A stretch of DNA of 64,000 nt, from contig CAIQOV010000005.1 in the NCBI GenBank assembly GCA_903873585.1, positions 1 to 64,000 of the forward strand. Reading direction: 5' to 3'. The first letter of the stretch is position 1, and every line of letters begins with the position of its first letter. A program made the translations under genes and the position numbers. The DNA is from an uncultured Rhodobacterales bacterium. Its GTDB lineage: Bacteria > Pseudomonadota > Alphaproteobacteria > Rhodobacterales > Rhodobacteraceae. Positions 1 through 64,000 of the stretch are shown here, in pieces. The notes below the pieces were generated by a model. That model searched no databases. It had not been told where the DNA came from and worked only from the letters and a program-made list of their open reading frames with translations.

Positions 1-902
1 CCGTCCACCGCGACTGCCACGGCGACATCGGATGGCTTCAGCTTCAAAATACGATCCCCTGCCCAAACCGCATTGGCATTGGGCACGGCTTGCAGCGCCA
101 AAGCGCAGGCTTTGATGATAAAATCGTTGACAGAAAGCTTGATCCCGCGCGATTCCAGCCCTTTGTTCATCTGCTCACGAAAGGCCACCAGCGCATCTAG
201 GCGCACCTCGCGGCGCAGGTAGAAATGCGGGATGGTTTGCTTGGCTTCGGTCAGACGGGCCGCGATGGTGCGGCGCATGCCGTCAAGCGTGACTTCGGTA
301 TAGGCGCGGTCGGCATAGATCTTCATCACGGTTTCCGCCGTCATGCCGGTGGGCATGGAAGATTTGGCCGGTGCTGCCGCAGCGGTTGGCGCAACGACCG
401 ATGGCTTCGCCGCAGCCACGGCTTTAGAGCCTTCTACATCGGCCTTCACGATCCGGCCATGCGGGCCAGATCCTGCAACGCCCGACAAATCCAAGCCCTT
501 TTCCAAAGCCAAGCGCCGCGCCAAGGGCGATGCGAAGACCCTTGCGCCTTGAGCTTTGGCGGCGGTGGGAGCTGCCAAAGCCACGGCAGCAGCAACCGCC
601 ACGGGCGCTGATACCGCAGCGACGGGGGCAGCAGCTTTGGGCGCGGCGGAAAGGCTTTCGCCTTCCTCGACAATCACCGCAATCGGCGCGTTCACCTTGA
701 CCCCTGCGGTGCCCGCAGCAACCAGAAGCTGCGAGATGATCCCCTCATCCACCGCTTCAAACTCCATCGTGGCTTTGTCGGTTTCAATCTCGGCAAGGAT
801 CTGCCCTGATTTGACCTTATCGCCCACTTTGACCAGCCATTTGGCCAGCGTGCCCTCTTCCATCGTCGGCGACAATGCGGGCATCAGGATTTCAACAGCC
901 AT
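1..902 (-). CDS. pdhC: Pyruvate dehydrogenase E2, dihydrolipoamide acetyltransferase (partial)
   Basis: E2 forms the core of the pyruvate dehydrogenase complex and passes the acetyl group from E1 to CoA. Only the first 300 or so residues are inside the window; the catalytic C-terminus runs off the left edge. What is seen: one N-terminal lipoyl domain with the lipoyl lysine in [10 protein letters not shown], an Ala/Pro-rich linker, a peripheral subunit-binding domain ([13 protein letters not shown], then GSGPHGRI), and the beginning of the acetyltransferase domain ([11 protein letters not shown]). The ATG at 900-902 lies 8 nt after the pdhB stop, so the two genes are cotranscribed. Confidence 0.96.
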
Positions 903-910
903 AAGACACC

Positions 911-2266
911 TCAGCGATAGCAGACAGATTTAACAGCGGCGACCACTTCGGCGGTCGTCACCAGAGCAAGCTTTTCCAGATTGGCGGCATAGGGCATGGG
1001 CACATCTTTGCCCGTGCAGGTCACCACCGGCGCATCCAGATAATCAAAGGCGCGCTGCATGATGGTAGAGGCAAGGTGATCGCCGATTGATCCCACGGGG
1101 AAGCCCTCTTCCACCGTCACACAGCGGTTGGTTTTCATCACCGAAGCCAGCACCGTGTCATAGTCAATCGGACGCAGCGTGCGCAGATCAACCACCTCGG
1201 CGCTGATGCCATCTTTGGCAAGGATATCAGCGGCTTCCAGCGCGTATTTCATGCCAATACCAAAGGATACGATGGTCACATCCGACCCTTCGCGCCAGAT
1301 ACGGGCCTTGCCGAAGGGGATTGTGAAATCGGGCAGGTCGGGCACTTCAAAGGTTTGACCATAGAGAATTTCGTTTTCCAAAAAGACCACGGGATTGCGG
1401 TCGCGGATCGCGGTTTTCAGCAAGCCTTTGGCATCGGCGGCGGAATAGGGCATCACGACTTTCAGGCCGGGAATAGCCGCATACCAAGCCGCGTAGTCTT
1501 GGCTGTGCTGTGCACCCACGCGCGCCGCAGCGCCGTTGGTGCCGCGAAACACAATCGGCGCGCCCATTTGGCCGCCCGACATATAGTTGGTCTTGGCGGC
1601 AGAGTTCAGGATATGGTCAATCGCCTGCATGGCGAAGTTCCATGTCATAAACTCCACAATCGGGTTCAACCCGCCCCATGAAGCCCCAACCGCAATGCCG
1701 GTAAAGCCCATTTCGGTGATCGGCGTATCGACCACGCGCTTGGGGCCGAATTCATCCAGCAAACCTTGGCTGATTTTGTAAGCGCCTTGGTATTCGCCGA
1801 CCTCTTCGCCCATCAACATGACGGTGGGGTTGGCGCGCATCTCTTCGGCCATGGCTTCGCGCAAAGCTTCGCGCACGGTCATGGTTTTCATCGGCGTGCC
1901 TTCGGCCCAATCGGGCGAGGCTTTTGAGACGACAGCAACAGGGGCTGCGACAGGGGCCGCCGCGGCAACAGGGGCAGGGGCCGCAGTCGCAGCCACGGGC
2001 GCTGCTTTCGCCGCCACCGCTTCGCCTTCTTCCGACATCAGCAGGATCGGCGTGTTCACCTTTACCCCTGCCGTGCCTTCGGCCACCAACAACGCGCCGA
2101 CACGGCCCTCGTCGGTGGCTTCGAATTCCATCGTCGCCTTGTCGGTTTCAATCTCGGCCAAGATTTGGCCCGATTTCACCACATCGCCCACTTTGACCAG
2201 CCATTTGGCCAAGGTGCCCTCTTCCATCGTGGGCGACAGGGCCGGCATTAAGACTTCGGTTGCCAT
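911..2266 (-). CDS. pdhB: Pyruvate dehydrogenase E1 component, beta subunit, with N-terminal lipoyl domain
   Basis: The 451-residue beta subunit of the thiamine-diphosphate-dependent E1 that decarboxylates pyruvate. It opens with its own lipoyl domain (residues 1-80, lysine in [10 protein letters not shown]), then an Ala/Pro/Val linker (about 85-120), then the transketolase-like E1-beta body starting near [11 protein letters not shown] lipoyl domain fused to E1-beta is a known alphaproteobacterial arrangement. Its lipoyl segment is nearly identical to that of the neighbouring E2, which suggests an internal duplication. A GGGGAG ribosome-binding site precedes the ATG and overlaps the end of pdhA (13-nt gap). 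Confidence 0.97.
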
Positions 2267-2279
2267 GGTGTCTCTCCCC

Positions 2280-3269
2280 TCAGGCGTAAATATCGGTCCA
2301 AAGCTCGGTCAAAGCCGGCTCGGGACTTTCTTTGGCGAATTCGGCGGATGCGTTGACCTGTTCTTTGATCTCGCGGTCAATCGCCTTCAGGTCTTCGTCT
2401 GACGCAAGGCCCGCATTCAGCAACAGATCGCGCACGTGTTCGATGGCGTCTTTTTCCGAACGGATTTTTTCAACCTCTTCGCGGGTACGGTACTTCGCGG
2501 GGTCAGACATGGAATGACCACGGTAGCGGTAGGTCATCATTTCCAAGATATAGGGCCCTTGACCCGCGCGGCAGTGCGCCACGGCCTTTTCGCCAGCGGC
2601 TTTCACGGCCAAAACGTCCATGCCGTCAACCTGTTCGCCCGGAATGCCATAAGCAGCCCCACGCCCAAAGAAGGTGCCCGATTTGGTTGACCGTTTGACC
2701 GAGGTTCCCATAGCGTATTGGTTGTTTTCGATGACAAAAATCACCGGCAGCATCCACAGTTCGGCCATGTTATAGGTTTCATAAACCTGACCTTGGTTGG
2801 CAGCCCCGTCGCCGAAATAGGTGAAGGTCACATTGTCATTGCCAAGATATTTGTCAGCCAAGGCCAAGCCCGCGCCCAAGGGCACCTGCGCGCCCACAAT
2901 GCCGTGGCCGCCGTAAAAGTGCTTCTCTTTGCTGAACATATGCATCGAGCCGCCCTTGCCCTTTGAATAGCCCCCCTCGCGCCCCGTCAACTCGGCCATC
3001 ACGCCTTTCGGGTCCATCCCGCAGGCCAGCATGTGGCCGTGGTCGCGGTAAGAGGTGATGCGCTTGTCACCCTCTTTGGTGCAAGCTTCCAAGCCTACGA
3101 CAACGGCCTCTTGGCCGATGTACAAGTGGCAAAAGCCGCCGATCAGGCCCATGCCGTACAACTGGCCTGCCTTTTCTTCAAAACGGCGGATCAACAGCAT
3201 CTCGCGGTAAAAGCCCAAAAGCTCTTCCTTGGATACGTTGCTTTTTTGTGGTTCTTTCTTAACGGCCAA
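2280..3269 (-). CDS. pdhA: Pyruvate dehydrogenase E1 component, alpha subunit
   Basis: Alpha subunit of PDH E1, carrying the thiamine-diphosphate site ([17 protein letters not shown]; phosphorylation-loop-like [15 protein letters not shown]). I place the start at a TTG at 3267-3269, giving 329 residues beginning M-A-V-K-K-E. That TTG has an AGGGAGG ribosome-binding site 7 nt upstream and gives the usual family length. The reading frame stays open to an ATG at 3317, but the extra 16 residues match nothing typical of the family. It is the first gene of pdhA-pdhB-pdhC; the operon promoter should lie in 3270-3413. Confidence 0.95.
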
Positions 3270-3413
3270 AGCGACAGCCTCCCTGCAGCGAAGATAGTTT
3301 AGTGTTAAACCATCCATACAGCATCGGCGAAATAACGCAAAAGCCTATTTGCGCGCGACCACGCACGTCAGTGCATGGCTGCCATGCACCCAAAGCAACA
3401 CAATTAACCTAAG

Positions 3414-3728
3414 TTAGCGGATCACAATCTCATCGGCGCGGATATAGCCCAGCACCGAGCGGACCTGTTCATCCAGCAGGTCAATGTCCAGATAATCGTC
3501 TGACAACCGATGCGTCAGGTTCTTTAACTGGGTCAATTCCGCCATCAACCCGTCACGCTCTGCGGTCAAGCTTTGCAACTCGCCCGCCGTTTGGGCTTGC
3601 CGCAGCACGCCGTAATCGCCCTGCACGGCGGCAAAGGCGAAATAGACCGATAGGGTGGCGGTCAGGGCAAAATACACCATACCGCCAAAGCGCAGGCCCG
3701 ATTGTGGCTTGGAAAGAGAAATGCTCAT
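3414..3728 (-). CDS. ftsB: FtsB/DivIC-like septum formation initiator protein
   Basis: A 104-residue bitopic membrane protein of the FtsB/DivIC family, which bridges late division proteins in the periplasm. There is a short basic cytoplasmic N-terminus, one membrane segment (about residues 16-36, VYFALTATLSVYFAFAAVQG), then a leucine-rich coiled coil (LRQAQTAGELQSLTAERD...). The start at 3728 has GAGGG 4 nt upstream; an upstream ATG at 3776 would add 16 non-conserved residues. It sits directly before the pdh genes, the usual rhodobacteral position. The gene symbol is by family likeness. Confidence 0.85.
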   Translation of the reverse strand: MSISLSKPQSGLRFGGMVYFALTATLSVYFAFAAVQGDYGVLRQAQTAGELQSLTAERDGLMAELTQLKNLTHRLSDDYLDIDLLDEQVRSVLGYIRADEIVIR

Positions 3729-3811
3729 GCTGCCCTCGTGCCCCTCTGACGGGGGATTTCGCAAATTATGCCACAAGCAAATTCTTTTGCATAGCCTTAC
3801 AGCGGGGCGAT

Positions 3812-4741
3812 TTACGCCTTGCCCTTGTAAATATCGACCAAGTTTTGCAGCAAAGCCAAGGCTTCAGCGCGCGGGCGTTGGAAGCAATTGCGCCCGATGA
3901 TCGACCCGTTGCCGCCGCCGTCACGAATGGCGCGGGCATCATCTAGCACCGACTCTGTCCCCTTGGCCGCGCCACCTGAAAACACAATCAACCGCCGCCC
4001 GTTCAGCGCGGATCGCACACATTCGCGCACGCGGTCGGCTTGGGTGGCAATCGCCACGTGGCCGGCGTGAAACGCCTTCTTCGCCTCGGGCTGGCTTAGG
4101 TGATCGGTGGACAGCTTTACCTTGATAATATGCGCGCCCAAAAGGGCTGCGATATGGGCGGCATAGGCGGTGACATCAACCGCCGTTTCGCCGTCTTTGT
4201 CCAAATCCTCGCCGCGCGGGTAAGACCAGATCACGGTTGCCACGCCCTTCGCCGCCGCCTCGCGCCGCATTTCGGCGATGTCGGCAAACATCGACAGGCT
4301 TTGGGATGACCCGGGGTAGATCGTAAAGCCAATCGCCGAACAGCCCAACCGCAGCGCATCATCGACGCTGGCGGTGATGGCTTGGGTTTTGGGGGCAATG
4401 GAAGGCAGCAGCGAGTTGGCCGAGTTCACCTTGAGAATCGTCGGAATCTGGCCCGCAAAGGTATCGGCCCCCGCCTCTAGCGGGCCTAAGGGCGCTGCAT
4501 AGGCCGAAAGCCCCGCATCAATCGCGATTTGATAGTGATAATGCGGATCATAAGCCGCCGGATTGACCGAGAACGACCGCGCTGGCCCATGTTCAAAGCC
4601 CTGATCCACGGGAAGTATGATCACCTTGCCCGTGCCGCGCAATTGCCCCTCGTTCAAGATGCGGGCCAAGTTGGCCTTTACCCCCGGCGTTTCGCCTTCA
4701 TACTGGGATAAGATCTTCTGAACGATCCGACTGGTGCGCAT
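3812..4741 (-). CDS. fbaB: Fructose-bisphosphate aldolase, class I (DhnA type)
   Basis: A 309-residue archaeal-type (DhnA/FbaB) class I aldolase that splits fructose 1,6-bisphosphate into two trioses through a Schiff-base lysine. Family motifs seen: ILPVDQGFEHGP near residue 43, the central IKVKLSTDHLSQ segment that should hold the Schiff-base lysine, and the phosphate-binding VFSGGAAKG followed by IGRNCFQRP near the C-terminus. It is transcribed divergently from the XRE-cupin regulator at 4902, so a regulatory link is possible but not shown. tpiA lies elsewhere in the window. Confidence 0.93.
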   Translation of the reverse strand: MRTSRIVQKILSQYEGETPGVKANLARILNEGQLRGTGKVIILPVDQGFEHGPARSFSVNPAAYDPHYHYQIAIDAGLSAYAAPLGPLEAGADTFAGQIPTILKVNSANSLLPSIAPKTQAITASVDDALRLGCSAIGFTIYPGSSQSLSMFADIAEMRREAAAKGVATVIWSYPRGEDLDKDGETAVDVTAYAAHIAALLGAHIIKVKLSTDHLSQPEAKKAFHAGHVAIATQADRVRECVRSALNGRRLIVFSGGAAKGTESVLDDARAIRDGGGNGSIIGRNCFQRPRAEALALLQNLVDIYKGKA

Positions 4742-4801
4742 AGCAGGCTCCTCTCATGAACGGTGCGGCCTTTATCGGGGGGCTTGGGGGCGCTGGCAAT
4801 G

Positions 4802-4837
4802 TTGGTTTTGCGCTAACATTTTGGTTTTGCGCTAACA
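4802..4837. promoter_or_regulatory. Pair of 17-bp direct repeats between fbaB and the XRE regulator (putative operator)
   Basis: TTGGTTTTGCGCTAACA occurs exactly twice, at 4802-4818 and 4821-4837, a 19-bp period. The pair lies 60 bp after the fbaB start and 65 bp before the XRE gene start in a divergent promoter region. Tandem exact copies just upstream of a helix-turn-helix regulator suggest its own binding site. This is inference; no promoter hexamers could be assigned with confidence. Confidence 0.5.
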
Positions 4838-4901
4838 CTTTGAAAAAAAGCCAAGCCGCAGGGCAGTTGCGATAAATCGCGCCAACGGATATGCCAATCC
4901 T

Positions 4902-5537
4902 ATGACCAACGCCGATCCCAAACGTTTGATCCGCATCTCCCGCGACAGCGGGCCTGAAGGCCATATAGAACCGCCGCCCGAACCGCTGAACCTTGGCCAC
5001 CGCGTGCGTGAACTGCGCAAAGCCAAAGGCTGGACGCTGGATCAGGCCGCGACCCAAGCGGGCTTGGCGCGGTCGACGCTGTCAAAAATCGAAAACGGCC
5101 AGATGTCGCCGACCTATGATGCCGTGCGCAAACTGGCTGAGGGGCTGAAAATCTCGGTCCCGCAACTGTTCACCCCCGCCGCGCGCGCGCAGGTTTCAGG
5201 CCGCATGGCTGTGACCAAGTTTGGCACGGGGCAGGGCCATGTGACCACCACCTATGAACACGAACTTCTGGCGGGCAGCTTAACGCGCAAGCAAATGCTG
5301 CCCTACCGCGCCACGATCCGCGCCCGCTCGATGGAGGATTTTGACGGCTGGGTGCGCCACGAAGGCGAAGAATTTCTTTATGTGCTAACAGGTGTTGTGC
5401 GCCTGTATTCCGAGTTTTACGAACCCGTTGATCTGCGCCGTGGCGACAGTGCTTATTATGACGCCACGATGGGCCATAACGTCATCAGCCTATCGGAAGA
5501 TGACGCGACCCTGCTGTGGGTCACGTCTTTGGCGTAA
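4902..5537 (+). CDS. XRE-family transcriptional regulator with C-terminal cupin domain
   Basis: A 211-residue cytoplasmic regulator. Residues 28-90 form an XRE helix-turn-helix (VRELRKAKGWTLDQAATQAG, then STLSKIENGQMSPTYDAVRKL). Residues 130-211 form a cupin sensor domain (HEGEEFLYVLTGVVRLY). The architecture is that of small-molecule-responsive repressors of the PuuR/SutR kind. The ligand is unknown. The start at 4902 gives the only start with a complete domain. The gene diverges from fbaB, with 17-bp direct repeats between them, and converges on the entericidin gene 15 bp downstream. Confidence 0.9.
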   Translation: MTNADPKRLIRISRDSGPEGHIEPPPEPLNLGHRVRELRKAKGWTLDQAATQAGLARSTLSKIENGQMSPTYDAVRKLAEGLKISVPQLFTPAARAQVSGRMAVTKFGTGQGHVTTTYEHELLAGSLTRKQMLPYRATIRARSMEDFDGWVRHEGEEFLYVLTGVVRLYSEFYEPVDLRRGDSAYYDATMGHNVISLSEDDATLLWVTSLA

Positions 5538-5552
5538 AGCGCCTAAACTGCC

Positions 5553-5672
5553 TTAGCCACCCATCCAGCCCGCCACTTTGTTCGCGCCGCCGGAAATATC
5601 CTGCCCCACGCCCGAAATCGTATTGCAGCCCGACAGGGCCACCAGAACAGCCAATACCAACAGTTTTTTCAT
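5553..5672 (-). CDS. Entericidin A/B-like small lipoprotein
   Basis: A 39-residue peptide, MKKLLVLAVLVALSGC then NTISGVGQDISGGANKVAGWMG. The lipobox LSGC predicts lipidation at Cys16, leaving a mature peptide of about 24 residues; the ISGVGQDI core is that of entericidin-like proteins. The ATG at 5670-5672 has a GAGGCAGAT ribosome-binding region. Longer in-frame readings overlap the upstream gene and are rejected. Entericidins are described as membrane-active stress lipoproteins in enterobacteria; the role in this group is unknown. It follows the YejA-like gene by 23 nt, so the two may share a transcript. Confidence 0.8.
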   Translation of the reverse strand: MKKLLVLAVLVALSGCNTISGVGQDISGGANKVAGWMGG

Positions 5673-5695
5673 GATCTGCCTCGCGTTTCTTTCGG

Positions 5696-7510
5696 TTAGT
5701 TCTGCTGCCACCATACATCCGGCATAAATCCCAGCCAATCCCCATAGGCGGCGATATAGTCGGGGTGTTTCAGGCTGCTTTTATGCGCCATATGGCTGAC
5801 GTTGGAATACCAGAACGGAATCACATATCGCCCCGATGTCAGCACGCGGTCAAGGGCCTGCACTGCCAGAACAAAATCCTCACGCCGTGTTGAACTGACC
5901 ATCGTGGTGATCAACCCATCCACCGCCGGAGAGGCAACGCCCATCCAATTGCGCGTGCCCTCTTTGGTCACCCCTTCAGACCCCCAATACAGCGTTTGCT
6001 CGTTGCCCGGGCTTAGCGAAAGCGAGCGGGTATAATGCGTCATGTCAAAGTTATAGGTCGTGGTGCGCTCTTTATACTGTGCCGAGTCAACCGTTTGGAT
6101 TGTGGCTGCGATGCCCAGTTTTTTAAGCGATTCAATGAAGATGTTCACCGCCGCAATCGTATCAGACTCGCCATTTGCCAAAAGAATTTCAAAGCGAAAC
6201 GCCTGACCTTGGGCATCTTTCAAAGCGCCGTCCTGAATAGTCCACCCCGCCTCTTCCAACAGCTTATTGGCCGCCCGCAAATTGGCGCGGTTGGCTTCTG
6301 ATCCGTCCGATACCGGCTGCGCATAGCCTTCTAGCGCACCGGGCAGCAGGGCGTCTTTATAGGGTTCCAACAGTGCTGCGACCGCGGGTGTTGCGGGCTG
6401 GGCCACATCGCCCGACAATTCGGAATTGTCAAAATAGCTTTGAATGCGCGGGTTTGCCCCGCCGTTGATCGTTTGGTTGATCAATTCAAAGTTGAACGCC
6501 AAGCTTAACGCCTGACGCACCCGCCAATCGGCAAAGATCGGTTTGCGGGTGTTAAACACCAACCCGTCAATCCCCGAGGGGCGCTTGTGCGGGATATCTT
6601 CCTTGACCACATCGCCCGCCTGCACCGCCGGAAAGTCATAGGTCGTGGCCCATTTGGCCGCATTGCTTTCGCGGTACATATCAATATCGCCGGCTTTCAG
6701 CGCTTCGACGATCACGGTGGGGTCGGCGAAATAGATGTATTTCAGGGCGTCGAAGTTCCACAGCCCCTTGTTAAACGCCAAATCCGCGCCCCACCAATTG
6801 GGGTTGCGCTTATAGGTGATGAAATTCCCCGCCTCGACCTGATCGACAACATAGGGGCCAGACCCGATCACAGGGTCAAGGCTAGAGGCGGTGAAATCTT
6901 TCCCCTTCCACTGCGCCTTTTCCAAAATCGGGCGCAGGCCCAACAGCAAGGGCATTTCGCGATCAGGTTCAGTAAAGGTGAACTTGACCGACCTAGGCCC
7001 GGTTTGGGCCGATGTGGCAATTTTCTTCCATGCTGCAGCGTAGCGAGGATTGCCCTGTTCGCCCAAAGTTTGAAACGACCACAGCACATCGTCCACGCTC
7101 ACGGGGGCACCATCCGAGAATCGCGCGCCCTCGCGCAGGGTGAATTCGACGTAAGTGCGCGCCGCATCGGTATCAACCGATTCGGCCAAAAGCCCGTAAA
7201 GCGAGAAGGGCTCGTCATAAGAACGGCCCATAAGTGTCTCAACTGTCAGGGTAGAAATCGAACCGGGGGCCGAGCCTTTGGTGATGAACGGGTTGAGCGA
7301 ATCAAAGCTGCCCGCCTCGCCAAAGGTCACGCTGCCGCCCTTGGGGGCTGCCGGATTGGCTTGGGGCAAAGACACAAAATCCGGTGGCAAAGCGGGGTCG
7401 CCGTACATAGCAATGGCGTGGCGGGGTTGGGCTGTGGCCATCTGGGCGCTGACGGCAAGGGCCAAAACGGCTGCCAAGCTTCGCGCAATTTTGAACAGGT
7501 TGACGGGCAT
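5696..7510 (-). CDS. YejA-like extracellular solute-binding protein, family 5
   Basis: A 604-residue periplasmic binding protein of the peptide/opine/nickel family, closest in style to YejA (HAIAMYGDPALPPDF, NPAAPKGGSVTFGEAG, SLNPFITKG). Residues 1-27 are a Sec signal peptide ending at ATAQ/P. YejA works with permeases YejB and YejE and ATPase YejF to import oligopeptides such as microcin C. No permease or ATPase gene adjoins it here, so it is either an orphan receptor using a transporter encoded elsewhere or part of a scattered system. The substrate cannot be told from the sequence. Confidence 0.9.
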   Translation of the reverse strand: MPVNLFKIARSLAAVLALAVSAQMATAQPRHAIAMYGDPALPPDFVSLPQANPAAPKGGSVTFGEAGSFDSLNPFITKGSAPGSISTLTVETLMGRSYDEPFSLYGLLAESVDTDAARTYVEFTLREGARFSDGAPVSVDDVLWSFQTLGEQGNPRYAAAWKKIATSAQTGPRSVKFTFTEPDREMPLLLGLRPILEKAQWKGKDFTASSLDPVIGSGPYVVDQVEAGNFITYKRNPNWWGADLAFNKGLWNFDALKYIYFADPTVIVEALKAGDIDMYRESNAAKWATTYDFPAVQAGDVVKEDIPHKRPSGIDGLVFNTRKPIFADWRVRQALSLAFNFELINQTINGGANPRIQSYFDNSELSGDVAQPATPAVAALLEPYKDALLPGALEGYAQPVSDGSEANRANLRAANKLLEEAGWTIQDGALKDAQGQAFRFEILLANGESDTIAAVNIFIESLKKLGIAATIQTVDSAQYKERTTTYNFDMTHYTRSLSLSPGNEQTLYWGSEGVTKEGTRNWMGVASPAVDGLITTMVSSTRREDFVLAVQALDRVLTSGRYVIPFWYSNVSHMAHKSSLKHPDYIAAYGDWLGFMPDVWWQQN

Positions 7511-7581
7511 CTTTGGCAGTCCTTTGACGGGGTCTATGGGGCAACCCTACGGCGGGTTGCCGTGCATTTCAAACCTTTAGC

Positions 7582-7610
7582 TTGAAGGTTTAGGGCAAGG
7601 GGATTATAAA
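7582..7610 (+). promoter_or_regulatory. Sigma-70-type promoter for the small RNA candidate
   Basis: TTGAAG at 7582-7587 and TATAAA at 7605-7610 are separated by exactly 17 bp. The -10 matches five of six consensus bases and the -35 four of six. The expected transcript start is near A7617. No other intergenic region I read in this window carries so clear a pair. It points away from the YejA-like gene and toward the hairpin/terminator at 7627-7691. Confidence 0.7.
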
Positions 7611-7616
7611 GTGTTC

Positions 7617-7691
7617 ACTGCTCGATAGGTTTCTTGCCTGTATGAAACCTGCCTCAACGACTTAGCGCCGGCTTCGTGCCGGCGTTTTTTT
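7617..7691 (+). ncRNA. Candidate free-standing small RNA, about 75 nt
   Basis: From the predicted start near 7617 the transcript would contain a perfect 7-bp hairpin (AGGTTTC 7627-7633 with GAAACCT 7644-7650, 10-nt loop TTGCCTGTAT), a single-stranded linker (GCCTCAACGACTTAG), and a rho-independent terminator ending in seven U. No ribosome-binding site or plausible reading frame lies inside. Promoter, structured body and terminator fit in about 110 bp, the layout of trans-acting bacterial sRNAs. I do not recognise a named family. It could alternatively be a terminated leader of bdhA, which starts at 7760. Confidence 0.6.
7666..7691 (+). terminator. Rho-independent terminator of the small RNA
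   Basis: CGCCGGC (7666-7672) pairs perfectly with GCCGGCG (7678-7684) around a 5-nt loop TTCGT, followed at once by seven T and then ATTTT. Confidence 0.9.
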
Positions 7692-7759
7692 ATTTTCCAA
7701 GGGTCGCTTGCCTTTCCGCTCGCAGGTGCAGCATTCTGGCGCAAAGAATGGAGCATATC

Positions 7760-8533
7760 ATGACCCTGTCAGGCAAAACCGCTGTCATCACCGGATCAAA
7801 CTCTGGCATCGGCCTTGGCGTGGCCGAGGCGCTGGCGGCAGCAGGCGCGCATATTGTGCTGAACTCTTTCACCGACCGCTCGGAAGACCACGCCCTTGCC
7901 GCCGATCTGGCGCAGCGCCACGGGGTTAACGTGCGCTATATTGCCGCCGATATGGCCGACGGTGCCGCGTGCCGTGATCTGATTGCCAAAGCGGGGGCCT
8001 GCGACATTTTGGTGAACAACGCCGGTATCCAGCACGTGGCCGCTATCGAAAACTTCCCCCCCGCCATGTGGGACCGCATCATTGCGATCAACCTGTCCTC
8101 GGCCTTTCACACCACCGCCGCCGCCTTGCCCGGCATGAAGGCCAAGGGTTGGGGGCGGGTGGTTAATATCGCCTCGGCCCACGGGTTAACCGCAAGCCCG
8201 TTCAAATCCGCCTATATCGCGGCCAAACACGGGATTGTCGGCCTGTCAAAGACCACAGCGCTGGAAGTGGCAGGCATGGGCATCACCGCCAACGCCATAT
8301 GCCCCGGCTATGTGCTGACCCCCTTGGTCGAAGCGCAAATTCCCGATCAAATGCAGGTGCACGGCATGGACCGCGACACCGTGATCCGTGAAGTGATGCT
8401 GCTGCGCCAACCCTCGCGCCAGTTTGCCACGGTGGAGCAGATCGGCGGGACGACCGTGTATCTATGTTCCCCCGCCGCCGATCAGGTGACGGGCACCACG
8501 ATCAGCGTCGATGGCGGCTGGACCGCGCTTTAA
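7760..8533 (+). CDS. bdhA: D-beta-hydroxybutyrate dehydrogenase, SDR family
   Basis: A 257-residue NAD-dependent short-chain dehydrogenase that oxidises (R)-3-hydroxybutyrate to acetoacetate in polyhydroxybutyrate and ketone metabolism. The nucleotide-binding TGSNSGIG is at residues 11-18, NNAG at 86-89, and the catalytic Ser139, Tyr152 and Lys156 (SAYIAAK) are in place. The end ...QVTGTTISVDGGWTAL is typical of the hydroxybutyrate dehydrogenase subgroup. The ATG at 7760 follows GGAG; a longer frame from 7676 would start inside the terminator of the small RNA and is rejected. Confidence 0.92.
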   Translation: MTLSGKTAVITGSNSGIGLGVAEALAAAGAHIVLNSFTDRSEDHALAADLAQRHGVNVRYIAADMADGAACRDLIAKAGACDILVNNAGIQHVAAIENFPPAMWDRIIAINLSSAFHTTAAALPGMKAKGWGRVVNIASAHGLTASPFKSAYIAAKHGIVGLSKTTALEVAGMGITANAICPGYVLTPLVEAQIPDQMQVHGMDRDTVIREVMLLRQPSRQFATVEQIGGTTVYLCSPAADQVTGTTISVDGGWTAL

Positions 8534-8575
8534 GCAAGTCTAGCGCGTGCCTTGCCCAATTCGGCAAAAGGCACA

Positions 8576-9241
8576 TCAGGCCTTGGCTTGCGGGTAAACC
8601 AACCCGCCCGAGGCGACCAGTTTGGCCGCATCTTCGGGCAGCATATCCAAAGCGATCACGTCTTTCTTGGGCACAAAGACCACAAAACCCGAGGTGAAGG
8701 GCGTTAGGCCAATAAACACCGCGATCACGTCTGGCCCCAGTTTCGCCGCAATCTCGCCCTTGGGGCGGGAGGACACCAGACCCAGTATCCAAACACCCGG
8801 CCTTGGAAACTCGACCAAACAGGCTTGGTCAAACGAGGCTTCGGATTTGTTGAACACCGTCTCAGCCACTTGTTTGAGCGCCGAGTACAGCGAGCGCACC
8901 ACGGGCATCCGGTCGACCAGCCGTTCCAGACGCACCAAAACCCTGCGCCCGATCAGGCCCTTGGCGATCCAGCCCATCAGCGTGGTGAAGATCAAAAACA
9001 CCACCACGCCCACGCCGCGCACCGGAAAGGCATGGCCGGGGCCGAACAGCGCTTGGGTCACGGCTTGCGGGTGGTAGGCTTGCGGGATCAAGGGCAAGAT
9101 CCAGCCATCCAGATAGCCGATCACCGCCCAGATCAGATAAATCGTAAGCGCGATGGGCAAAACCACCACCAACCCTGTCAGAAAGCTGGCGCGCAGGCTG
9201 GCGAAAAGGCTTTTGCGTACGGGGGCGAATGGGTCGGGCAT
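8576..9241 (-). CDS. DUF502 family membrane protein
   Basis: A 221-residue inner-membrane protein of the DUF502 family, function unknown. Two hydrophobic segments are visible: residues about 18-45 (FLTGLVVVLPIALTIYLIWAV) and 74-96 (VVVFLIFTTLMGWIAKGLIG). Then come the family landmarks RMPVVRSLYSALKQV and FTSGFVVFVPKKDV. The C-terminal half is predicted to be soluble. It follows psuG by 59 nt on the same strand and may be read through from it, though nothing links the functions. Confidence 0.88.
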   Translation of the reverse strand: MPDPFAPVRKSLFASLRASFLTGLVVVLPIALTIYLIWAVIGYLDGWILPLIPQAYHPQAVTQALFGPGHAFPVRGVGVVVFLIFTTLMGWIAKGLIGRRVLVRLERLVDRMPVVRSLYSALKQVAETVFNKSEASFDQACLVEFPRPGVWILGLVSSRPKGEIAAKLGPDVIAVFIGLTPFTSGFVVFVPKKDVIALDMLPEDAAKLVASGGLVYPQAKA

Positions 9242-9300
9242 GGCGGCTCCTTGGGCTTGTGTACTTCTAGCCTATGCGCCGCCCCCCTGAAAGGGCAGCG

Positions 9301-10227
9301 TCAAGCTGCGGGCAATCCTGCCAAAGCGCGGGCGATCTTTGCGGCAAGGCGGGCGTTGTTTTTCACCAAGGCGATGTTGCAGGTCAGCGAGCGGCCTTGG
9401 GTCAGTTCGAAGATCCGCTGCAACAAAAAGGGCGTGACGGCTTTGGCCGAGATGCCATTTGTTGCCGCTTCTTTCAGTGCTTGCTCGATGAAAGGGTCAA
9501 TTTCAGCGCGCGGTATTTCGGCATCCAGCGGGATCGGGTTGGCGACAAACTGCCCCCCCGCGATACCCAATGCGGCGCGCATCTGGTGGCTGGCGGCGAT
9601 TTGGGCGGCAGAGTCCATGCGCAGCGGCGCTTTAAGGCCACAGGAGCGTGACCAAAAGGCGGGGAAATCGTCTTGGCCATAAGCGATGACGGGAACACCG
9701 TAAGTTTCCAGCACTTCCAGCGTTTTGGGCAGGTCAAGAATGGCTTTCGCCCCTGCGCCGACCACAGTGACGGGGGTTAGGCTGAACTCTGCCAGATCAG
9801 CCGAGATGTCAAAGCTCAGCTCGGCCCCGCGGTGCACGCCGCCGATGCCCCCTGTGGCAAAAACGCTGATCCCTGCCAGATGGGCGCAGATCATCGTGGC
9901 GGCGACTGTGGTGGCCCCCGTGCGCCCCATCGCCAAACAAGCGGCCAAATCGGCGCGTGAGACTTTCATCACATCGCGCGCTTGGCCCAAGGTTTGCAAC
10001 TGTTCGCCCGTGAGGCCCACATGAATGCGCCCTGCCATCAGCGCCAAAGTGGCAGGCACAGCCCCTGCGGCGCGGATTTCGTCTTCCACTGCGCGGGCCG
10101 TTTCAACGTTTTGCGGCCAAGGCATGCCGTGGGTGATGATGGTCGATTCCAGCGCCACAATCGGGCGGCCAGTGGTGCTGGCTGCGGCGACTTCGGGGGA
10201 AAAGCTTAAGACGTTGGAAAGACTCAT
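9301..10227 (-). CDS. psuG: Pseudouridine-5'-phosphate glycosidase
   Basis: A 308-residue enzyme that splits pseudouridine 5'-phosphate to uracil and ribose 5-phosphate, the second step of pseudouridine breakdown. Motifs: VALESTIITHGMPWPQN near residue 26, GAVPATLALMAGRIHVGL, and the metal/substrate segment ATGGIGGVHRGAE. Its ATG overlaps the stop codon of the upstream kinase gene (ATGA, 10224-10227), the coupling expected for a psuK-psuG pair that recycles the base from degraded tRNA and rRNA. Confidence 0.95.
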   Translation of the reverse strand: MSLSNVLSFSPEVAAASTTGRPIVALESTIITHGMPWPQNVETARAVEDEIRAAGAVPATLALMAGRIHVGLTGEQLQTLGQARDVMKVSRADLAACLAMGRTGATTVAATMICAHLAGISVFATGGIGGVHRGAELSFDISADLAEFSLTPVTVVGAGAKAILDLPKTLEVLETYGVPVIAYGQDDFPAFWSRSCGLKAPLRMDSAAQIAASHQMRAALGIAGGQFVANPIPLDAEIPRAEIDPFIEQALKEAATNGISAKAVTPFLLQRIFELTQGRSLTCNIALVKNNARLAAKIARALAGLPAA

Positions 10228-11117
10228 GAGCCGACCTCTTTTGAAATGTAATCTGCCGCAGCACCGAGCGCTGCGTGAAGCGCTGCGCTGCGGTCAGCCC
10301 CGCGCCGTTCGGCCACGATATGGGCCGCCATAAAGGTATCGCCAGCCCCCGTGACGCGGTGCACCATAACTTGGCGCGGGGTGGCACGGATCACCCCAAG
10401 GCCCGCGCGCCCCTCGGCACAGGGGTTGCCGCCGTCTGTCACCAAAACGCGGCCAGCCCCACGGGCCAACAGGGCCTCGGCGGCTTGGGGGGCAGTGGCA
10501 GCGGAGGTGTCACCCGATAGAATGCGCGCCTCTTCCAGATTGGCGTAAAGGGTCGCGCCGCTGTGACGTAAAAGCGGGGCCAAGCGATCGGCTTTGCCCG
10601 GAGAGGCGGGGGCTAGGCGCAGATCGGCTTGGGCAAAAAGCGGCGAGGTTGCGATGTCAGACAGCAGGCTTTCGGTGAGATTGCCATCAAGCGCAATCAT
10701 GCCGGACCAAGGCGCTTGGGGCGAGCCGAGTGTGCCATCCCCAAGCGGGCGCAAAATCTTTGCGCCGGCAGCTTCCAGCGAATGCGCGTCGGCGATGGCG
10801 GCGATCAGGCCTTGGCCAGCCTCTATCGCCATATAAACGTCGGTCGGCAGATCGTCAGAGCGGTAAACGGTATCTGTCGCCAGCCCCAACCGCGCACAGG
10901 CCGCGATCAGATCATCGCCTGCGGCATCGCGGCCAATGGCGGTTAACAAAGCGGGATGCAGACCAAGACGCGCCAAAGTGACGGCAATGTTCAACGCCAC
11001 ACCGCCCGGAAGGCGGGTGATGCGGCCGGGCACATCGCCGCCCATCGCCAAGGGCACATGGGTGCGCCCGATAATGTCCCACAAGACGGAACCGATGCAG
11101 AGGATATCTGGTGTCAT
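10224..11117 (-). CDS. psuK: PfkB-family sugar kinase, probably pseudouridine kinase
   Basis: A PfkB/ribokinase-family enzyme of about 297 residues. It begins ILCIGSVLWDIIGR, contains GGVALNIAVTLARLG and AIGRDAAGDD, and ends with the catalytic VTGAGDTFMAAHI (the Asp acts as base). Its overlap with psuG makes pseudouridine the likely substrate. The frame is open to 11345, but that extension is a Pro-rich translation of the rpsB leader. I choose the ATG at 11117; ATGs at 11129 and 11126 are possible, and none has a strong ribosome-binding site. Confidence 0.88.
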   Translation of the reverse strand: MTPDILCIGSVLWDIIGRTHVPLAMGGDVPGRITRLPGGVALNIAVTLARLGLHPALLTAIGRDAAGDDLIAACARLGLATDTVYRSDDLPTDVYMAIEAGQGLIAAIADAHSLEAAGAKILRPLGDGTLGSPQAPWSGMIALDGNLTESLLSDIATSPLFAQADLRLAPASPGKADRLAPLLRHSGATLYANLEEARILSGDTSAATAPQAAEALLARGAGRVLVTDGGNPCAEGRAGLGVIRATPRQVMVHRVTGAGDTFMAAHIVAERRGADRSAALHAALGAAADYISKEVGS

Positions 11118-11165
11118 AAAGCGCATCATCGCGGGTTTTGGGGGCGCGGTGCAAGGGGAAGTGTT

Positions 11166-11203
11166 GCAGCCTCCGGCGGGGATATTTGGGCACGTATGAA
11201 AGG
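11166..11203 (+). repeat. Copy A of a short interspersed rhodobacteral element
   Basis: The segment contains CCTCCGGCGGGGATATTTGG followed by GCACGTATGAAAGG. From memory, short elements with a CCTCCGGCGGG(G/A)(G/A)TATTTGGG core are scattered between genes in Rhodobacteraceae. A second copy lies at 43485-43520 on the other strand, and a weaker one at 60688-60716. This copy is in the 250-bp region between psuK and rpsB. Confidence 0.5.
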
Positions 11204-11370
11204 GGGGTGCGGGGGGATGGGGGACTTGCGCTGGGGGGCATGAGCGGGTAAAGGGGGCGCACTTCACAGGTGGGGCTTGGGCTTTGCGGGGAGAAATCCC
11301 GTTAGGTCCGCCGGTTGGGGGAAACCCTGAAGACGGCCTCATCAAGGTTTAAACCGGAAAAGGATAGCAC

Positions 11371-12126
11371 ATGGCTCTTCCCGAGTTCTCGATGCGTCAG
11401 CTTTTGGAAGCTGGCGTTCACTATGGCCACCAAACCGCCCGTTGGAACCCCCGTATGGGCGAGTTCATCTACGGCGACCGCAATGGCATTCACATTCTTG
11501 ACCTGACCCAGACTGTGCCCATGCTGGACGCAGCCCTGAAAGCCGTGCGCGACACCGTCGCCAAGGGCGGTCGGATTTTGTTTGTCGGCACCAAGCGTCA
11601 GGCGCAAAAAGCCGTGGCCGAAGCTGCCGAGAAATGCGCGCAGTATTACATGAACCACCGTTGGCTGGGCGGCACGCTGACCAACTGGAAAACCATCCAG
11701 AACTCGATCGCACGCCTGAAGGCGCTGGACGAGATCTTGGCCGGTGGGGCCGAGGGCCTGACCAAGAAAGAACGCCTGAACATGGAACGCGAGCAGGGCA
11801 AACTGCAAGCCTCGCTGGGCGGGATCCGTGAAATGGGCGGCACGCCCGACCTGATCTTTGTGATCGACGTTGGTAAAGAAGCGCTTGCCATCACCGAAGC
11901 CAGAAAACTGGGCATTCCGGTTGTGGGCATCGTTGACTCCAACTGCTCGCCCAAAGACATCGACTTCGTTATCCCCGGCAACGACGACGCAAGCCGCGCC
12001 ATCGCGCTGTACTGCGACCTGATCAGCCGCGCCGCTTTGGACGGTATGACCGCCCAAATGGGGGCCGCCGGTGTTGACCTTGGCGCGTTGGACGATGCGC
12101 CGGTTGAAGAAGCCGTAGAAGCCTAA
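11371..12126 (+). CDS. rpsB: 30S ribosomal protein S2
   Basis: A 251-residue S2 protein, recognised by [20 protein letters not shown] at residues 8-27, [18 protein letters not shown] and [31 protein letters not shown]2 is needed for assembly of the small-subunit head and the binding of S1. AGGATAG lies just upstream of the ATG. The gene is followed at 103 bp by tsf, the standard pair; a GC-rich hairpin sits between them. The 250-bp leader upstream carries copy A of an interspersed element but no hexamers I can call. Confidence 0.98.
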
Positions 12127-12133
12127 TCTTTCG

Positions 12134-12154
12134 GCCCCGCCGCAGATGCGGGGC
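12134..12154 (+). promoter_or_regulatory. Intercistronic hairpin between rpsB and tsf
   Basis: GCCCCGC (12134-12140) pairs with GCGGGGC (12148-12154) around a 7-nt loop, 7 nt after the rpsB stop, followed by TGGTTT rather than a full U-run. It may be a partial attenuator or a stabilising 3' end that sets the rpsB:tsf ratio. Confidence 0.45.
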
Positions 12155-12228
12155 TGGTTTCACAAATCTGGTAACGGGCGGGGGTATATCCCGCCTGCTG
12201 CCATTTCTAGAACAGTGGAGACTTTAGC

Positions 12229-13137
12229 ATGACCGTCACCGCACAAATGGTGAAAGAACTGCGCGAATCGACCGGCGCAGGCATGATGGACGCCAAAAAG
12301 GCGCTTGTCGAAACCAATGGCGACATGGAAGCCGCCGTCGACTGGCTGCGCACCAAAGGCTTGGCCAAGGCTGCCAAAAAGGCAGACCGTGTGGCTGCGG
12401 AAGGCTTGGTGGGCGTTGCTGTCAACAATGGCCGCGGTGTCGCGGTTGAGATCAACTCGGAAACCGACTTTGTCGCCAAAAACCCCGACTTCCAGTCGCT
12501 GGTGCGTGAAGTGACCAAGGTTGCCTTGGAAACGGGCACGACGATTGAAGTTCTCAAAGCCTCGCATCTGAACGGCGAAGCGGTGGAAACTGTGATCAAC
12601 GCCGCCATCGCGCGCATTGGCGAAAACATGACCCTGCGCCGGATGCACGTTTTGGAAGGCGATACGGTTGTGTCTTATGTGCACAACGCCGCCACCGAAG
12701 GCATGGGCAAGATCGGCGTTCTGGTTGCTTTGACCGGCCCTGCCGATGCAGCGCAAGTGATTGGCAAACAGTTTGCCATGCACATCGCCGCCACCGCACC
12801 GCTGGCCCTGTCGGAAGCCTCGCTTGATCCGGTCGTGATGGAGCGTGAACTGGCCGTGCAAACCGCCAAGGCTTTGGAAGAAAACGCCTCCTCGGCCAAG
12901 CCCAAGCCCGATGCTGTTATTCATAACAACATCATCCCGGGCCGGATGAAGCGCTTCTTGTCGGAAAACACCCTGTTGGGTCAGCAGTTTGTGATCAACC
13001 CCGACGTGACGGTTGAGCAAGCCGCCAAGGATGCTGGCGTGACCATCACGGGCTATGCCCGCGTGTCGGTTGGCGAAGGCATCGAGAAAGAAAAAGAAGA
13101 CTTTGCTGCCGAAGTGGCAAAGATGAATCAGGCCTGA
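12229..13137 (+). CDS. tsf: Translation elongation factor Ts
   Basis: A 302-residue EF-Ts, the nucleotide-exchange factor of EF-Tu. The N-terminal UBA-like domain reads [20 protein letters not shown], followed by the conserved [18 protein letters not shown]. Repeated core-domain segments and the C-terminal [14 protein letters not shown] are present. A GGAG ribosome-binding site precedes the ATG. The gene ends 22 bp before a strong terminator. In many alphaproteobacteria pyrH and frr come next; here they are about 14 kb further on. Confidence 0.98.
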
Positions 13138-13159
13138 TCCTACCAGATCACGGTTTGGC

Positions 13160-13187
13160 AAAGGCCGGAGGAAACTCCGGCCTTTTT
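13160..13187. terminator. Strong rho-independent terminator after tsf, possibly bidirectional
   Basis: AAAGGCCGGAG (13160-13170) and CTCCGGCCTTT (13175-13185) form a perfect 11-bp stem closed by a GAAA tetraloop, with five T following on the plus strand. The convergent P450 gene ends at 13190, so the same hairpin, whose minus-strand copy also has U at its 3' side, may stop both transcripts. Confidence 0.92.
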
Positions 13188-13189
13188 CA

Positions 13190-14410
13190 TTAAACAACCA
13201 TCAACCGTTGCAGCCCGTGAAAGTGGTAGACATCAGCGTAGCTTGGCACCTCGGCCAGCCGCAGATCGGGGCGGCGGGCGAAAAGAATCGGCAGGGCCAG
13301 CCGCAGTTCCAGCCGCGCTAGGGGCGCGCCGACGCAAAAGTGCACGCCTGCGCCAAAGCTGGTGTTGGGTTTGATGGGGCGGGTCGGGTCAAAGCGGTGC
13401 GGGTCGTCCCACACGCCCGCATCGCGGTTGGCCATCGCCAGCAACAGGCCCACCTGATCGCCGCGCTTAAACTTGTGCCCCATCACCTCGACATCGGTAT
13501 AGGCCCAACGGGTGAACATATGCAGCGCAGGGTCAAAGCGCAGGATCTCTTCCACCAAAGGGTCAGGATCGGCCATCGCCCCTTGCGCACCAGTTTCCAG
13601 CACCAGCTTCACCCCGTTGCCAATCGTGTGCACCGTCGCCTCGTGCCCCGCGTTCAGCAAAAGAATGCAGGTGGTGATCAACTCGTCCGTTGAAAGGCGC
13701 TCGCCGTCTTCTTCGGCGGCGATCAGGTGGGTGATCAACTCGTCCGTTGAAAGGCGCTCGCCGTCTTCTTCGGCGGCGATCAGGTGGGTGATCAGATCAT
13801 CGGCAGGCTTGGCGCGGCGGTCTTCGACATAGCCGCGCAGAAAGGCCACAAACGCCTCGGTCGCGGCAACGGCGCGGTCTTCGCGGGCGCGGTCGCGGCC
13901 GGCCATATACATGCCCACCATGGCGTTTGACCATTTCAGCAGATCGGGCGCCATCTCTTCGGGCACGCCCAGCAGGCGGGCGATGATGATCACGGGTAGT
14001 TTTTGGCCAAAATGCGCCAGCAGATCAAAGGGGCCATCGGGAAAGGCATCAATCAACTGATGCGACAGGGCGCTGATTTGCGGCCCCAAAGCGTCAATCC
14101 GGCGCGAGGTGAAGGCGCGCAGCACCAAACTGCGCAGGCGGGTGTGGCGGGGGGCTTCCAGTTCTAACATCGAATGCGCCTCGACCGCGTAAAAGGGACG
14201 CAGATGGTCGGGGATGTTCAAGGGTTCGGGGCTTTCGCGGCCAAAGCGCCGGTCGCGGAAAATGGCGCTACAGGCGGCGGCATTGCCGGTACAGGTTAGG
14301 CTGTAATCAGCCCAGTGAAAGAAAGGGCCAGCGGCGCGGGCCTGTTCGTAGAACGGATAGGGATTTTGCACAAAGGCAGGATCGGTGGGCGATTGGGAAA
14401 ATTGGCGCAT
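13190..14410 (-). CDS. Cytochrome P450 with a tandem 19-residue duplication
   Basis: A 406-residue soluble bacterial P450 monooxygenase. It has the I-helix motif AGHEAT (254-259), the E288-x-x-R291 pair and the heme loop FGAGVHFCVGAPLARLE with Cys359 as axial ligand. Substrate and redox partners are unknown. The segment HLIAAEEDGERLSTDELIT occurs twice in a row (about 209-246), directly before the I helix, because of a perfect 57-bp DNA duplication. The usual P450 has one copy, so the H-I region is 19 residues too long. The start at 14410 overlaps the stop of the DMT gene by one base (TGATG); longer readings run through that gene. Confidence 0.92.
   Translation of the reverse strand: MRQFSQSPTDPAFVQNPYPFYEQARAAGPFFHWADYSLTCTGNAAACSAIFRDRRFGRESPEPLNIPDHLRPFYAVEAHSMLELEAPRHTRLRSLVLRAFTSRRIDALGPQISALSHQLIDAFPDGPFDLLAHFGQKLPVIIIARLLGVPEEMAPDLLKWSNAMVGMYMAGRDRAREDRAVAATEAFVAFLRGYVEDRRAKPADDLITHLIAAEEDGERLSTDELITHLIAAEEDGERLSTDELITTCILLLNAGHEATVHTIGNGVKLVLETGAQGAMADPDPLVEEILRFDPALHMFTRWAYTDVEVMGHKFKRGDQVGLLLAMANRDAGVWDDPHRFDPTRPIKPNTSFGAGVHFCVGAPLARLELRLALPILFARRPDLRLAEVPSYADVYHFHGLQRLMVV
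13673..13794. repeat. Perfect 57-bp tandem duplication inside the P450 gene
   Basis: Bases 13673-13737 are identical to 13730-13794, a period of 57 bp (19 codons), so 2.1 copies are present without a mismatch. The absence of any difference suggests a very recent event. The frame is kept. Confidence 0.97.
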
Positions 14411-15318
14411 CAGTTGGCTTTCTTGGGCAATCCTTGGGCGACGATCACGCCAAAACCCACCAGTGCAGCCCCAGCGGCTTGCCACCAGTTCCACACCCCA
14501 CCCAGCATGACCGCCATCAGCATCACATAAAACGGTGTCGCGTTGATGTGCAATGCGGCCATAGCGATGCCCAAACGCCGCACGCCGATCACCCAGAAAA
14601 CTTGGCTTAAGGTCAGCGATCCCATGACAAAGATCAACAAAGCCGCCCATTCACGCCCGCCCATCGCGGCCATATTGGGGCCTTGGGCGATGCCAAAGGG
14701 CACGGTGGCCAGAAAGACCACACTCATCGCCACCGCGCCGCCGACCAAGGTGATCGTGGTTTGCCCCAAGGATGACAGGCCGGGCAGGGCCGTGATCGTC
14801 CAGCGCGACCCAAGCGTGTAGAAAAAGGTCGACAGCACACACAGCAACGCGCCGATGCCAAAGCTGACGCCCTTAATGCTGGTGCCCAAGGCCACCACCC
14901 CGCCACATAATGCCAGCCCAAAGCCCAAGACCAAGGGCAAGGTGATCTTGCGCCCATCCAACGCAATTTCCACCACCACGCCAATCACCGGCAAGGCGGC
15001 AGAGATCACCGCCACAGTGACCGAATCGGTCAGTGATTGCCCCGCAATCACCAACAGACTGCCAAGGCCGACAAAACTGCCCACGGCGATGCCCATCTTC
15101 CAATTGGCTTTGCGCAGCGCATCCCAGCCATCCAACCACAGCCAGAACGGCATCAAAACCGCCGCCGCCAAAATCATCCGCGCGGCGGCAAGCGCCATCG
15201 GGTGCAGCGTGGGCATGAGGAAGGTGTTGGCTGGCAGGCCCGAAGACCAAGTTAGCATCGCCAGCACGCAAATCAGGTGCGCAGTCCAAAGGCGGGCGGG
15301 GGGCAGGGGTGTGTTCAT
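14410..15318 (-). CDS. EamA/DMT-superfamily transporter
   Basis: A 302-residue inner-membrane protein with about ten hydrophobic helices arranged as two EamA halves (for example LPVIGVVVEIALDG at the end of the first half and ALHINATPFYVMLMAVMLGGVW in the second). DMT carriers export metabolites or amino acids; the substrate cannot be inferred. The P450 gene begins at its stop codon (TGATG), so the two are translationally coupled and the exporter may handle a product or precursor of the P450 reaction. That link is an inference from layout. Confidence 0.88.
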   Translation of the reverse strand: MNTPLPPARLWTAHLICVLAMLTWSSGLPANTFLMPTLHPMALAAARMILAAAVLMPFWLWLDGWDALRKANWKMGIAVGSFVGLGSLLVIAGQSLTDSVTVAVISAALPVIGVVVEIALDGRKITLPLVLGFGLALCGGVVALGTSIKGVSFGIGALLCVLSTFFYTLGSRWTITALPGLSSLGQTTITLVGGAVAMSVVFLATVPFGIAQGPNMAAMGGREWAALLIFVMGSLTLSQVFWVIGVRRLGIAMAALHINATPFYVMLMAVMLGGVWNWWQAAGAALVGFGVIVAQGLPKKAN

Positions 15319-15378
15319 AAAGCTTTCTAACCCGACCGCCCTAGCCTTGACTGTTCCAAGCGCGACAAGCTTGCTAGG

Positions 15379-16122
15379 TCAGGCGGCGGAAAGGGCTGCC
15401 ACGATGGCCCCAAAATCAGCCGCCTTCAGGCTGGCCCCGCCAACCAAAGCGCCGTCAACATCCTGCACCGCGAAAATTTCCGCAGCGTTAGAGGGTTTGA
15501 CCGACCCGCCATAAAGAATGCGCACGCCGTGGCCGTCTTCGCCCAAGGCTTTCGCCAGCTCGGCGCGCAAAAAGGCGTGCACCTCGGCGATTTGCTCCAG
15601 CGTCGGGGTGCGGCCCGTGCCAATGGCCCAAACCGGTTCATAAGCGATCACAACATTGGCCGCAGTCGCCCCCGCAGGGATCGAGCCGTGCAACTGGTTG
15701 CCACACAGCGCCAAAGTCTCGCCCGCATCGCGCTGCGCTTCGGTTTCGCCCAAGCAGACGATGGCGATCAGATCAGCGGCAAGGGCGGCTTCGGCCTTGG
15801 CTTTCACCAACGCATTCGTCTCGCCGTGGTCAGCGCGGCGTTCAGAGTGGCCCAAGATCACATGGCTTGCGCCGGCATCTTTTAGCATGGCGGCTGAAAT
15901 GTCACCGGTATGCGCGCCCGACGCCTTGGTATGGCAATCTTGCCCGCCGATGTGCAGCGCTTTGCCTTTGGTGTGGTAAGCGGCTTGGGCGATTAAGGTG
16001 GCAGGCGGGCACAGCAGCATCTCGCAAGCTGGGGCAGGGTGGGCGGCCAAAAGCACGCGCATCTCTTCCAAAGCGGCCGTCGTGCCGTTCATCTTCCAAT
16101 TGCCAGCGGCGAGTTTTTTCAT
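15379..16122 (-). CDS. tpiA: Triosephosphate isomerase
   Basis: A 247-residue TIM-barrel enzyme interconverting dihydroxyacetone phosphate and glyceraldehyde 3-phosphate. Active-site elements are complete: GNWKMNG (Asn and Lys at residues 8 and 10), the electrophilic His in VILGHSERR, the base Glu in [11 protein letters not shown] with flexible loop 6, and the phosphate-binding LYGGSV. An AGGAGGC-like site (GGAGGCCGCT) lies upstream of the ATG. Downstream on the same strand, at 60 bp, is the DMT gene. Confidence 0.97.
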
Positions 16123-16189
16123 AGCGGCCTCCTGTTGCTACAGGCAGGCCTAGCCAAAACACACCGATTTGAAAAGCTGCAAAACCGCG

Positions 16190-16549
16190 TCAGGCGGCGG
16201 GTTGATCTTTGAATTTGATCGATTCGCCACACCCACAGGCTTCGGCCACGTTCGGATTGCGGAACTTAAAGCCGCTTTCCAGCAGGCCCATTTCGTAGTC
16301 AATCTCGGTGCCGATCAGAAACATCTGCGCCATCGGCGCGATCAGCACGCGCGCGCCGTCTTGTTCGACCACTTCGTCCAGCGGGTTGACGGTGGTGACA
16401 TAATCCATCGTGTATTCCATACCCGCACAGCCGCCCTTTTTGACGCCAATGCGCAGGCCCTGTGACCCCTTAGACGCCATCAACCCCGCGATTTGCTTGG
16501 CCGCGATGGGCGATAAGGTGACGGCCGCTTTGCCGGGAATGCCAAACAT
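16190..16549 (-). CDS. sufA: A-type iron-sulfur cluster carrier (IscA/SufA family)
   Basis: A 119-residue HesB/IscA-fold protein that carries Fe-S clusters to target proteins. The three conserved cysteines are present: one in KKGGCAGMEY and two in ACGCGESIKF at the C-terminus. The start at 16549 has GGAGA 6 nt upstream; the frame is open to 16651 but the extension has no conserved content. A sufT-like gene lies just upstream on the same strand, which supports the name SufA, although a suf operon proper is not in the window. Confidence 0.92.
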   Translation of the reverse strand: MFGIPGKAAVTLSPIAAKQIAGLMASKGSQGLRIGVKKGGCAGMEYTMDYVTTVNPLDEVVEQDGARVLIAPMAQMFLIGTEIDYEMGLLESGFKFRNPNVAEACGCGESIKFKDQPAA

Positions 16550-16663
16550 AACAAGTCTCCTTTTCGCTAAGGTAGGGTCTGATGGGGGTGGTTCCAAGAC
16601 GCGACGGGCAGTTTGTTTGCCAAAGGTGCCTTTTACCGGCCCAAAGGGCAAGGGGCGCGTGGT

Positions 16664-17026
16664 CTACATAAAGCCCAGTTCCAGACGGGCTTCGTCTGAC
16701 ATCATCTCCATCCCCCAGGGCGGATCAAAGGTCATCGCCACTTTCACTTCCTTCACGCCGCCCACAGATTCGACGGCCGCTTCCACCCAGCCGGGCATTT
16801 CGCCCGCCACAGGGCAACCGGGGGCTGTCAGGGTCATGGCGATGTCGACCACGTTTTCGGTTGAGATTTCAATCGTATAGACCAGCCCAAGGTCGAACAC
16901 ATTCACCGGAATTTCCGGATCAAACACGGTGCGGCAGGCGTTCACCACCGCCTCATACAGCGGATGGTCGGTGGTCGAAGGGCGGATCAGGGGGGCGCCC
17001 TCGATCTTGTCCGGCTGCTCGGTCAT
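16664..17026 (-). CDS. sufT: SufT-like DUF59/MIP18 Fe-S assembly protein
   Basis: A 120-residue protein of the DUF59 (MIP18) family, which helps insert Fe-S clusters. Seen: DPEIPVNVFDLGLVYTIEI, then the conserved MTLTAPGCPVAGEMPGWVE with the functional cysteine, then VAMTFDPPWGMEMMSDEARL. It lies 114 nt upstream of sufA on the same strand, likely one transcript. Family assignment is firm; exact role is inferred from family and context. Confidence 0.88.
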   Translation of the reverse strand: MTEQPDKIEGAPLIRPSTTDHPLYEAVVNACRTVFDPEIPVNVFDLGLVYTIEISTENVVDIAMTLTAPGCPVAGEMPGWVEAAVESVGGVKEVKVAMTFDPPWGMEMMSDEARLELGFM

Positions 17027-17111
17027 GGCACGCTCGCTTTAGTTGTTGAGCGATTATATAGGGAATTCTGCGCCAAGGTCCAGAGCAGCCGTTGAGGGGG
17101 CGAAATTCAGA

Positions 17112-17630
17112 TCAAAACGGGATTTCATCATCCAGATCAGACCGCCCGCCCGACTTCGCGCCACCGGCATTGCCGCCAGACGGCGCGCCGCGAGAGCTGC
17201 CGCCGCCAGCGGCAGCACCGCCACCGTAGCCGGCATCGTCATAGCCACCGCGATCATCACTGCCACCACGCGCAGCACCGTCACGGCCACCCAGCAAGGT
17301 CAACTCACCGCGGAACTGGCGCAGAACGATTTCTGTCGTGTAGCGATCAGCACCCGATTGGTCTTGCCACTTGCGCGTTTCCAACTGGCCTTCGATGTAA
17401 ACGGTCGAGCCTTTTTTCAAATATTGCTCGGCAATCTTGCCCAAAGCCTCGTTGAAAATGGCGACCGAATGCCATTCGGTGCGTTCCTTACGCTCGCCCG
17501 AGGCTTTGTCGCGCCATGTTTCCGATGTGGCGATGCGCAGGTTGACCACCTTGCCGCCGTTTTGAAAGCTGCGCACCTCGGGGTCTGCCCCAAGGTTGCC
17601 CACGATGATCACTTTGTTGACGCCAGCCAT
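17112..17630 (-). CDS. ssb: Single-stranded DNA-binding protein
   Basis: A 172-residue SSB. The N-terminal OB fold (residues 1-115) begins [19 protein letters not shown] and includes [21 protein letters not shown]. It is followed by a Gly/Arg-rich flexible linker and the acidic protein-interaction tail DLDDEIPF. It acts as a tetramer in replication, recombination and repair. The 5' side faces the divergent LuxR-type regulator across a 223-bp gap that carries no obvious structured element. Confidence 0.97.
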
Positions 17631-17853
17631 AACGCTCTCCCTGATTGCTGTGTTTCGACAGCCTCGCCGAACTTGGTTAAGAAAAACTTATAGCCCACGG
17701 AGCCGCGCCGCCGCAATGCGCGCGTCAAATCCGGTGGGCCAAAGTGTCAGATCAATTCCGCGCGTCGCACGATGCCCCCCCTTTTCGACGGGCGCGCGGC
17801 GCGCTAAGTCACCATCGGGCGCGGGTTTTCAGCGCCGCAACCAAGGCAAACCG

Positions 17854-18387
17854 ATGACGCGCGTGACCATTCAAAAGGCGACAGAAATTTGGAAAGTCGC
17901 CGCCCTGATCCTATTACAGGCTGTCTGCGGTATCATTTTCATCGGCGATGTTGTGACCGACATTTTGCCGCAAGGGCTGGCGGGCCTGTCGGATCCGGCC
18001 AACCTGTCAGAATTTGCCGCTTCGTTCGGGTTGATCTTGGGCTTGGTGTTTGAAACCTTGGTGCTGTGGCGGTTGATCGGGCGTCAAAAGCGGATGCAGG
18101 AAAGCATGAACGTCGCGTCAGGCGCTTTGGGCGATGTGATGGAAGCCTATTTTCGCACTTGGGCGCTGACCCCGACCGAATCTGATGTGGCGACCTTTAG
18201 CATCAAGGGCTATTCCATCACCGAAATTGCCCAGTTGCGCGGTTCGGCCGAGGGTACGATCAAAACCCACCTGAACGCGATTTACCGCAAATCGGGCGTT
18301 ACAGGCCGCGCGCAACTGGTGTCGATCCTGATCGAAGACCTGATGCGCGGCACGTTGGTTGGGGCCGAGGGGCAAAAGTCGGCGTGA
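17854..18387 (+). CDS. Membrane-anchored LuxR-type helix-turn-helix regulator
   Basis: A 177-residue protein with two predicted membrane helices (about residues 15-37 and 57-75) and a short cytoplasmic linker. The C-terminal GerE/LuxR helix-turn-helix spans about residues 104-165 (LTPTESDVATFSIKGYSI, GTIKTHLNAIYRKSGV). There is no response-regulator receiver or autoinducer domain, so a signal would have to reach the DNA-binding domain through the membrane segment. The start at 17854 follows AAGG; a longer frame from 17596 crosses the ssb promoter and is rejected. Targets unknown. Confidence 0.82.
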   Translation: MTRVTIQKATEIWKVAALILLQAVCGIIFIGDVVTDILPQGLAGLSDPANLSEFAASFGLILGLVFETLVLWRLIGRQKRMQESMNVASGALGDVMEAYFRTWALTPTESDVATFSIKGYSITEIAQLRGSAEGTIKTHLNAIYRKSGVTGRAQLVSILIEDLMRGTLVGAEGQKSA

Positions 18388-18490
18388 TTCTGGCCAATCA
18401 TCGTATTGCGGTTTGAAATCTATTGGATTGCGCCGCGAAATTTCCTAAGACTAAGGCGTAGATCGCGCTATCGGGGCGCTAAAAGGCGTC

Positions 18491-19087
18491 ATGCTCTTGC
18501 ACAGATCATCTTCCACCCTCTTTTTGACCGCCTTACTAGGCTTATCTCTTAGCTCTGCGGCTATGGGCGAAGGGCTAAAGTTTGGCGGCACCAGCCACAA
18601 AAGCCGCGCGGCGCTGTTTCGCGCGCAGGTGGCTTTGCTCGATGGCAAATTGGCTGACCAATATTCAACCGTGGCCCTAAGCGGGGGCGAGCGTGATGCC
18701 ACACGTTTGCATTATTCGGGCAAATATCGCGGGCTTTACCTTGAAATGGCCAAGGCTGCGGCGCGCAAATATAATGTGCCCGAAGATTTGTTCCTGCGCT
18801 TGGTGCAGCAAGAAAGCGGATGGAACCCCAATGTTGTCTCGCCCAAAGGGGCGGTCGGCTTGGCGCAGTTGATGCCTGAAACCGCCGACCATTTGGGCGT
18901 GGATGAAACCGACCCGCAATCGAACCTAGACGGCGGGGCGCGCTATCTGGCGATGATGTATGCCCGCTTTGGCACATGGAAACTGGCCCTTGCAGCCTAT
19001 AATGCGGGGCCAGAGGCGGTAGAGGCGGCCGGCGGTGTGCCCGATTATCAAGAAACCCAGAACTACGTGGCTGCAATTCTGGGCTAA
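18491..19087 (+). CDS. Lytic transglycosylase, SLT domain
   Basis: A 198-residue exported murein lytic transglycosylase. Residues 1-26 are a signal peptide ending near SSAAMGEG. The SLT (lysozyme-like) domain is C-terminal, with the catalytic Glu in LVQQESGWNPN and the conserved GAVGLAQLMPETA and LALAAYNAGPEAV. It cleaves glycan strands to 1,6-anhydro-muropeptides in the periplasm. It ends 6 bp before the convergent ABC ATPase gene. Confidence 0.93.
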   Translation: MLLHRSSSTLFLTALLGLSLSSAAMGEGLKFGGTSHKSRAALFRAQVALLDGKLADQYSTVALSGGERDATRLHYSGKYRGLYLEMAKAAARKYNVPEDLFLRLVQQESGWNPNVVSPKGAVGLAQLMPETADHLGVDETDPQSNLDGGARYLAMMYARFGTWKLALAAYNAGPEAVEAAGGVPDYQETQNYVAAILG

Positions 19088-19093
19088 GCCGTT

Positions 19094-21184
19094 TTATTCG
19101 GCGGCAAAGGTGATCACAGGCTCCATCTTGCCCAAGACATCGGCACTTAGGTGGCACTTGATCTGATGCCCGCCTTGCAAGACCTGCACGGGCGGCATTT
19201 GGCTGTCACACAGGCCCCCAGCCACTTGCGATTTCCACCGACACCGCGTTTGGAACGGGCAGCCCGACGGCGGGTTCATCGCAGAAGGAATGTCACCCTC
19301 TAGCACGATGCGCTTGCGGATCACCTTGGTGTCGGCCACGGGCACGGCAGATAGCAGGGCTTCGGTGTAAGGGTGATAGGGCGGCTGAAAGACTTGGTCA
19401 GTCGACCCCATTTCCACCACATGGCCCAGATACATCACCAAAACGCGGTCAGACAGGTAGCGCACAATCGACAGATCATGGCTGATGAACAGCAAGGTTG
19501 TCTTATTCTCGCGCTGAATATCCATCAGCAGATCGGTCACCGCCGCCTGAACCGATACATCCAAGGCGCTCACGGGTTCATCGGCGACCACCACTTTTGC
19601 GCCCCCCGCAAAGGCCCGTGCAATCCCCACGCGCTGCTTTTGCCCGCCAGACAACTGGCGCGGCATGCGTTCGGCAAAGGCGCGGGGCAGTTTTACTAGG
19701 TCGAGTAGTTCCAGCATCCGGTCCGTGCGGTCGGCATCTGACGACCCAATATGAAACACTTCCAAAGCGCGGATGATCTGGCGGCCAACCGTCATCGAGG
19801 GGTTGAGCGTGTCAAACGGGTTTTGAAACACCATCTGCACCGACGACACAGTATCAACCGAGCGCTTTTGAATCGGTGTCGATTGCACCTGTTCGTCAAA
19901 CAGCGTGATCGTGCCAGAGGTGGCCGTTTCCAGCCCCATCAACACCTTGGCAAAGGTTGATTTGCCACAGCCACTCTCGCCCACAATCGCCAGCGTTTCG
20001 CCTTCATGGGCTGCAAAACTCAGCGTTTCGTTGGCCTTCACCACTTTGGCATGGCCACCGCCAAAAGCGCCGCCCGAAACCGCGTAGTATTTCTTCAAAT
20101 CGTCCATCTGCAAAACCACTTTGCCGATAGGCGCTTTTTCCTTCACGATCCGCGCCTTAGGCGCGGCTGTCCAATCAATCTCATCCCACTTCACGCAGCG
20201 TGAGGCGTGGCGATCACCCTGCGGCACCTCTGCCATCGCCACATCGCCCGCATCACAGCGCCCCGCTTGAAAATACTCGCAGCGCGGGCCAAAGTTGCAG
20301 CCCTTGGGGCGTTCATGGGGCAGGGGGAAGTTGCCGGGGATCGAGATCAGGGGCCGTGCGTTCTTATCCGCACCGGGCAGCGGGATCGAACGAAACAGCG
20401 CCTGCGTGTAAGGATGGCGCATATCGTCAAACACTTGGGCAACAGCGCCGGTTTCCACCGCCTCGCCCGAATACATCACGCAAAGCCTATCGCAGACATC
20501 CATGATCAGGCCCAGATTGTGGCTGATAAACAGCATGGATGTGCCGTACTTCTGCCCCAAATCTTTCACCAGATCGACAATCCCCGCTTCCACCGTCACA
20601 TCCAGCGCGGTGGTGGGTTCATCCAAGATCAACAGCGCGGGTTTTGACATCAGCGCCATGGCGATGACGATGCGCTGTTGCTGGCCGCCCGAAAGCTGGT
20701 GGGGAAAGGCGTTCAAGATGCGGTCAGGGTCGGGCAGGCGCACATCGGCGACGATCTGGCGCGCCAACGCCCACGCCTCTGCCCGCGCCATGCCCTGATG
20801 AATCATCGGCACTTCAATCAGTTGCGCGCCGATCTTCATCGCGGGGTTCAGCGATGCCATGGGTTCTTGATAGATCATCGCAATTTCAGATCCGCGCAGA
20901 TGACGCAGCTCTTCTTCGCTCATTTTCACCAGATCGCGGCCCTTGAACTTGATCGACCCCGCCACAATCTGCCCGTTCTTGCCCAGATCGCGCATCACCC
21001 CCAAAGCCACGGTCGACTTACCGCAGCCAGATTCGCCCACCAAGCCCATAGCCTCGCCCGCCATGACTTTGCAGGAAAAATCCATCACAGCGGGAATTTC
21101 ACGCATACGAGTGAAGAAGGAAATCGACAGGTTCTCGATTTCCAGAATCGGTTGAGAAGCGTCCCAGATCGTGTTGGTCATCAC
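19094..21184 (-). CDS. Dipeptide/oligopeptide-type ABC transporter, fused two-domain ATPase
   Basis: A 696-residue protein in which two DppD/DppF-like ATPase domains are joined in one chain. Each half has its Walker A (GESGCGKST), signature (LSGGQQQRI; LSGGQKQRV) and Walker B (LLILDEPTTALDV; VVVADEPVSALDV). Each also ends with the Cys-containing oligopeptide-transporter C-terminal motif (CNFGPRCEYFQAGRC; CPFQTRCRWKS) that may bind an Fe-S cluster. It is the last gene of the SBP-permease-permease-ATPase operon, 4 nt after the second permease gene. Confidence 0.93.
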   Translation of the reverse strand: MMTNTIWDASQPILEIENLSISFFTRMREIPAVMDFSCKVMAGEAMGLVGESGCGKSTVALGVMRDLGKNGQIVAGSIKFKGRDLVKMSEEELRHLRGSEIAMIYQEPMASLNPAMKIGAQLIEVPMIHQGMARAEAWALARQIVADVRLPDPDRILNAFPHQLSGGQQQRIVIAMALMSKPALLILDEPTTALDVTVEAGIVDLVKDLGQKYGTSMLFISHNLGLIMDVCDRLCVMYSGEAVETGAVAQVFDDMRHPYTQALFRSIPLPGADKNARPLISIPGNFPLPHERPKGCNFGPRCEYFQAGRCDAGDVAMAEVPQGDRHASRCVKWDEIDWTAAPKARIVKEKAPIGKVVLQMDDLKKYYAVSGGAFGGGHAKVVKANETLSFAAHEGETLAIVGESGCGKSTFAKVLMGLETATSGTITLFDEQVQSTPIQKRSVDTVSSVQMVFQNPFDTLNPSMTVGRQIIRALEVFHIGSSDADRTDRMLELLDLVKLPRAFAERMPRQLSGGQKQRVGIARAFAGGAKVVVADEPVSALDVSVQAAVTDLLMDIQRENKTTLLFISHDLSIVRYLSDRVLVMYLGHVVEMGSTDQVFQPPYHPYTEALLSAVPVADTKVIRKRIVLEGDIPSAMNPPSGCPFQTRCRWKSQVAGGLCDSQMPPVQVLQGGHQIKCHLSADVLGKMEPVITFAAE

Positions 21185-21188
21185 ATCC

Positions 21189-22355
21189 TCAATCCTTCAG
21201 GCTTTCTTCGCGCAGGCCATCGGCCAGCAGGTTCAGCCCCAACACAAGGCTCATCAAAGCCAGCGCAGGCACGACGGCAGGGTGGGGCACCATCGACAGC
21301 AGTTTGCGACCGGCGTTGATGGTTGACCCCCAGTCAGGGCTTTCAGGCGTCACCCCTAGGCCGAAAAAGCCCAAGGTTCCCAACAAGATCGTCGTATAGC
21401 CAATGCGCAGGCAGTAATCGACGATCAGGGGGCCACGTGCGTTGGGCAAAATCTCCCACAGCATGATGTACCACGCCTTTTCGCCGCGCGTTTGGCCTGC
21501 CGCCACATAGTCGCGCGATTTGATATCCATCACGATGCCGCGCACGATGCGAAACACGGTGGGCGCGTTGACGAAGACCACTGACACGAACACGTTCAGC
21601 AGGTTCGGGTCCATGCCCCAAACCCCCAAGGGGTCGGCGTTAAAGGCAAGGCCCGAATAGGCCCACAGGCCCAAAACCAGCGTGATGCCGACGTAAAGGT
21701 TGCGCTTGTTTGGGCTGGTGTGAAAGCGCGACTGAAACAAGATCGCAAAGAACGCGATGGGGATCAAAAACAGCACCGCCGCCAAGACGACCGGAATGCC
21801 GGTGTTGCGAATTTCGGGTGTCACCAGCAGGTAGAACAGCAAGATCACCGGAAAAGCCAAAACAAGGTTCGCCAGAAACGACAGCGCAGTATCCAAGCGC
21901 CCGCCGATATAGCCCGCAGGTAGGCCCAGCGTGATGCCCACCAAAAAGGCAAAGGTCGTGGCCGCAGGGGCAATGATCAACACCTGCCGTGCCCCCATCA
22001 CCATGCGGGAAAACACATCGCGCGCAAGGTGGTCGCCGCCCAAAAGGAACCACTTATACTGCCCCTCAACCCCGTCAGGCACCACAGCACCGGGCAGCGG
22101 GTTCTTGACCGAGCCCAGTTGCGCCAAAGGATCGAAGGTCATGATGACATTGGCAAAAATTGCGGTGAAGACCCAAAACATCACGATGGCAAAGCCTACG
22201 ATCGCCACGGGGCTGTCAAACAGCTTGCCATACAGCCCCAAGCGCCGCTTAAAGCGAAACGACAGCGCAAAGGTTACGGCCAGCGCCACCCAAACGGGCC
22301 AAAACTGCTTGGCCATCAGCCCGAAGATTGCGGCCCAAGATAAAGGTTCACTCAT
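21189..22355 (-). CDS. ABC transporter permease (DppC-like)
   Basis: A 388-residue inner-membrane permease with an N-terminal helix and a C-terminal BPD_transp_1 domain (EKAWYIMLWEILPNARGPLI is the ATPase-coupling EAA loop). It is longer than usual DppC proteins (about 300) owing to an insertion around residues 170-230 with extra hydrophobic helices. The start at 22355 leaves one base after the stop of the preceding permease; a start at 22391 would overlap that gene by 35 nt. Confidence 0.9.
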   Translation of the reverse strand: MSEPLSWAAIFGLMAKQFWPVWVALAVTFALSFRFKRRLGLYGKLFDSPVAIVGFAIVMFWVFTAIFANVIMTFDPLAQLGSVKNPLPGAVVPDGVEGQYKWFLLGGDHLARDVFSRMVMGARQVLIIAPAATTFAFLVGITLGLPAGYIGGRLDTALSFLANLVLAFPVILLFYLLVTPEIRNTGIPVVLAAVLFLIPIAFFAILFQSRFHTSPNKRNLYVGITLVLGLWAYSGLAFNADPLGVWGMDPNLLNVFVSVVFVNAPTVFRIVRGIVMDIKSRDYVAAGQTRGEKAWYIMLWEILPNARGPLIVDYCLRIGYTTILLGTLGFFGLGVTPESPDWGSTINAGRKLLSMVPHPAVVPALALMSLVLGLNLLADGLREESLKD

Positions 22356-22356
22356 A

Positions 22357-23442
22357 TCAGCCCAGCCGAATTCGGGGATTAAGGAAGACATAGCCGATGT
22401 CGGAAATCAGCTGGGTCAGAAGCACAAAGATCACAGCCACCACAGACGCGCCCAACAACATCTCGATGTCGTTATTGCCCGCAGCGGTGACAAGCATCCA
22501 GCCGAAGCCTTTGTAATTGAAAAGGGTTTCGGTAATCACCACACCGTTGAGCAGATAGGGAAATTGCAACATAATCACGGTAAAGGGCGCGATCATCGCA
22601 TTGCGCAGCGCGTGGCGCAGCACCACTTGGCGAAAGCTGACGCCCTTAAGCCGTGCGGTGCGGATATATTGTTGCGTCATCACCTCGGTCATCGAAGCGC
22701 GGGTCATGCGGGCGATATACCCCACGCCGTACAGCGCAATCGTCGCCACAGGCAGGCCAAAATTCCAAAACGTGATGTGATCCATGGCAGAGGTCGCCGT
22801 GCCCATGAACAGCGTCTTTTTGCCGATCCAGCCCCATTGCGCCAACAAAGGCGAAAGCCCCGTGGCCGGAGAGGCCAACAGCGCCACCAAAATCACGCCC
22901 GACACATATTCCGGCGTTGCACTTGTGGCGATGGAAAAGGTCGACAGCACGCGGTCGGTGCGCGAGCCTTCGCGCATTCCTGCCAGAACGCCAATCACCA
23001 GCGCGATTGGCACCATCACCAGCATCACCGCCAGCATCAACCAACCCGTGGCCGCCATAGATTTGCCCAGCGAATACAGAACCGTCTTCTTGAAAACGGT
23101 CGAAAAGCCCCAGTTGCCCTGAAAAATCCCGCAACGCTTCGGCGCTAAGGCCGGATCGTCGCGCTGCCCGATGCACAGCCCGCGCGTCACACCCTTTTCA
23201 TCGGTGCGCACCCAACCGGGTGCCGCCCCCAGCCATTCGGCATAGCGATAAAACACCGAACCGGTATGGCCATGCTCGTCCAGCCACGATGCCACGGCCG
23301 CATCCGTCATACGGACCGACCCTTCCGAGCGGGCGAGTTTTTCCAAATTCGGGGCCAAATTGGTGAGATAGAAAACGACAAAGGTCAAAACCAAAGCCGT
23401 CACCAGCATCACACCCAGACGCCGGATCACGAATGCGAGCAT
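22357..23442 (-). CDS. ABC transporter permease (DppB-like)
   Basis: A 361-residue inner-membrane permease that begins with the family N-terminus (MLAFVIRRLGVMLVTALVLTF) and ends with the EAA-type coupling loop (LKGVSFRQVVLRHALRNAM). About six membrane helices are visible, with a periplasmic insert of about 80 residues between helices 1 and 2 that includes a short Cys-containing stretch. It pairs with the DppC-like permease immediately downstream (1-nt gap). Confidence 0.92.
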   Translation of the reverse strand: MLAFVIRRLGVMLVTALVLTFVVFYLTNLAPNLEKLARSEGSVRMTDAAVASWLDEHGHTGSVFYRYAEWLGAAPGWVRTDEKGVTRGLCIGQRDDPALAPKRCGIFQGNWGFSTVFKKTVLYSLGKSMAATGWLMLAVMLVMVPIALVIGVLAGMREGSRTDRVLSTFSIATSATPEYVSGVILVALLASPATGLSPLLAQWGWIGKKTLFMGTATSAMDHITFWNFGLPVATIALYGVGYIARMTRASMTEVMTQQYIRTARLKGVSFRQVVLRHALRNAMIAPFTVIMLQFPYLLNGVVITETLFNYKGFGWMLVTAAGNNDIEMLLGASVVAVIFVLLTQLISDIGYVFLNPRIRLG

Positions 23443-23534
23443 GAAAGCTTCCTACCGTGCCAGACAGACCCAAAGGGTCAGAATGAAAAAGGGCGGGCGC
23501 GCTGAACCCAGCGCCCCCGCCCCGATTTAAGCGC

Positions 23535-25232
23535 TTAGGCCAGCGACCACAGGTAGTGGTGGTGCTCCATCGAGGGGTGCATCACTGCGCCCACGACATT
23601 CGGCTTGGCGTGGCGATACAGCGAGCGCCAGTAGGGCTGGATGATATAGCCTTCATCTTGCAGGATCTTTTCCAAGATCGCTGCCTGCTCGCGGCGCTTT
23701 TCGCCGTCTGCAAGGGCCAAAGCTGCGGTCATAGCTGCGTCAAAGTCGGCATTCGCCATGCCGGTTTCGTTCCACGAACCGGTCGAGGTGTAGGCGTACT
23801 GCATGTTCTGCACGGCCAGCGGGCGGTGGTTCCAGGTGGTCGACGAGAAGGGGTACTTCTGCCAATCATTCCAGAAGGTCGAACCCGGCATAACGGTGCG
23901 CTTCACGTTCACGCCTGCGTCGCGCAGCTGGGCTGCCACGGCGTCAGAAGTATCCAGCTCAAAGCCGCCATCCAGCGAGATGAACTCAAACTCGGCATCG
24001 GCCAGATTGTGCTTGGCCAGAACGTCTTTGACGCCTGCTTTGTCGAAGGTTTGCGCATCAAGCTTGGCGTATTCCGGGTGAACCGGGCAAGCGTGGTGGT
24101 TTTCAGCCGTGGTGCCAAGGCCCTTATAGCCCAGTTCCAGCACAACAGCCGGATCAATCGCGCGCTGCAGGGCAGAGCGGACTTCTTTTTCTTTGTACAG
24201 ATCCGACGTGGCCGAGTTGAAGCGGCACACGATGGTCGAAGCGGTGACAGCTTCATACTTGGTCCAGCCCAAGGTGTTCAGCTGGTCGATGAATTCACCG
24301 GTCGATTCGTAGTTCATGTCAATCTCGTCAGAGTTGGCGAGGTTGACCATGGCCGAGGGATCGGTGCCAAAGTCGATGTAGTGAATTTCGTCCAGCGGTG
24401 CTACGCCGCCCCACCACTTATGGCTTTCGGGGGCGCGCACGATGGTCATCTTCTGGCCAACCGACATTTCGCCCGGAACATAGGGGCCGGTGCCGATGCC
24501 ATTAACGGCAGGATCATCGCCGTCTTTGAACGACGAGTGTACGATAGCGGCCGGATAGTCAGAGATAGCGGCCACAACCGCAATGTCGGACACCGACATT
24601 TTCAGTTCAACCGTGTTGTCGTCGATCTTCACAACCGAACCGTCACGCAGTTTGTTGACCATGACAGGGTTGCCCTTGTCGTCAACCACAGCGGCACCAG
24701 CGGCGTCAACCTTGGCGACCTGTTCGGTCAGGCCGGGGAAGCGCGACGCCATGGCGTTGCCGTCAACCGAGCCATCTGCCCAACGGGTGAAGTTGAAGAT
24801 CACGTCATCGGCGGTGAAAGCATCGCCGTTGTTCCAAGTCACACCCGGGCGCACTTTCATCGTGTAGCCGGTCGCGTCAGCGTTGGCTTCCCACGATTCC
24901 AGCAAACGACCTTCGAACGAGCCGTCGGGGTTGTACTGCACCAGATATTCCAGCCAGCCACGGTAGACGTTCGCAATCTGCGGCCAGTCTGCCAAGCGCG
25001 GGTCTTTCATCGCCTTGGTTTCCATCGCCACGCGCACAACGCCGCCAACTTTGACGTCTGCGGCTTTGGCGGGCGCTTCAAGGCCCAGCAGGCCGTAAGC
25101 GGCGACAGCCGACACACCCAAAGCGGTGGTGCGGGTCAGGAACTCACGGCGGCTTAGTTCGCCGGCCTTCACTTCGGCCAAGTGCATTTCTGCACCCGGA
25201 TGCAAAGCGTCGATCCTTGTCATATCGTTCAT
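23535..25232 (-). CDS. ABC transporter substrate-binding protein, family 5, Tat-exported
   Basis: A 565-residue periplasmic receptor of the peptide/nickel family. A long N-terminus ends in a twin-arginine signal ([21 protein letters not shown], cleaved near AKA/A), so it should be exported folded. The mature part holds the SBP_bac_5 fold ([22 protein letters not shown] early, [17 protein letters not shown] later). It is the first gene of the transporter operon, with the AraC-type gene upstream on the same strand. The substrate is probably a short peptide or related amine, but cannot be specified. Confidence 0.92.
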
Positions 25233-25557
25233 GGTCGTCTCCCTGTCGGGCTATTGCCCTCGTTATCGTTCGTCAGCGGCACCGCTTGCGCGCGCTGTAC
25301 CGGCGAACCGGCGAGGCTGGCGCGGTGCACGTGCTCACGCGCCTATTCCGCACCTTTTCGGGGCCTGCGTCAACGCTTGGATTCGTCGCCCCCTATAACT
25401 TTTGCGACAAGTGGGTGCCGCAATGGGAAGTTGCTGCGCTGCGGCATGGGGGCGAGCGTTATTTAACGGCCCCGCGCTGGCCAAGATGTTGGCGCGGCGG
25501 TGCAAATAATTCCGCTTAAACGGAATCCTGCCGCCCCCTTACAGGCGCGCGAATCGG
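25233..25557. other. 325-bp intergenic region upstream of the ABC transporter operon, with two inverted repeats
   Basis: No reading frame here looks like a gene. Two inverted repeats stand out: CGTTA-TT-TAACG at 25457-25468 and ATTCCG-CTTAAA-CGGAAT at 25509-25526. The region should hold the promoter of the transporter operon (read leftward) and is the natural place for the adjacent AraC-type regulator to bind. A TTGACG occurs on the minus strand near 25370 without a good -10 partner. Confidence 0.5.
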
Positions 25558-26355
25558 CTACAGGCTGTTGCGAAACGCGCGGGGCGAGGTGCCGGTGCGA
25601 TTCTGGAACGCGCGGGTGAAATAGGCGGCCGAGGTGAAACCAAGGCTAGACCCGATCACATTCACCGGCATTTTGGTTTCGGCCAACAGCTTGCGCGCCT
25701 CAAATATCCGGCGGTCTTGCAGCAGATCAATCGCCGATCGCCCACTGGTCAACCGACAGCACCGCGTCAAATGGGTCGCCGTCACGCCCAATTCGCCCGC
25801 AAGATCGCCCACCCCCGCGCCAGAGCGAAATTTCTGCTCCATCAAGGCGGTAAAGCGCGCCACCAACCTGCGCGAGGCGTCGTTCTTGACACCTTCGTCG
25901 CCCAGCTTAAGGGCTTGGCGTTCAATCCAAACTGACAGCAAGTCGATATAAGCCCGCGCGGCACGCAGATTTCCAGATTGGTCACTGTCCAATTCGCGCT
26001 GGATGGCATCGAGCGTGGTGTTTAACTCTTGCTGGGTAAGCACTTCGCGAATGCGCAGATGAATGGGGGAAAGGGGCAGATGTGTGCTGGCATCTTGGCC
26101 AAAAAATACCGCTGTGCCAAATACTTGCGCGCCAACCTCAAAGCCGTGCATCACGCCTTTTGGAATGAATATCCCATTGTGGGCCGTATAACCGCGCGTT
26201 TGGCCTGCGATTGTAATGCGGCCCTGACCCTTGGTGAACCATAAAAAACACGGCTCTTCCAATGACCGCATACTTTCCACCCGCCACCGATCCCCACCGG
26301 CAAGCCGTGGAATGGCACTCAATCGAAAAGAGGTGGTCGGCGCAGGGCCTTGCAT
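25558..26355 (-). CDS. AraC-family transcriptional regulator
   Basis: A 265-residue regulator. The N-terminal cupin-like sensing domain spans about residues 1-130 (FTKGQGRITIAGQTRGY, FIPKGVMHGFEVG). The C-terminal AraC domain has both helix-turn-helices (LAGELGVTATHLTRCCRLTSG; VIGSSLGFTSAAYFTRAFQNR). The start at 26355 is the first plausible one; the frame extends to 26568 but that would run into miaA. It lies directly upstream of, and on the same strand as, the transporter operon, which is its probable target. Confidence 0.88.
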   Translation of the reverse strand: MQGPAPTTSFRLSAIPRLAGGDRWRVESMRSLEEPCFLWFTKGQGRITIAGQTRGYTAHNGIFIPKGVMHGFEVGAQVFGTAVFFGQDASTHLPLSPIHLRIREVLTQQELNTTLDAIQRELDSDQSGNLRAARAYIDLLSVWIERQALKLGDEGVKNDASRRLVARFTALMEQKFRSGAGVGDLAGELGVTATHLTRCCRLTSGRSAIDLLQDRRIFEARKLLAETKMPVNVIGSSLGFTSAAYFTRAFQNRTGTSPRAFRNSL

Positions 26356-26471
26356 CGAAAGTCGACTATCTCGTAGCGGGTGGCAGTGATTGCTTAGCGT
26401 GAATCGGGTTAAGTTACCATTGAAAAATCGCACTTTGGGGGAATGCGGTGAAACCTTTGGATGGACAGGCC

Positions 26472-26507
26472 CGTCCTTAGCCCCGTCCTTAGCCCTGGCC
26501 TTAGCCC
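26472..26507. repeat. Three tandem 12-bp units at the miaA 3' end
   Basis: CGTCCTTAGCCC at 26472-26483 and 26484-26495 is exact; TGGCCTTAGCCC at 26496-26507 differs at two positions. The third unit contains the miaA stop codon (minus strand). The array lies between miaA and the AraC gene; function unknown. Confidence 0.8.
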
Positions 26508-27370
26508 GGGATTGCTTGCGTCCAATTCGCCATCCTTGCGCGAAACCAAGTGCGCTGGCGCTTGGCATATTGGCGCGAGGCTAGGATGGCGCCATCGCGT
26601 GCTGCCGTTAAACTGATCTCGCCGCGCAGATGCGCCACCAGTTCCGGCGCCCCGATGGCGCGCGCCCAAGGCCGTTCTGGCTGCCAATGGGGCAGGGCGG
26701 CGCGCACCTCGTCAAGGGCGCCTTCCTCCAACATCACGGAAAAACGCCGCGCGATTCGGGCGTCAAGCCAAGGCACGGTGGGCTGCAAAACAAGGGTTTG
26801 CGCGTCGCAAAGTGGCAAGATCGGGGCGACGGTGTCGGCCTGCCACGCGGCCATTCCGCGCCCCGTGGCCCGCTGCACCTCGTAAGCGCGCTGAACGCGC
26901 ACGGGGTTTAGCAGGTCGGTTTTGGCCGCCGTCGCCGCATCTAACGCCGCGCGCATCACGTCAATCTGCCCCGATAGGCGCAAGGCATCCGCCTCGGCCC
27001 GAATGGCGGCGGGAATGGGCGGAATTTCGGCCAAACCCTCGGTCAAAGCGCGAAAATACAGCCCTGTGCCGCCGGCAATCACCACAGGCCGCGACAACAG
27101 CCCCGCCACCTCGCGCAGCCACGCCCCAACGGAATAGTCGCACTCGCGCCCGACATGGCCATAAAGCGCATGGGGCAAAGCCTGCTCGTCTGATATCGAA
27201 GGCCGCGCGCTTAACACCCGCCAGCATTCATAAACCTGCAAGGCATCGGCATTCACAATCACCCGCCCGTCGCGCGCGGCAAGCGCCATAGCTAGGGCGG
27301 ATTTCCCGCTGCCCGTTGGCCCCGCAATCAGCACAGGCAGCTCGCGCGAAAGCCCCTCTATCCCTGTCAT
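26501..27370 (-). CDS. miaA: tRNA dimethylallyltransferase
   Basis: A 289-residue enzyme that adds a dimethylallyl group to N6 of A37 in tRNAs reading UNN codons. The P-loop [14 protein letters not shown] is at residues 14-27, followed by [12 protein letters not shown] (usually DSxQVY) and [17 protein letters not shown]. The C-terminal region ends [19 protein letters not shown], the conserved arginine-rich tRNA contact. It stands alone, divergent from pyrH. Its stop codon lies inside a short 12-bp tandem repeat. Confidence 0.95.
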
Positions 27371-27491
27371 CTTGGTCTAAACACTCCGAGGGTGCGGCGG
27401 CAGGCCCCCGCCTTGCTGACCACTGGTTGAACCTTCCCCCGTTTTGCCGCATTTTGGGCGCAATGCCAACAACACGCACAGCGGGGCCACC

Positions 27492-28220
27492 ATGTCGAAA
27501 AAAGATGCCAAGATCAGCTACTCCCGCGTTATGCTGAAAATTTCCGGAGAGGCGCTGATGGGCGACCTTGGCTATGGCCTGCATCCGCCCACCGTCACCC
27601 GCATCGCGCAAGAGGTGAAATCCGTTCACGATCTGGGGGTTGAGATTTGCATGGTGATCGGTGGCGGTAATATTTTTCGCGGGTTGCAAGGCAGCGCGCA
27701 GGGGATGGAGCGCACGACCGCCGATTACATGGGCATGCTTGCCACCGTCATGAACGCTTTGGCGATGCAGGCGGCGTTGGAAGCTGTGGGCATCTTTACC
27801 CGCGTCATCTCGGCCATTCCGATGGATCAGGTCTGCGAGCCCTATATCCGCCGCCGCGCCGTGCGCCATCTGGAAAAGAAGCGCGTTTGCATCTTTGCCG
27901 CAGGCACGGGCAACCCCTATTTCACCACCGATACCGCAGCCACCCTGCGCGCCAATGAAATGGCCTGTCAGGCGATCTTCAAGGGCACCAAGGTTGACGG
28001 GGTGTATGACAAAGACCCCAAGAAACACGCCGACGCCAAGCGCTATGAAACAGTGACCTATGACGAGGTGTTGCAACAGCACCTCGGCGTCATGGATGCC
28101 AGCGCCATCGCTTTGGCGCGCGACAATGACCTGCCGATCATCGTGTTTTCCTTGGATGAACCGGGCGGTTTCAAAGGCATTCTGTCGGGCCAAGGCACTT
28201 ACACCCGCGTGCACGGCTAA
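27492..28220 (+). CDS. pyrH: UMP kinase
   Basis: A 242-residue UMP kinase of the amino-acid-kinase fold that makes UDP from UMP and ATP. Motifs: [13 protein letters not shown] at the N-terminus, [43 protein letters not shown], and [13 protein letters not shown] start it at the ATG at 27492; an in-frame ATG at 27444 adds 16 non-conserved residues. It opens the long pyrH-to-lpxB gene cluster. Confidence 0.97.
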
Positions 28221-28355
28221 GGCGGCCGCCGCGGCCGCGTGGCATAGTTTTGCCCGACAGCGGTCTTTCACAGGCCAATGTTTTGCTGCTAGAAGCGGCA
28301 AAAGGGTAAGAGGTGGGGGCCAAAACCCCCGCCCCAAGGCATCTAAGAGGACACC

Positions 28356-28922
28356 ATGGCGCAAGACGATCTGGAAATTGACAGCGACGGCCTGCAACGT
28401 CGGATGGAAGGGGCGCTGAATTCGCTTAAGGGCGATTTTGCGTCTTTGCGCACGGGGCGGGCCTCGGCTTCCATGCTCGATCCTATTCAGGTGGATGCTT
28501 ACGGCCAAATGACGCCGATCAACCAATTGGGCACAATCAACGTGCCCGAACCGCGCATGGTGGTGATCAACGTTTGGGATAAGGGTTTGATTGGCAAGGT
28601 GGAAAAGGCGATCCGCGAAAGCGGCATCGGCATCAATCCGGTGTCAGACGGCCCCTTGATCCGCCTGCCGATCCCAGAACTGAACGAACAACGCCGCCGC
28701 GAGTTGACCAAGGTTGCAGCGCAATATTCCGAAGGGGCCAAAGTGGCCGTGCGCAACGTGCGCCGCGACGGGATGGACATGATCAAAAAGGCCAAAACCG
28801 CTGGTATGGGCGAAGACGATCAGAAAATGTGGCAAGAAGAAGTGCAAGAGATGACCGATCGCGCCATTGCCCTGATTGACCGCTTGCTCGAAGCCAAACA
28901 AGTCGAGATTATGCAGGTCTAA
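28356..28922 (+). CDS. frr: Ribosome recycling factor
   Basis: A 188-residue RRF that splits the post-termination ribosome together with EF-G. The family core is complete: [57 protein letters not shown], and [28 protein letters not shown] ribosome-binding site precedes the ATG. The 135 bp between pyrH and frr hold a GC-rich hairpin (GTGGGGG/CCCCCGC near 28312-28331) but no gene. Confidence 0.98.
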
Positions 28923-28963
28923 CCCTTGCCGCAGGCAGGCGCGGCATAAGGGAGGGGGACTTT

Positions 28964-29704
28964 TTGGGCGCGAACGACACAAGCAAGCCGGGCGCAAAGC
29001 CTGCCGCGACCCATGTCGCCATTATCATGGACGGCAACGGTCGCTGGGCCACCCAAAAGGGCTGGCCGCGTTTGGTGGGCCACCGCAAAGGCGCCGAACG
29101 GGTCAAGGAAATCGTGCGCTGCGCCCCTGATCTGGGGATCGAATGGCTGACGATCTACGCCTTTTCGACCGAGAACTGGAAGCGCTCGACCGAAGAAGTG
29201 CTGGGCCTGATGTCGATCTTTGCCCGCTATATCGAGCGCGAGGCCGACAGGCTTGCCGCCGAATCGGTGCGCATGCGCTTTATCGGCGACCGCTCGCGTC
29301 TTGATACCCGCCTGCAACGCCTGATGACCGGTATCGAAGAGCGCACCGCCAAGTTCAACCGTCTGAACCTGACCGTCGCCATCAATTACGGCGGGCGCGA
29401 TGAACTGACCCGCGCCATCCGGTCGATCACCGTCGATGTCGCCGAAGGCCGCCTAGACCCTTCCGCCGTGACCGAGGCGCTGATTTCCAAACGCCTTGAT
29501 ACCAGCGACCTGCCCGACCCCGATCTGGTGATCCGCACCAGTGGTGAAACACGCACGTCGAACTTTCTGCCATGGCAGGCCGCTTATGCCGAGTTTGAAT
29601 TTACCCCGACCCTGTGGCCCGATTTCACACCCGATGAACTGGCGCTGATCCTGAAACGTTTTGGCAACCGTGACCGGCGGTTTGGCGGCGTGGCGCGGGC
29701 ATGA
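28964..29704 (+). CDS. uppS: Isoprenyl (undecaprenyl diphosphate) synthase
   Basis: A 246-residue cis-prenyltransferase that makes undecaprenyl diphosphate, the lipid carrier for peptidoglycan and polysaccharides. Motifs: AIIMDGNGRWATQKG (catalytic Asp), YAFSTENWKRS, NYGGRDELTRA, and RTSGETRTSNFLPWQAAYAE. The start codon is TTG at 28964, preceded by GGAGGGGG at 7 nt; no ATG is available in frame before the catalytic motif. The last four bases overlap cdsA (ATGA). Confidence 0.96.
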   Translation: MGANDTSKPGAKPAATHVAIIMDGNGRWATQKGWPRLVGHRKGAERVKEIVRCAPDLGIEWLTIYAFSTENWKRSTEEVLGLMSIFARYIEREADRLAAESVRMRFIGDRSRLDTRLQRLMTGIEERTAKFNRLNLTVAINYGGRDELTRAIRSITVDVAEGRLDPSAVTEALISKRLDTSDLPDPDLVIRTSGETRTSNFLPWQAAYAEFEFTPTLWPDFTPDELALILKRFGNRDRRFGGVARA

Positions 29705-30534
29705 CAGACAGGCCCCCCCTTTCGCCAAGGCCCCCATCCTCGCCCAAAGCGGCGGGCGGCAGGTGGGGCGATCTTGGGGTGCGGGTGGTGTCAGGCTTGG
29801 TGCTGGCAGGCTTGGGCATTCTGTCAGTTCTGGCGGGCGGTTGGGTGTTTTTGGCCATGACCTTGGTGATTTACGCGCTGATGGCGTGGGAATTGGCTGC
29901 GCTTAGCGATCAGCCCGCCCATCCCATCATGCGGGCAGGGATTGCCGCGCTGGCCGGTCTTGGCTTGGCCTTGGCCCAAGCGCAGGGCTGGGGCGTTCTG
30001 GCGCTGGCTTTGGCCCCCCTTGCGCTTGCCCTGACCCCGCGCAAGGATGCGGCGCTGATTTCTGTTTACAGCCTTGCCATGCTGCTGTCGGCCCATGCCT
30101 TTATCGCCTTGGATCATCGCGGTGCGGTGATTGTTGTGTGGCTGGTGTGTATCGTGGTTGCTTCTGATGTGTTTGGCTATTTCGCGGGGCGTTCGCTGGG
30201 GGGGCCGAAGGTTTGGCCCTCGATCAGCCCGAAGAAAACATGGTCGGGCACGGTGGCGGGGTGGCTGGGGGCAGCTTTGGTCGGCTTGGGGTTTGTGCTG
30301 GTGGAAGGTGGGGGATGGGGCTTGGTTGCCATCTCGCCCGCGGTGGCTTTGGCAAGCCAGTTGGGCGATATTGTCGAAAGCCTGATCAAACGCCGCGCGG
30401 GGGTGAAAGACGCATCGCGGCTTATTCCGGGCCACGGCGGGGTGATTGACCGGTTTGATGCTTTGATCGGGGCGATTCTGGCGGTTTGGCTGCTGGAACT
30501 GGTTTTGCCCTTGCCGCTTGGGAACATGCTATGA
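29701..30534 (+). CDS. cdsA: Phosphatidate cytidylyltransferase
   Basis: A 277-residue polytopic membrane enzyme that makes CDP-diacylglycerol, the precursor of phospholipids. The N-terminal 25 residues are Pro/Ser-rich, followed by about seven hydrophobic helices. The CDP-alcohol signature is in the C-terminal half: SQLGDIVESLIKRRAGVKD, then PGHGGVIDRFDALIGA with its catalytic Asp residues. Start and stop overlap uppS and dxr by ATGA, so the three are translationally coupled. Confidence 0.95.
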   Translation: MTDRPPLSPRPPSSPKAAGGRWGDLGVRVVSGLVLAGLGILSVLAGGWVFLAMTLVIYALMAWELAALSDQPAHPIMRAGIAALAGLGLALAQAQGWGVLALALAPLALALTPRKDAALISVYSLAMLLSAHAFIALDHRGAVIVVWLVCIVVASDVFGYFAGRSLGGPKVWPSISPKKTWSGTVAGWLGAALVGLGFVLVEGGGWGLVAISPAVALASQLGDIVESLIKRRAGVKDASRLIPGHGGVIDRFDALIGAILAVWLLELVLPLPLGNML

Positions 30535-31715
30535 CCAATCCACGCCGCATTTCGATCTTCGGGGTGACAGGTTCGATCGGCGAAAGCACGGTTGATCTTT
30601 TGGCGCGCACGCAAGGCTATCAGGTCGTGGCACTTTCAGGCGGGCGCAATGTGGTGCGTTTGGCTGAAGTGGCGCGGCAGTTGCGGGCCGAGGTGGCTGT
30701 GGTGGCGGATGTTGCCCTATTGCCCGATCTGCGCGCCGCTTTGGCGGGCAGCGGGGTTGAGGCTGCTGCCGGCCCAAAGGCCATCATCGAGGCGGCCCTT
30801 CGCCCCGCCGATTGGGTGATGTCTGCCATCGTGGGGGCAGCGGGCCTAGCGCCGGGCCTTGCGGCCTTGACCACTGGGGCAACCTTGGCACTGGCCAATA
30901 AGGAAAGCCTTGTGACGGCAGGGCCGCTGATGCTGGCGACCGCTGCAAAACATGGCGCACGGATTTTGCCGGTGGATTCCGAACATTCCGCCATCTTCCA
31001 AGCGCTGGCGGGCGAAGACATCACAACCGTCGAGCGCATCATCCTGACCGCTTCCGGCGGGGCGCTGCGCGATTGGCCACTGGAAAAACTGGCCAGCGCC
31101 ACGCTGCAAGACGCCTCGGCCCATCCCAACTGGGCGATGGGCCAACGCATCACCATCGACAGCGCATCTATGTTTAACAAAGCGCTAGAGGTGATTGAAG
31201 CGAAAGAGTTTTTTGCCGTCACCCCTGCGCAGATCGAGGTGGTGATACACCCCGAATCGATCATCCATTCCGCCGTGGCCTTTCACGACGGCGCAGTCAT
31301 GGCCCACTTGGGCGCGCCCGATATGCGCCACGCCATCGGCTATGCGCTAAACTGGCCCGCCCGCGCACCCTTGCCCGTGGCACGGCTTGATTTTGCGGCC
31401 CTTGGCAAGTTGACCTTCCGCGCCCCCGACCTTACCCGCTACCCCGCTTTGCGCTTGGCACAAGAGGTGATGCAGGCAGGTGGCTTGGCAGGGGCGGTGT
31501 TTAACGCCGCCAAAGAAGTGGCGCTGGATCACTTCATCGCGGGCCAGATCGGCTTTATGCAGATGTCGCACTTGGTCGAAGCCACAATCGGGCGGCTTTC
31601 TGCCGACCCGCAGATGGGGCAGGTTGCGACAAGCCTTGACGATGTCATGGCGATAGACCACCTCGCACGGGTGGCAGCACGGGAATTGGCCTCGGGCATG
31701 ACCAAGACAGCGTAA
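30531..31715 (+). CDS. dxr: 1-deoxy-D-xylulose 5-phosphate reductoisomerase
   Basis: A 394-residue enzyme that makes 2-C-methyl-D-erythritol 4-phosphate, the committed step of the MEP isoprenoid pathway. The NADPH-binding SIFGVTGSIGESTVDLL is at the N-terminus. Then come LANKESLVTAG, LPVDSEHSAIFQAL, the catalytic loop ASGGALRDW and the conserved HPNWAMGQRITIDSASMFNKALE. The start at 30531 overlaps cdsA by ATGA; a frame opening at 30486 lies inside cdsA. Confidence 0.97.
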   Translation: MTNPRRISIFGVTGSIGESTVDLLARTQGYQVVALSGGRNVVRLAEVARQLRAEVAVVADVALLPDLRAALAGSGVEAAAGPKAIIEAALRPADWVMSAIVGAAGLAPGLAALTTGATLALANKESLVTAGPLMLATAAKHGARILPVDSEHSAIFQALAGEDITTVERIILTASGGALRDWPLEKLASATLQDASAHPNWAMGQRITIDSASMFNKALEVIEAKEFFAVTPAQIEVVIHPESIIHSAVAFHDGAVMAHLGAPDMRHAIGYALNWPARAPLPVARLDFAALGKLTFRAPDLTRYPALRLAQEVMQAGGLAGAVFNAAKEVALDHFIAGQIGFMQMSHLVEATIGRLSADPQMGQVATSLDDVMAIDHLARVAARELASGMTKTA

Positions 31716-31728
31716 GGTTGGGCAAGCT

Positions 31729-33069
31729 ATGGATTTCGCAAGCAATATCGCCGACCTTTTAAGCTCGGTCTGGACTTTGGCCAGCTTTTTGGTGGCCATC
31801 GTGGTCATTGTTACGGTGCATGAATACGGCCATTACATCGTGGGGCGTTGGTGCGGCATTCAGGCAGAGGTTTTCTCGTTAGGGTTCGGTAAGCGCTTGT
31901 ATGCGTGGACTGACAAACGCGGTACGCGGTGGCAGATTGCCTCTGTGCCCTTGGGCGGATTTGTGCGCTTTAAGGGCGATGCCGATGCCAGTTCGCGCGC
32001 CGATTTGGCTGCGCTGCAAGATCTTTCGGCCGCCCAAAAGCGCCAAACCATGAACGGCGCACCGCTTTGGGCGCGGGCGGCAACTGTGGTGGCGGGGCCT
32101 TTGGCGAACTTTCTGCTGGCGCTGGTTTTGTTTGCGGCGGTGATTTTGTGGAAAGGGGTCGCGGTTGACCAGCCGACGATTGGCACTTTGAAAGACCTGC
32201 CCTTTGCCAGTCCGCATTTGCAAGTGGGTGACACGATCACAGCCATGGAAGGGCAGGCGACCCCTGATCTGTCTACCTTCCTAAGCGTGGCAGATACCCT
32301 GTCTGAAAAATCGGTTGTTCATTACCAAGTCATACGCGATACCCAAAGCCTAAGCCTTGATGGCCCCAATCCCTTGCCGCCCTTTGCCGCCAGCGTGCAA
32401 AGCCCCAGTGCGGCGGAAGATGCGGGCATTCAGGCGGGGGATGTGATCTTAAAGGCCGCAGGCCAAGATATCGCCAGCTTTAGCCAATTGCCGAAGCTGA
32501 TCGAGGCGTCAGGCGGTGCCCCCGTTGATCTGACCCTGTGGCGCGCGGGTGAAACGCTTGATGTCACCCTAACTCCGCGCCGCCGTGATCTGCCCACAGC
32601 CGACGGTGGCTTTGAAACCCGCTGGCTGATCGGCATCACCGGCGGCATGGTGTTTGACCCCTTGGTGCGCACACCGTCCGTTATTGAAGCGGTCAATCTG
32701 GCTTGGGCGCAAGGCTGGTACATGGCCAAGGTCAACCTGTCGGGCCTTGGCTATATGGTTGCGGGCAAGATCAGCAGTTGCAACGTGTCTTCGCCCATTG
32801 GCATGGCCAAAGCGGTGGGGGCTGCGGCGCGCTCTGGTTGGGAAAGTTTCTTGCAAACGCTGGCTTTGGTGTCGCTGTCGATCGGCTTGTTGAACCTGTT
32901 TCCCATTCCGGTGTTAGACGGCGGGCATCTGGTGTTTTATGCCTATGAGGCTGTTACGGGCCGCCCCCCCAATGCGCGTGCCTTGCAAGTGTTGATGATG
33001 GCAGGGGTTGGATTGCTGGGCGCGCTGATGCTGTTTGCGATTTTTAACGACGTGATCGGCTGCGTCTAA
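31729..33069 (+). CDS. rseP: RseP site-2 zinc metalloprotease
   Basis: A 446-residue inner-membrane protease that cuts membrane-embedded anti-sigma factors and remnant signal peptides. The zinc site HEYGH lies in the first helix (VTVHEYGHYIVGR), PDZ regions fill the periplasmic middle (LKDLPFASPHLQVGDTITAMEG; AEDAGIQAGDVILKAAG), and the second metal motif NLFPIPVLDGGHLV is near the C-terminus. The position between dxr and bamA is conserved across proteobacteria. Confidence 0.96.
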   Translation: MDFASNIADLLSSVWTLASFLVAIVVIVTVHEYGHYIVGRWCGIQAEVFSLGFGKRLYAWTDKRGTRWQIASVPLGGFVRFKGDADASSRADLAALQDLSAAQKRQTMNGAPLWARAATVVAGPLANFLLALVLFAAVILWKGVAVDQPTIGTLKDLPFASPHLQVGDTITAMEGQATPDLSTFLSVADTLSEKSVVHYQVIRDTQSLSLDGPNPLPPFAASVQSPSAAEDAGIQAGDVILKAAGQDIASFSQLPKLIEASGGAPVDLTLWRAGETLDVTLTPRRRDLPTADGGFETRWLIGITGGMVFDPLVRTPSVIEAVNLAWAQGWYMAKVNLSGLGYMVAGKISSCNVSSPIGMAKAVGAAARSGWESFLQTLALVSLSIGLLNLFPIPVLDGGHLVFYAYEAVTGRPPNARALQVLMMAGVGLLGALMLFAIFNDVIGCV

Positions 33070-33228
33070 GCCGCAGTGCAAAACTTATCCACAGGAAATG
33101 GGCCAATCCGCCGCAAGGGTGCAGCACAGCCCCTTTGGTGCTTTTGACAAGGCGCGCACAAAAAGCTACTTAAGTTCAAGCAGGTGCCACAATGGGCCCT
33201 TGCAGCACTTGGGCGAGGCTGTGGCAAG

Positions 33229-35685
33229 ATGAACATGGGCAAGAACGAAGCGGCAAAGGGCGTGGCGCGCAAGCGTCTGGGGCTTGGGCCAACGGGCAAT
33301 TTGATCCTTGCCGCAGGCTTTGGTCTGATGGGAACCGGCGTGATGGTCGCCGTGGTGAGGGCGCAAACCGCCGACACCTCTGGCCTGTCGTTGGGGATAG
33401 AGGAAACGGCCCCCGCCCAGCCTTTGGCCCCCGTGCCCGCTGGCTATACCTTTGATAACGTGACGGTTGAGGGCAACGATAAAGTCGACGTGCCCACGAT
33501 TGTTGCCTTCTTGGGCCTGCCCAAGGGACAAGTCGTGACAGATGCCGCCCTGAATGACGCCTATCAGCGCATCGTCGCCTCTGGCCTGTTTGCGCGGGTA
33601 GAGCTGGTGACGGGCGCGGATGGCTTGCTGATCAAAGTGGTGGAAAACCCGATGATCGGCACGATTGATTATCAAGGCAATGCCCTGATCAAAGACCCCG
33701 ATATCGAGAAATTTATCAAAGAGAAAACCGGCCAAGTCTATTCGCCCGCCGGAGCCGAGGCTGATGCCGCCATCATCGCCGAAGCCTACCGCCAAAACGG
33801 CCGCATGGCGGCCACCGTGACACCCCGTATCATCCGCCGCGCGCACAACACTGTCGATGTGGTGTTTGAAATCGTTGAAGGATCGGTTGCCGAAGTGGCG
33901 CGGGTTAGCTTTGTGGGCAACAAAGACTTCTCTGATTACCGCCTGCGCCAGATTCTTTCGACCAAACAGGCCGGCATTCTGCACAACCTGATCCAGCGCG
34001 ATATGTTCCAAGTCGACCGGATCGAAACCGACAAAAAGTTGCTGGGCGATTTTTATCTGTCGCATGGCTATCTGGATTTCCAGATCCTTGACGCCGGTGC
34101 CACCTATGCCCGCGACCGCAACGCAACTTTCATGACCTTCACCATTTCCGAAGGCCAAAGCTTCACCGTGGGCAAAGTTTCCACGATTTCCGAAGTCGAA
34201 GGCGTTGATCCGGCGGAATATGACACGCTGCGCCGCCTGCGTACGGGCGTGACCTATACCCCCACACTCATCCAAAACAATGTCGAGGCGATGGAGTCGT
34301 TAGCCCTGAAACACGGGCTGAACTTTGTCACGGTTGAACCGCGCGTCACACGCAACGACCGCGATGGCACGGTGGATGTGGTGTTTGCTATCACCAAAGG
34401 CCCGCGCATCTTTGTCGAGCGGATTGATATTGAAGGCAACACAACCACGCTTGATTCGGTGATCCGCCGCCAGTTCCGCGCTGTCGAAGGCGATCCGCTG
34501 AACCCGCGCGAAATTGCCCAAGCCGCCGAACGCATCCGCGCGCTTGGCTTTTTTGGCGATGTTCAGGTTGATAAAGTGCCCGGCAATGCGCCCGACCAAG
34601 ATGTGGTCAAAGTGGCCGTAACCGAAGCGCCCACAGGCTCGCTCAGCCTTGGGGCCAGCTATGGCATGTCGACCGGTTTTGGCCTGAACTTGGGCTTTTC
34701 GGAACGCAACTTCTTGGGCCGTGGTCAGGGCTTAACGCTCAACGTGCAAACCGGCTCTGACAATCTGGACAGCAAAATCGCCTTCAATGAACCGGCCTTC
34801 TTGGGCCGCGATCTAAGCTTTGGCTTTGCGGCGGGGTATAACAAGACCACTCAGCAAAACTCGAACTACGACAAGACCGTGATCAGCCTGTCGCCCTCGC
34901 TTGGCTTTGCGGTCAGCGATCTGGCGCGGGTGCGGGTGAATTACACCGTGTCGAGTGAAGACCTTTCCAACGTGGGTTCCTCCACCTCGTCGAACTCTTC
35001 GCCGATTTTGCAAGAAGAATCCGGCTCTGCCATCCGCTCGTCAGTGGGCTATACCTACACATGGGATGACCGCAATTCGGGCTTGCATCCCAATGGCGGC
35101 GTGATGGTGCAGTTTGGCAATGACTTTGCCGGATTGGGCGGCGATGTCAGGGTGGTGCAGACGACAGTTAAAGCTTTGGCCGAAACCAAAGTGCTGCACG
35201 GCGACATGACCCTGCGCGCCTCGTTTGAAGGGGGGGCTGTCACGGGATACGGCGATTATGTCACCCGCGTGACCGACCGCTACCTGTCGGCAGGCACCTT
35301 GCACGGCTTTGAACCCAACGGCATCGGCCCGCGCGATTTGAACGCGGTCAACAAAGATGCATTGGGTGGCAACTACTTCTCGGCTGCCCATCTGGAAGCG
35401 TCATTCCCCGTTGGCCTACCCGAAGAATACGGCATTTCTGGTGGCGCTTTCATTGAGGCGGGCTCGGTTTGGGGCCTGAATAATACGGCAGGTCTTGCCA
35501 AAGTAGATGGCAACCCTCCAGACGGAACCGTCGACGATTCGATGCACATTCGCACCGTCGCGGGCCTGTCTGTTTATTGGACCACGCCTTTGGGCCCGCT
35601 GCGGTTCGATTTTACCCGTGCTGGTGCCAAGGAAAGCTATGACAAAGAGCAGACCTTCGACTTTACCATCGCAACCAAGTTCTAA
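33229..35685 (+). CDS. bamA: Outer-membrane protein assembly factor BamA
   Basis: An 818-residue Omp85 protein, the channel-forming core of the BAM complex that inserts beta-barrels into the outer membrane. A signal region (residues about 20-46, ILAAGFGLMGTGVMVAVVRAQ) is followed by five POTRA repeats (about 55-430, starting FDNVTVEGNDKVDVPTIVAFL). The C-terminal 16-strand barrel (GLNLGFSERNFLGRGQGL onward) ends in the aromatic DFTIATKF. The start at 33229 has GAGG upstream; the frame opens at 33184, and an ATG at 33235 is also possible. Confidence 0.96.
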   Translation: MNMGKNEAAKGVARKRLGLGPTGNLILAAGFGLMGTGVMVAVVRAQTADTSGLSLGIEETAPAQPLAPVPAGYTFDNVTVEGNDKVDVPTIVAFLGLPKGQVVTDAALNDAYQRIVASGLFARVELVTGADGLLIKVVENPMIGTIDYQGNALIKDPDIEKFIKEKTGQVYSPAGAEADAAIIAEAYRQNGRMAATVTPRIIRRAHNTVDVVFEIVEGSVAEVARVSFVGNKDFSDYRLRQILSTKQAGILHNLIQRDMFQVDRIETDKKLLGDFYLSHGYLDFQILDAGATYARDRNATFMTFTISEGQSFTVGKVSTISEVEGVDPAEYDTLRRLRTGVTYTPTLIQNNVEAMESLALKHGLNFVTVEPRVTRNDRDGTVDVVFAITKGPRIFVERIDIEGNTTTLDSVIRRQFRAVEGDPLNPREIAQAAERIRALGFFGDVQVDKVPGNAPDQDVVKVAVTEAPTGSLSLGASYGMSTGFGLNLGFSERNFLGRGQGLTLNVQTGSDNLDSKIAFNEPAFLGRDLSFGFAAGYNKTTQQNSNYDKTVISLSPSLGFAVSDLARVRVNYTVSSEDLSNVGSSTSSNSSPILQEESGSAIRSSVGYTYTWDDRNSGLHPNGGVMVQFGNDFAGLGGDVRVVQTTVKALAETKVLHGDMTLRASFEGGAVTGYGDYVTRVTDRYLSAGTLHGFEPNGIGPRDLNAVNKDALGGNYFSAAHLEASFPVGLPEEYGISGGAFIEAGSVWGLNNTAGLAKVDGNPPDGTVDDSMHIRTVAGLSVYWTTPLGPLRFDFTRAGAKESYDKEQTFDFTIATKF

Positions 35686-35695
35686 GGCGTTCTTG

Positions 35696-36349
35696 ATGGC
35701 GCATCGCCCCAAAGGCCAGTCTTCAAAAGGCCAGTCTTTTGGGCGTTGGGTGCGCGCACTTGTCTTGGGCGCGCTTATTGCAGGGGGCGCGCCGCTTTTC
35801 GCGCAAACTCCCGCACCTGCGGCCCAAGTGCTGACGCTTGATCAAGACCGCCTCTATGCCGAATCGGCGTACGGTAAGGCGCTGGAAGCGCGCGTGACCG
35901 CCGCAAATCAGCAGCTATCCGCCGAAAACCGCAAAATCGAACAAGATTTGGCCGCCGAAGAGGCCGACCTGACGCAAAAGCGCCCCACCATGTCTGCCGC
36001 TGCCTTTCAAACCTTGGCCGATGCTTTTGACGCCAAGGTTGAACAGGTGCGCGCCGACCAAGCCGCCAAGATCGAAGCGATGAAGACCCAGCGAGAAGAG
36101 GGGCGTAAAGCCTTCTTCCAAGCGACCGTTCCGATCTTGGGCGAGTTGATGCAGCAGATGGGGGCCTTTGCCATTTTGAACCGCTCTGCCGTGGTGCTGG
36201 CCTTTGATTCGATTGATGTCACCGACCGCGCCATCAAAGCGCTGGATGCCAAGTTGGGCGATGGCAGCACCCAAGGCACCACCGGCCCGCGCTTGCCCGC
36301 GCCCCCCGCCGATGGCATAGCCCTTGGCGCTGTGGCACCTGCGCCTTAA
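35696..36349 (+). CDS. skp: OmpH/Skp-family periplasmic chaperone
   Basis: A 217-residue exported chaperone of the Skp/OmpH family that escorts unfolded outer-membrane proteins to BAM. A basic N-terminus with a KGQSS/KGQSF repeat (15-bp DNA repeat near 35711-35738) precedes the signal helix (VRALVLGALIAGGAPLFAQ). Then comes VLTLDQDRLYAESAYGKALE and a long charged coiled coil (about 75-165). The C-terminal Gly/Pro-rich tail is not conserved. It starts 10 nt after bamA. Confidence 0.9.
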   Translation: MAHRPKGQSSKGQSFGRWVRALVLGALIAGGAPLFAQTPAPAAQVLTLDQDRLYAESAYGKALEARVTAANQQLSAENRKIEQDLAAEEADLTQKRPTMSAAAFQTLADAFDAKVEQVRADQAAKIEAMKTQREEGRKAFFQATVPILGELMQQMGAFAILNRSAVVLAFDSIDVTDRAIKALDAKLGDGSTQGTTGPRLPAPPADGIALGAVAPAP

Positions 36350-36433
36350 GCCCAAGCCTGCTTGTCCTGCCCGTGCCAAGTTGTTACTCACAGGCAAAAG
36401 AATGCTCCCGACACGGGTGCGAAGGGGGACGAT

Positions 36434-36901
36434 ATGACAGACACACCCACACCGATGCTGGAAGCCGATCTTGCGCTGATCAAGCGGATCATCCCGCACC
36501 GCTACCCGTTCTTGCTGATCGACAAGGTGCGCGATGTAGTCTTGAACGAAAGCTGTGTCGGGGTGAAATGCGTCACCAATTCCGAGCCGCATTTTCAGGG
36601 CCACTTTCCCGATATGCCCATCATGCCCGGTGTGATGATTATTGAAGCTATGGCCCAAACTTCGGGCGTTTTGGTCGGCCTGTCGATGGATCTGGTCGAT
36701 AAACAGGCCAAGGTCTTCTTCATGGGCGTCGACAATGTGAAGTTCCGCCGCAAAGTTGTGCCCGGTGATGTGCTGGAACTGCACGTCAAAGCGCTGCGCG
36801 GCGGTGGCAAGGTGTGGAAGTTCGAAGGCCGCGCTACGGTGGATGGCGATTTGGCAACCGAAGCCACCTTTACCGCCATGTTCGACCTGCCCAAGGCGTA
36901 A
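36434..36901 (+). CDS. fabZ: 3-hydroxyacyl-ACP dehydratase FabZ
   Basis: A 155-residue hot-dog-fold dehydratase of fatty-acid synthesis. [17 protein letters not shown] opens the conserved region. The catalytic His is in [20 protein letters not shown] and the catalytic Glu is in the same segment; [15 protein letters not shown] follows. GGGGGA precedes the ATG at 36434. In most proteobacteria lpxD stands between ompH and fabZ, but there is no lpxD here. lpxA follows after one base. Confidence 0.97.
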
Positions 36902-36902
36902 G

Positions 36903-37682
36903 ATGGCCATTCACCCCTCCTCAATCGTTGATCCTGCGGCGCGTTTGGGCGCGGGGGTGCATATTGGGCCGTTCTGTGTGATCGGCCCCGATGTCACCTT
37001 GGGCGACGGGGTTGACGTGAAGTCGCACGCCGTTGTGACAGGGTGGACAGAGGTTGGCGCGGGCAGCGTGATCTTCCCCCACGCCACTGTGGGAGAGGTG
37101 CCGCAAGACCTGAAATATCGCGGCGAACGCACCCGCCTGATCATAGGCGCGCGCTGCAAGATCCGCGAAAGTGTCACGCTGAACACCGGTACCGACGGCG
37201 GCGGCGGTGTCACCCAAGTGGGCGACGATTGCTTGCTGATGACGGGCGCACATGTTGGCCACGATGCCCGCCTTGGCAACCGTGTGATCTTGGCCAATGG
37301 TGTGGCGATTGCCGGACATTGCCAGATTGGCGACGATGTGATTGTGGGCGGCCTGTCGGGCATCCACCAATGGGTGCGCATCGGGCAGGGTGCTATCATT
37401 GGCGCTGTCACGATGGTGACGAATGACGTGATCCCCTACGGTCTTGTGCAAGGCCCGCGCGGTGAGTTGGATGGGCTAAACCTTGTGGGCCTAAAACGGC
37501 GCGGCTTAGATCGTGCCGCTATCACCGCCCTGCGCCACGCTTACGACTCTTTGGCCAAGGGCGAGGGCACGTTCTTAGACCGTGCGCGCCTTTTGGCCGA
37601 AACGGGCGAAACGGATGAGGTGCGCGCCATGGCGGGCTTTATCTTGTCAGGGTCTGACCGTTCATTCCTGACGCCGAAATGA
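36903..37682 (+). CDS. lpxA: Acyl-ACP--UDP-N-acetylglucosamine O-acyltransferase
   Basis: A 259-residue acyltransferase that starts lipid A synthesis by acylating UDP-GlcNAc at the 3-OH. A left-handed beta-helix built of hexapeptide repeats (IGPFCVIGPDVTLGDGVDV; LLMTGAHVGHDARLGNRVI) is followed by the helical C-terminus (LVGLKRRGLDRAAITALRHAY). The catalytic His is in the GAHVGHDA segment. The start follows fabZ by one base, and the stop overlaps lpxI (ATGA). Confidence 0.97.
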   Translation: MAIHPSSIVDPAARLGAGVHIGPFCVIGPDVTLGDGVDVKSHAVVTGWTEVGAGSVIFPHATVGEVPQDLKYRGERTRLIIGARCKIRESVTLNTGTDGGGGVTQVGDDCLLMTGAHVGHDARLGNRVILANGVAIAGHCQIGDDVIVGGLSGIHQWVRIGQGAIIGAVTMVTNDVIPYGLVQGPRGELDGLNLVGLKRRGLDRAAITALRHAYDSLAKGEGTFLDRARLLAETGETDEVRAMAGFILSGSDRSFLTPK

Positions 37683-38476
37683 CGCGGTTGGCGCTGGTTG
37701 CAGGGCGGGGTTCATTGCCTGCGGCTTTGGTCGCAGAACTGCCCGAACGCCCCTATATCTGCGCGCTGGATGGCTTTGCGCCCGAAGGCTTAACGCCCGA
37801 CCTTAGCTTTCGCATCGAACGCTTGGTGCCCTTTCTGCGCCACCTGACCGACCAAGGCATCACCCGCGTGGCCTTTGCGGGTGCTGTCAGCCGCCCGCGC
37901 CTTGACCCTTCGCTGTTTGATGCCGCCACGGCCCAACTTGTGCCCCACCTGATGGCCGCATTCGCCGCGGGCGACGATGCCACCTTGCGCGCCATTCTGG
38001 CCCTGTTCGAAGACAGTGGCATTGCGGTCGAAGGTGTCGAAACCCTCGCCCCGCGCCTTTTGCCGCAAGCGGGCCTGTTGGCGGGTGTTTTGCCACCACA
38101 GGCCGAGGCTGATGCCGCACGCGCTGAGGCGATCGTCGCGGCCCTTGGTGCTGTTGATGTGGGGCAGGGCTGTGTGGTGGTGGGCGGGCTGTGTTTGGGC
38201 GTAGAGGCTTTGCCCGGCACGGATCAGATGTTGGCGCAGGTGGCTTCCCTGCCGCAATCCATGCGCCCCAAGGGGCAGGGCCTGTTCTACAAAGCCGCCA
38301 AGCCCGGTCAAGACCGCCGTGTCGATCTGCCCACCATTGGCCCCGCCACTCTGCGCGGTGTGGCGGATGCGGGCCTATCTGGCTTGGCCTTTCAGGCGGG
38401 ATCGGTGATCTGCCTTGATCTGCCCCAGATGAAAGCCGTAGCGCACGAAACAGGCCTGTTCCTGTGGGCGCGCTGA
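37679..38476 (+). CDS. lpxI: UDP-2,3-diacylglucosamine pyrophosphatase LpxI
   Basis: A 265-residue protein of the LpxI family (formerly DUF1009), which does the job of LpxH in alphaproteobacteria: it hydrolyses UDP-2,3-diacylglucosamine to lipid X. Landmarks are LALVAGRGSLPAALVAEL at the N-terminus, GVETLAPRLLPQAGLL, GQGCVVVGGLCLGVEALPGTD and PKGQGLFYKAAKPGQDRRVDLPTIG. It lies between lpxA and lpxB and overlaps both. Confidence 0.95.
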   Translation: MTRLALVAGRGSLPAALVAELPERPYICALDGFAPEGLTPDLSFRIERLVPFLRHLTDQGITRVAFAGAVSRPRLDPSLFDAATAQLVPHLMAAFAAGDDATLRAILALFEDSGIAVEGVETLAPRLLPQAGLLAGVLPPQAEADAARAEAIVAALGAVDVGQGCVVVGGLCLGVEALPGTDQMLAQVASLPQSMRPKGQGLFYKAAKPGQDRRVDLPTIGPATLRGVADAGLSGLAFQAGSVICLDLPQMKAVAHETGLFLWAR

Positions 38477-39612
38477 CATTTTTCCTGATCGCCGGAGAGC
38501 CTTCGGGTGACAAGCTGGGCGCTGCGCTAATGGCGGGCTTGCGACGGCTGCACACAGAGGTGCGTTTTAGCGGCATCGGTGGCCCCTTGATGCAGGCGCA
38601 GGGCATGACATCGCTGTTCCCGATGGAGGAACTGTCGGTGATGGGGTTGGCAGAGGTGCTGCCGAAATACTTCCCCCTCAAACGTCGCATTGCCCAAGCG
38701 GCTGAGGCGGCTGTGGCGGCAAAGCCTGCCGCGCTGATCACCATCGACAGCCCCGATTTCTGCCTGCGTGTGGCAAAGCTCGTCAAAGCCGCCAAGCCCG
38801 ATCTGCGCACGATCCATTATGTTGCACCTTCCGTTTGGGCATGGCGGCCAAAGCGGGCGGCGAAGATGGCGGGGGTGGTGGACCATGTGCTGGCCCTGCT
38901 GCCGTTCGAGCCGCCCTATATGACAGCGGCGGGGATGACCTGTGATTTTGTGGGCCATCCGGTGGTGGCAGAGGCTTTGGCGAGCGATGCCGAACGCGAG
39001 GCTTTCGCCCAAACCCAGCGCCCGATGATCCTGTGCCTACCCGGTTCGCGCAAATCCGAAGTCGCCCGCTTGGCCCCGATCTTTGGGCAAGCGCTGGCGC
39101 TGATGGCGGAACAGCATCCGCAGCTAAGCGTGGTTTTGCCCACACTGCCGCATCTGGCAGTCTTGGTGCAAAGCCTAACGCAGGATTGGGCCGTGAAGCC
39201 GCGCCTTATCCTTGACCCTTCCGATAAACGTGCCGCTTTTGCGTTGGCCGATGTGGCGCTTGCCGCCTCGGGCACGGTGTCGTTGGAACTCGCCGCCAAT
39301 CAAACGCCCATGGTGATCGCCTATGCGATGCATCCGTTTTCGTTTTGGGCGATGAAGCGCATGGCGCTGATTGATACGGTGACACTGGTCAATCTGGTGG
39401 CCGAAAGTCGCAGCGTGCCGGAACTGCTTGGCCCCGCCTGCACGCCGCAAGCCATAGCAACGGCCTTGCAAGCCGTGCTGGCCGACCCAACCGCGCAACG
39501 TGCTGCCATGCAGACGACGATGACGCGCCTTGGCCTTGGTGGCGAAGCGCCCGGGCTGCGCGCGGCAAGGTCAGTCTTGGCCCATCTGCCCCCACTTGCC
39601 GCGCGGGCTTGA
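38464..39612 (+). CDS. lpxB: Lipid-A-disaccharide synthase
   Basis: A 382-residue glycosyltransferase (GT19) that joins lipid X to UDP-diacylglucosamine. FFLIAGEPSGDKLGAALMAGL starts the protein; IDSPDFCLRVAKLVK, HYVAPSVWAWRPKRA, and LPGSRKSEVARLAPIF follow. The start is a GTG at 38464, inside the last 13 bases of lpxI, so translation is coupled; no better start is available before the GEPSGD motif. It is the last gene of the cluster begun by pyrH. Confidence 0.96.
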   Translation: MGALTFFLIAGEPSGDKLGAALMAGLRRLHTEVRFSGIGGPLMQAQGMTSLFPMEELSVMGLAEVLPKYFPLKRRIAQAAEAAVAAKPAALITIDSPDFCLRVAKLVKAAKPDLRTIHYVAPSVWAWRPKRAAKMAGVVDHVLALLPFEPPYMTAAGMTCDFVGHPVVAEALASDAEREAFAQTQRPMILCLPGSRKSEVARLAPIFGQALALMAEQHPQLSVVLPTLPHLAVLVQSLTQDWAVKPRLILDPSDKRAAFALADVALAASGTVSLELAANQTPMVIAYAMHPFSFWAMKRMALIDTVTLVNLVAESRSVPELLGPACTPQAIATALQAVLADPTAQRAAMQTTMTRLGLGGEAPGLRAARSVLAHLPPLAARA

Positions 39613-39665
39613 CTTCACAAGGGTGGCCCGCTTTGACAGGTGTAGAGTAAAAGCAGGGGCAAGTC

Positions 39666-40442
39666 ATGGATTTGGGGATCAAGGGCAAACGCGCTTTGGT
39701 GACGGCGGCGTCTAAGGGGCTAGGGCGCGGCTGTGCTGAAGCTTTGGCGCAAGCCGGTGTTGATCTGGTGATCAACGCGCGCGGGGCCGAGGCGTTAGAG
39801 GCCACCGCCACCCATCTGCGCAGCTTTGGGGTCAATGTGGTGACGGTGTGCGGCGATGTCACCTCTGACGCCGGGTTGCAGGCGGTTTTGGCGGCTTGCG
39901 CTGATGTGGATATTCTGGTCACCAACGCTGGTGGCCCGCCGCCCGGGTCTTGGGAAAACTGGACGAAGGCGGATTATCTAAAAGCGATTGAGGCCAATAT
40001 GCTAACCCCCATCGCGTTGATGACAGCCCTTATGCCCGCCATGATCGCCAAGGGCTGGGGCAGGGTGGTCAACATCACCAGCCAATCGGTCAAAGCCCCC
40101 ATCGCGCAACTGGGCCTGTCGAATGCGGCGCGTGCGGGGCTCACGGGTTTTGTCGGCGGCACCTCGCGACAAGTGGCACCTTACGGTGTGACGATCAACA
40201 ACCTCTTGCCCGGCATCCACGACACCGACCGCGCCACGGCGCTTGACGCCGGTGTGATCGCCGCGCGCGGCATCACGGCCGAGGTCGCGCGGGCCGAGCG
40301 CTGCGCGGGCATCCCCGCGCGGCGCTATGGCACGGCGGCAGAGTTCGGCGCTGTTTGTGCATTCCTGTGCAGCCAGCACGCGGGGTATATTGTGGGGCAG
40401 AATATCTTGCTGGACGGCGGGGCGATGAATTCCACTCTTTGA
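39666..40442 (+). CDS. SDR-family protein lacking the canonical catalytic Tyr and Lys
   Basis: A 258-residue Rossmann-fold short-chain dehydrogenase. The nucleotide motif TAASKGLGRG (residues 13-22) and TNAGG (86-90) are present, and Ser139 sits in NITSQS. But the positions that carry Tyr152 and Lys156 in normal SDRs read Ser152 and Arg156 (GLSNAARAGLTGF). The rest of the fold, including the C-terminal NILLDGGAM, is intact. Such variants form a recognised divergent SDR group whose activity is mostly unproved. Not in an operon with lpxB (53-bp gap) as far as can be told. Confidence 0.85.
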   Translation: MDLGIKGKRALVTAASKGLGRGCAEALAQAGVDLVINARGAEALEATATHLRSFGVNVVTVCGDVTSDAGLQAVLAACADVDILVTNAGGPPPGSWENWTKADYLKAIEANMLTPIALMTALMPAMIAKGWGRVVNITSQSVKAPIAQLGLSNAARAGLTGFVGGTSRQVAPYGVTINNLLPGIHDTDRATALDAGVIAARGITAEVARAERCAGIPARRYGTAAEFGAVCAFLCSQHAGYIVGQNILLDGGAMNSTL

Positions 40443-40477
40443 GTTTTCGGGTCAGGAGGAAGGGGCAAGCGCGCGCT

Positions 40478-40489
40478 ATTTGATCAAAT
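40478..40489. promoter_or_regulatory. 12-bp palindrome upstream of the aminotransferase gene
   Basis: ATTTGATCAAAT is a perfect palindrome 57 bp before the aminotransferase ATG, in a 104-bp gap. It is a plausible dimeric regulator site for the aminotransferase-agmatinase genes. It is not an FNR box, which needs four bases between TTGAT and ATCAA. Confidence 0.4.
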
Positions 40490-40546
40490 GTCATTGGCGC
40501 GGGGGCGGGGCTCTGCTAAGTTTGCGCTATTGACTGGAGATTCAAA

Positions 40547-41950
40547 ATGTTCGCCGACGCCCCCAAGCCCGTGACCAACCAAAACCTGTGGGAGATGGAC
40601 CGCCGCCATTCGCTGCATCCATGGACCAACTTTGGCCCCTTTGAAAAGGAAGGCGCTTTGGTGATTGCGCGGGGGCAGGGGTGCCATCTGTGGGATGCCG
40701 AAGGGCGGCAGTATCTTGATGCGGTGGGGGGGCTGTGGTGCACCAACATCGGCCTAGGGCGGCGCGAGATGGCCGAGGCGATTGCCGCACAGGCCGAGCG
40801 GTTGGCCTTTTCGAACACCTTTGTCGATATGACCAACGAGCCCACAGCGCTGCTGGCCGCAAAGATCGCAGAGCTTGCGCCGGGCGATTTGAACCGCGTG
40901 CATTTCACCACGGGCGGATCGACCGCCGTGGATACCGCCGTGCGCATGGTCAGCTTTTACCACCACGCGCGCGGCAATCCTGAAAAGACCGACATCGTGG
41001 CGCGCGATTATAGCTACCACGGCTCCACCTACCTGTCGCAATCGGTGGGCAAGCGCCCCGGCGACAGGGTGGAAGAGTTTCGCTACAAGACCGAAGGCAT
41101 CCACCACCTGTCGGTTCCCAACCCCTACCGCCGCCCCGCGCATCTAAGCGAGGCGCAGTTTTGTGACACCCTGATCGCCGAATTTGAAGCGCTGATTGCC
41201 CGTGTTGGGGCAGAGCGGATCGGCGGTTTTATTGCCGAACCCATCCAAGCCTCTGGCGGGATCATCATTCCGCCGGAAGGCTATTTGCGGCGGATGTGGC
41301 AGGTGTGCCAGCGCCACGATATTCTGTTCATCGCCGATGAAGTGGTGACCGCCTTTGGCCGCTTGGGCCATTGGTTCGCCAGCCTGTCAGAGTTTGGCGT
41401 GCAGCCCGATATGATCACTTCGGCCAAGGGTCTGACCTCGGGCTACCAACCCCTTGGCGCGGTGATCTTTTCGGATCGGATCTGGGAATCGATGGCGCAG
41501 GGCGGGCAGCGGTGGTTCACCTCTGGCTTGACCTATTCGGGCCATCCGGTGGCCTGTGCTGCGGCCTTGAAGAACATCGAGATCATCGAGCGTGAGGACT
41601 TGTTGGCCCATGCCACCAAGGTTGGCACCTATTTCGAAACGCGTATGGCCGCACTTTCAGCCTTGCCCTTGGTGGGCGATGTGCGCGGGCGCAAGTTGAT
41701 GCTGTGTGTCGAGAACGTGGCCAATAAGCAAACCAAGGCGCTGCTGCCCGATGAGATCAACGAATCCAAGCGCATATCCAACGTGTGCGAAAGCCTTGGC
41801 CTGCTGGTGCGCCCGATTGGCCATTTGAACGTGATGTCGCCGCCCTTGGTCATTACGGAAAGCCAGATTGATTTCATTGCCGAGACGCTGGAGGTGGCGA
41901 TCAAGCAGGTGACGGATGATCTGGTGAGGGAAGGGGTGCGGGTGGGGTAA
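40547..41950 (+). CDS. Class III PLP-dependent aminotransferase, probably for putrescine or a related amine
   Basis: A 467-residue omega-transaminase. Motifs: GLWCTNIGLGRREMAEAI, HFTTGGSTAVDTAVRM, RDYSYHGSTYLSQSVG, FIADEVVTAFGRLGHWF (Asp binding the pyridine N) and TSAKGLTSGYQPLGAV with the PLP lysine. The layout resembles the SpuC/taurine-pyruvate subgroup. The agmatinase gene 101 bp downstream, which would make putrescine, favours a polyamine substrate. This is inference. An upstream palindrome may be its operator. Confidence 0.88.
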   Translation: MFADAPKPVTNQNLWEMDRRHSLHPWTNFGPFEKEGALVIARGQGCHLWDAEGRQYLDAVGGLWCTNIGLGRREMAEAIAAQAERLAFSNTFVDMTNEPTALLAAKIAELAPGDLNRVHFTTGGSTAVDTAVRMVSFYHHARGNPEKTDIVARDYSYHGSTYLSQSVGKRPGDRVEEFRYKTEGIHHLSVPNPYRRPAHLSEAQFCDTLIAEFEALIARVGAERIGGFIAEPIQASGGIIIPPEGYLRRMWQVCQRHDILFIADEVVTAFGRLGHWFASLSEFGVQPDMITSAKGLTSGYQPLGAVIFSDRIWESMAQGGQRWFTSGLTYSGHPVACAAALKNIEIIEREDLLAHATKVGTYFETRMAALSALPLVGDVRGRKLMLCVENVANKQTKALLPDEINESKRISNVCESLGLLVRPIGHLNVMSPPLVITESQIDFIAETLEVAIKQVTDDLVREGVRVG

Positions 41951-42051
41951 CCCCCCGTTGACCATCCCTTTCCCACGCCCTACCTTCCCCCCACCGGATC
42001 CACGGCGTCTCCGGCCCCAATGACCCGCGCGAAAGCCAGCCCGAGAAGCCC

Positions 42052-43017
42052 ATGCCCTTAGAAGACGCCAAATCGCAGGTCGATACCGCTTTCACCCGCA
42101 CCAGCCAGCGCGGCTATGCCTTCGAGAATGCTTTTGGCGGGGCGACCTCGTTCTTGCGGCGCAGCTATACCAAAGACCTGACCGGCGTTGATCTGGCCAT
42201 CACCGGCGTGCCGTTTGACCAAGCTGTCACCCACCGGGCTGGCACGCGCTTTGGCCCGCGCGCGATTCGTGAAGCTTCGACCCTGATGCCCTATGATCCG
42301 CCCACAGGTTGGCCGACCAACCCGCTGGAAGAGCTGAGCATCATCGACTACGGCGATCTGGCGTTTGACTATGCCAAGACGCAAGACTTTCCCCAGACCC
42401 TGACCGATCATATCCGCACCATCCTGAATGCGGGTGCAGGGGCGATCACTTTGGGCGGCGATCATTTCATCACCTTCCCCATCCTGCGCGCCTATGCTGA
42501 ACGCTTTGGCCCGCTGTCGCTTATTCACTTCGATGCCCATTCCGACCTGTGGCCCGATGACGATTACGACCGCATCGACCATGGCACGATGTTCTATAAG
42601 GCGGTGAAATCGGGGCTGGTGGACCCCAAGCGCTCGGTGCAAATCGGCATTCGCACCACGACCGAGGATTACTTGGGCGTTAACGTCATAACCGCGCGTG
42701 AGGTGCATGAAAAAGGTACGGCTTGGGCTGTGGCCAAGGCCAAAGAGATTGTGGGCGACGCCAGCACTTATGTGACCTTTGACATTGACGCGCTGGACCC
42801 CGCCTTTGCACCGGGTACGGGCACGCCGGTTTGGGGCGGGCTGGCAAGCTGGCAAGCGGCGGCGATGCTGCGCGACTTGGCGGGCATCAACATGGTGGGC
42901 GGCGATGTGGTAGAGGTTTCTCCGCCCTATGACACAACCGGTGCCACCGCCATTGCGGGGGCGCATGTGGCCTATGAACTGGTGTGCCTGTATCATTGGG
43001 CGCGGACACAAAGGTGA
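42052..43017 (+). CDS. speB: Agmatinase (ureohydrolase family)
   Basis: A 321-residue Mn-dependent ureohydrolase that splits agmatine to putrescine and urea. Metal ligands are in GGDHFITFPIL, HFDAHSDLWPDD and FDIDALDPAFAPGTGTPVWGG. The N-terminal GVPFDQAVTHRAGTRFGPRAIREA is typical of agmatinases rather than arginases, but guanidino-acid hydrolases of the same family cannot be excluded. It follows the aminotransferase gene, consistent with an arginine/agmatine-to-putrescine route. It ends at 43017 in a TGATG overlap with the next gene. Confidence 0.93.
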   Translation: MPLEDAKSQVDTAFTRTSQRGYAFENAFGGATSFLRRSYTKDLTGVDLAITGVPFDQAVTHRAGTRFGPRAIREASTLMPYDPPTGWPTNPLEELSIIDYGDLAFDYAKTQDFPQTLTDHIRTILNAGAGAITLGGDHFITFPILRAYAERFGPLSLIHFDAHSDLWPDDDYDRIDHGTMFYKAVKSGLVDPKRSVQIGIRTTTEDYLGVNVITAREVHEKGTAWAVAKAKEIVGDASTYVTFDIDALDPAFAPGTGTPVWGGLASWQAAAMLRDLAGINMVGGDVVEVSPPYDTTGATAIAGAHVAYELVCLYHWARTQR

Positions 43018-43478
43018 TGATCATGTCGTGGAAAACCCTCACCTTGGTGGTGATTTTGGCCACCCTCGCGCTGATGGCCTATATCCGCCTTGCCCCCAGT
43101 GACCCCAAGGATTGGCACATATCTGTCGCAAGCCAAGACCCCATTCCGCAAGGAACCTGCACCGACCACATCGCCCTTGTCGCCAAAGGCGCGCGCGCTG
43201 CGTGCATCTTGCCGCTAACCCCTGCGGCAGTGCTTGATAAGCTCGAAGCCATTGCCCTCACCTCGCCGCGCACCCTTCACTTGGCTGGCAGTGCCGCCGA
43301 AGGCCGCATCACGTGGGTATCGCGGTCTTTTCTGATGGGCTATCCTGATTACATCACCGCCGAAGTCACCCAAACCGCACAAGGCACCCGCCTAGACATC
43401 TTCTCGCGCCAGCGCTTTGGCGAGGCGGATTTGGGCGTGAATGCCGCGCGCCTGAAAGACTGGCTCGCGCAACTGTAA
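43017..43478 (+). CDS. DUF1499 family membrane-anchored protein
   Basis: A protein of about 153 residues with one N-terminal membrane segment ([19 protein letters not shown]) and a DUF1499 domain (residues about 60-153, [47 protein letters not shown]). Function unknown. Two starts are close: ATG at 43017, overlapping the agmatinase stop (TGATG), and ATG at 43023. The overlap suggests cotranscription with speB. Confidence 0.82.
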
Positions 43479-43484
43479 CCCTTA

Positions 43485-43520
43485 CCCTTCCTCTTGGCCC
43501 AAATACTCAAACCCCAAGGG
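43485..43520 (-). repeat. Copy B of a short interspersed rhodobacteral element
   Basis: On the minus strand this reads CCTTGGGGTTTGAGTATTTG then GGCCAAGAGGAAGG, sharing the (A/G)TATTTGGGC core and AAG-rich tail with copy A (11166-11203). It follows the DUF1499 stop by a few bases, in the gap before prfA. Confidence 0.5.
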
Positions 43521-43566
43521 CGCAACCACCCTTGACCCAATCGCCGTTCCACGCCACACCGCCCCC

Positions 43567-44619
43567 ATGGTGCCCTTAGACAAACTCGCCCAGATCACCC
43601 AACGCTTCGACTATGTCGAGGCGCGGTTGAACGCGGGCGGCTCGCCTGCTGATATTGCCGCCCTTAGCCGTGAGTATTCCGACCTTGGGCCTGTGATTGC
43701 CGAAATCAACGCTTACCGCCAAGCCTTGGACGATCTGGCCGAGGCGGAGTTGATGCTGGCCGATCCTGAAATGCGCGCCTTGGCCGAAGAAGAACTGCCG
43801 CACCTTAAAGCGCGCATTCCTGAAATGGAAATCGCCCTGCGTTTGGCACTTTTGCCCAAAGACGCTGCCGATGCGCGCCCTGCGATCTTGGAAATCCGCC
43901 CCGGCACGGGTGGTGACGAGGCCAGCCTTTTCGCCGCCGACCTGTTGCGCATGTACCAACGCTATTGCGAACGCATGGGGTGGACGTTTGAAATCCTTGA
44001 AGAGCAGTTCTCTGATCTTGGCGGCATCAAAGAACTGACCGCCCATGTTCAAGGCGAAGGCGTCTTTGCCAAGCTGAAATACGAATCCGGCGTGCACCGC
44101 GTGCAGCGCGTGCCCACGACCGAGGCGGGCGGGCGTATCCACACCTCTGCCGCGACTGTGGCTGTTTTGCCCGAAGCCGAAGATGTCGATATCGACATTC
44201 CCGCCTCGGATATCCGCATTGATACCATGCGAAGCTCGGGGGCAGGGGGACAGCACGTCAACACCACCGATTCCGCCGTGCGCATCACGCATTTGCCCAC
44301 CGGAATCATCGTCACCTCGTCCGAAAAGTCGCAGCACCAAAACCGCGCCAACGCGATGGCCGTTTTGCGCGCACGTCTGTTCGAGATGGAGCGCGAGCGG
44401 ATTTCTTCCGACCGCTCGGCCGACCGCAAGGCGCAGATCGGCTCGGGTGATCGCTCTGAACGCATCCGCACATATAACTTCCCGCAAGGCCGCATGACCG
44501 ATCACCGCATCAACCTGACGCTGTATTCCTTGGGGCAGATCCTAGAAGGCAACCTGACCGAAGTGATTGATGCCCTAACCGCCCACGACCACGCCGCCCG
44601 TCTGGCTGACGCGGAATGA
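43567..44619 (+). CDS. prfA: Peptide chain release factor 1
   Basis: A 350-residue RF1 that reads UAA and UAG. The GGQ motif is in [18 protein letters not shown] and the codon-recognition region contains [20 protein letters not shown] with the PxT-type motif PTT. The C-terminal [20 protein letters not shown] is intact. Its stop overlaps prmC (ATGA), the usual pairing with the methyltransferase that modifies its GGQ glutamine. Confidence 0.97.
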
Positions 44620-45464
44620 GTGCCACCCTTACCCTGCGCGACGCCATAGCCACGCTGCGCGCCGCAGGGATCGAAGACGCCCCCCGCGATGCCCGCCTGT
44701 TGCTGGCCAAGGCGATGGGCGTGCCCGCTGACCGCTTAACGCTGCATCTGCAAGACCCGCTTACGCCCGATGCCGCGCACAGCTTTGCGACGCTGATCGC
44801 CACCCGCGCCAGTCGCCAACCCATGGCGCAGATCTTGGGCGAACGCCTGTTCTGGGGCCGCAGCTTTGAGGTGACCCGCGACACGCTCGACCCGCGCCCC
44901 GAAACCGAGGTGCTGGTGCAGCAAGCTATAGCCCAACCCTTTGGGAAGATGCTGGACCTTGGGACGGGATCCGGTTGCATCCTGATCTCCTGCCTTTTGG
45001 CGATGCCTATGGCGACAGGGCTGGGGATTGATATCTCAGACGCTGCCCTGCGCGTTGCCACCCGCAATGCCGCGCGCCACAGCCTGACGCGTGCGCGGTT
45101 TTTGGAATCTGATTGGCTGCGCGCGGTGACGGGCAGCTATGATCTGATCGTGTCCAACCCACCCTATATCGCCGCTGCCGAGATGGCAGCCCTTGCCCCC
45201 GAAGTGCGCGATTGGGAACCCAAACGCGCCTTAACCCCCGGCGGCGATGGCTTGGCCGCTTACCGCATCATCGCCGCAGGTGCCCCCGCTCGTCTTATGG
45301 CTCGTGGGCGCATCTTGCTGGAGATTGGGCCAACCCAAGGGGCGGCTGTCTCGGCGCTGCTTCAGGCCCAAGGCTTGGAAAACATCACTGTTCTTGCCGA
45401 CCTTGATGGCCGCGACCGTGTTGTGTGCGCGACCAAACCCGCTGGGGCTGCTTGCGATTTATAG
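44616..45464 (+). CDS. prmC: Release factor glutamine methyltransferase
   Basis: A 282-residue SAM-dependent methyltransferase that methylates the GGQ glutamine of release factors. It has the SAM-binding [14 protein letters not shown] and the substrate-binding NPPY motif ([11 protein letters not shown]). The N-terminal helical domain is shorter than in E. coli but complete ([14 protein letters not shown] ... [12 protein letters not shown] ... PRPETEVLV). Translation is coupled to prfA. Confidence 0.96.
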
Positions 45465-45666
45465 CCGTGTTGCGCCCATCGTGCGGGCCTTTGTCACTTT
45501 CTTCTTGCCCACTGGCCCCGCCTGTGGTTAGTCAAAGCCACGCAAGCTGACGCGGAAGACCATTCTGGTCGCCACGAAGCCTGCGGATGCCCGCCTCTCG
45601 CTGATGGTACTGCTGGTCGTTTTGATCAAGGCGATGGGGCGCAGGACAAGTGGATCAAAGGACAAC

Positions 45667-46776
45667 ATGCGCTCTTCCAAGTCCCGTTCGCGTTCGAAGA
45701 CGAACCGCCCGCGCACGCTCGGTAACATCATCAATCGGGTTTTTGACAGTTCGGGCCCCGATGGCAAGGTGCGTGGCACCCCGGCCCAGTTGATCGAAAA
45801 ATACCAGTTTCTCGCCCGTGATGCGCAACTGTCCAACGACCGCGTTGCCGCTGAGAATTTTCTGCAACACGCCGAACATTACACAAGGCTTCTGGCAGAA
45901 GCCAACCGCGAGCTGGCCGCCGAACAAGAAAGCCGCCAGCAAAACTATGCGCAAAACGGCTCGCAAAACGGGTCGCAAAATGGTCAACCGCGCGAGCGGG
46001 GCCAAGGTGAATACCGCGCCGATTACCGCGATGACCGTGGCGACGAACAGCCCGATATCGCAGGCCATGATATGGTCGAAATGATCGGCTATGAAGAAGC
46101 AGGCTTGGTCGAAACCCCCGAAGCTGGCCCGCGTGAGCAGCGCCCAGATCGGGGCCCAGATCGCGGGCAAGACCAGCGCCCGCCGCGCAATGACGAGTAC
46201 CGCCGCCCGCAGAATAATCAGCGCAACGATGGGCAGCGTGGCGATGGCCAGCGCAATGACGGCCAACGCAATGACGGGCAGCGCTTTGACAACCAGCGCA
46301 ACGACAATAATCGCGGTGATGGCCAGCGTAACGATAACCAACGCAATGACAATAATCGCGGCGACAATCCCCGCCACGAAGGCCAACGCCGCCCCTATCC
46401 GCCGCGCGTCGACCAGAACCGCACCGATGCGCGCGGCAATGACCAACCGCGCCAAGACCATGCCCGTTCCGACCAGCCGCGCCAAGACCGCCCCTATCAA
46501 GAGCGTGCCCCCCAACAAGAGCGCGCCCCGCAGCCCGAACGCGCCCCCTACGAGCGCCCCGTTGAACCTGTGCGCGTTGAAGCCCCGCAACCCATCGTTC
46601 AGCCCGAACCGCAAGTCGTGGCCCCTATCGTCGCCAGCGTAGCGCCCGTGCAACCCCAACCGGAAGCTGTGGCCGCACCGAAAAAAACCCGCGCCCCGTC
46701 GACCCGCAAGCCGGCGGTCAAAAAGCCCGTCGTTGACGGTGGCGGCGAAGGCTCATCTGACCCCGTCGCAGAGTAA
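45667..46776 (+). CDS. DUF4167 domain protein with a long repetitive Q/N/R/D-rich tail
   Basis: A 369-residue protein. Residues 1-90 are the conserved DUF4167 domain: a basic N-terminus (RSSKSRSRSKTNRPRTLGNI) then PAQLIEKYQFLARDAQLSNDRVAAENF and AEHYTRLLAEA. The middle (about 180-245) is made of short QRND/DNNRGD-type repeats. Then comes an Arg/Gln/Pro region with ERAPQQERAPQPERAP and an Ala/Lys/Pro end. Almost everything past residue 100 is predicted disordered, with alternating charge. Function unknown; the position after prmC and the basic N-terminus hint at an RNA or ribosome link, which is inference. The start at 45667 replaces an open frame from 45604. Confidence 0.87.
   Translation: MRSSKSRSRSKTNRPRTLGNIINRVFDSSGPDGKVRGTPAQLIEKYQFLARDAQLSNDRVAAENFLQHAEHYTRLLAEANRELAAEQESRQQNYAQNGSQNGSQNGQPRERGQGEYRADYRDDRGDEQPDIAGHDMVEMIGYEEAGLVETPEAGPREQRPDRGPDRGQDQRPPRNDEYRRPQNNQRNDGQRGDGQRNDGQRNDGQRFDNQRNDNNRGDGQRNDNQRNDNNRGDNPRHEGQRRPYPPRVDQNRTDARGNDQPRQDHARSDQPRQDRPYQERAPQQERAPQPERAPYERPVEPVRVEAPQPIVQPEPQVVAPIVASVAPVQPQPEAVAAPKKTRAPSTRKPAVKKPVVDGGGEGSSDPVAE
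46215..46390 (+). repeat. Degenerate short tandem repeats coding QRND/NRGD units
   Basis: Units of the form (C/G)GCCA(G/A)CG(C/T)AA(T/C)GA(C/T) recur about a dozen times in register with the codons, coding Gln-Arg-Asn-Asp and variants (QRGDG, QRFDN, DNNRGD). They show synonymous differences, so the array is older than the P450 duplication. Confidence 0.8.
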
Positions 46777-46797
46777 GGCGCAGATCGAACGGGGCGC

Positions 46798-47658
46798 TTA
46801 GGCGTCTCGTTCGGCCACAGCGCGGGCAAGGGCGCAAAAGCGTTCCAGTTCAATCTCTTCCGCCCGCGCGGTGGGGGGGATCTTGGCCGCAAGCAGCAGC
46901 GCTTCCACATCGCCGCCCAAAGGTTTCAAGCTTGACCGCAGCATCTTGCGCCGCTGGCCAAAGGCCGCCGCCACCACCCGTGTGAGGGTTTTGGGGTCAG
47001 CCGGAAAGCGCGGTTCTTCCAGCCGTGTCACATGAACCACCGCCGAATGCACCTTGGGCGCGGGGGTGAAAGCCTCTGGCGGCAGGTGCATGACGATCTT
47101 GGCATCTGACCGCCATTGGCACAAAATCGCCAGCCGCCCGTAGTGGTCATCCCCCGGCTTGGCGGTGATCCGCAGCGCCACTTCGCGTTGGAACATCAGG
47201 GTCATCGACGTCCAAAACGGCGGCCAGATCTTGGGCGTCAGCCAGCGGATCAGCAATTCCGTGCCCACGTTATAAGGCAGGTTCGCCGCAATGCGCACCG
47301 GCGGGGTCAGCAAAGCGGCCATATCCACCTGCATCGCGTCGCCTTCGACCACCTGCAACCGGCCCGGATAGGCGGCGGCAACGTCTTGCAAGGCGGCAAT
47401 GCAGCGTGGATCCTTTTCCACCGCCACCACGCGCCGCGCACCTTCGACCAAAAGCCCGCGCGTCAGCCCGCCGGGGCCCGGCCCAATCTCTAGCACATCC
47501 GACCCAGACAAATCGCCCGCCAAGCGCGCAATTTTGGCTGTCAGGTTCAAATCGAGCAAAAAGTTTTGGCCCAGTTGGCGCTTGGCCACCAGATCGTAAC
47601 TTGCAATCACGTCGCGCAGCGGGGGCAGTCCGTCAATCGTGGCCAAGGCACTCTCCAT
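46798..47658 (-). CDS. rsmA: 16S rRNA dimethyladenosine transferase (RsmA/KsgA)
   Basis: A 286-residue SAM-dependent enzyme that dimethylates two adjacent adenosines near the 3' end of 16S rRNA. Motifs: [29 protein letters not shown], and [15 protein letters not shown] with the catalytic NLPY. The C-terminal domain ends with the basic [16 protein letters not shown] region. I use the ATG at 47658, with AGGTAGG upstream; an ATG at 47688 would add ten residues. It converges with the DUF4167 gene (21-bp gap). Confidence 0.95.
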
Positions 47659-47726
47659 GCAGATGTGCCTACCTGTCGCGGATTGCACGACACTGCAAGC
47701 CCGCTTTCCCTTTCCTTTTGGTGCAC

Positions 47727-48800
47727 CTAGTGCGGCTTGGCGAAGAGGGATGCGAGCTTTTCGCGGTCTATCCCCGGAACGATCAGCCCTTTGGGTTTGA
47801 CGGCCACCACATCCTCGCCCGCGACGATGGCGTTCACCACCGCCTCTTCGGTGGCTTCGGCGGCGGCAAGGTAGAGCGGGTCGATGATTTCTTGGTTCAG
47901 TTCCACCCGTGTCAGCAATGGCCCCGCGTCTTGCGGCATCGGGCCTGCGTTGGCTGTCGAGAAGGCCAGAAAGATATCGCCCGAAGAATTGCCCGCAGGT
48001 GTACCGCCGCGCGCAACCCCCATGGCGGCGCGGCGGGCAAGGTGGCGTAGGCTAAGGGGCGACAAAGGCGCATCGGTGGCAATCACCACGATGATCGAAC
48101 CTTGCTCTTTCTTGCGAAACGCCCCTTCGGGCATCATGGTGCCGACAGGTTTGCCCAAAACGGTGAACCATTCCCTTCGGCCATGGTTGGCCTGCACCAG
48201 CACCCCCAGCGTGTAGCTTTGCCCGCCCAGCTCTACTTGGCGCGAGGCGGTTCCGGTGCCGGCCTTGAATTCATAAGCGATCATGCCGTTGCCGCCGCCC
48301 ACGGATCCTTCCTCAACCGCACCGCCCTTGGCCGCAGCAATAGCGGCTTTGGCATGGGCGGGCATAACGTGCAGCGCGTTGATGTCATTGAGAACACCGT
48401 CATAGGTTTCAGCAACCACCGGCATGGCCCAAGCGTGTTCGTTGGCAAACCATGGGGCATAGGTTTGCATCATCCACTCCGTCGCCCCTTGGTGCAAAGC
48501 GCCGATGGCATGGGTGTTAGAGATACAGATCGGCCCGATGAAATAGCCCGCATCGTGAATCCAATGGGTGCCCGTCATCTCTCCATTCCCGTTCAGGGTG
48601 AACTGCCCCGCCCAAACCGGTTGCGGGCTGCCGGATTCGGCGCGGGGTAGAATGGCCGTCACCCCCGTGCGCATCGCCTTGGCCGGATCGGTCAGGGTGC
48701 AATAACCCACCATCACACCGGGCACATCGGTGATGGCATTGAACGGGCCGGGCTGGCCGGGGAAGGGCAGGCCAAGGGCGCGTGCACGGGGTTTTTGCAT
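47727..48800 (-). CDS. P1 family peptidase (DmpA-like aminopeptidase)
   Basis: A 357-residue Ntn-fold peptidase that should self-cleave into two chains. The likely nucleophile is Ser in [15 protein letters not shown], with the preceding [18 protein letters not shown] typical of the family. The N-terminal [19 protein letters not shown] and [21 protein letters not shown] also match. DmpA-type enzymes release N-terminal amino acids, including D-residues; the physiological substrate is unknown. It diverges from the PuuD-like gene across 147 bp. Confidence 0.92.
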
Positions 48801-48947
48801 CGGAACGGTCCTGATCTGAAAGATTTGTGCCAGTTTGGCCAGCAGTTGCGCGCCAGATCAAGGGAACTTGTTCACCTTAGGCCAATTCCGCCCTTTCGCA
48901 GCCCGCATCCCTTGCTTATTGTCGCCCTATAACGACGCGAAAGCCCC

Positions 48948-49727
48948 ATGACAGAACATCGCCCTATCATCGGTATCATCGGCAATCACTATGTGATTGA
49001 TGCCCGCTATCCCATCCATTCCGCAGGCACGATGAACGCCCATGCTGTGGCCGATGTCGCGGGGGCCATGCCGTTGATCATCCCGACCGACCCGCGCTTT
49101 GTTTCGGTCGCCGAGCTTTTGGAAAGCTGCGACGGGTTCTTGCTGACAGGCGGGCGCCCCAATGTGCACCCGTCTGAATACGGCGAGGAAGAAACCCCCG
49201 CCCACGGCACCTTTGACCGCGCGCGCGATGCCATTACCCTGCCCTTGGTGCGCGCCTGTGTTGCGCGCGGCCAACCGTTCTTGGGCATCTGCCGTGGCTT
49301 TCAAGAGGTCAACGTTGCCCTTGGCGGTTCCCTTCACCCCGAAATCCGCGAGCTTCCGGGGCGGATGAACCACCGCATGCCGCCGGATGCCCAGCTAGAG
49401 GACCAATTCGCCCTGCGCCACACCGTGCGCTTTACCGATGGCGGGGTGTTTCACCGCCTAATGGGTGCTACCGAGGTGATGACAAACACGCTGCACGGCC
49501 AAGGCATCCAGCGCCCTGCGCCAAGCCTTGTGATCGACGGGCACGCGCCGGATGGCACGCCCGAAGCGACCTATGTCAAAGATGCGGCGGGGTTTACGCT
49601 GTCGGTGCAATGGCACCCTGAATGGAACGCGGCCAATGATCCGGTGTCGCGGCCCTTGTTCACGGCCTTTGGCGATGCAACGCGCGCTTGGGCCAAAGCG
49701 CGCAAAGCGGTGCGGCATCTGGCCTGA
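48948..49727 (+). CDS. Gamma-glutamyl-GABA hydrolase family protein (PuuD-like, class I amidotransferase)
   Basis: A 259-residue class I glutamine-amidotransferase-fold hydrolase. The nucleophile Cys is in PFLGICRGFQEVNVALGG, and the His-Glu pair is in VQWHPEWNA. GFLLTGGRPNVHPSEY also fits the PuuD/peptidase C26 group. PuuD releases GABA from gamma-glutamyl-GABA in putrescine breakdown. The other genes of that route are not adjacent, although a putrescine-type pair lies 6 kb away. Confidence 0.9.
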   Translation: MTEHRPIIGIIGNHYVIDARYPIHSAGTMNAHAVADVAGAMPLIIPTDPRFVSVAELLESCDGFLLTGGRPNVHPSEYGEEETPAHGTFDRARDAITLPLVRACVARGQPFLGICRGFQEVNVALGGSLHPEIRELPGRMNHRMPPDAQLEDQFALRHTVRFTDGGVFHRLMGATEVMTNTLHGQGIQRPAPSLVIDGHAPDGTPEATYVKDAAGFTLSVQWHPEWNAANDPVSRPLFTAFGDATRAWAKARKAVRHLA

Positions 49728-49786
49728 AAGCCTTGTTGGGGCCAAGCCTTGCGCTATAGTCGGCCCCAACCTTTAGGAGAACCGAT

Positions 49787-50473
49787 ATGAAACGCTCTCG
49801 CGTCAACGACATCATGGCTGCGGCCGATGATCTGATCCGCCACTACGGTTTTGTGCTGCCGCCCTTTGCCAATTGGTCGCCCGATCAGTTCAAGGCCAAC
49901 GCCCACCGCGCGCGCCGAGTGATCGACGGGCGCTGCGGGTGGGATATTACCGACTACGGTCAGGGGCGCTTTGATGATCTGGGCCTGTTCCTGTTCACCC
50001 TACGCAACGGCGAATTGGCCGATCTGCAACGCGGTGGCGGGATGTGTTACGCCGAAAAGCTGCTGATCTCGCGCCAAGATCAGCTTTCGCCGATGCACAC
50101 CCATGTCATCAAGGCCGAAGACATCATCAATCGGGGCGGGGCGACACTGGTGGTGGAACTGTTCGGGTCGGATGATAAGGGCAACTGTGCGCCCGATCGT
50201 GGCGGCATGGTGCGCTGTGACGGCATCGACGTGCCCTATGCGCCGGGACAAAAGCTGAAACTGGCGCCGGGCGAATCGGTCACGCTGATGCCGGGCGACT
50301 GGCACGCCTTTTGGGGCGAGGGCGGCGATGTGTTGATCGGTGAAGTCTCGACCGTGAATGACGATGTCACCGACAACGTCTTTCGCGAACCGATTGGCCG
50401 CTTTGCCGCGATAGAGGAAGACGTGGCCCCGACCCATCTGCTGGTCAGCGATTACGACACTTGGCTAAAGTGA
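49787..50473 (+). CDS. D-lyxose/D-mannose isomerase family protein
   Basis: A 228-residue cupin-fold isomerase of the D-lyxose ketol-isomerase family (formerly DUF1498). It converts D-lyxose to D-xylulose and often D-mannose to D-fructose. Landmarks: KRSRVNDIMAAADDLIRHYGFVLPPFA at the N-terminus; the metal-binding His cluster in SPMHTHVIKAEDIINRGG with VVELF; and MPGDWHAFWGEGGDVLIGEVSTVND. An AGGAGAACC ribosome-binding site precedes the ATG. No sugar transporter is nearby, so the physiological substrate is open. Confidence 0.9.
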   Translation: MKRSRVNDIMAAADDLIRHYGFVLPPFANWSPDQFKANAHRARRVIDGRCGWDITDYGQGRFDDLGLFLFTLRNGELADLQRGGGMCYAEKLLISRQDQLSPMHTHVIKAEDIINRGGATLVVELFGSDDKGNCAPDRGGMVRCDGIDVPYAPGQKLKLAPGESVTLMPGDWHAFWGEGGDVLIGEVSTVNDDVTDNVFREPIGRFAAIEEDVAPTHLLVSDYDTWLK

Positions 50474-50483
50474 CGGCGGGGCG

Positions 50484-51152
50484 TTAAGCCTTGGCCAAAA
50501 CCGCGTTCAAGATGCGCTCTGCCTCTGCCCTTGGGGCAGAAAGCGGGGCGCGGTCTTCGCCGGGGAAAAAGCGCGCGCGGGTGGCGGTGGGCATCGGGGC
50601 GGGCTGTGCGATGACCACGCGCGGGCCAACGCGCTGCGCTTCGGATTGCCACGATTGCACAAGCGACATTTGCGCCGCTTTTGACGCCCCATAAGCGCCA
50701 AAGAACTTTTGCCCTGCGCGCGGATCGTCAAAAAACAGCGCGGTGCCATCTCCGGCGCGCAGCAGGGGTTCGACCATCGGGATCAACTGCCCCGTGGCGC
50801 GGATGTTGGTGGCAAGGGCCTTATCCCAATCCTTGCTCGCCAAAGACCCAGCGGGGGCCAAGGGTGTGGCGTGGATCGCAGCATGGGCCCACAGGTTCAC
50901 ATGGCCCCAGCGTTCATGAATCGACAAGCACAGATGGCGCATCGCATCGTCATTGGTGATGTCCATCGGGGCCAGCGTCAGCCCGCCTGCACCGGGCAGA
51001 CCAAGGGCTTTCACCCGATCATCCAGCTCTTCCAAGCCCCCCACGGTGCGCGCCACAGCCACAACGTGCCAACCGCGTGCGGCAAGCTGTTCGGCCATAG
51101 CCGATCCAAGCCCGCGCGAGGCACCGGTGACAAGGGCGATGTTCTGGGTCAT
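50484..51152 (-). CDS. SDR-family NAD(P)-dependent oxidoreductase
   Basis: A 222-residue short-chain dehydrogenase with an intact nucleotide site (VTGASRGLGSAMAEQL, residues 8-23) and catalytic YGASKAAQMSL. The usual NNAG is replaced by WAHAAI. It is shorter than most SDRs and lacks the C-terminal GG(x)-type loop, ending in EAERILNAVLAKA. Substrate unknown. It converges on the D-lyxose isomerase gene with a 10-bp gap. Confidence 0.88.
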   Translation of the reverse strand: MTQNIALVTGASRGLGSAMAEQLAARGWHVVAVARTVGGLEELDDRVKALGLPGAGGLTLAPMDITNDDAMRHLCLSIHERWGHVNLWAHAAIHATPLAPAGSLASKDWDKALATNIRATGQLIPMVEPLLRAGDGTALFFDDPRAGQKFFGAYGASKAAQMSLVQSWQSEAQRVGPRVVIAQPAPMPTATRARFFPGEDRAPLSAPRAEAERILNAVLAKA

Positions 51153-51227
51153 GGCGGCACTTTCTAAAGGAACGCTGCTTGATTAGGGCAGGGCGCTAGG
51201 CCAAGCAAGGCCCACGCCAAGCGGTGC

Positions 51228-52691
51228 TTAGTCTTGCACCTTCATCTCGAACCCTTCTTCGAGCTTGTCTGACGGGATGATGGGATAATCGCCCGAAAAA
51301 CACGCATCGCAGAACTTGGGGGCCTTGGGGTTGCGGCCCCCAACTTCGCCCGCGGCGCGGTACAGGCCATCAAGGGATACGAACTTCAGGCTGTTCACCC
51401 CGATCCAATCGCGCATCTCGTCTTCTGACATGGTGGCTGCCAAAAGCTTTGATCGTTCTGGCGTATCGACCCCGTAAAAGCACGGCCAAGCGGTAGGCGG
51501 AGAGGCGATGCGAAAATGCACCTCGGCCGCACCTGCGTCTAGGATCATGTCTTTGATCTTGCGGCTGGTCGTGCCGCGCACCACCGAATCGTCAACCAAG
51601 ATCACCCGCTTGCCTTTGATCAACGCACGGTTGACGTTCAGCTTTAAGCGCACACCCATGTTGCGGATGCTTTCGGTCGGTTCAATAAAGGTGCGGCCCA
51701 TATATTGGTTGCGGATAATCCCCATCGCATAGGGAATGCCGCTTTCTTGGCTGTAGCCAATCGCCGCAGGCGTGCCCGAATCTGGCACGGGGCAAACCAA
51801 ATCGGCATCCACCGGCGCTTCACGGGCCAGTTCAACGCCAATCTGGCGGCGGGTTTCATAAACCGACCGACCGCCCAAGATCGAATCGGGACGGCTGAAA
51901 TAGACATGTTCAAAGATGCAAAACCGCGAGGCCGGTGCACCGAACGGGCGCGACGAGGTGATCTTGCCATCTTCGATCACAATCATCTCGCCGGGGTCAA
52001 CTTCGCGCACAAATTCCGCGCCGATAATGTCCAACCCGCAGGTTTCAGAAGAAAGCGCCCAAGATTGGTCGCCCAAACGCCCCAGCACCAAGGGCCGCAC
52101 GCCCAAGGGATCGCGCACGCCGATCAGTTTGGTGCGCGTCATGGCAACAACCGAAAACGCCCCTTCGACACGGCGCAGCGCGTCTTTCATCCGTTCGGGA
52201 ATGGTTTTCTGGATCGAACGCGCCATGAGGTGAATGATACATTCCGAATCCGACGACGATTGAAAGATCGACCCGCGTTCGATCAGCTCTTTGCGCAGGG
52301 CTGCGGCGTTGGTCAGGTTGCCGTTGTGGGCAATCGCTGCACCCCCCATCGAAAACTCGCCAAAGAAGGGCTGCACATCGCGAATGGCCGTGGCCCCTTT
52401 GGACCCTGCGGTGGAATAGCGCACATGGCCAATGGCCAAGGCACCGGGCAGGGTGTTCATCACCTCGGGCTTGGTGAAATTGTCGCGCACATAGCCAAAG
52501 CGGCGGGCAGAGTTGAAGCCGGATGTCGGTTCATATGCCACAATCCCGCCCGCCTCTTGGCCACGGTGTTGCAAGGCGTGCAAGCCAAGGGCCACGAAGT
52601 TTGACGCATCGCCCACGCCAATCACGCCAAAAATCCCGCACTCTTCTTTCAGCTTGTCGTCATCGAAAGGGTGGGCGCGGTGATGGGACAT
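51228..52691 (-). CDS. purF: Amidophosphoribosyltransferase
   Basis: A 487-residue enzyme that commits PRPP to purine synthesis. The Ntn nucleophile Cys18 follows a short propeptide (KLKEECGIFGVIG). The glutaminase domain continues with RYSTAGSKGATAIRDVQPF. The phosphoribosyltransferase domain has the PRPP loop VILVDDSVVRGTTSRKI. The ATG at 52691 has a perfect GGAGGAACC; an in-frame ATG at 52751 would add 20 residues before the propeptide. It lies downstream of cvpA, the common cvpA-purF order. Confidence 0.97.
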   Translation of the reverse strand: MSHHRAHPFDDDKLKEECGIFGVIGVGDASNFVALGLHALQHRGQEAGGIVAYEPTSGFNSARRFGYVRDNFTKPEVMNTLPGALAIGHVRYSTAGSKGATAIRDVQPFFGEFSMGGAAIAHNGNLTNAAALRKELIERGSIFQSSSDSECIIHLMARSIQKTIPERMKDALRRVEGAFSVVAMTRTKLIGVRDPLGVRPLVLGRLGDQSWALSSETCGLDIIGAEFVREVDPGEMIVIEDGKITSSRPFGAPASRFCIFEHVYFSRPDSILGGRSVYETRRQIGVELAREAPVDADLVCPVPDSGTPAAIGYSQESGIPYAMGIIRNQYMGRTFIEPTESIRNMGVRLKLNVNRALIKGKRVILVDDSVVRGTTSRKIKDMILDAGAAEVHFRIASPPTAWPCFYGVDTPERSKLLAATMSEDEMRDWIGVNSLKFVSLDGLYRAAGEVGGRNPKAPKFCDACFSGDYPIIPSDKLEEGFEMKVQD

Positions 52692-52781
52692 GGTTCCTCC
52701 GGCGGTGGATGGATTTGGCCGTGGTTTAGGGCTTGGGGCACGGGAAGTCACGCCCCTATCGCCGCGCTGCGGCAGGATCGG

Positions 52782-53393
52782 TCAGTTTGTGGTGGCAGGG
52801 GCTGTGGCGTCTGCGCCCGTGGTGTCTGCAGCAGGGTTCGCCGTGGTTGGCTGGCAACTTGCCGTCAGATCGTTGTAGCGCGCCATCACCATGTTAAGCA
52901 GATTGTCAGGCACCGCACCTTCAACCCCGCCGTTGAAGTTCTCGAACACGGTTTTGGAACGCGATTTTTCCACCATGTCGACCGATTGATGCGCCATCCC
53001 GTAAATCAAAAACGCCGCCCCAACCAAGGCAATGCCGCGCACCGCCCCAAAGACAAAGCCAATACCCCGATCAATGCCGCCCAAGAACGACCGTTGGATC
53101 ACCGATGAAAACAAAGGCGTGAACAAAGACGCGATGATCAGCCCAACGGCAAACACCACAGCAAAAGCCGTGATCATCGACACTTCGCAATTCTCGCCGA
53201 TCTTCGCGCCGATATAGGGAATTTCCTTGACCAAAGGCTGGGCGGCCCCTGCAAACATAAAGGCGAAAATCGCAGACCCGATCCATCCGGCAATCGCCAG
53301 TGCTTCGCGCACAAAGCCACGCGAATAGGCCAGAATGGCCGAAAGCAAGATCACCGCCGCCACAACGCCGTCAATCAAGGTAAATCCGTTCAT
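52782..53393 (-). CDS. cvpA: CvpA family membrane protein
   Basis: A 203-residue inner-membrane protein of the CvpA family, first known from colicin V production and found before purF. About four hydrophobic helices are visible, the first in FTLIDGVVAAVILLSAILAYSRGFVREAL. The C-terminus after about residue 165 is a soluble Thr/Ala-rich tail. GGAG precedes the ATG. Molecular function is not settled. Confidence 0.92.
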   Translation of the reverse strand: MNGFTLIDGVVAAVILLSAILAYSRGFVREALAIAGWIGSAIFAFMFAGAAQPLVKEIPYIGAKIGENCEVSMITAFAVVFAVGLIIASLFTPLFSSVIQRSFLGGIDRGIGFVFGAVRGIALVGAAFLIYGMAHQSVDMVEKSRSKTVFENFNGGVEGAVPDNLLNMVMARYNDLTASCQPTTANPAADTTGADATAPATTN

Positions 53394-53438
53394 TCCACTC
53401 TCCCGCGCGTGGCCTTGCGCTGTTTAACCCTTGGGCGT

Positions 53439-54797
53439 TTAGCCCGCCCCGAACATCTCGCCCACAAAAGCGGTCAGATCGGCCATTTCTCGCATCTTCA
53501 TGCCACTGGCTTGGGTGTATTTTGACAAGCGCGGCGCAATCGCCTGTGAGAAACCAAGTTTTGACGCCTCTTTCAACCTGTTTTCGGTCTGCCCCACCGG
53601 TCGCAGCGCACCTGACAGGCTGATTTCGCCAAAAAGCACCATATCGGGGGGAATGGCGATGTCTTCGCGCGCCGATAAGATCGCCCCCGCCACCGCCAAA
53701 TCGGCGGCAGGCTCTGAAACCCGCAAGCCACCGGCCACGTTCAAGAACACATCTAACCCCGCAAACGAAATGCCCACCCGCGCCTCTAGCACCGCCAGAA
53801 TCGTTGAAAGCCGCCCGCCATCAATGCCCACCACCGTGCGGCGCGGCGTGCCTAGGGTTGATGGGGCAACGAGTGCCTGAATTTCGGTCAAAACCGGCCT
53901 TGTGCCTTCGATACCGGCAAAGACCGCCGAACCGGGCGTGGCTTTTTCACGGTCTGACAGGAATAGCGCCGAGGGGTTTGACACTTCGGCCAAGCCCGCC
54001 CCCGTCATCTCGAACACACCAATTTCATCCGCAGGGCCAAAGCGGTTCTTCACCGCGCGCAGGATGCGGAACTGGTGGCCTCGCTCGCCTTCGAAATACA
54101 GCACCGTGTCGACCATGTGTTCGACGACCCTAGGGCCAGCAATCTGGCCATCTTTGGTGACATGGCCAACCAAAATCACCGAAACGCCGCGCTTTTTGGC
54201 GAAGGTCACCAGTTCATGCGCCGCAGCACGCACCTGAGAAACCGATCCGGGCGCAGATTCGATAGTATCCAGCCACATGGTCTGGATCGAATCGATCACG
54301 GCAAGGGCAGGGCGTTCGCGGTCAAGCGTGGTTAAAATATCGCGCAAGTTGGTTTCAGCGCCCAGTTGCACATGCGCATCTTGCAGCCCCAACCGCTGCG
54401 CGCGCATTTGCACTTGGGCCGCAGCCTCTTCGCCCGAAACATACATGCACTTCAGCCCCGCCCGCGCAAAAGCCGCCGTGGCCTGCAACAGCAGCGTCGA
54501 CTTGCCAATGCCCGGGTCGCCGCCCACCAAAATGGCCGAGGCCGCCACCAACCCGCCGCCCAAAACGCGGTCAAGTTCCGCCATGCCCGAAGCCGCGCGC
54601 AGGGGCGCTTCGGCCTGCGTGGCCAGATCGGTCAGCGCAATCGTGCGGCCTTTGGCGACAGGGCCTTTGGGGCCAGCCGACAGGGGCGATTCTTCAACCA
54701 AGGTGTTCCACGCCATGCAGGCATCACACTGGCCGTTCCACTTTTTGTGGGAGGCCCCGCAGGCCGTGCAGGTGAAGGTGTTTGACGATTTACTCAT
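53439..54797 (-). CDS. radA: DNA repair protein RadA
   Basis: A 452-residue RecA-like ATPase that helps branch migration in recombination. The N-terminal zinc finger has two CxxC pairs (FTCTACGASHKKWNGQCDACMAW). Walker A is GGDPGIGKSTLLLQ, the RadA-specific KNRFG is in VKNRFGPADEIG, and the C-terminal Lon-like domain (about 285-452) includes VAGGLRVSEPAADLAVAGAI. It reads into cvpA after 45 bp. Confidence 0.97.
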   Translation of the reverse strand: MSKSSNTFTCTACGASHKKWNGQCDACMAWNTLVEESPLSAGPKGPVAKGRTIALTDLATQAEAPLRAASGMAELDRVLGGGLVAASAILVGGDPGIGKSTLLLQATAAFARAGLKCMYVSGEEAAAQVQMRAQRLGLQDAHVQLGAETNLRDILTTLDRERPALAVIDSIQTMWLDTIESAPGSVSQVRAAAHELVTFAKKRGVSVILVGHVTKDGQIAGPRVVEHMVDTVLYFEGERGHQFRILRAVKNRFGPADEIGVFEMTGAGLAEVSNPSALFLSDREKATPGSAVFAGIEGTRPVLTEIQALVAPSTLGTPRRTVVGIDGGRLSTILAVLEARVGISFAGLDVFLNVAGGLRVSEPAADLAVAGAILSAREDIAIPPDMVLFGEISLSGALRPVGQTENRLKEASKLGFSQAIAPRLSKYTQASGMKMREMADLTAFVGEMFGAG

Positions 54798-54850
54798 GCC
54801 CCTTCATGGCAGAGCAGGGGGGGGAATGGCAAGCAAACAGGGTGAGCCGG

Positions 54851-56173
54851 TCAGATGCCTTCCTGTGATGCAGGATCCCACTCGTCCAAACGCTCCATAT
54901 GTTTTCCGGTTGGGCCAAGAATAAAATTATCCACTTCAATGATTTTAACCTGCGCCTCAGGGTAATAGTCTTCGGCAAAGCTCTTTCGAAATTCGGCAAG
55001 ATTCGGGGCAACGCCCCAATCACGCTTCATATACCGAACCTCGAACGAATGCTCTGCGACACGCGCTATTTGCCAAGTGCCGGCCCCAAGTTGACGGCGT
55101 GCATCGATGGAAAGTTCGTTGACGCTACCGCCATCGGGCCGTCTGAAAACATGGCGAAGACGGCCAGAAAAACTTGCAATTCTTGGCAAGGTGCGGCCGC
55201 ACGGGCAAATTTCGGTCGGGCCCGCAACCGCCAAATCCCCTTGATCATAGCGAATTAACGGTGTCGTGGTGCTCCCAAACGGCGTGATAACAACTCGTCC
55301 GGTTTCTCCCGCTGCCACCGGCTTTCCTTGGTCATCAACGATTTCAACCAAAACCGACTCGGCATTTTGGTGCCACCCATGCCCTTGCGGGCAACGCGAC
55401 GCCATAGATCCGCCTTCTTTCGAGCTGTACAGCTCGACGACATCCGCACCCAACAGCGTGCGAAAATCCCGTCGAATATATTCGCTTGCTGCGCCGCCAA
55501 TAAATTGAACAGATTGAAGGGAGACCGAAACCTCTGACGATCTTAAGTAATCTAAGAACAAAACTGCCATACCATCAGTAAAAGTAGAATATCCGGCGTC
55601 AAATTGGCGCATCAATTTTATACGCTCTTCTGCCCCAATAGAGTAAGTCGCGAAAATGCGGCGCCCCTTTGCAGATTCTCTAAGCCAAAATGGCCCCCAA
55701 GAGCCCATAACATCCCCAATTTTAAACTTCGGTGACTCTGCCGCCATATGGATCATAACGCCAGACCAATCCATGTTCGCCCATTTCTGACCGCGCCAAA
55801 GTGAGGCGACTGACAAGTCATTCAAAACCCTAGTTGTTAAAAACTCCACTGGATCACCGGTTGAGCCAGAGGTTTTAACCCAGCCAAAAGGCCCATGCTC
55901 TTGAACGGGGCGGCGCGATTGAATCGAGCCGCGTTGATGCGACAACTCTGCACGAGCCATGATCGGCACATCCACCCAACGATCCCAATCAATCGTGCCA
56001 TTCGGGTGAAACAAGCAATCCAACCGTGTGCGATAAAACGGGCTGGAAGATTTGGCATGGCGAACAAGTCGCGACAGTTCAATGCGCTGCATCTCGACCA
56101 AACGGTCGCGCGGCCACCACTGGCTGTCTTCCAGCATGTTAAAGATACGCTCTAATGGGTTGATTTGAGGCAT
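54851..56173 (-). CDS. CapK/PaaK-like adenylate-forming enzyme, paralogue 1
   Basis: A 440-residue member of the phenylacetate-CoA ligase (PaaK/CapK) branch of adenylate-forming enzymes. Seen: the phosphate-binding KTSGSTGDPVEF, the ATP-site ELYSSKEGGSMA, TTTPLIRYDQGDLAV, and a Cys-rich CPCGRTLPRIASFSGR. These enzymes activate a carboxylate with ATP; the acid is unknown. It resembles the gene just upstream along its whole length (roughly half identical by eye). The ATG at 56173 (AGGTGAT upstream) matches the start of the paralogue; a GTG three codons earlier is possible. It is visibly more AT-rich than radA or aspC, which suggests transfer. Confidence 0.85.
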   Translation of the reverse strand: MPQINPLERIFNMLEDSQWWPRDRLVEMQRIELSRLVRHAKSSSPFYRTRLDCLFHPNGTIDWDRWVDVPIMARAELSHQRGSIQSRRPVQEHGPFGWVKTSGSTGDPVEFLTTRVLNDLSVASLWRGQKWANMDWSGVMIHMAAESPKFKIGDVMGSWGPFWLRESAKGRRIFATYSIGAEERIKLMRQFDAGYSTFTDGMAVLFLDYLRSSEVSVSLQSVQFIGGAASEYIRRDFRTLLGADVVELYSSKEGGSMASRCPQGHGWHQNAESVLVEIVDDQGKPVAAGETGRVVITPFGSTTTPLIRYDQGDLAVAGPTEICPCGRTLPRIASFSGRLRHVFRRPDGGSVNELSIDARRQLGAGTWQIARVAEHSFEVRYMKRDWGVAPNLAEFRKSFAEDYYPEAQVKIIEVDNFILGPTGKHMERLDEWDPASQEGI

Positions 56174-56229
56174 GTTTATCACCTATTGATGAATGAAGGC
56201 TTAGGATTCCTACTTTGAAGGCGACGTAA

Positions 56230-56241
56230 GTCAAGATTGAA
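56230..56241 (-). promoter_or_regulatory. 12-bp element shared upstream of both CapK-like genes (copy 1)
   Basis: On the minus strand TTCAATCTTGAC, identical to 57626-57637, 57 bp before the start of paralogue 1. It contains a TTGAC that could be part of a -35 box. Likely a remnant of the duplication or a shared regulatory site. Confidence 0.4.
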
Positions 56242-56272
56242 GTCGTATCCAATTCCAACTGCTATCTGCAAT

Positions 56273-57595
56273 TTAACCACCAATTTGGGAATCCGGATCC
56301 CATTCATCAACCACTTCTTGATGCTTGCCGGTCGGACCATATAAAAAATCATCAACTCGCTTTAAATAAAGGTTTGCTTCAGGATAGAAAGTCTCATAGA
56401 AATATCTATGAAATGCGTTCAAATCCTGTGCAACACCCCAGTCACGATGCTTATATCGCATTTCATAGGAGTGTTCGCCGACCTTAGCAATTTGCCAAGT
56501 GCCAGCTGACAATGCAATACGGGCTTCGATCGGGAGCGGATAAATCAATTCGCGATTCGGCTTAAACAACGAATGGCGGACACGGCCGGAAATCGAAGCG
56601 ATCCGCGGTAAATTCCGGCCGCAAGGGCACGGTTCGTTAGGGCCAGCGACGGCATAATCGCCCTGATCATAGCGGATCAACGGCGTGGTCGTGCTGCCAA
56701 ACGGCGTAACAATGACACGCCCCATCTCTCCCGGAGCAACAGGTTTTCCATTAAGATCAACGATTTCTAGCAGAACTATTTCCGCATTTTGATGCCATCC
56801 ATGCCCAAGCGGGCAGGGACACGCCATGGGGCCGACTTCTTTTGAGCTGTAAAGCTCAAAAACATCTGCATTCGCCAACTTTTTAAATTCCTGACGCAGC
56901 AAAGAATTTGCTGTACCCCCGACAAATCGTACTTTGTTCAAATTTAACCTTTCGCCAGTGGTGCGCAGATGGTCGATCAATGCAGCCGACAAACCATCGC
57001 TAACTGTAACGTAGGCGGCAGAATTGGCGCGGATCACGTCAGCACGCGTCTTTGCTGGTGTTCGATAAGTGGTAAAAATCGCTTTTCCTTTCAAAGCGTC
57101 TTTCATCCAATACGGGCCCCAAGGCCCCAACACATCGCCAGCCTGCAAATTTTTTGAATCACCGCGCATGGTCACGATGTTCTTAGACCAATCCATCCCC
57201 GCCCATTTTTGCCCTCGCCACAATGCCGCAACGGAAAGGTCATTTGAAAATCGGGTCGTCAGGAATTCGACAGGGTCGCCCGTTGAACCCGAACTTTTCA
57301 CCAAGCTGAAGGGTCTATGGGATTGAACCGGTTCTTTCGACTGAATCTCGTGCCGTTTCGCTGACAAATCGGCGCGGCTTACGATCGGAATATCGGTCCA
57401 ACGGTCCCAATCAATTGTGCCGTTTGGTCGAAATAAAATGTTCAGACGGTCTTTGTAAAAATCACTCGTCCGACGCGCGTGATTGATCAGTGGTGTTAAT
57501 TCGCGGCGCTGCAAGGCTTGAATCTGCTCGAACGGCCACCACTGGGTTTCATCCAGCGTGTTATAAATCCGTTCGAGATCGTTGTTCCGAGGCAT
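56273..57595 (-). CDS. CapK/PaaK-like adenylate-forming enzyme, paralogue 2
   Basis: Also 440 residues from the ATG at 57595, exactly the length of paralogue 1. Motifs: LVKSSGSTGDPVEF, FELYSSKEVGPMACPCP, TTTPLIRYDQGDYAV, and PCPCGRNLPRIASISGR. N-terminal conservation with its twin includes NGTIDWDRW and ALQRRELTPLINHARR. The GG of the twin's SKEGG is SKEVG here, a difference close to the ATP site that may change substrate or activity. AT-rich relative to the region. A GTG at 57619 is an alternative start. No glycosyltransferase, acyl carrier or thioesterase gene adjoins the pair, so no pathway can be assigned. Confidence 0.85.
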   Translation of the reverse strand: MPRNNDLERIYNTLDETQWWPFEQIQALQRRELTPLINHARRTSDFYKDRLNILFRPNGTIDWDRWTDIPIVSRADLSAKRHEIQSKEPVQSHRPFSLVKSSGSTGDPVEFLTTRFSNDLSVAALWRGQKWAGMDWSKNIVTMRGDSKNLQAGDVLGPWGPYWMKDALKGKAIFTTYRTPAKTRADVIRANSAAYVTVSDGLSAALIDHLRTTGERLNLNKVRFVGGTANSLLRQEFKKLANADVFELYSSKEVGPMACPCPLGHGWHQNAEIVLLEIVDLNGKPVAPGEMGRVIVTPFGSTTTPLIRYDQGDYAVAGPNEPCPCGRNLPRIASISGRVRHSLFKPNRELIYPLPIEARIALSAGTWQIAKVGEHSYEMRYKHRDWGVAQDLNAFHRYFYETFYPEANLYLKRVDDFLYGPTGKHQEVVDEWDPDSQIGG

Positions 57596-57625
57596 TTGTA
57601 ACACCAGTTGGTTTCGCACAGCTAC

Positions 57626-57637
57626 GTCAAGATTGAA
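57626..57637 (-). promoter_or_regulatory. 12-bp element shared upstream of both CapK-like genes (copy 2)
   Basis: Minus-strand TTCAATCTTGAC, 31 bp before the ATG of paralogue 2 and identical to 56230-56241. Confidence 0.4.
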
Positions 57638-57703
57638 CGCCTAGATGTACATCAACTTAAAGGTTGCACGTCCTAAATTTCAGCGCGGCCAAGACAAGGC
57701 CGA

Positions 57704-59275
<1,572 letters not shown>

Positions 59276-59337
59276 TTACGGTATGTTTTCGTTTTGTGCC
59301 GAATCTGTGCCCAACATGGACCAGATCGGAGACCAAA

Positions 59338-59835
59338 ATGACACTGCACACCCCGTTGATGGAAGCGCCGCCCAAGGGCGTGCCTGCTGGCTATATCGAA
59401 ACTTTGGCGATGCTGGAACGTTTGCACCGATTGCTGCTGGATGTGATCAAAGACGAATTCGAACGCTTGGGCATTCTTGAGATCAACTCGGTTCAAGCGC
59501 TTTTGTTGTTCAACATTGCCGAGAATGAGGTGACAGCCGGCGAGTTGAAGTCGCGCGGTTATTACCAAGGGTCAAACGTCAGCTATAATTTGAAGAAACT
59601 GGTCGAATTGGGCTATATGCACCACCAAAGATCTGACATTGACCGCCGGTCTGTGCGGGTAAGGTTGACGGAGAAGGGGCTGTACGTGCGCGCCACGATG
59701 GCAGATCTTTTCGCGCGCCATTCTGATATATTGGGGCGTCGCTCGGTGGTGGATGGGGCGCAGTTGGATACGATTAATGGGTCGCTCAAACGGATGGAGC
59801 GGTTTTGGACAGAACAGATCCGGTATATTTACTGA
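59338..59835 (+). CDS. MarR-family regulator, LdtR-like
   Basis: A 165-residue winged-helix regulator. The DNA-binding part reads INSVQALLLFNIAENEVTAGEL, then GYYQGSNVSYNLKKLVELGYM and the wing RSDIDRRSVRVRLTEKG. The recognition helix GSNVSYNLKKL resembles LdtR, a MarR-type regulator that in other alphaproteobacteria controls an L,D-transpeptidase and osmotic tolerance; I make this link from memory. No transpeptidase gene is adjacent. The ATG at 59338 is preceded by GGAG; upstream in-frame ATGs fall in the promoter. Confidence 0.85.
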   Translation: MTLHTPLMEAPPKGVPAGYIETLAMLERLHRLLLDVIKDEFERLGILEINSVQALLLFNIAENEVTAGELKSRGYYQGSNVSYNLKKLVELGYMHHQRSDIDRRSVRVRLTEKGLYVRATMADLFARHSDILGRRSVVDGAQLDTINGSLKRMERFWTEQIRYIY

Positions 59836-59854
59836 AGGTTGGATCGGTTATGGG

Positions 59855-60037
59855 TTAAAATTGGTAACCCAGCCGAACCGACACTGTTTCTTGGTCAATC
59901 TCTGAGCGGATGTTCACGTTGATGTTGTGATTGCCGCTGCGTCTTCGGAACGGTGGCTTGCCTGCGACTCTGATCCCCGCATCAATGGTATTTCTTGCGC
60001 AACACGCTTGCGACAGCAGGCTTTGGGCGCTACCTGA
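59855..60037 (-). pseudogene. C-terminal remnant of an outer-membrane beta-barrel gene
   Basis: On the minus strand an open frame without a start codon runs from 60037 to a TAA at 59855-59857. Its last 40 or so codons read IDAGIRVAGKPPF...NHNINVNIR then SEIDQETVSVRLGYQF. Alternating polar/hydrophobic residues and a final aromatic Phe are the hallmark of a terminal beta-strand recognised by BamA. The rest of the gene is absent: a stop codon at 60038-60040 and then ribE follow. It looks like the 3' end of a porin-type gene left by a deletion or recombination. Confidence 0.55.
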
Positions 60038-60059
60038 TCAAAAAACAGGAGTGTTTGGC

Positions 60060-60656
60060 ATGTTCACCGGCATAGTGACCGACCAAGGCGAGGTTTTGGC
60101 CCTGCATCAGCACGGCGATCTGCGGGCGCGCATTGGCACGCATTACGATGTCAGCCGCATCGACATTGGCGCTTCGATTGCCTGTGAAGGGGTGTGCCTG
60201 ACGGTGGTTGATCTGGGCCAAAGCCCGCGCAATTGGTTTGATGTGCAGATTTCGGCAGAAACCGTGTCAAAAACCAACCTGCCAAGTTGGAAAGTCGGCA
60301 GCATTTTGAACCTAGAGCGCGCCTTGAAGGTGGGCGATGAACTGGGCGGGCATATCGTGTCGGGCCATGTTGACGGGGTGGCGACGGTTGTGGCGATGCA
60401 CGCAGAAGGCGACAGTTTGCGCGTGACCTTCCGTGCGCCCGATGCTTTGGCCAAGTTTATTGCGCCCAAAGGGTCTATCGCACTGAATGGCACATCTTTG
60501 ACGGTGAATGAGGTGAACGGGGCCGATTTTGGCATCAACTTCATTCCCCACACCCGTGCTGTGACGACTTGGGGGCAGGTTGCGGTGGGCGATATGGTCA
60601 ACCTAGAGGTGGATACGATGGCGCGCTATGTTGCACGGCTGCGCGAATGGGGCTGA
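60060..60656 (+). CDS. ribE: Riboflavin synthase, alpha chain
   Basis: A 198-residue riboflavin synthase that dismutates two molecules of 6,7-dimethyl-8-ribityllumazine. It has the two internally repeated lumazine-binding halves: MFTGIVTDQGEVLAL with ACEGVCLTVVDLG, then GHIVSGHVDGVATVV with ALNGTSLTVNEVNG. The start at 60060 is fixed by the MFTGIV N-terminus and AGGAG upstream. The frame is open from 59931 but that part overlaps the beta-barrel remnant. No FMN riboswitch is visible upstream. Confidence 0.96.
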   Translation: MFTGIVTDQGEVLALHQHGDLRARIGTHYDVSRIDIGASIACEGVCLTVVDLGQSPRNWFDVQISAETVSKTNLPSWKVGSILNLERALKVGDELGGHIVSGHVDGVATVVAMHAEGDSLRVTFRAPDALAKFIAPKGSIALNGTSLTVNEVNGADFGINFIPHTRAVTTWGQVAVGDMVNLEVDTMARYVARLREWG

Positions 60657-60687
60657 TCGCCATTTTTGACCTGTAAGCAACTTTCTT

Positions 60688-60716
60688 CACCCGCAGTATT
60701 TGAACCAACCCTCAAG
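60688..60716 (+). repeat. Possible degenerate copy C of the interspersed element
   Basis: CACCCGCAGTATTTGAACCA followed by ACCCTCAAG shares AGTATTTG(G/A)(G/A)CCAA and the trailing AAG with copies A and B, but the upstream CCTCCGG part is lost. It lies between ribE and ribBA. Confidence 0.3.
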
Positions 60717-60778
60717 TGCTCTATCTGGCGCTTGACTCGGATTTTCGCTAAGGGTCGGCGAACCCCTGCGAGGATATG

Positions 60779-61879
60779 ATGATCAAAGCCCAATCCGAAT
60801 TTTCCGCCGCCATTTCTTCGGTCGAAGAGATCATCGAAGACGCGCGTCAGGGGCGTATGTATATTCTGGTCGATCATGAAGACCGTGAAAACGAAGGCGA
60901 TATTTGCATTCCGGCGGAAAAGTGTAACGCCGATGCGATTAACTTCATGGCAACCCACGGGCGCGGCCTGATTTGCCTGACGCTGACGGGCGAGCGGATT
61001 GACGAGTTGGGCCTGCCGATGATGGCGATGAAGAACTCCTCTCGCCACGAAACTGCTTTTACCGTGTCGATTGAAGCGGTTGAGGGCGTTGAAACCGGCA
61101 TCTCGGCCAAAGACCGCGCTTTGACGGTGGCGGTGGCGATCGACAAAACCAAGGGCAAGGCCGATCTGGCAACACCGGGCCACGTCTTTCCCTTGCGCGC
61201 GCGCGATGGCGGCGTGCTGGTGCGCGCGGGCCATACCGAAGCGGCGGTGGATGTGAGCCGTTTGGCGGGGTTAGACCCGTCGGGCGTGATCTGTGAAGTC
61301 ATGAAAGACGACGGCACCATGGCGCGCCTGCCCGATTTGATCGCTTTTGGTCAAAAGCACGGGCTTAAAATCGGCACGATCAGCGACCTGATCGCCTATC
61401 GCCGCCGTCATGATAACCTGATCAAAGAGCGTGCGGCCAAGCGCGTGAGTTCAACCTATGGTGGTGATTGGCTGATGCGCGTGTTCACCGACACGGCGCA
61501 CGGCGACGATCACATTGTGCTGACCAAGGGCGACATTTCGGGCGATGCGCCTGTTTTGGTGCGGATGCACCAGTTGAACCCGCTGGAAGATGCCTTGGGC
61601 ATCGGCACTGCGCCTATGGGCGACCTGCAGGGGGCTATGAACGTGATCGCAGCCGAAGGGCGCGGCGTGGTGGTTTTGCTGCGCGACACCACGCTGCAAC
61701 TGCCGCTTGAGGGTGAGGTTTCGCCCCAAACCCTGCGGCTTTATGGCTTGGGCGCGCAAATTCTTGCCTCACTTGGGCTGACGAACATCACGCTGGTGTC
61801 AAACTCTGCCGCACCCCGTGTGGTTGGGCTTGACGCTTACGGCATCACCATCACCGGCACCCGCCGCATTAAGGAATAG
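60779..61879 (+). CDS. ribB: 3,4-dihydroxy-2-butanone 4-phosphate synthase with degenerate GTP cyclohydrolase II domain
   Basis: A 366-residue RibBA-type protein. Residues 1-205 are an intact RibB that makes 3,4-dihydroxy-2-butanone 4-phosphate from ribulose 5-phosphate: VDHEDRENEGDICIPAE, MATHGRGLICLTL, TPGHVFPLRARDGG, RAGHTEAAVDVSRLAGL. Residues 215-366 have the GTP cyclohydrolase II fold, but the zinc motif C-x10-C-x-C is gone: VLVRMHQLNPLEDALGIG has no cysteine. The second half is therefore probably inactive, as in other alphaproteobacterial RibBA proteins. I use the second ATG (60779), 5 nt after GAGG; the first (60776) is only 2 nt from it. Confidence 0.94.
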   Translation: MIKAQSEFSAAISSVEEIIEDARQGRMYILVDHEDRENEGDICIPAEKCNADAINFMATHGRGLICLTLTGERIDELGLPMMAMKNSSRHETAFTVSIEAVEGVETGISAKDRALTVAVAIDKTKGKADLATPGHVFPLRARDGGVLVRAGHTEAAVDVSRLAGLDPSGVICEVMKDDGTMARLPDLIAFGQKHGLKIGTISDLIAYRRRHDNLIKERAAKRVSSTYGGDWLMRVFTDTAHGDDHIVLTKGDISGDAPVLVRMHQLNPLEDALGIGTAPMGDLQGAMNVIAAEGRGVVVLLRDTTLQLPLEGEVSPQTLRLYGLGAQILASLGLTNITLVSNSAAPRVVGLDAYGITITGTRRIKE

Positions 61880-61882
61880 ATC

Positions 61883-62383
61883 ATGGCCGCCAGCGAACCC
61901 CATTACACCCTGCCTGCGCCCCAGTTTGACAAGCCGGTCAAACTGCTGATCGTGGTCGCCCCCTATTACCGCGACATTGCCGACAATCTGCTGGCGGGGG
62001 CTAAGGCCAAAGCGGCGCTGGTCGGGGCCGAGGTTGAGGTGCTGGAAGTGCCCGGCGCTTTGGAAATTCCCCCCGCCATCGCCATGGCCGAACGCTTGGC
62101 CGAGTTTGATGGCTATGTTGCCCTTGGCTGCATCATGCGCGGCGAAACCACGCATTACGATACGGTTTGCAATGATTCCAGCCGTGGACTGATGATGCTG
62201 GGCTTGGGCGGGTCGTGCATTGGCAACGGCATTCTGACAGTGGAAAACCGCGATCAAGCCGTGGTGCGCGCCGATCCTGCTGATCAAGATAAAGGCGGGG
62301 GGGCAGCACTTGCAGCCTTGCACCTGATTGCAATCTCGCGCAAATGGGCAGGCCAAACCAAAGGGATCGGGTTCCGCGCATGA
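61883..62383 (+). CDS. ribH: 6,7-dimethyl-8-ribityllumazine synthase
   Basis: A 166-residue lumazine synthase, the step before riboflavin synthase. VVAPYYRDIADNLLAGAKAK is the N-terminal strand-helix. LEVPGALEIPPAIAMAERL and ALGCIMRGETTHYDTVCNDSS follow; the catalytic His is in GETTHYD. It follows ribBA by 3 nt and overlaps nusB by ATGA. Confidence 0.96.
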   Translation: MAASEPHYTLPAPQFDKPVKLLIVVAPYYRDIADNLLAGAKAKAALVGAEVEVLEVPGALEIPPAIAMAERLAEFDGYVALGCIMRGETTHYDTVCNDSSRGLMMLGLGGSCIGNGILTVENRDQAVVRADPADQDKGGGAALAALHLIAISRKWAGQTKGIGFRA

Positions 62384-62838
62384 AGGTTGATAAGAAACAG
62401 ATGAAATCCGCCGCACGGCTTTATGCTGTGCAGGCCCTGTTTCAGATGGAATCCTCGGGCCAAACGGTCGAATCTGTGACCAAAGAGTTTGAAACCCACC
62501 GCTTCGGTGCGACCTATGATGAAGACGAAATGGCGGACGGCGATGTCGACCATTTTCGCGCTGTGGTGGATAACGCTGTCAACCTGCAAGCCAAGATTGA
62601 CCAGTTGACCGACCGCGCCTTGGTGGCCAAATGGCCGATTGGGCGGATTGACCCTGTGATCCGCGCCCTGTTTCGCGCCGCTGGGGCCGAACTTAGCGCC
62701 ATGCCCACGCCGCCGCGTGTTGCGATCACCGAATATGTCGATGTCGCCAAGGCTTTCTTTCCCGATGGCAAAGAGCCAAAGTTTGTGAATGCGGTCTTAG
62801 ACCACATGGCCCATGAAATGCTGCCTGAAGGGTTTTAA
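62380..62838 (+). CDS. nusB: Transcription antitermination factor NusB
   Basis: A 152-residue all-helical NusB, which with NusE binds boxA in rRNA antitermination. Landmarks are KSAARLYAVQALFQMESSGQ at the N-terminus, VAKWPIGRIDPVIRALFRAAGAEL, the conserved VAITEYVDVAKAFF, and KFVNAVLDHMAHEM. The start overlaps ribH (ATGA); the ribH-nusB pairing is widespread. A 22-bp palindrome spans its stop codon. Confidence 0.96.
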   Translation: MKVDKKQMKSAARLYAVQALFQMESSGQTVESVTKEFETHRFGATYDEDEMADGDVDHFRAVVDNAVNLQAKIDQLTDRALVAKWPIGRIDPVIRALFRAAGAELSAMPTPPRVAITEYVDVAKAFFPDGKEPKFVNAVLDHMAHEMLPEGF

Positions 62839-62846
62839 CCCTTCAG
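62825..62846. terminator. Perfect palindrome over the nusB stop codon
   Basis: CTGAAGGGTT (62825-62834) and AACCCTTCAG (62837-62846) form a 10-bp stem with a 2-base centre. There is no U-run on either side, so it may be a 3'-end stabiliser or a bidirectional rho-assisted stop between nusB and the convergent lipoprotein gene. Confidence 0.45.
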
Positions 62847-62869
62847 GATCAAAGCGCTAGCGCCAAGAC

Positions 62870-63316
62870 TTAGGGCTGGGCGCGCAATGCGTTCTGCGCA
62901 CCCTTCACCTCGATCGAGGTGATGCCGTCTAGGTTGAATTTGGTCACAGAGGCCACAGCCGTAATCTCTCGTGAGGGTTGGCTGCCTGCTGATGCTGCAA
63001 CGGTTGGCGGGAAAATACGAAACTCAAAGACCAGTTTGCCTGACCCGTCATTGGGCAGTGCCACAAGCGCTGCATCCCAGAACCCTTGCGTCGGCGGCAC
63101 ACCCGTGGCGCGCACCAGCACTCCGGTGCGGATCGGTTCGATTTGCAAGCTGACCACTTGGTCAATTAACCCGCGCGGGTCGACGGGGGGCGTATAGGCT
63201 TGAACCTGCGTGCCTTTGCGCGCCTTGCTGAACCAATGCAGCGGGTTCAGGTTTGATTTGCCGCAGCCTGCAAGCGTTAGCCCAACAACAGTCACCAAGA
63301 TCAGCGCGCGCTTCAT
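62870..63316 (-). CDS. Predicted lipoprotein of unknown function
   Basis: A 148-residue lipoprotein: a signal peptide MKRALILVTVVGLTLAGC with lipobox LAGC (Cys18), then NLNPLHWFSKARKGTQVQAY. The mature part is predicted to be a mainly beta domain (ALVALPNDGSGKLVFEFRIF). The residue after the acylated Cys is Gly, so an outer-membrane location is likely by the +2 rule. I do not recognise a named family. It converges on nusB. Confidence 0.82.
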   Translation of the reverse strand: MKRALILVTVVGLTLAGCGKSNLNPLHWFSKARKGTQVQAYTPPVDPRGLIDQVVSLQIEPIRTGVLVRATGVPPTQGFWDAALVALPNDGSGKLVFEFRIFPPTVAASAGSQPSREITAVASVTKFNLDGITSIEVKGAQNALRAQP

Positions 63317-63438
63317 ATCTGCCCCCTATTTGCCCCCTTGGGTAACGCAATCGCCACGCTTTGAAAATCCCCCCCGCGCGTAAGGCCGTCTTTACCTTTG
63401 CCATGCACAGGGCTAGGTCAAAGCGACAGGAGAAAACC

Positions 63439-63846
63439 ATGGCCACGCCAGCCTTTGAAGACCTAGCCGACACGTTCGAATTCCTCGATGATTGGGAGGA
63501 ACGCTATCGCCATGTGATCGACCTAGGCAAAGCCATGCCGCCCTTGGACGACAGCTTCAAAGTGCCCGCGTTGAAGGTGCAAGGTTGTGCCAGCCAAGTT
63601 TGGCTGCGGCCCTTGGTCAGCGATGGGCATTTTGACTTTGAAGGCGACAGCGATGCGCTGATTGTGCGCGGCCTGATCGCTGTGCTGCATGCCCTGTATT
63701 CTGGTCTGCCCGTGGCAGAGGTGGGCAAGGTGGATGCCGTGGCCGAATTGGGCCGCTTGGGGCTGAATGACCACCTCTCCGCGCAAAGATCAAACGGCGT
63801 GCGCGCTATGGTGGAACGTATTCGCAAAGTCGCAGCAGAGGCTTAA
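63439..63846 (+). CDS. sufE: SufE-family sulfur transfer protein
   Basis: A 135-residue SufE that accepts persulfide sulfur from the cysteine desulfurase SufS. The acceptor Cys is in VPALKVQGCASQVWLRP, followed by LIVRGLIAVLHALYSGLP and the C-terminal LGLNDHLSAQRSNGVRAMVERI, all conserved. AGGAG lies 7 nt before the ATG at 63439. Its stop overlaps the stop of the convergent DUF427 gene. The suf genes sufA and sufT are elsewhere in the window. Confidence 0.94.
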   Translation: MATPAFEDLADTFEFLDDWEERYRHVIDLGKAMPPLDDSFKVPALKVQGCASQVWLRPLVSDGHFDFEGDSDALIVRGLIAVLHALYSGLPVAEVGKVDAVAELGRLGLNDHLSAQRSNGVRAMVERIRKVAAEA

Positions 63847-64000
63847 ACGTCTTCCACCGTGATGTCGGGGTAAACCGCCAAATACCCCGCAATCGCCGCC
63901 GCGGAACCCTTTGGGCGCTCATAAGACCAGATCACGTTTTCGGCATCCCCGACCGAGAAATAGCGCGCCTCGCCCTTCCATGGGCATTTCGACTTGCGCG
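63843..64000 (-). CDS. DUF427 domain protein (partial)
   Basis: The last 52 codons of a minus-strand gene whose start lies beyond the right edge. They read KSKCPWKGEARYFSVGD then ENVIWSYERPKGSA and GYLAVYPDITVEDV, typical of the DUF427 family, small soluble proteins of unknown function. The TAA at 63843-63845 overlaps the stop codon of sufE on the other strand. Confidence 0.85.
   Translation of the reverse strand, partial: RKSKCPWKGEARYFSVGDAENVIWSYERPKGSAAAIAGYLAVYPDITVEDV

Follow-up and report, generated by a model that had tools for sequence, protein, structure and literature searches.

A short stretch of DNA between a peptide-binding-protein gene and bdhA, on a contig of an uncultured Rhodobacterales bacterium, raises the question of whether it holds a small RNA (sRNA) gene of its own and, if so, how the RNA acts. 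An earlier note, made from this one sequence, had described a compact promoter-hairpin-terminator unit here and read it as a likely unnamed sRNA. In the window, the whole stretch of 64,000 nucleotides that was analyzed, the parts of this unit lie on the forward strand where they had been placed. A −35 element, TTGAAG, at positions 7582 to 7587 is followed, after a 17-nt spacer, by a −10 element, TATAAA, at positions 7605 to 7610, and transcription is predicted to start at an A at position 7617, 7 nt past the −10 element, where sequence conservation sets in. The first 40 nt from this position (7617 to 7656), ACTGCTCGATAGGTTTCTTGCCTGTATGAAACCTGCCTCA, form a core that includes stem-loop 1 (7627 to 7650). 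The arms of this hairpin, AGGTTTC at 7627 to 7633 and GAAACCT at 7644 to 7650, are 100% complementary over 7 bp and enclose a 10-nt loop, TTGCCTGTAT, at 7634 to 7643. A Rho-independent terminator with a U run occupies positions 7664 to 7691, its stem lying within 7664 to 7686 and its T run reaching 7691. The promoter, the perfect hairpin, and the terminator were thus borne out as sequence. The loop had been called pyrimidine rich, which holds for 7 of its 10 letters; the most constrained part of the unit is not the loop alone but the 3' arm together with the linker, GAAACCUGCCUC, at 7644 to 7655. In an alignment (A2) of 61 distinct rows, some of them from divergent members, this candidate seed shows no change.

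On the single sequence, the evidence for an sRNA unit is moderate. The predicted 75-nt sRNA folds with an energy of −26.3 kcal/mol (z, −3.42), and none of 200 shuffled sequences folded as well, a figure that includes the terminator. The pattern TTG-N20-TATAAA occurs once in the window, against 0.10 expected. Scanning of positions 7000 to 8300 gave no site for a strict sigma-70 pattern, which requires T as the sixth −10 letter, and one terminator-like site, not above the 2.2 expected from shuffles. The unit is therefore judged to be non-random from its conservation across genomes and not from the single sequence.

When the 40-mer from +1 was searched for with at most 3 mismatches, it was found in 378 of 394 family genomes, representing 377 of 393 genera, and in 340 of the 347 genomes of good quality; a reversed-pattern control gave 0 matches. 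Among the 150 matches listed, which come from 149 genomes (G664 has two), 147 were exact and the others had 1, 1, and 3 mismatches. Twenty genomes were searched again with a covariance model (R1) that rests on 26 distinct sequences, taken from the top of the score list, and is biased towards close copies: the 16 without the 40-mer, three with mismatches (G657, G661, and G791), and G014. Nine of the 20 matched, and 6 of the 16 misses were recovered (G040, G107, G137, G212, G802, and G800), the match in G800 being a fragment at a contig end. With R1, ten of the 394 family genomes (70 to 92% complete) were still without a match to the sRNA, as was G014 (95% complete).

The onset of this conservation coincides with the predicted start of the RNA. 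Across 43 family loci found by BLAST, conservation of at least 95% starts at the predicted +1 and extends over 41 columns, as measured on best-scoring matches. In 98 distinct loci aligned at +1, the mean majority fraction is 0.65 at −75 to −1 and 0.36 at +80 to +115; these loci were selected for an exact core, so that their value of 1.00 at +1 to +40 arises by construction. GTTTC, GCCT, and GAAACCTGCCTC never change in the 61 distinct rows. The two most divergent members are L160 (G212), which has lost the first ten core letters, and L161 (G040), in which one pair of stem 1 is broken, and neither has a recognizable −10 element. The near identity of 40 letters across the family suggests an important role in control.

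The sRNA is present in a single copy in its own genome. By BLAST, 15 of the 16 genomes from the same genus have it, as do 197 of 199 Rhodobacteraceae genomes with a completeness of at least 90%; in this family sample each matching genome has a single match, save for G049, G131, and G167, which have two each. All 44 genomes of a second genus carry it as well. The earlier note had proposed a covariance search over Rhodobacterales; in an order sample (at least 90% complete), R1 matched all 149 genomes, every one of which proved to be from Rhodobacteraceae. In a class sample, which was scored with stricter filters and says nothing on family members without a match, 7 of 289 genomes matched, 5 of them Rhodobacteraceae. 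The out-of-family matches (G273 and G330) were rejected upon comparison of the sequences, which have only the terminator hairpin in common with the sRNA. These genus, family, order, class, and second-genus samples overlap. A second, weak match in G107 was discarded as lacking the core, and G536 has a second R1 match of 31.5 bits. No match to the sRNA was found in phage records or, by an exact 28-mer search, in viral contigs. Within Rhodobacteraceae, the sRNA is presumably inherited vertically.

The promoter elements are conserved along with the core. In the 98 distinct loci, CTTG at −36 to −33 is kept in 88 to 99% per position, and TATA is kept at −12 to −9 in all but 4, being shifted by one in two of these and altered in L135 and L136. 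The spacer between the −35 and −10 elements is 17 nt long in 86 of 93 scored loci, 18 nt in 5, and 12 nt in 2. We read this promoter as probably of the housekeeping type. Directly upstream of its −35 element, a block, TCAAAC.TTT, is conserved in the 98 loci. The TCAAAC of this block, at −48 to −43, and a conserved TA at −69/−68 read on the minus strand as TTGAAA-17-TAGGNT, which in the window corresponds to a predicted promoter for the divergent peptide-binding-protein gene (7544 to 7572, minus strand), with TTGAAA at 7567 to 7572, a 17-nt spacer, and TAGGGT at 7544 to 7549. A back-to-back arrangement of the two promoters is plausible from these motifs. With both in one conserved block, at 7544 to 7610, control of the two by one regulator is possible. 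The apparent sharing of the block upstream of −35 with the divergent promoter would also suit a conserved DNA element, either a protein-binding site or a promoter part, that gives rise to no RNA; however, the frozen letters are found past the −10 element, outside the promoter, and a terminator stem that covaries comes after them, which makes such an element very improbable.

The divergent neighbor encodes a solute-binding protein (SBP) of family 5 (SBP_bac_5; positions 5696 to 7510, minus strand; Pfam PF00496, 227.8 bits). All 91 distinct loci that span at least 2,400 nt have an SBP_bac_5 gene divergently upstream, and the SBP gene also adjoins the sRNA in 8 of 8 divergent full-length members (L154 to L161). 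Just downstream of the SBP gene in the window is a short open reading frame (ORF) at 5553 to 5738 (minus strand), the C-terminal part of which, MKKLLVLAVLVALSGCNTISGVGQDISGGANKVAGWMGG, we take by eye to resemble an entericidin-type lipoprotein; a 39-amino-acid part of this ORF has no Pfam match.

The other neighbor, bdhA (7760 to 8533, plus strand), encodes 3-hydroxybutyrate dehydrogenase (TIGR01963, 363 bits against a cutoff of 307) and lies outside the sRNA unit. A bdhA match is found co-directionally downstream in 83 of 91 loci, as would be expected if the sRNA unit were the 5' leader of bdhA or an attenuator at which termination is partial, and the earlier note had itself raised the prospect that the unit is only such a leader. 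The gap between the two, however, is between 46 and 2,314 nt long, with 11 of the 83 loci above 400 nt, and 8 of the 91 loci have no bdhA within the 1.5 to 4 kb of downstream sequence examined. In L133, L141, L147, L149, and L150, the nearest recognized gene (PsuG, HTH, or DUF502) lies on the other strand, in some of them several hundred nucleotides away from the sRNA; in L096 and L097, a co-directional 389-amino-acid ORF of no recognized kind comes next; and in L138, still counted among the eight, the downstream context is ambiguous. Because these eight loci keep the sRNA without bdhA in that downstream stretch, the sRNA is not a bdhA leader, a reading that we regard as largely refuted and to which we attach very little probability. 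The unit is independent of the SBP gene as well, which lies on the other strand in all 91 loci. Four Paracoccus records list as plasmids the replicons that carry the sRNA, which are 1.46 to 2.24 Mb in size; in the two records examined further, SBP and bdhA genes flank it, and neither record has an annotated feature at the site, their gene tables holding two features each. Regulatory sRNAs usually drift fast beyond short seeds. Here, 40 nt that are nearly unchanged in 377 of 393 genera sampled, next to the same SBP gene in 91 of 91 loci, imply strong constraint on the sRNA.

The secondary structure was examined in A2. Both-side changes occur in 6 of 8 terminator pairs, and the terminator has 52 cells with both-side changes compared with 16.9 in shuffles, none of 500 shuffles being as high. 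For the whole structure, the covariation score exceeded all 500 shuffles and all slid versions. These results support the terminator as an RNA structure. Stem 1 shows no compensatory change in the 61 rows: six of its seven pairs are the same throughout, and the seventh is broken in a single row (L161) without repair. Because both arms are frozen, stem 1 lacks covariation support, and its hairpin, as predicted from folding energy, is unproven. With motifs conserved in 98 loci and a covarying terminator, the unit has its own promoter and intrinsic terminator, both predicted to be active. Collectively, family-wide presence, the onset of conservation at +1, the conserved promoter, and the covarying terminator support the compact, stand-alone sRNA gene that had been proposed. 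The frozen core also contains ATGAAACCTGCCTCA, from which a micro-ORF (MKPAS..) or leader peptide might begin, but no Shine-Dalgarno sequence precedes it, its length and stop vary (TAA, TAG, or TGA, ACTGAA rows having no stop close by), several rows have a shifted frame past TCA, and the ATG is lost in L159 and L161. Translation of the core is scarcely credible on these grounds.

We consider it likely that the locus encodes a stand-alone base-pairing regulatory RNA of about 75 nt with UGCCU-type seeds, kept throughout Rhodobacteraceae. The housekeeping-type promoter, back to back with that of the peptide-binding-protein gene, would start the RNA at A7617, and the intrinsic terminator would end it near 7691, a transcript of about 75 nt being predicted from sequence and conservation. 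Its 5' stem-loop would present UUGCCUGU, next to an unpaired linker with CUGCCUC. The two UGCCU motifs, one in the loop and one in the linker, are the likely seeds for pairing in trans with AGGCA-containing sites, which, by analogy, would plausibly lie near the ribosome-binding sites of several mRNAs. The U tail may serve as an Hfq site, as in known alphaproteobacterial sRNAs.

Pairing with the two neighboring genes was not significant. A mean fraction of 0.506 of 100 shuffled sRNAs paired as well with the SBP 5' region (92 loci), and the corresponding fraction for the bdhA 5' region was 0.426 (89 loci); with every third locus compared, the longest helix was equaled in 21 of 60 and 9 of 60 shuffles, respectively. 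A 32-nt antisense pattern, allowing at most 3 mismatches, matched only the sRNA gene itself in its own genome, and in the 64-kb window the seed complements GAGGCAGG and ACAGGCAAG occur only within the sRNA gene. That no pairing with the neighbors was detected would be compatible with a real RNA that acts by binding a protein or another RNA, as a sponge or structural RNA, and not by pairing with mRNAs. The arms of stem 1, which hardly vary and do not covary, are likewise as expected if the letters themselves, and not only the pairs, are read. Hfq-dependent base-pairing sRNAs typically consist of a short hairpin, an open pyrimidine-rich stretch, and a terminator with a U tail. The layout found here is typical of that class, which argues against a protein-binding or sponge RNA, as does the extension of the most constrained stretch beyond the stem into the unpaired linker, and we regard such an RNA as unlikely. 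Given the near invariance of both arms, they are either used by many targets or read by a protein; we rank the first ahead, and the second has a real chance.

For the base-pairing RNA, the freezing of about 40 nt, both arms included, would be best explained by many targets or by arms that are used for pairing as well as folding. In its furthest form, which we put forward only tentatively and hold to be somewhat doubtful, the RNA would be a family-wide core riboregulator, its 5' 40 nt frozen because base pairing makes use of arms, loop, and linker alike. On target binding, the hairpin of such a riboregulator may open, and the letters of its arms would be fixed twice, by folding and by shared targets. 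If this is true, the target set would be common across hundreds of genera, and, leaving aside ribosomal, 6S, SRP, and tmRNA, few regulatory RNAs of Alphaproteobacteria would presumably be as constrained in sequence. Its role is directly testable, since the sRNA is present in Rhodobacter sphaeroides 2.4.1, a tractable sRNA model.

Whether this RNA has been recorded before was assessed against Rfam 15 and the literature. No Rfam 15 family reaches its gathering score over the sRNA. The only match in the window is Cis52_sRNA (RF02647, 81.4 bits) at 22602 to 22778 (plus strand), antisense to an ORF at 22357 to 23442 (minus strand) with a transporter permease domain (BPD_transp_1, 116 bits); conservation of the coding sequence, and not an antisense RNA, may be behind this match. 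The searched literature, which does not extend to the Berghoff 2009 and Grull 2017 catalogues, gave no name for the RNA, and when six 12- to 13-mers of the core were searched in papers, none of the matches listed was, by title, on a Rhodobacteraceae sRNA. Because these main catalogues lie outside the search, the sRNA may bear a number in R. sphaeroides or R. capsulatus lists, and the description of it as unnamed is supported as far as Rfam 15 and the searched literature reach. The numbers RSs1368 and RSs1386, attributed to Berghoff 2009, were not found in the searched literature.

In R. sphaeroides 2.4.1 or a collinear strain (genome G061), the RNA lies at 1,443,997 to 1,444,071 on the minus strand of chromosome 1 (C4). 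The genome was identified by its SorX model match at C4:2598225-2598299, which agrees with the SorX 5' end of 2,598,224 in the available text of PMC6238624. The locus is apart from those of the SorX, SorY, PcrZ, RSs1624, RSP_1771, and RSP_7527 sRNAs as given in the accessible parts of the publications. Interpolation from the positions of SorX and SorY and their old numbers, as excerpted from PMC5036791, would give a number of about RSs1364 at 1,444 kb. For Paracoccus denitrificans, the available part of PMC5107571 has Intergenic 134 and Intergenic 60 as expressed rows in Table 1, and either could be this RNA, although each fits badly. For Intergenic 134, that text reports relatives in Streptomyces, and its species list has neither Dinoroseobacter nor Roseobacter, which counts against identity because this RNA is near universal. 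The number of Intergenic 60 suggests a place on chromosome 1, and the same text reports it from Sphingomonadales, whereas this RNA is on Paracoccus replicons listed as plasmids.

Among known sRNAs, GcvB resembles this RNA in its link to peptide-binding-protein genes, such a gene being the divergent neighbor here. GcvB acts on oppA and dppA. This RNA scores only 13.5 bits against a cutoff of 42 with the GcvB model and pairs with the SBP gene no better than shuffles do. The mmgR/suhB RNA (RF00519) is an alphaproteobacterial sRNA of 77 positions, and mmgR is named after granules (PHB, Sinorhizobium); this RNA often adjoins bdhA. The mmgR/suhB family was rejected at 21.2 bits against a gathering score of 41, with few agreeing letters beyond the terminator. 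RF00519 itself is found above its cutoff, at 60 to 68 bits, in 4 of 41 Rhodobacteraceae (L126 to L129, from G029, G031, G019, and G016), and the core is absent from those four stretches.

SorX (RF02784) has a similar build, with a length of about 75 nt, a 5' hairpin, a C/U-rich open stretch, and a terminator. It was rejected, since this RNA scores 21.6 bits against a gathering score of 46.6 and the true SorX is found on contig C37 of the same genome at 80.6 bits; the alignment of the two agrees best in the terminator, and the core was found in none of 15 SorX loci examined. According to the available text of PMC6238624, SorX is cleaved off the 3' end of an mRNA. The SorX model matches the own genome twice, at C37:101019-101092 (80.6 bits) and at C1:3426-3487 (46.2 bits; cutoff, 46.6), and has 5 or 6 matches in some of 100 Rhodobacteraceae, which may indicate a multicopy group of SorX-like RNAs.

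DenR (sRNA-29) of P. denitrificans is described in the accessible part of PMC6686037 as well conserved in several Rhodobacteraceae. We infer that it is the Antisense 29 of PMC5107571, placed at 497748 to 497832 in the available Tables 1 and 2, the species list of which does not include R. sphaeroides; if so, DenR differs from this RNA, which is present in R. sphaeroides 2.4.1. StsR (formerly RSs0827) of R. sphaeroides is, in the available texts of PMC8307010 and PMC11354728, a 72-nt RNA with its own expression control that is capable of binding Hfq, and is thus close in length to the approximately 75 nt here. StsR is under RpoHI/RpoHII, whereas we read the promoter of this RNA as housekeeping type. 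With the probe sequence available from PMC11354728 as a query, StsR was rejected: in Cereibacter changlensis, C. johrii, and Luteovulum azotoformans, the probe target is at another locus, of different sequence in the two of the three genomes compared, and in all three this RNA is on another contig or at another place, with 96 to 97% identity. Set beside these systems, the locus very probably holds a real sRNA gene that is exceptionally conserved, belongs to a known kind, and has no Rfam family; it merits one, through which it would be recorded by genome annotation.
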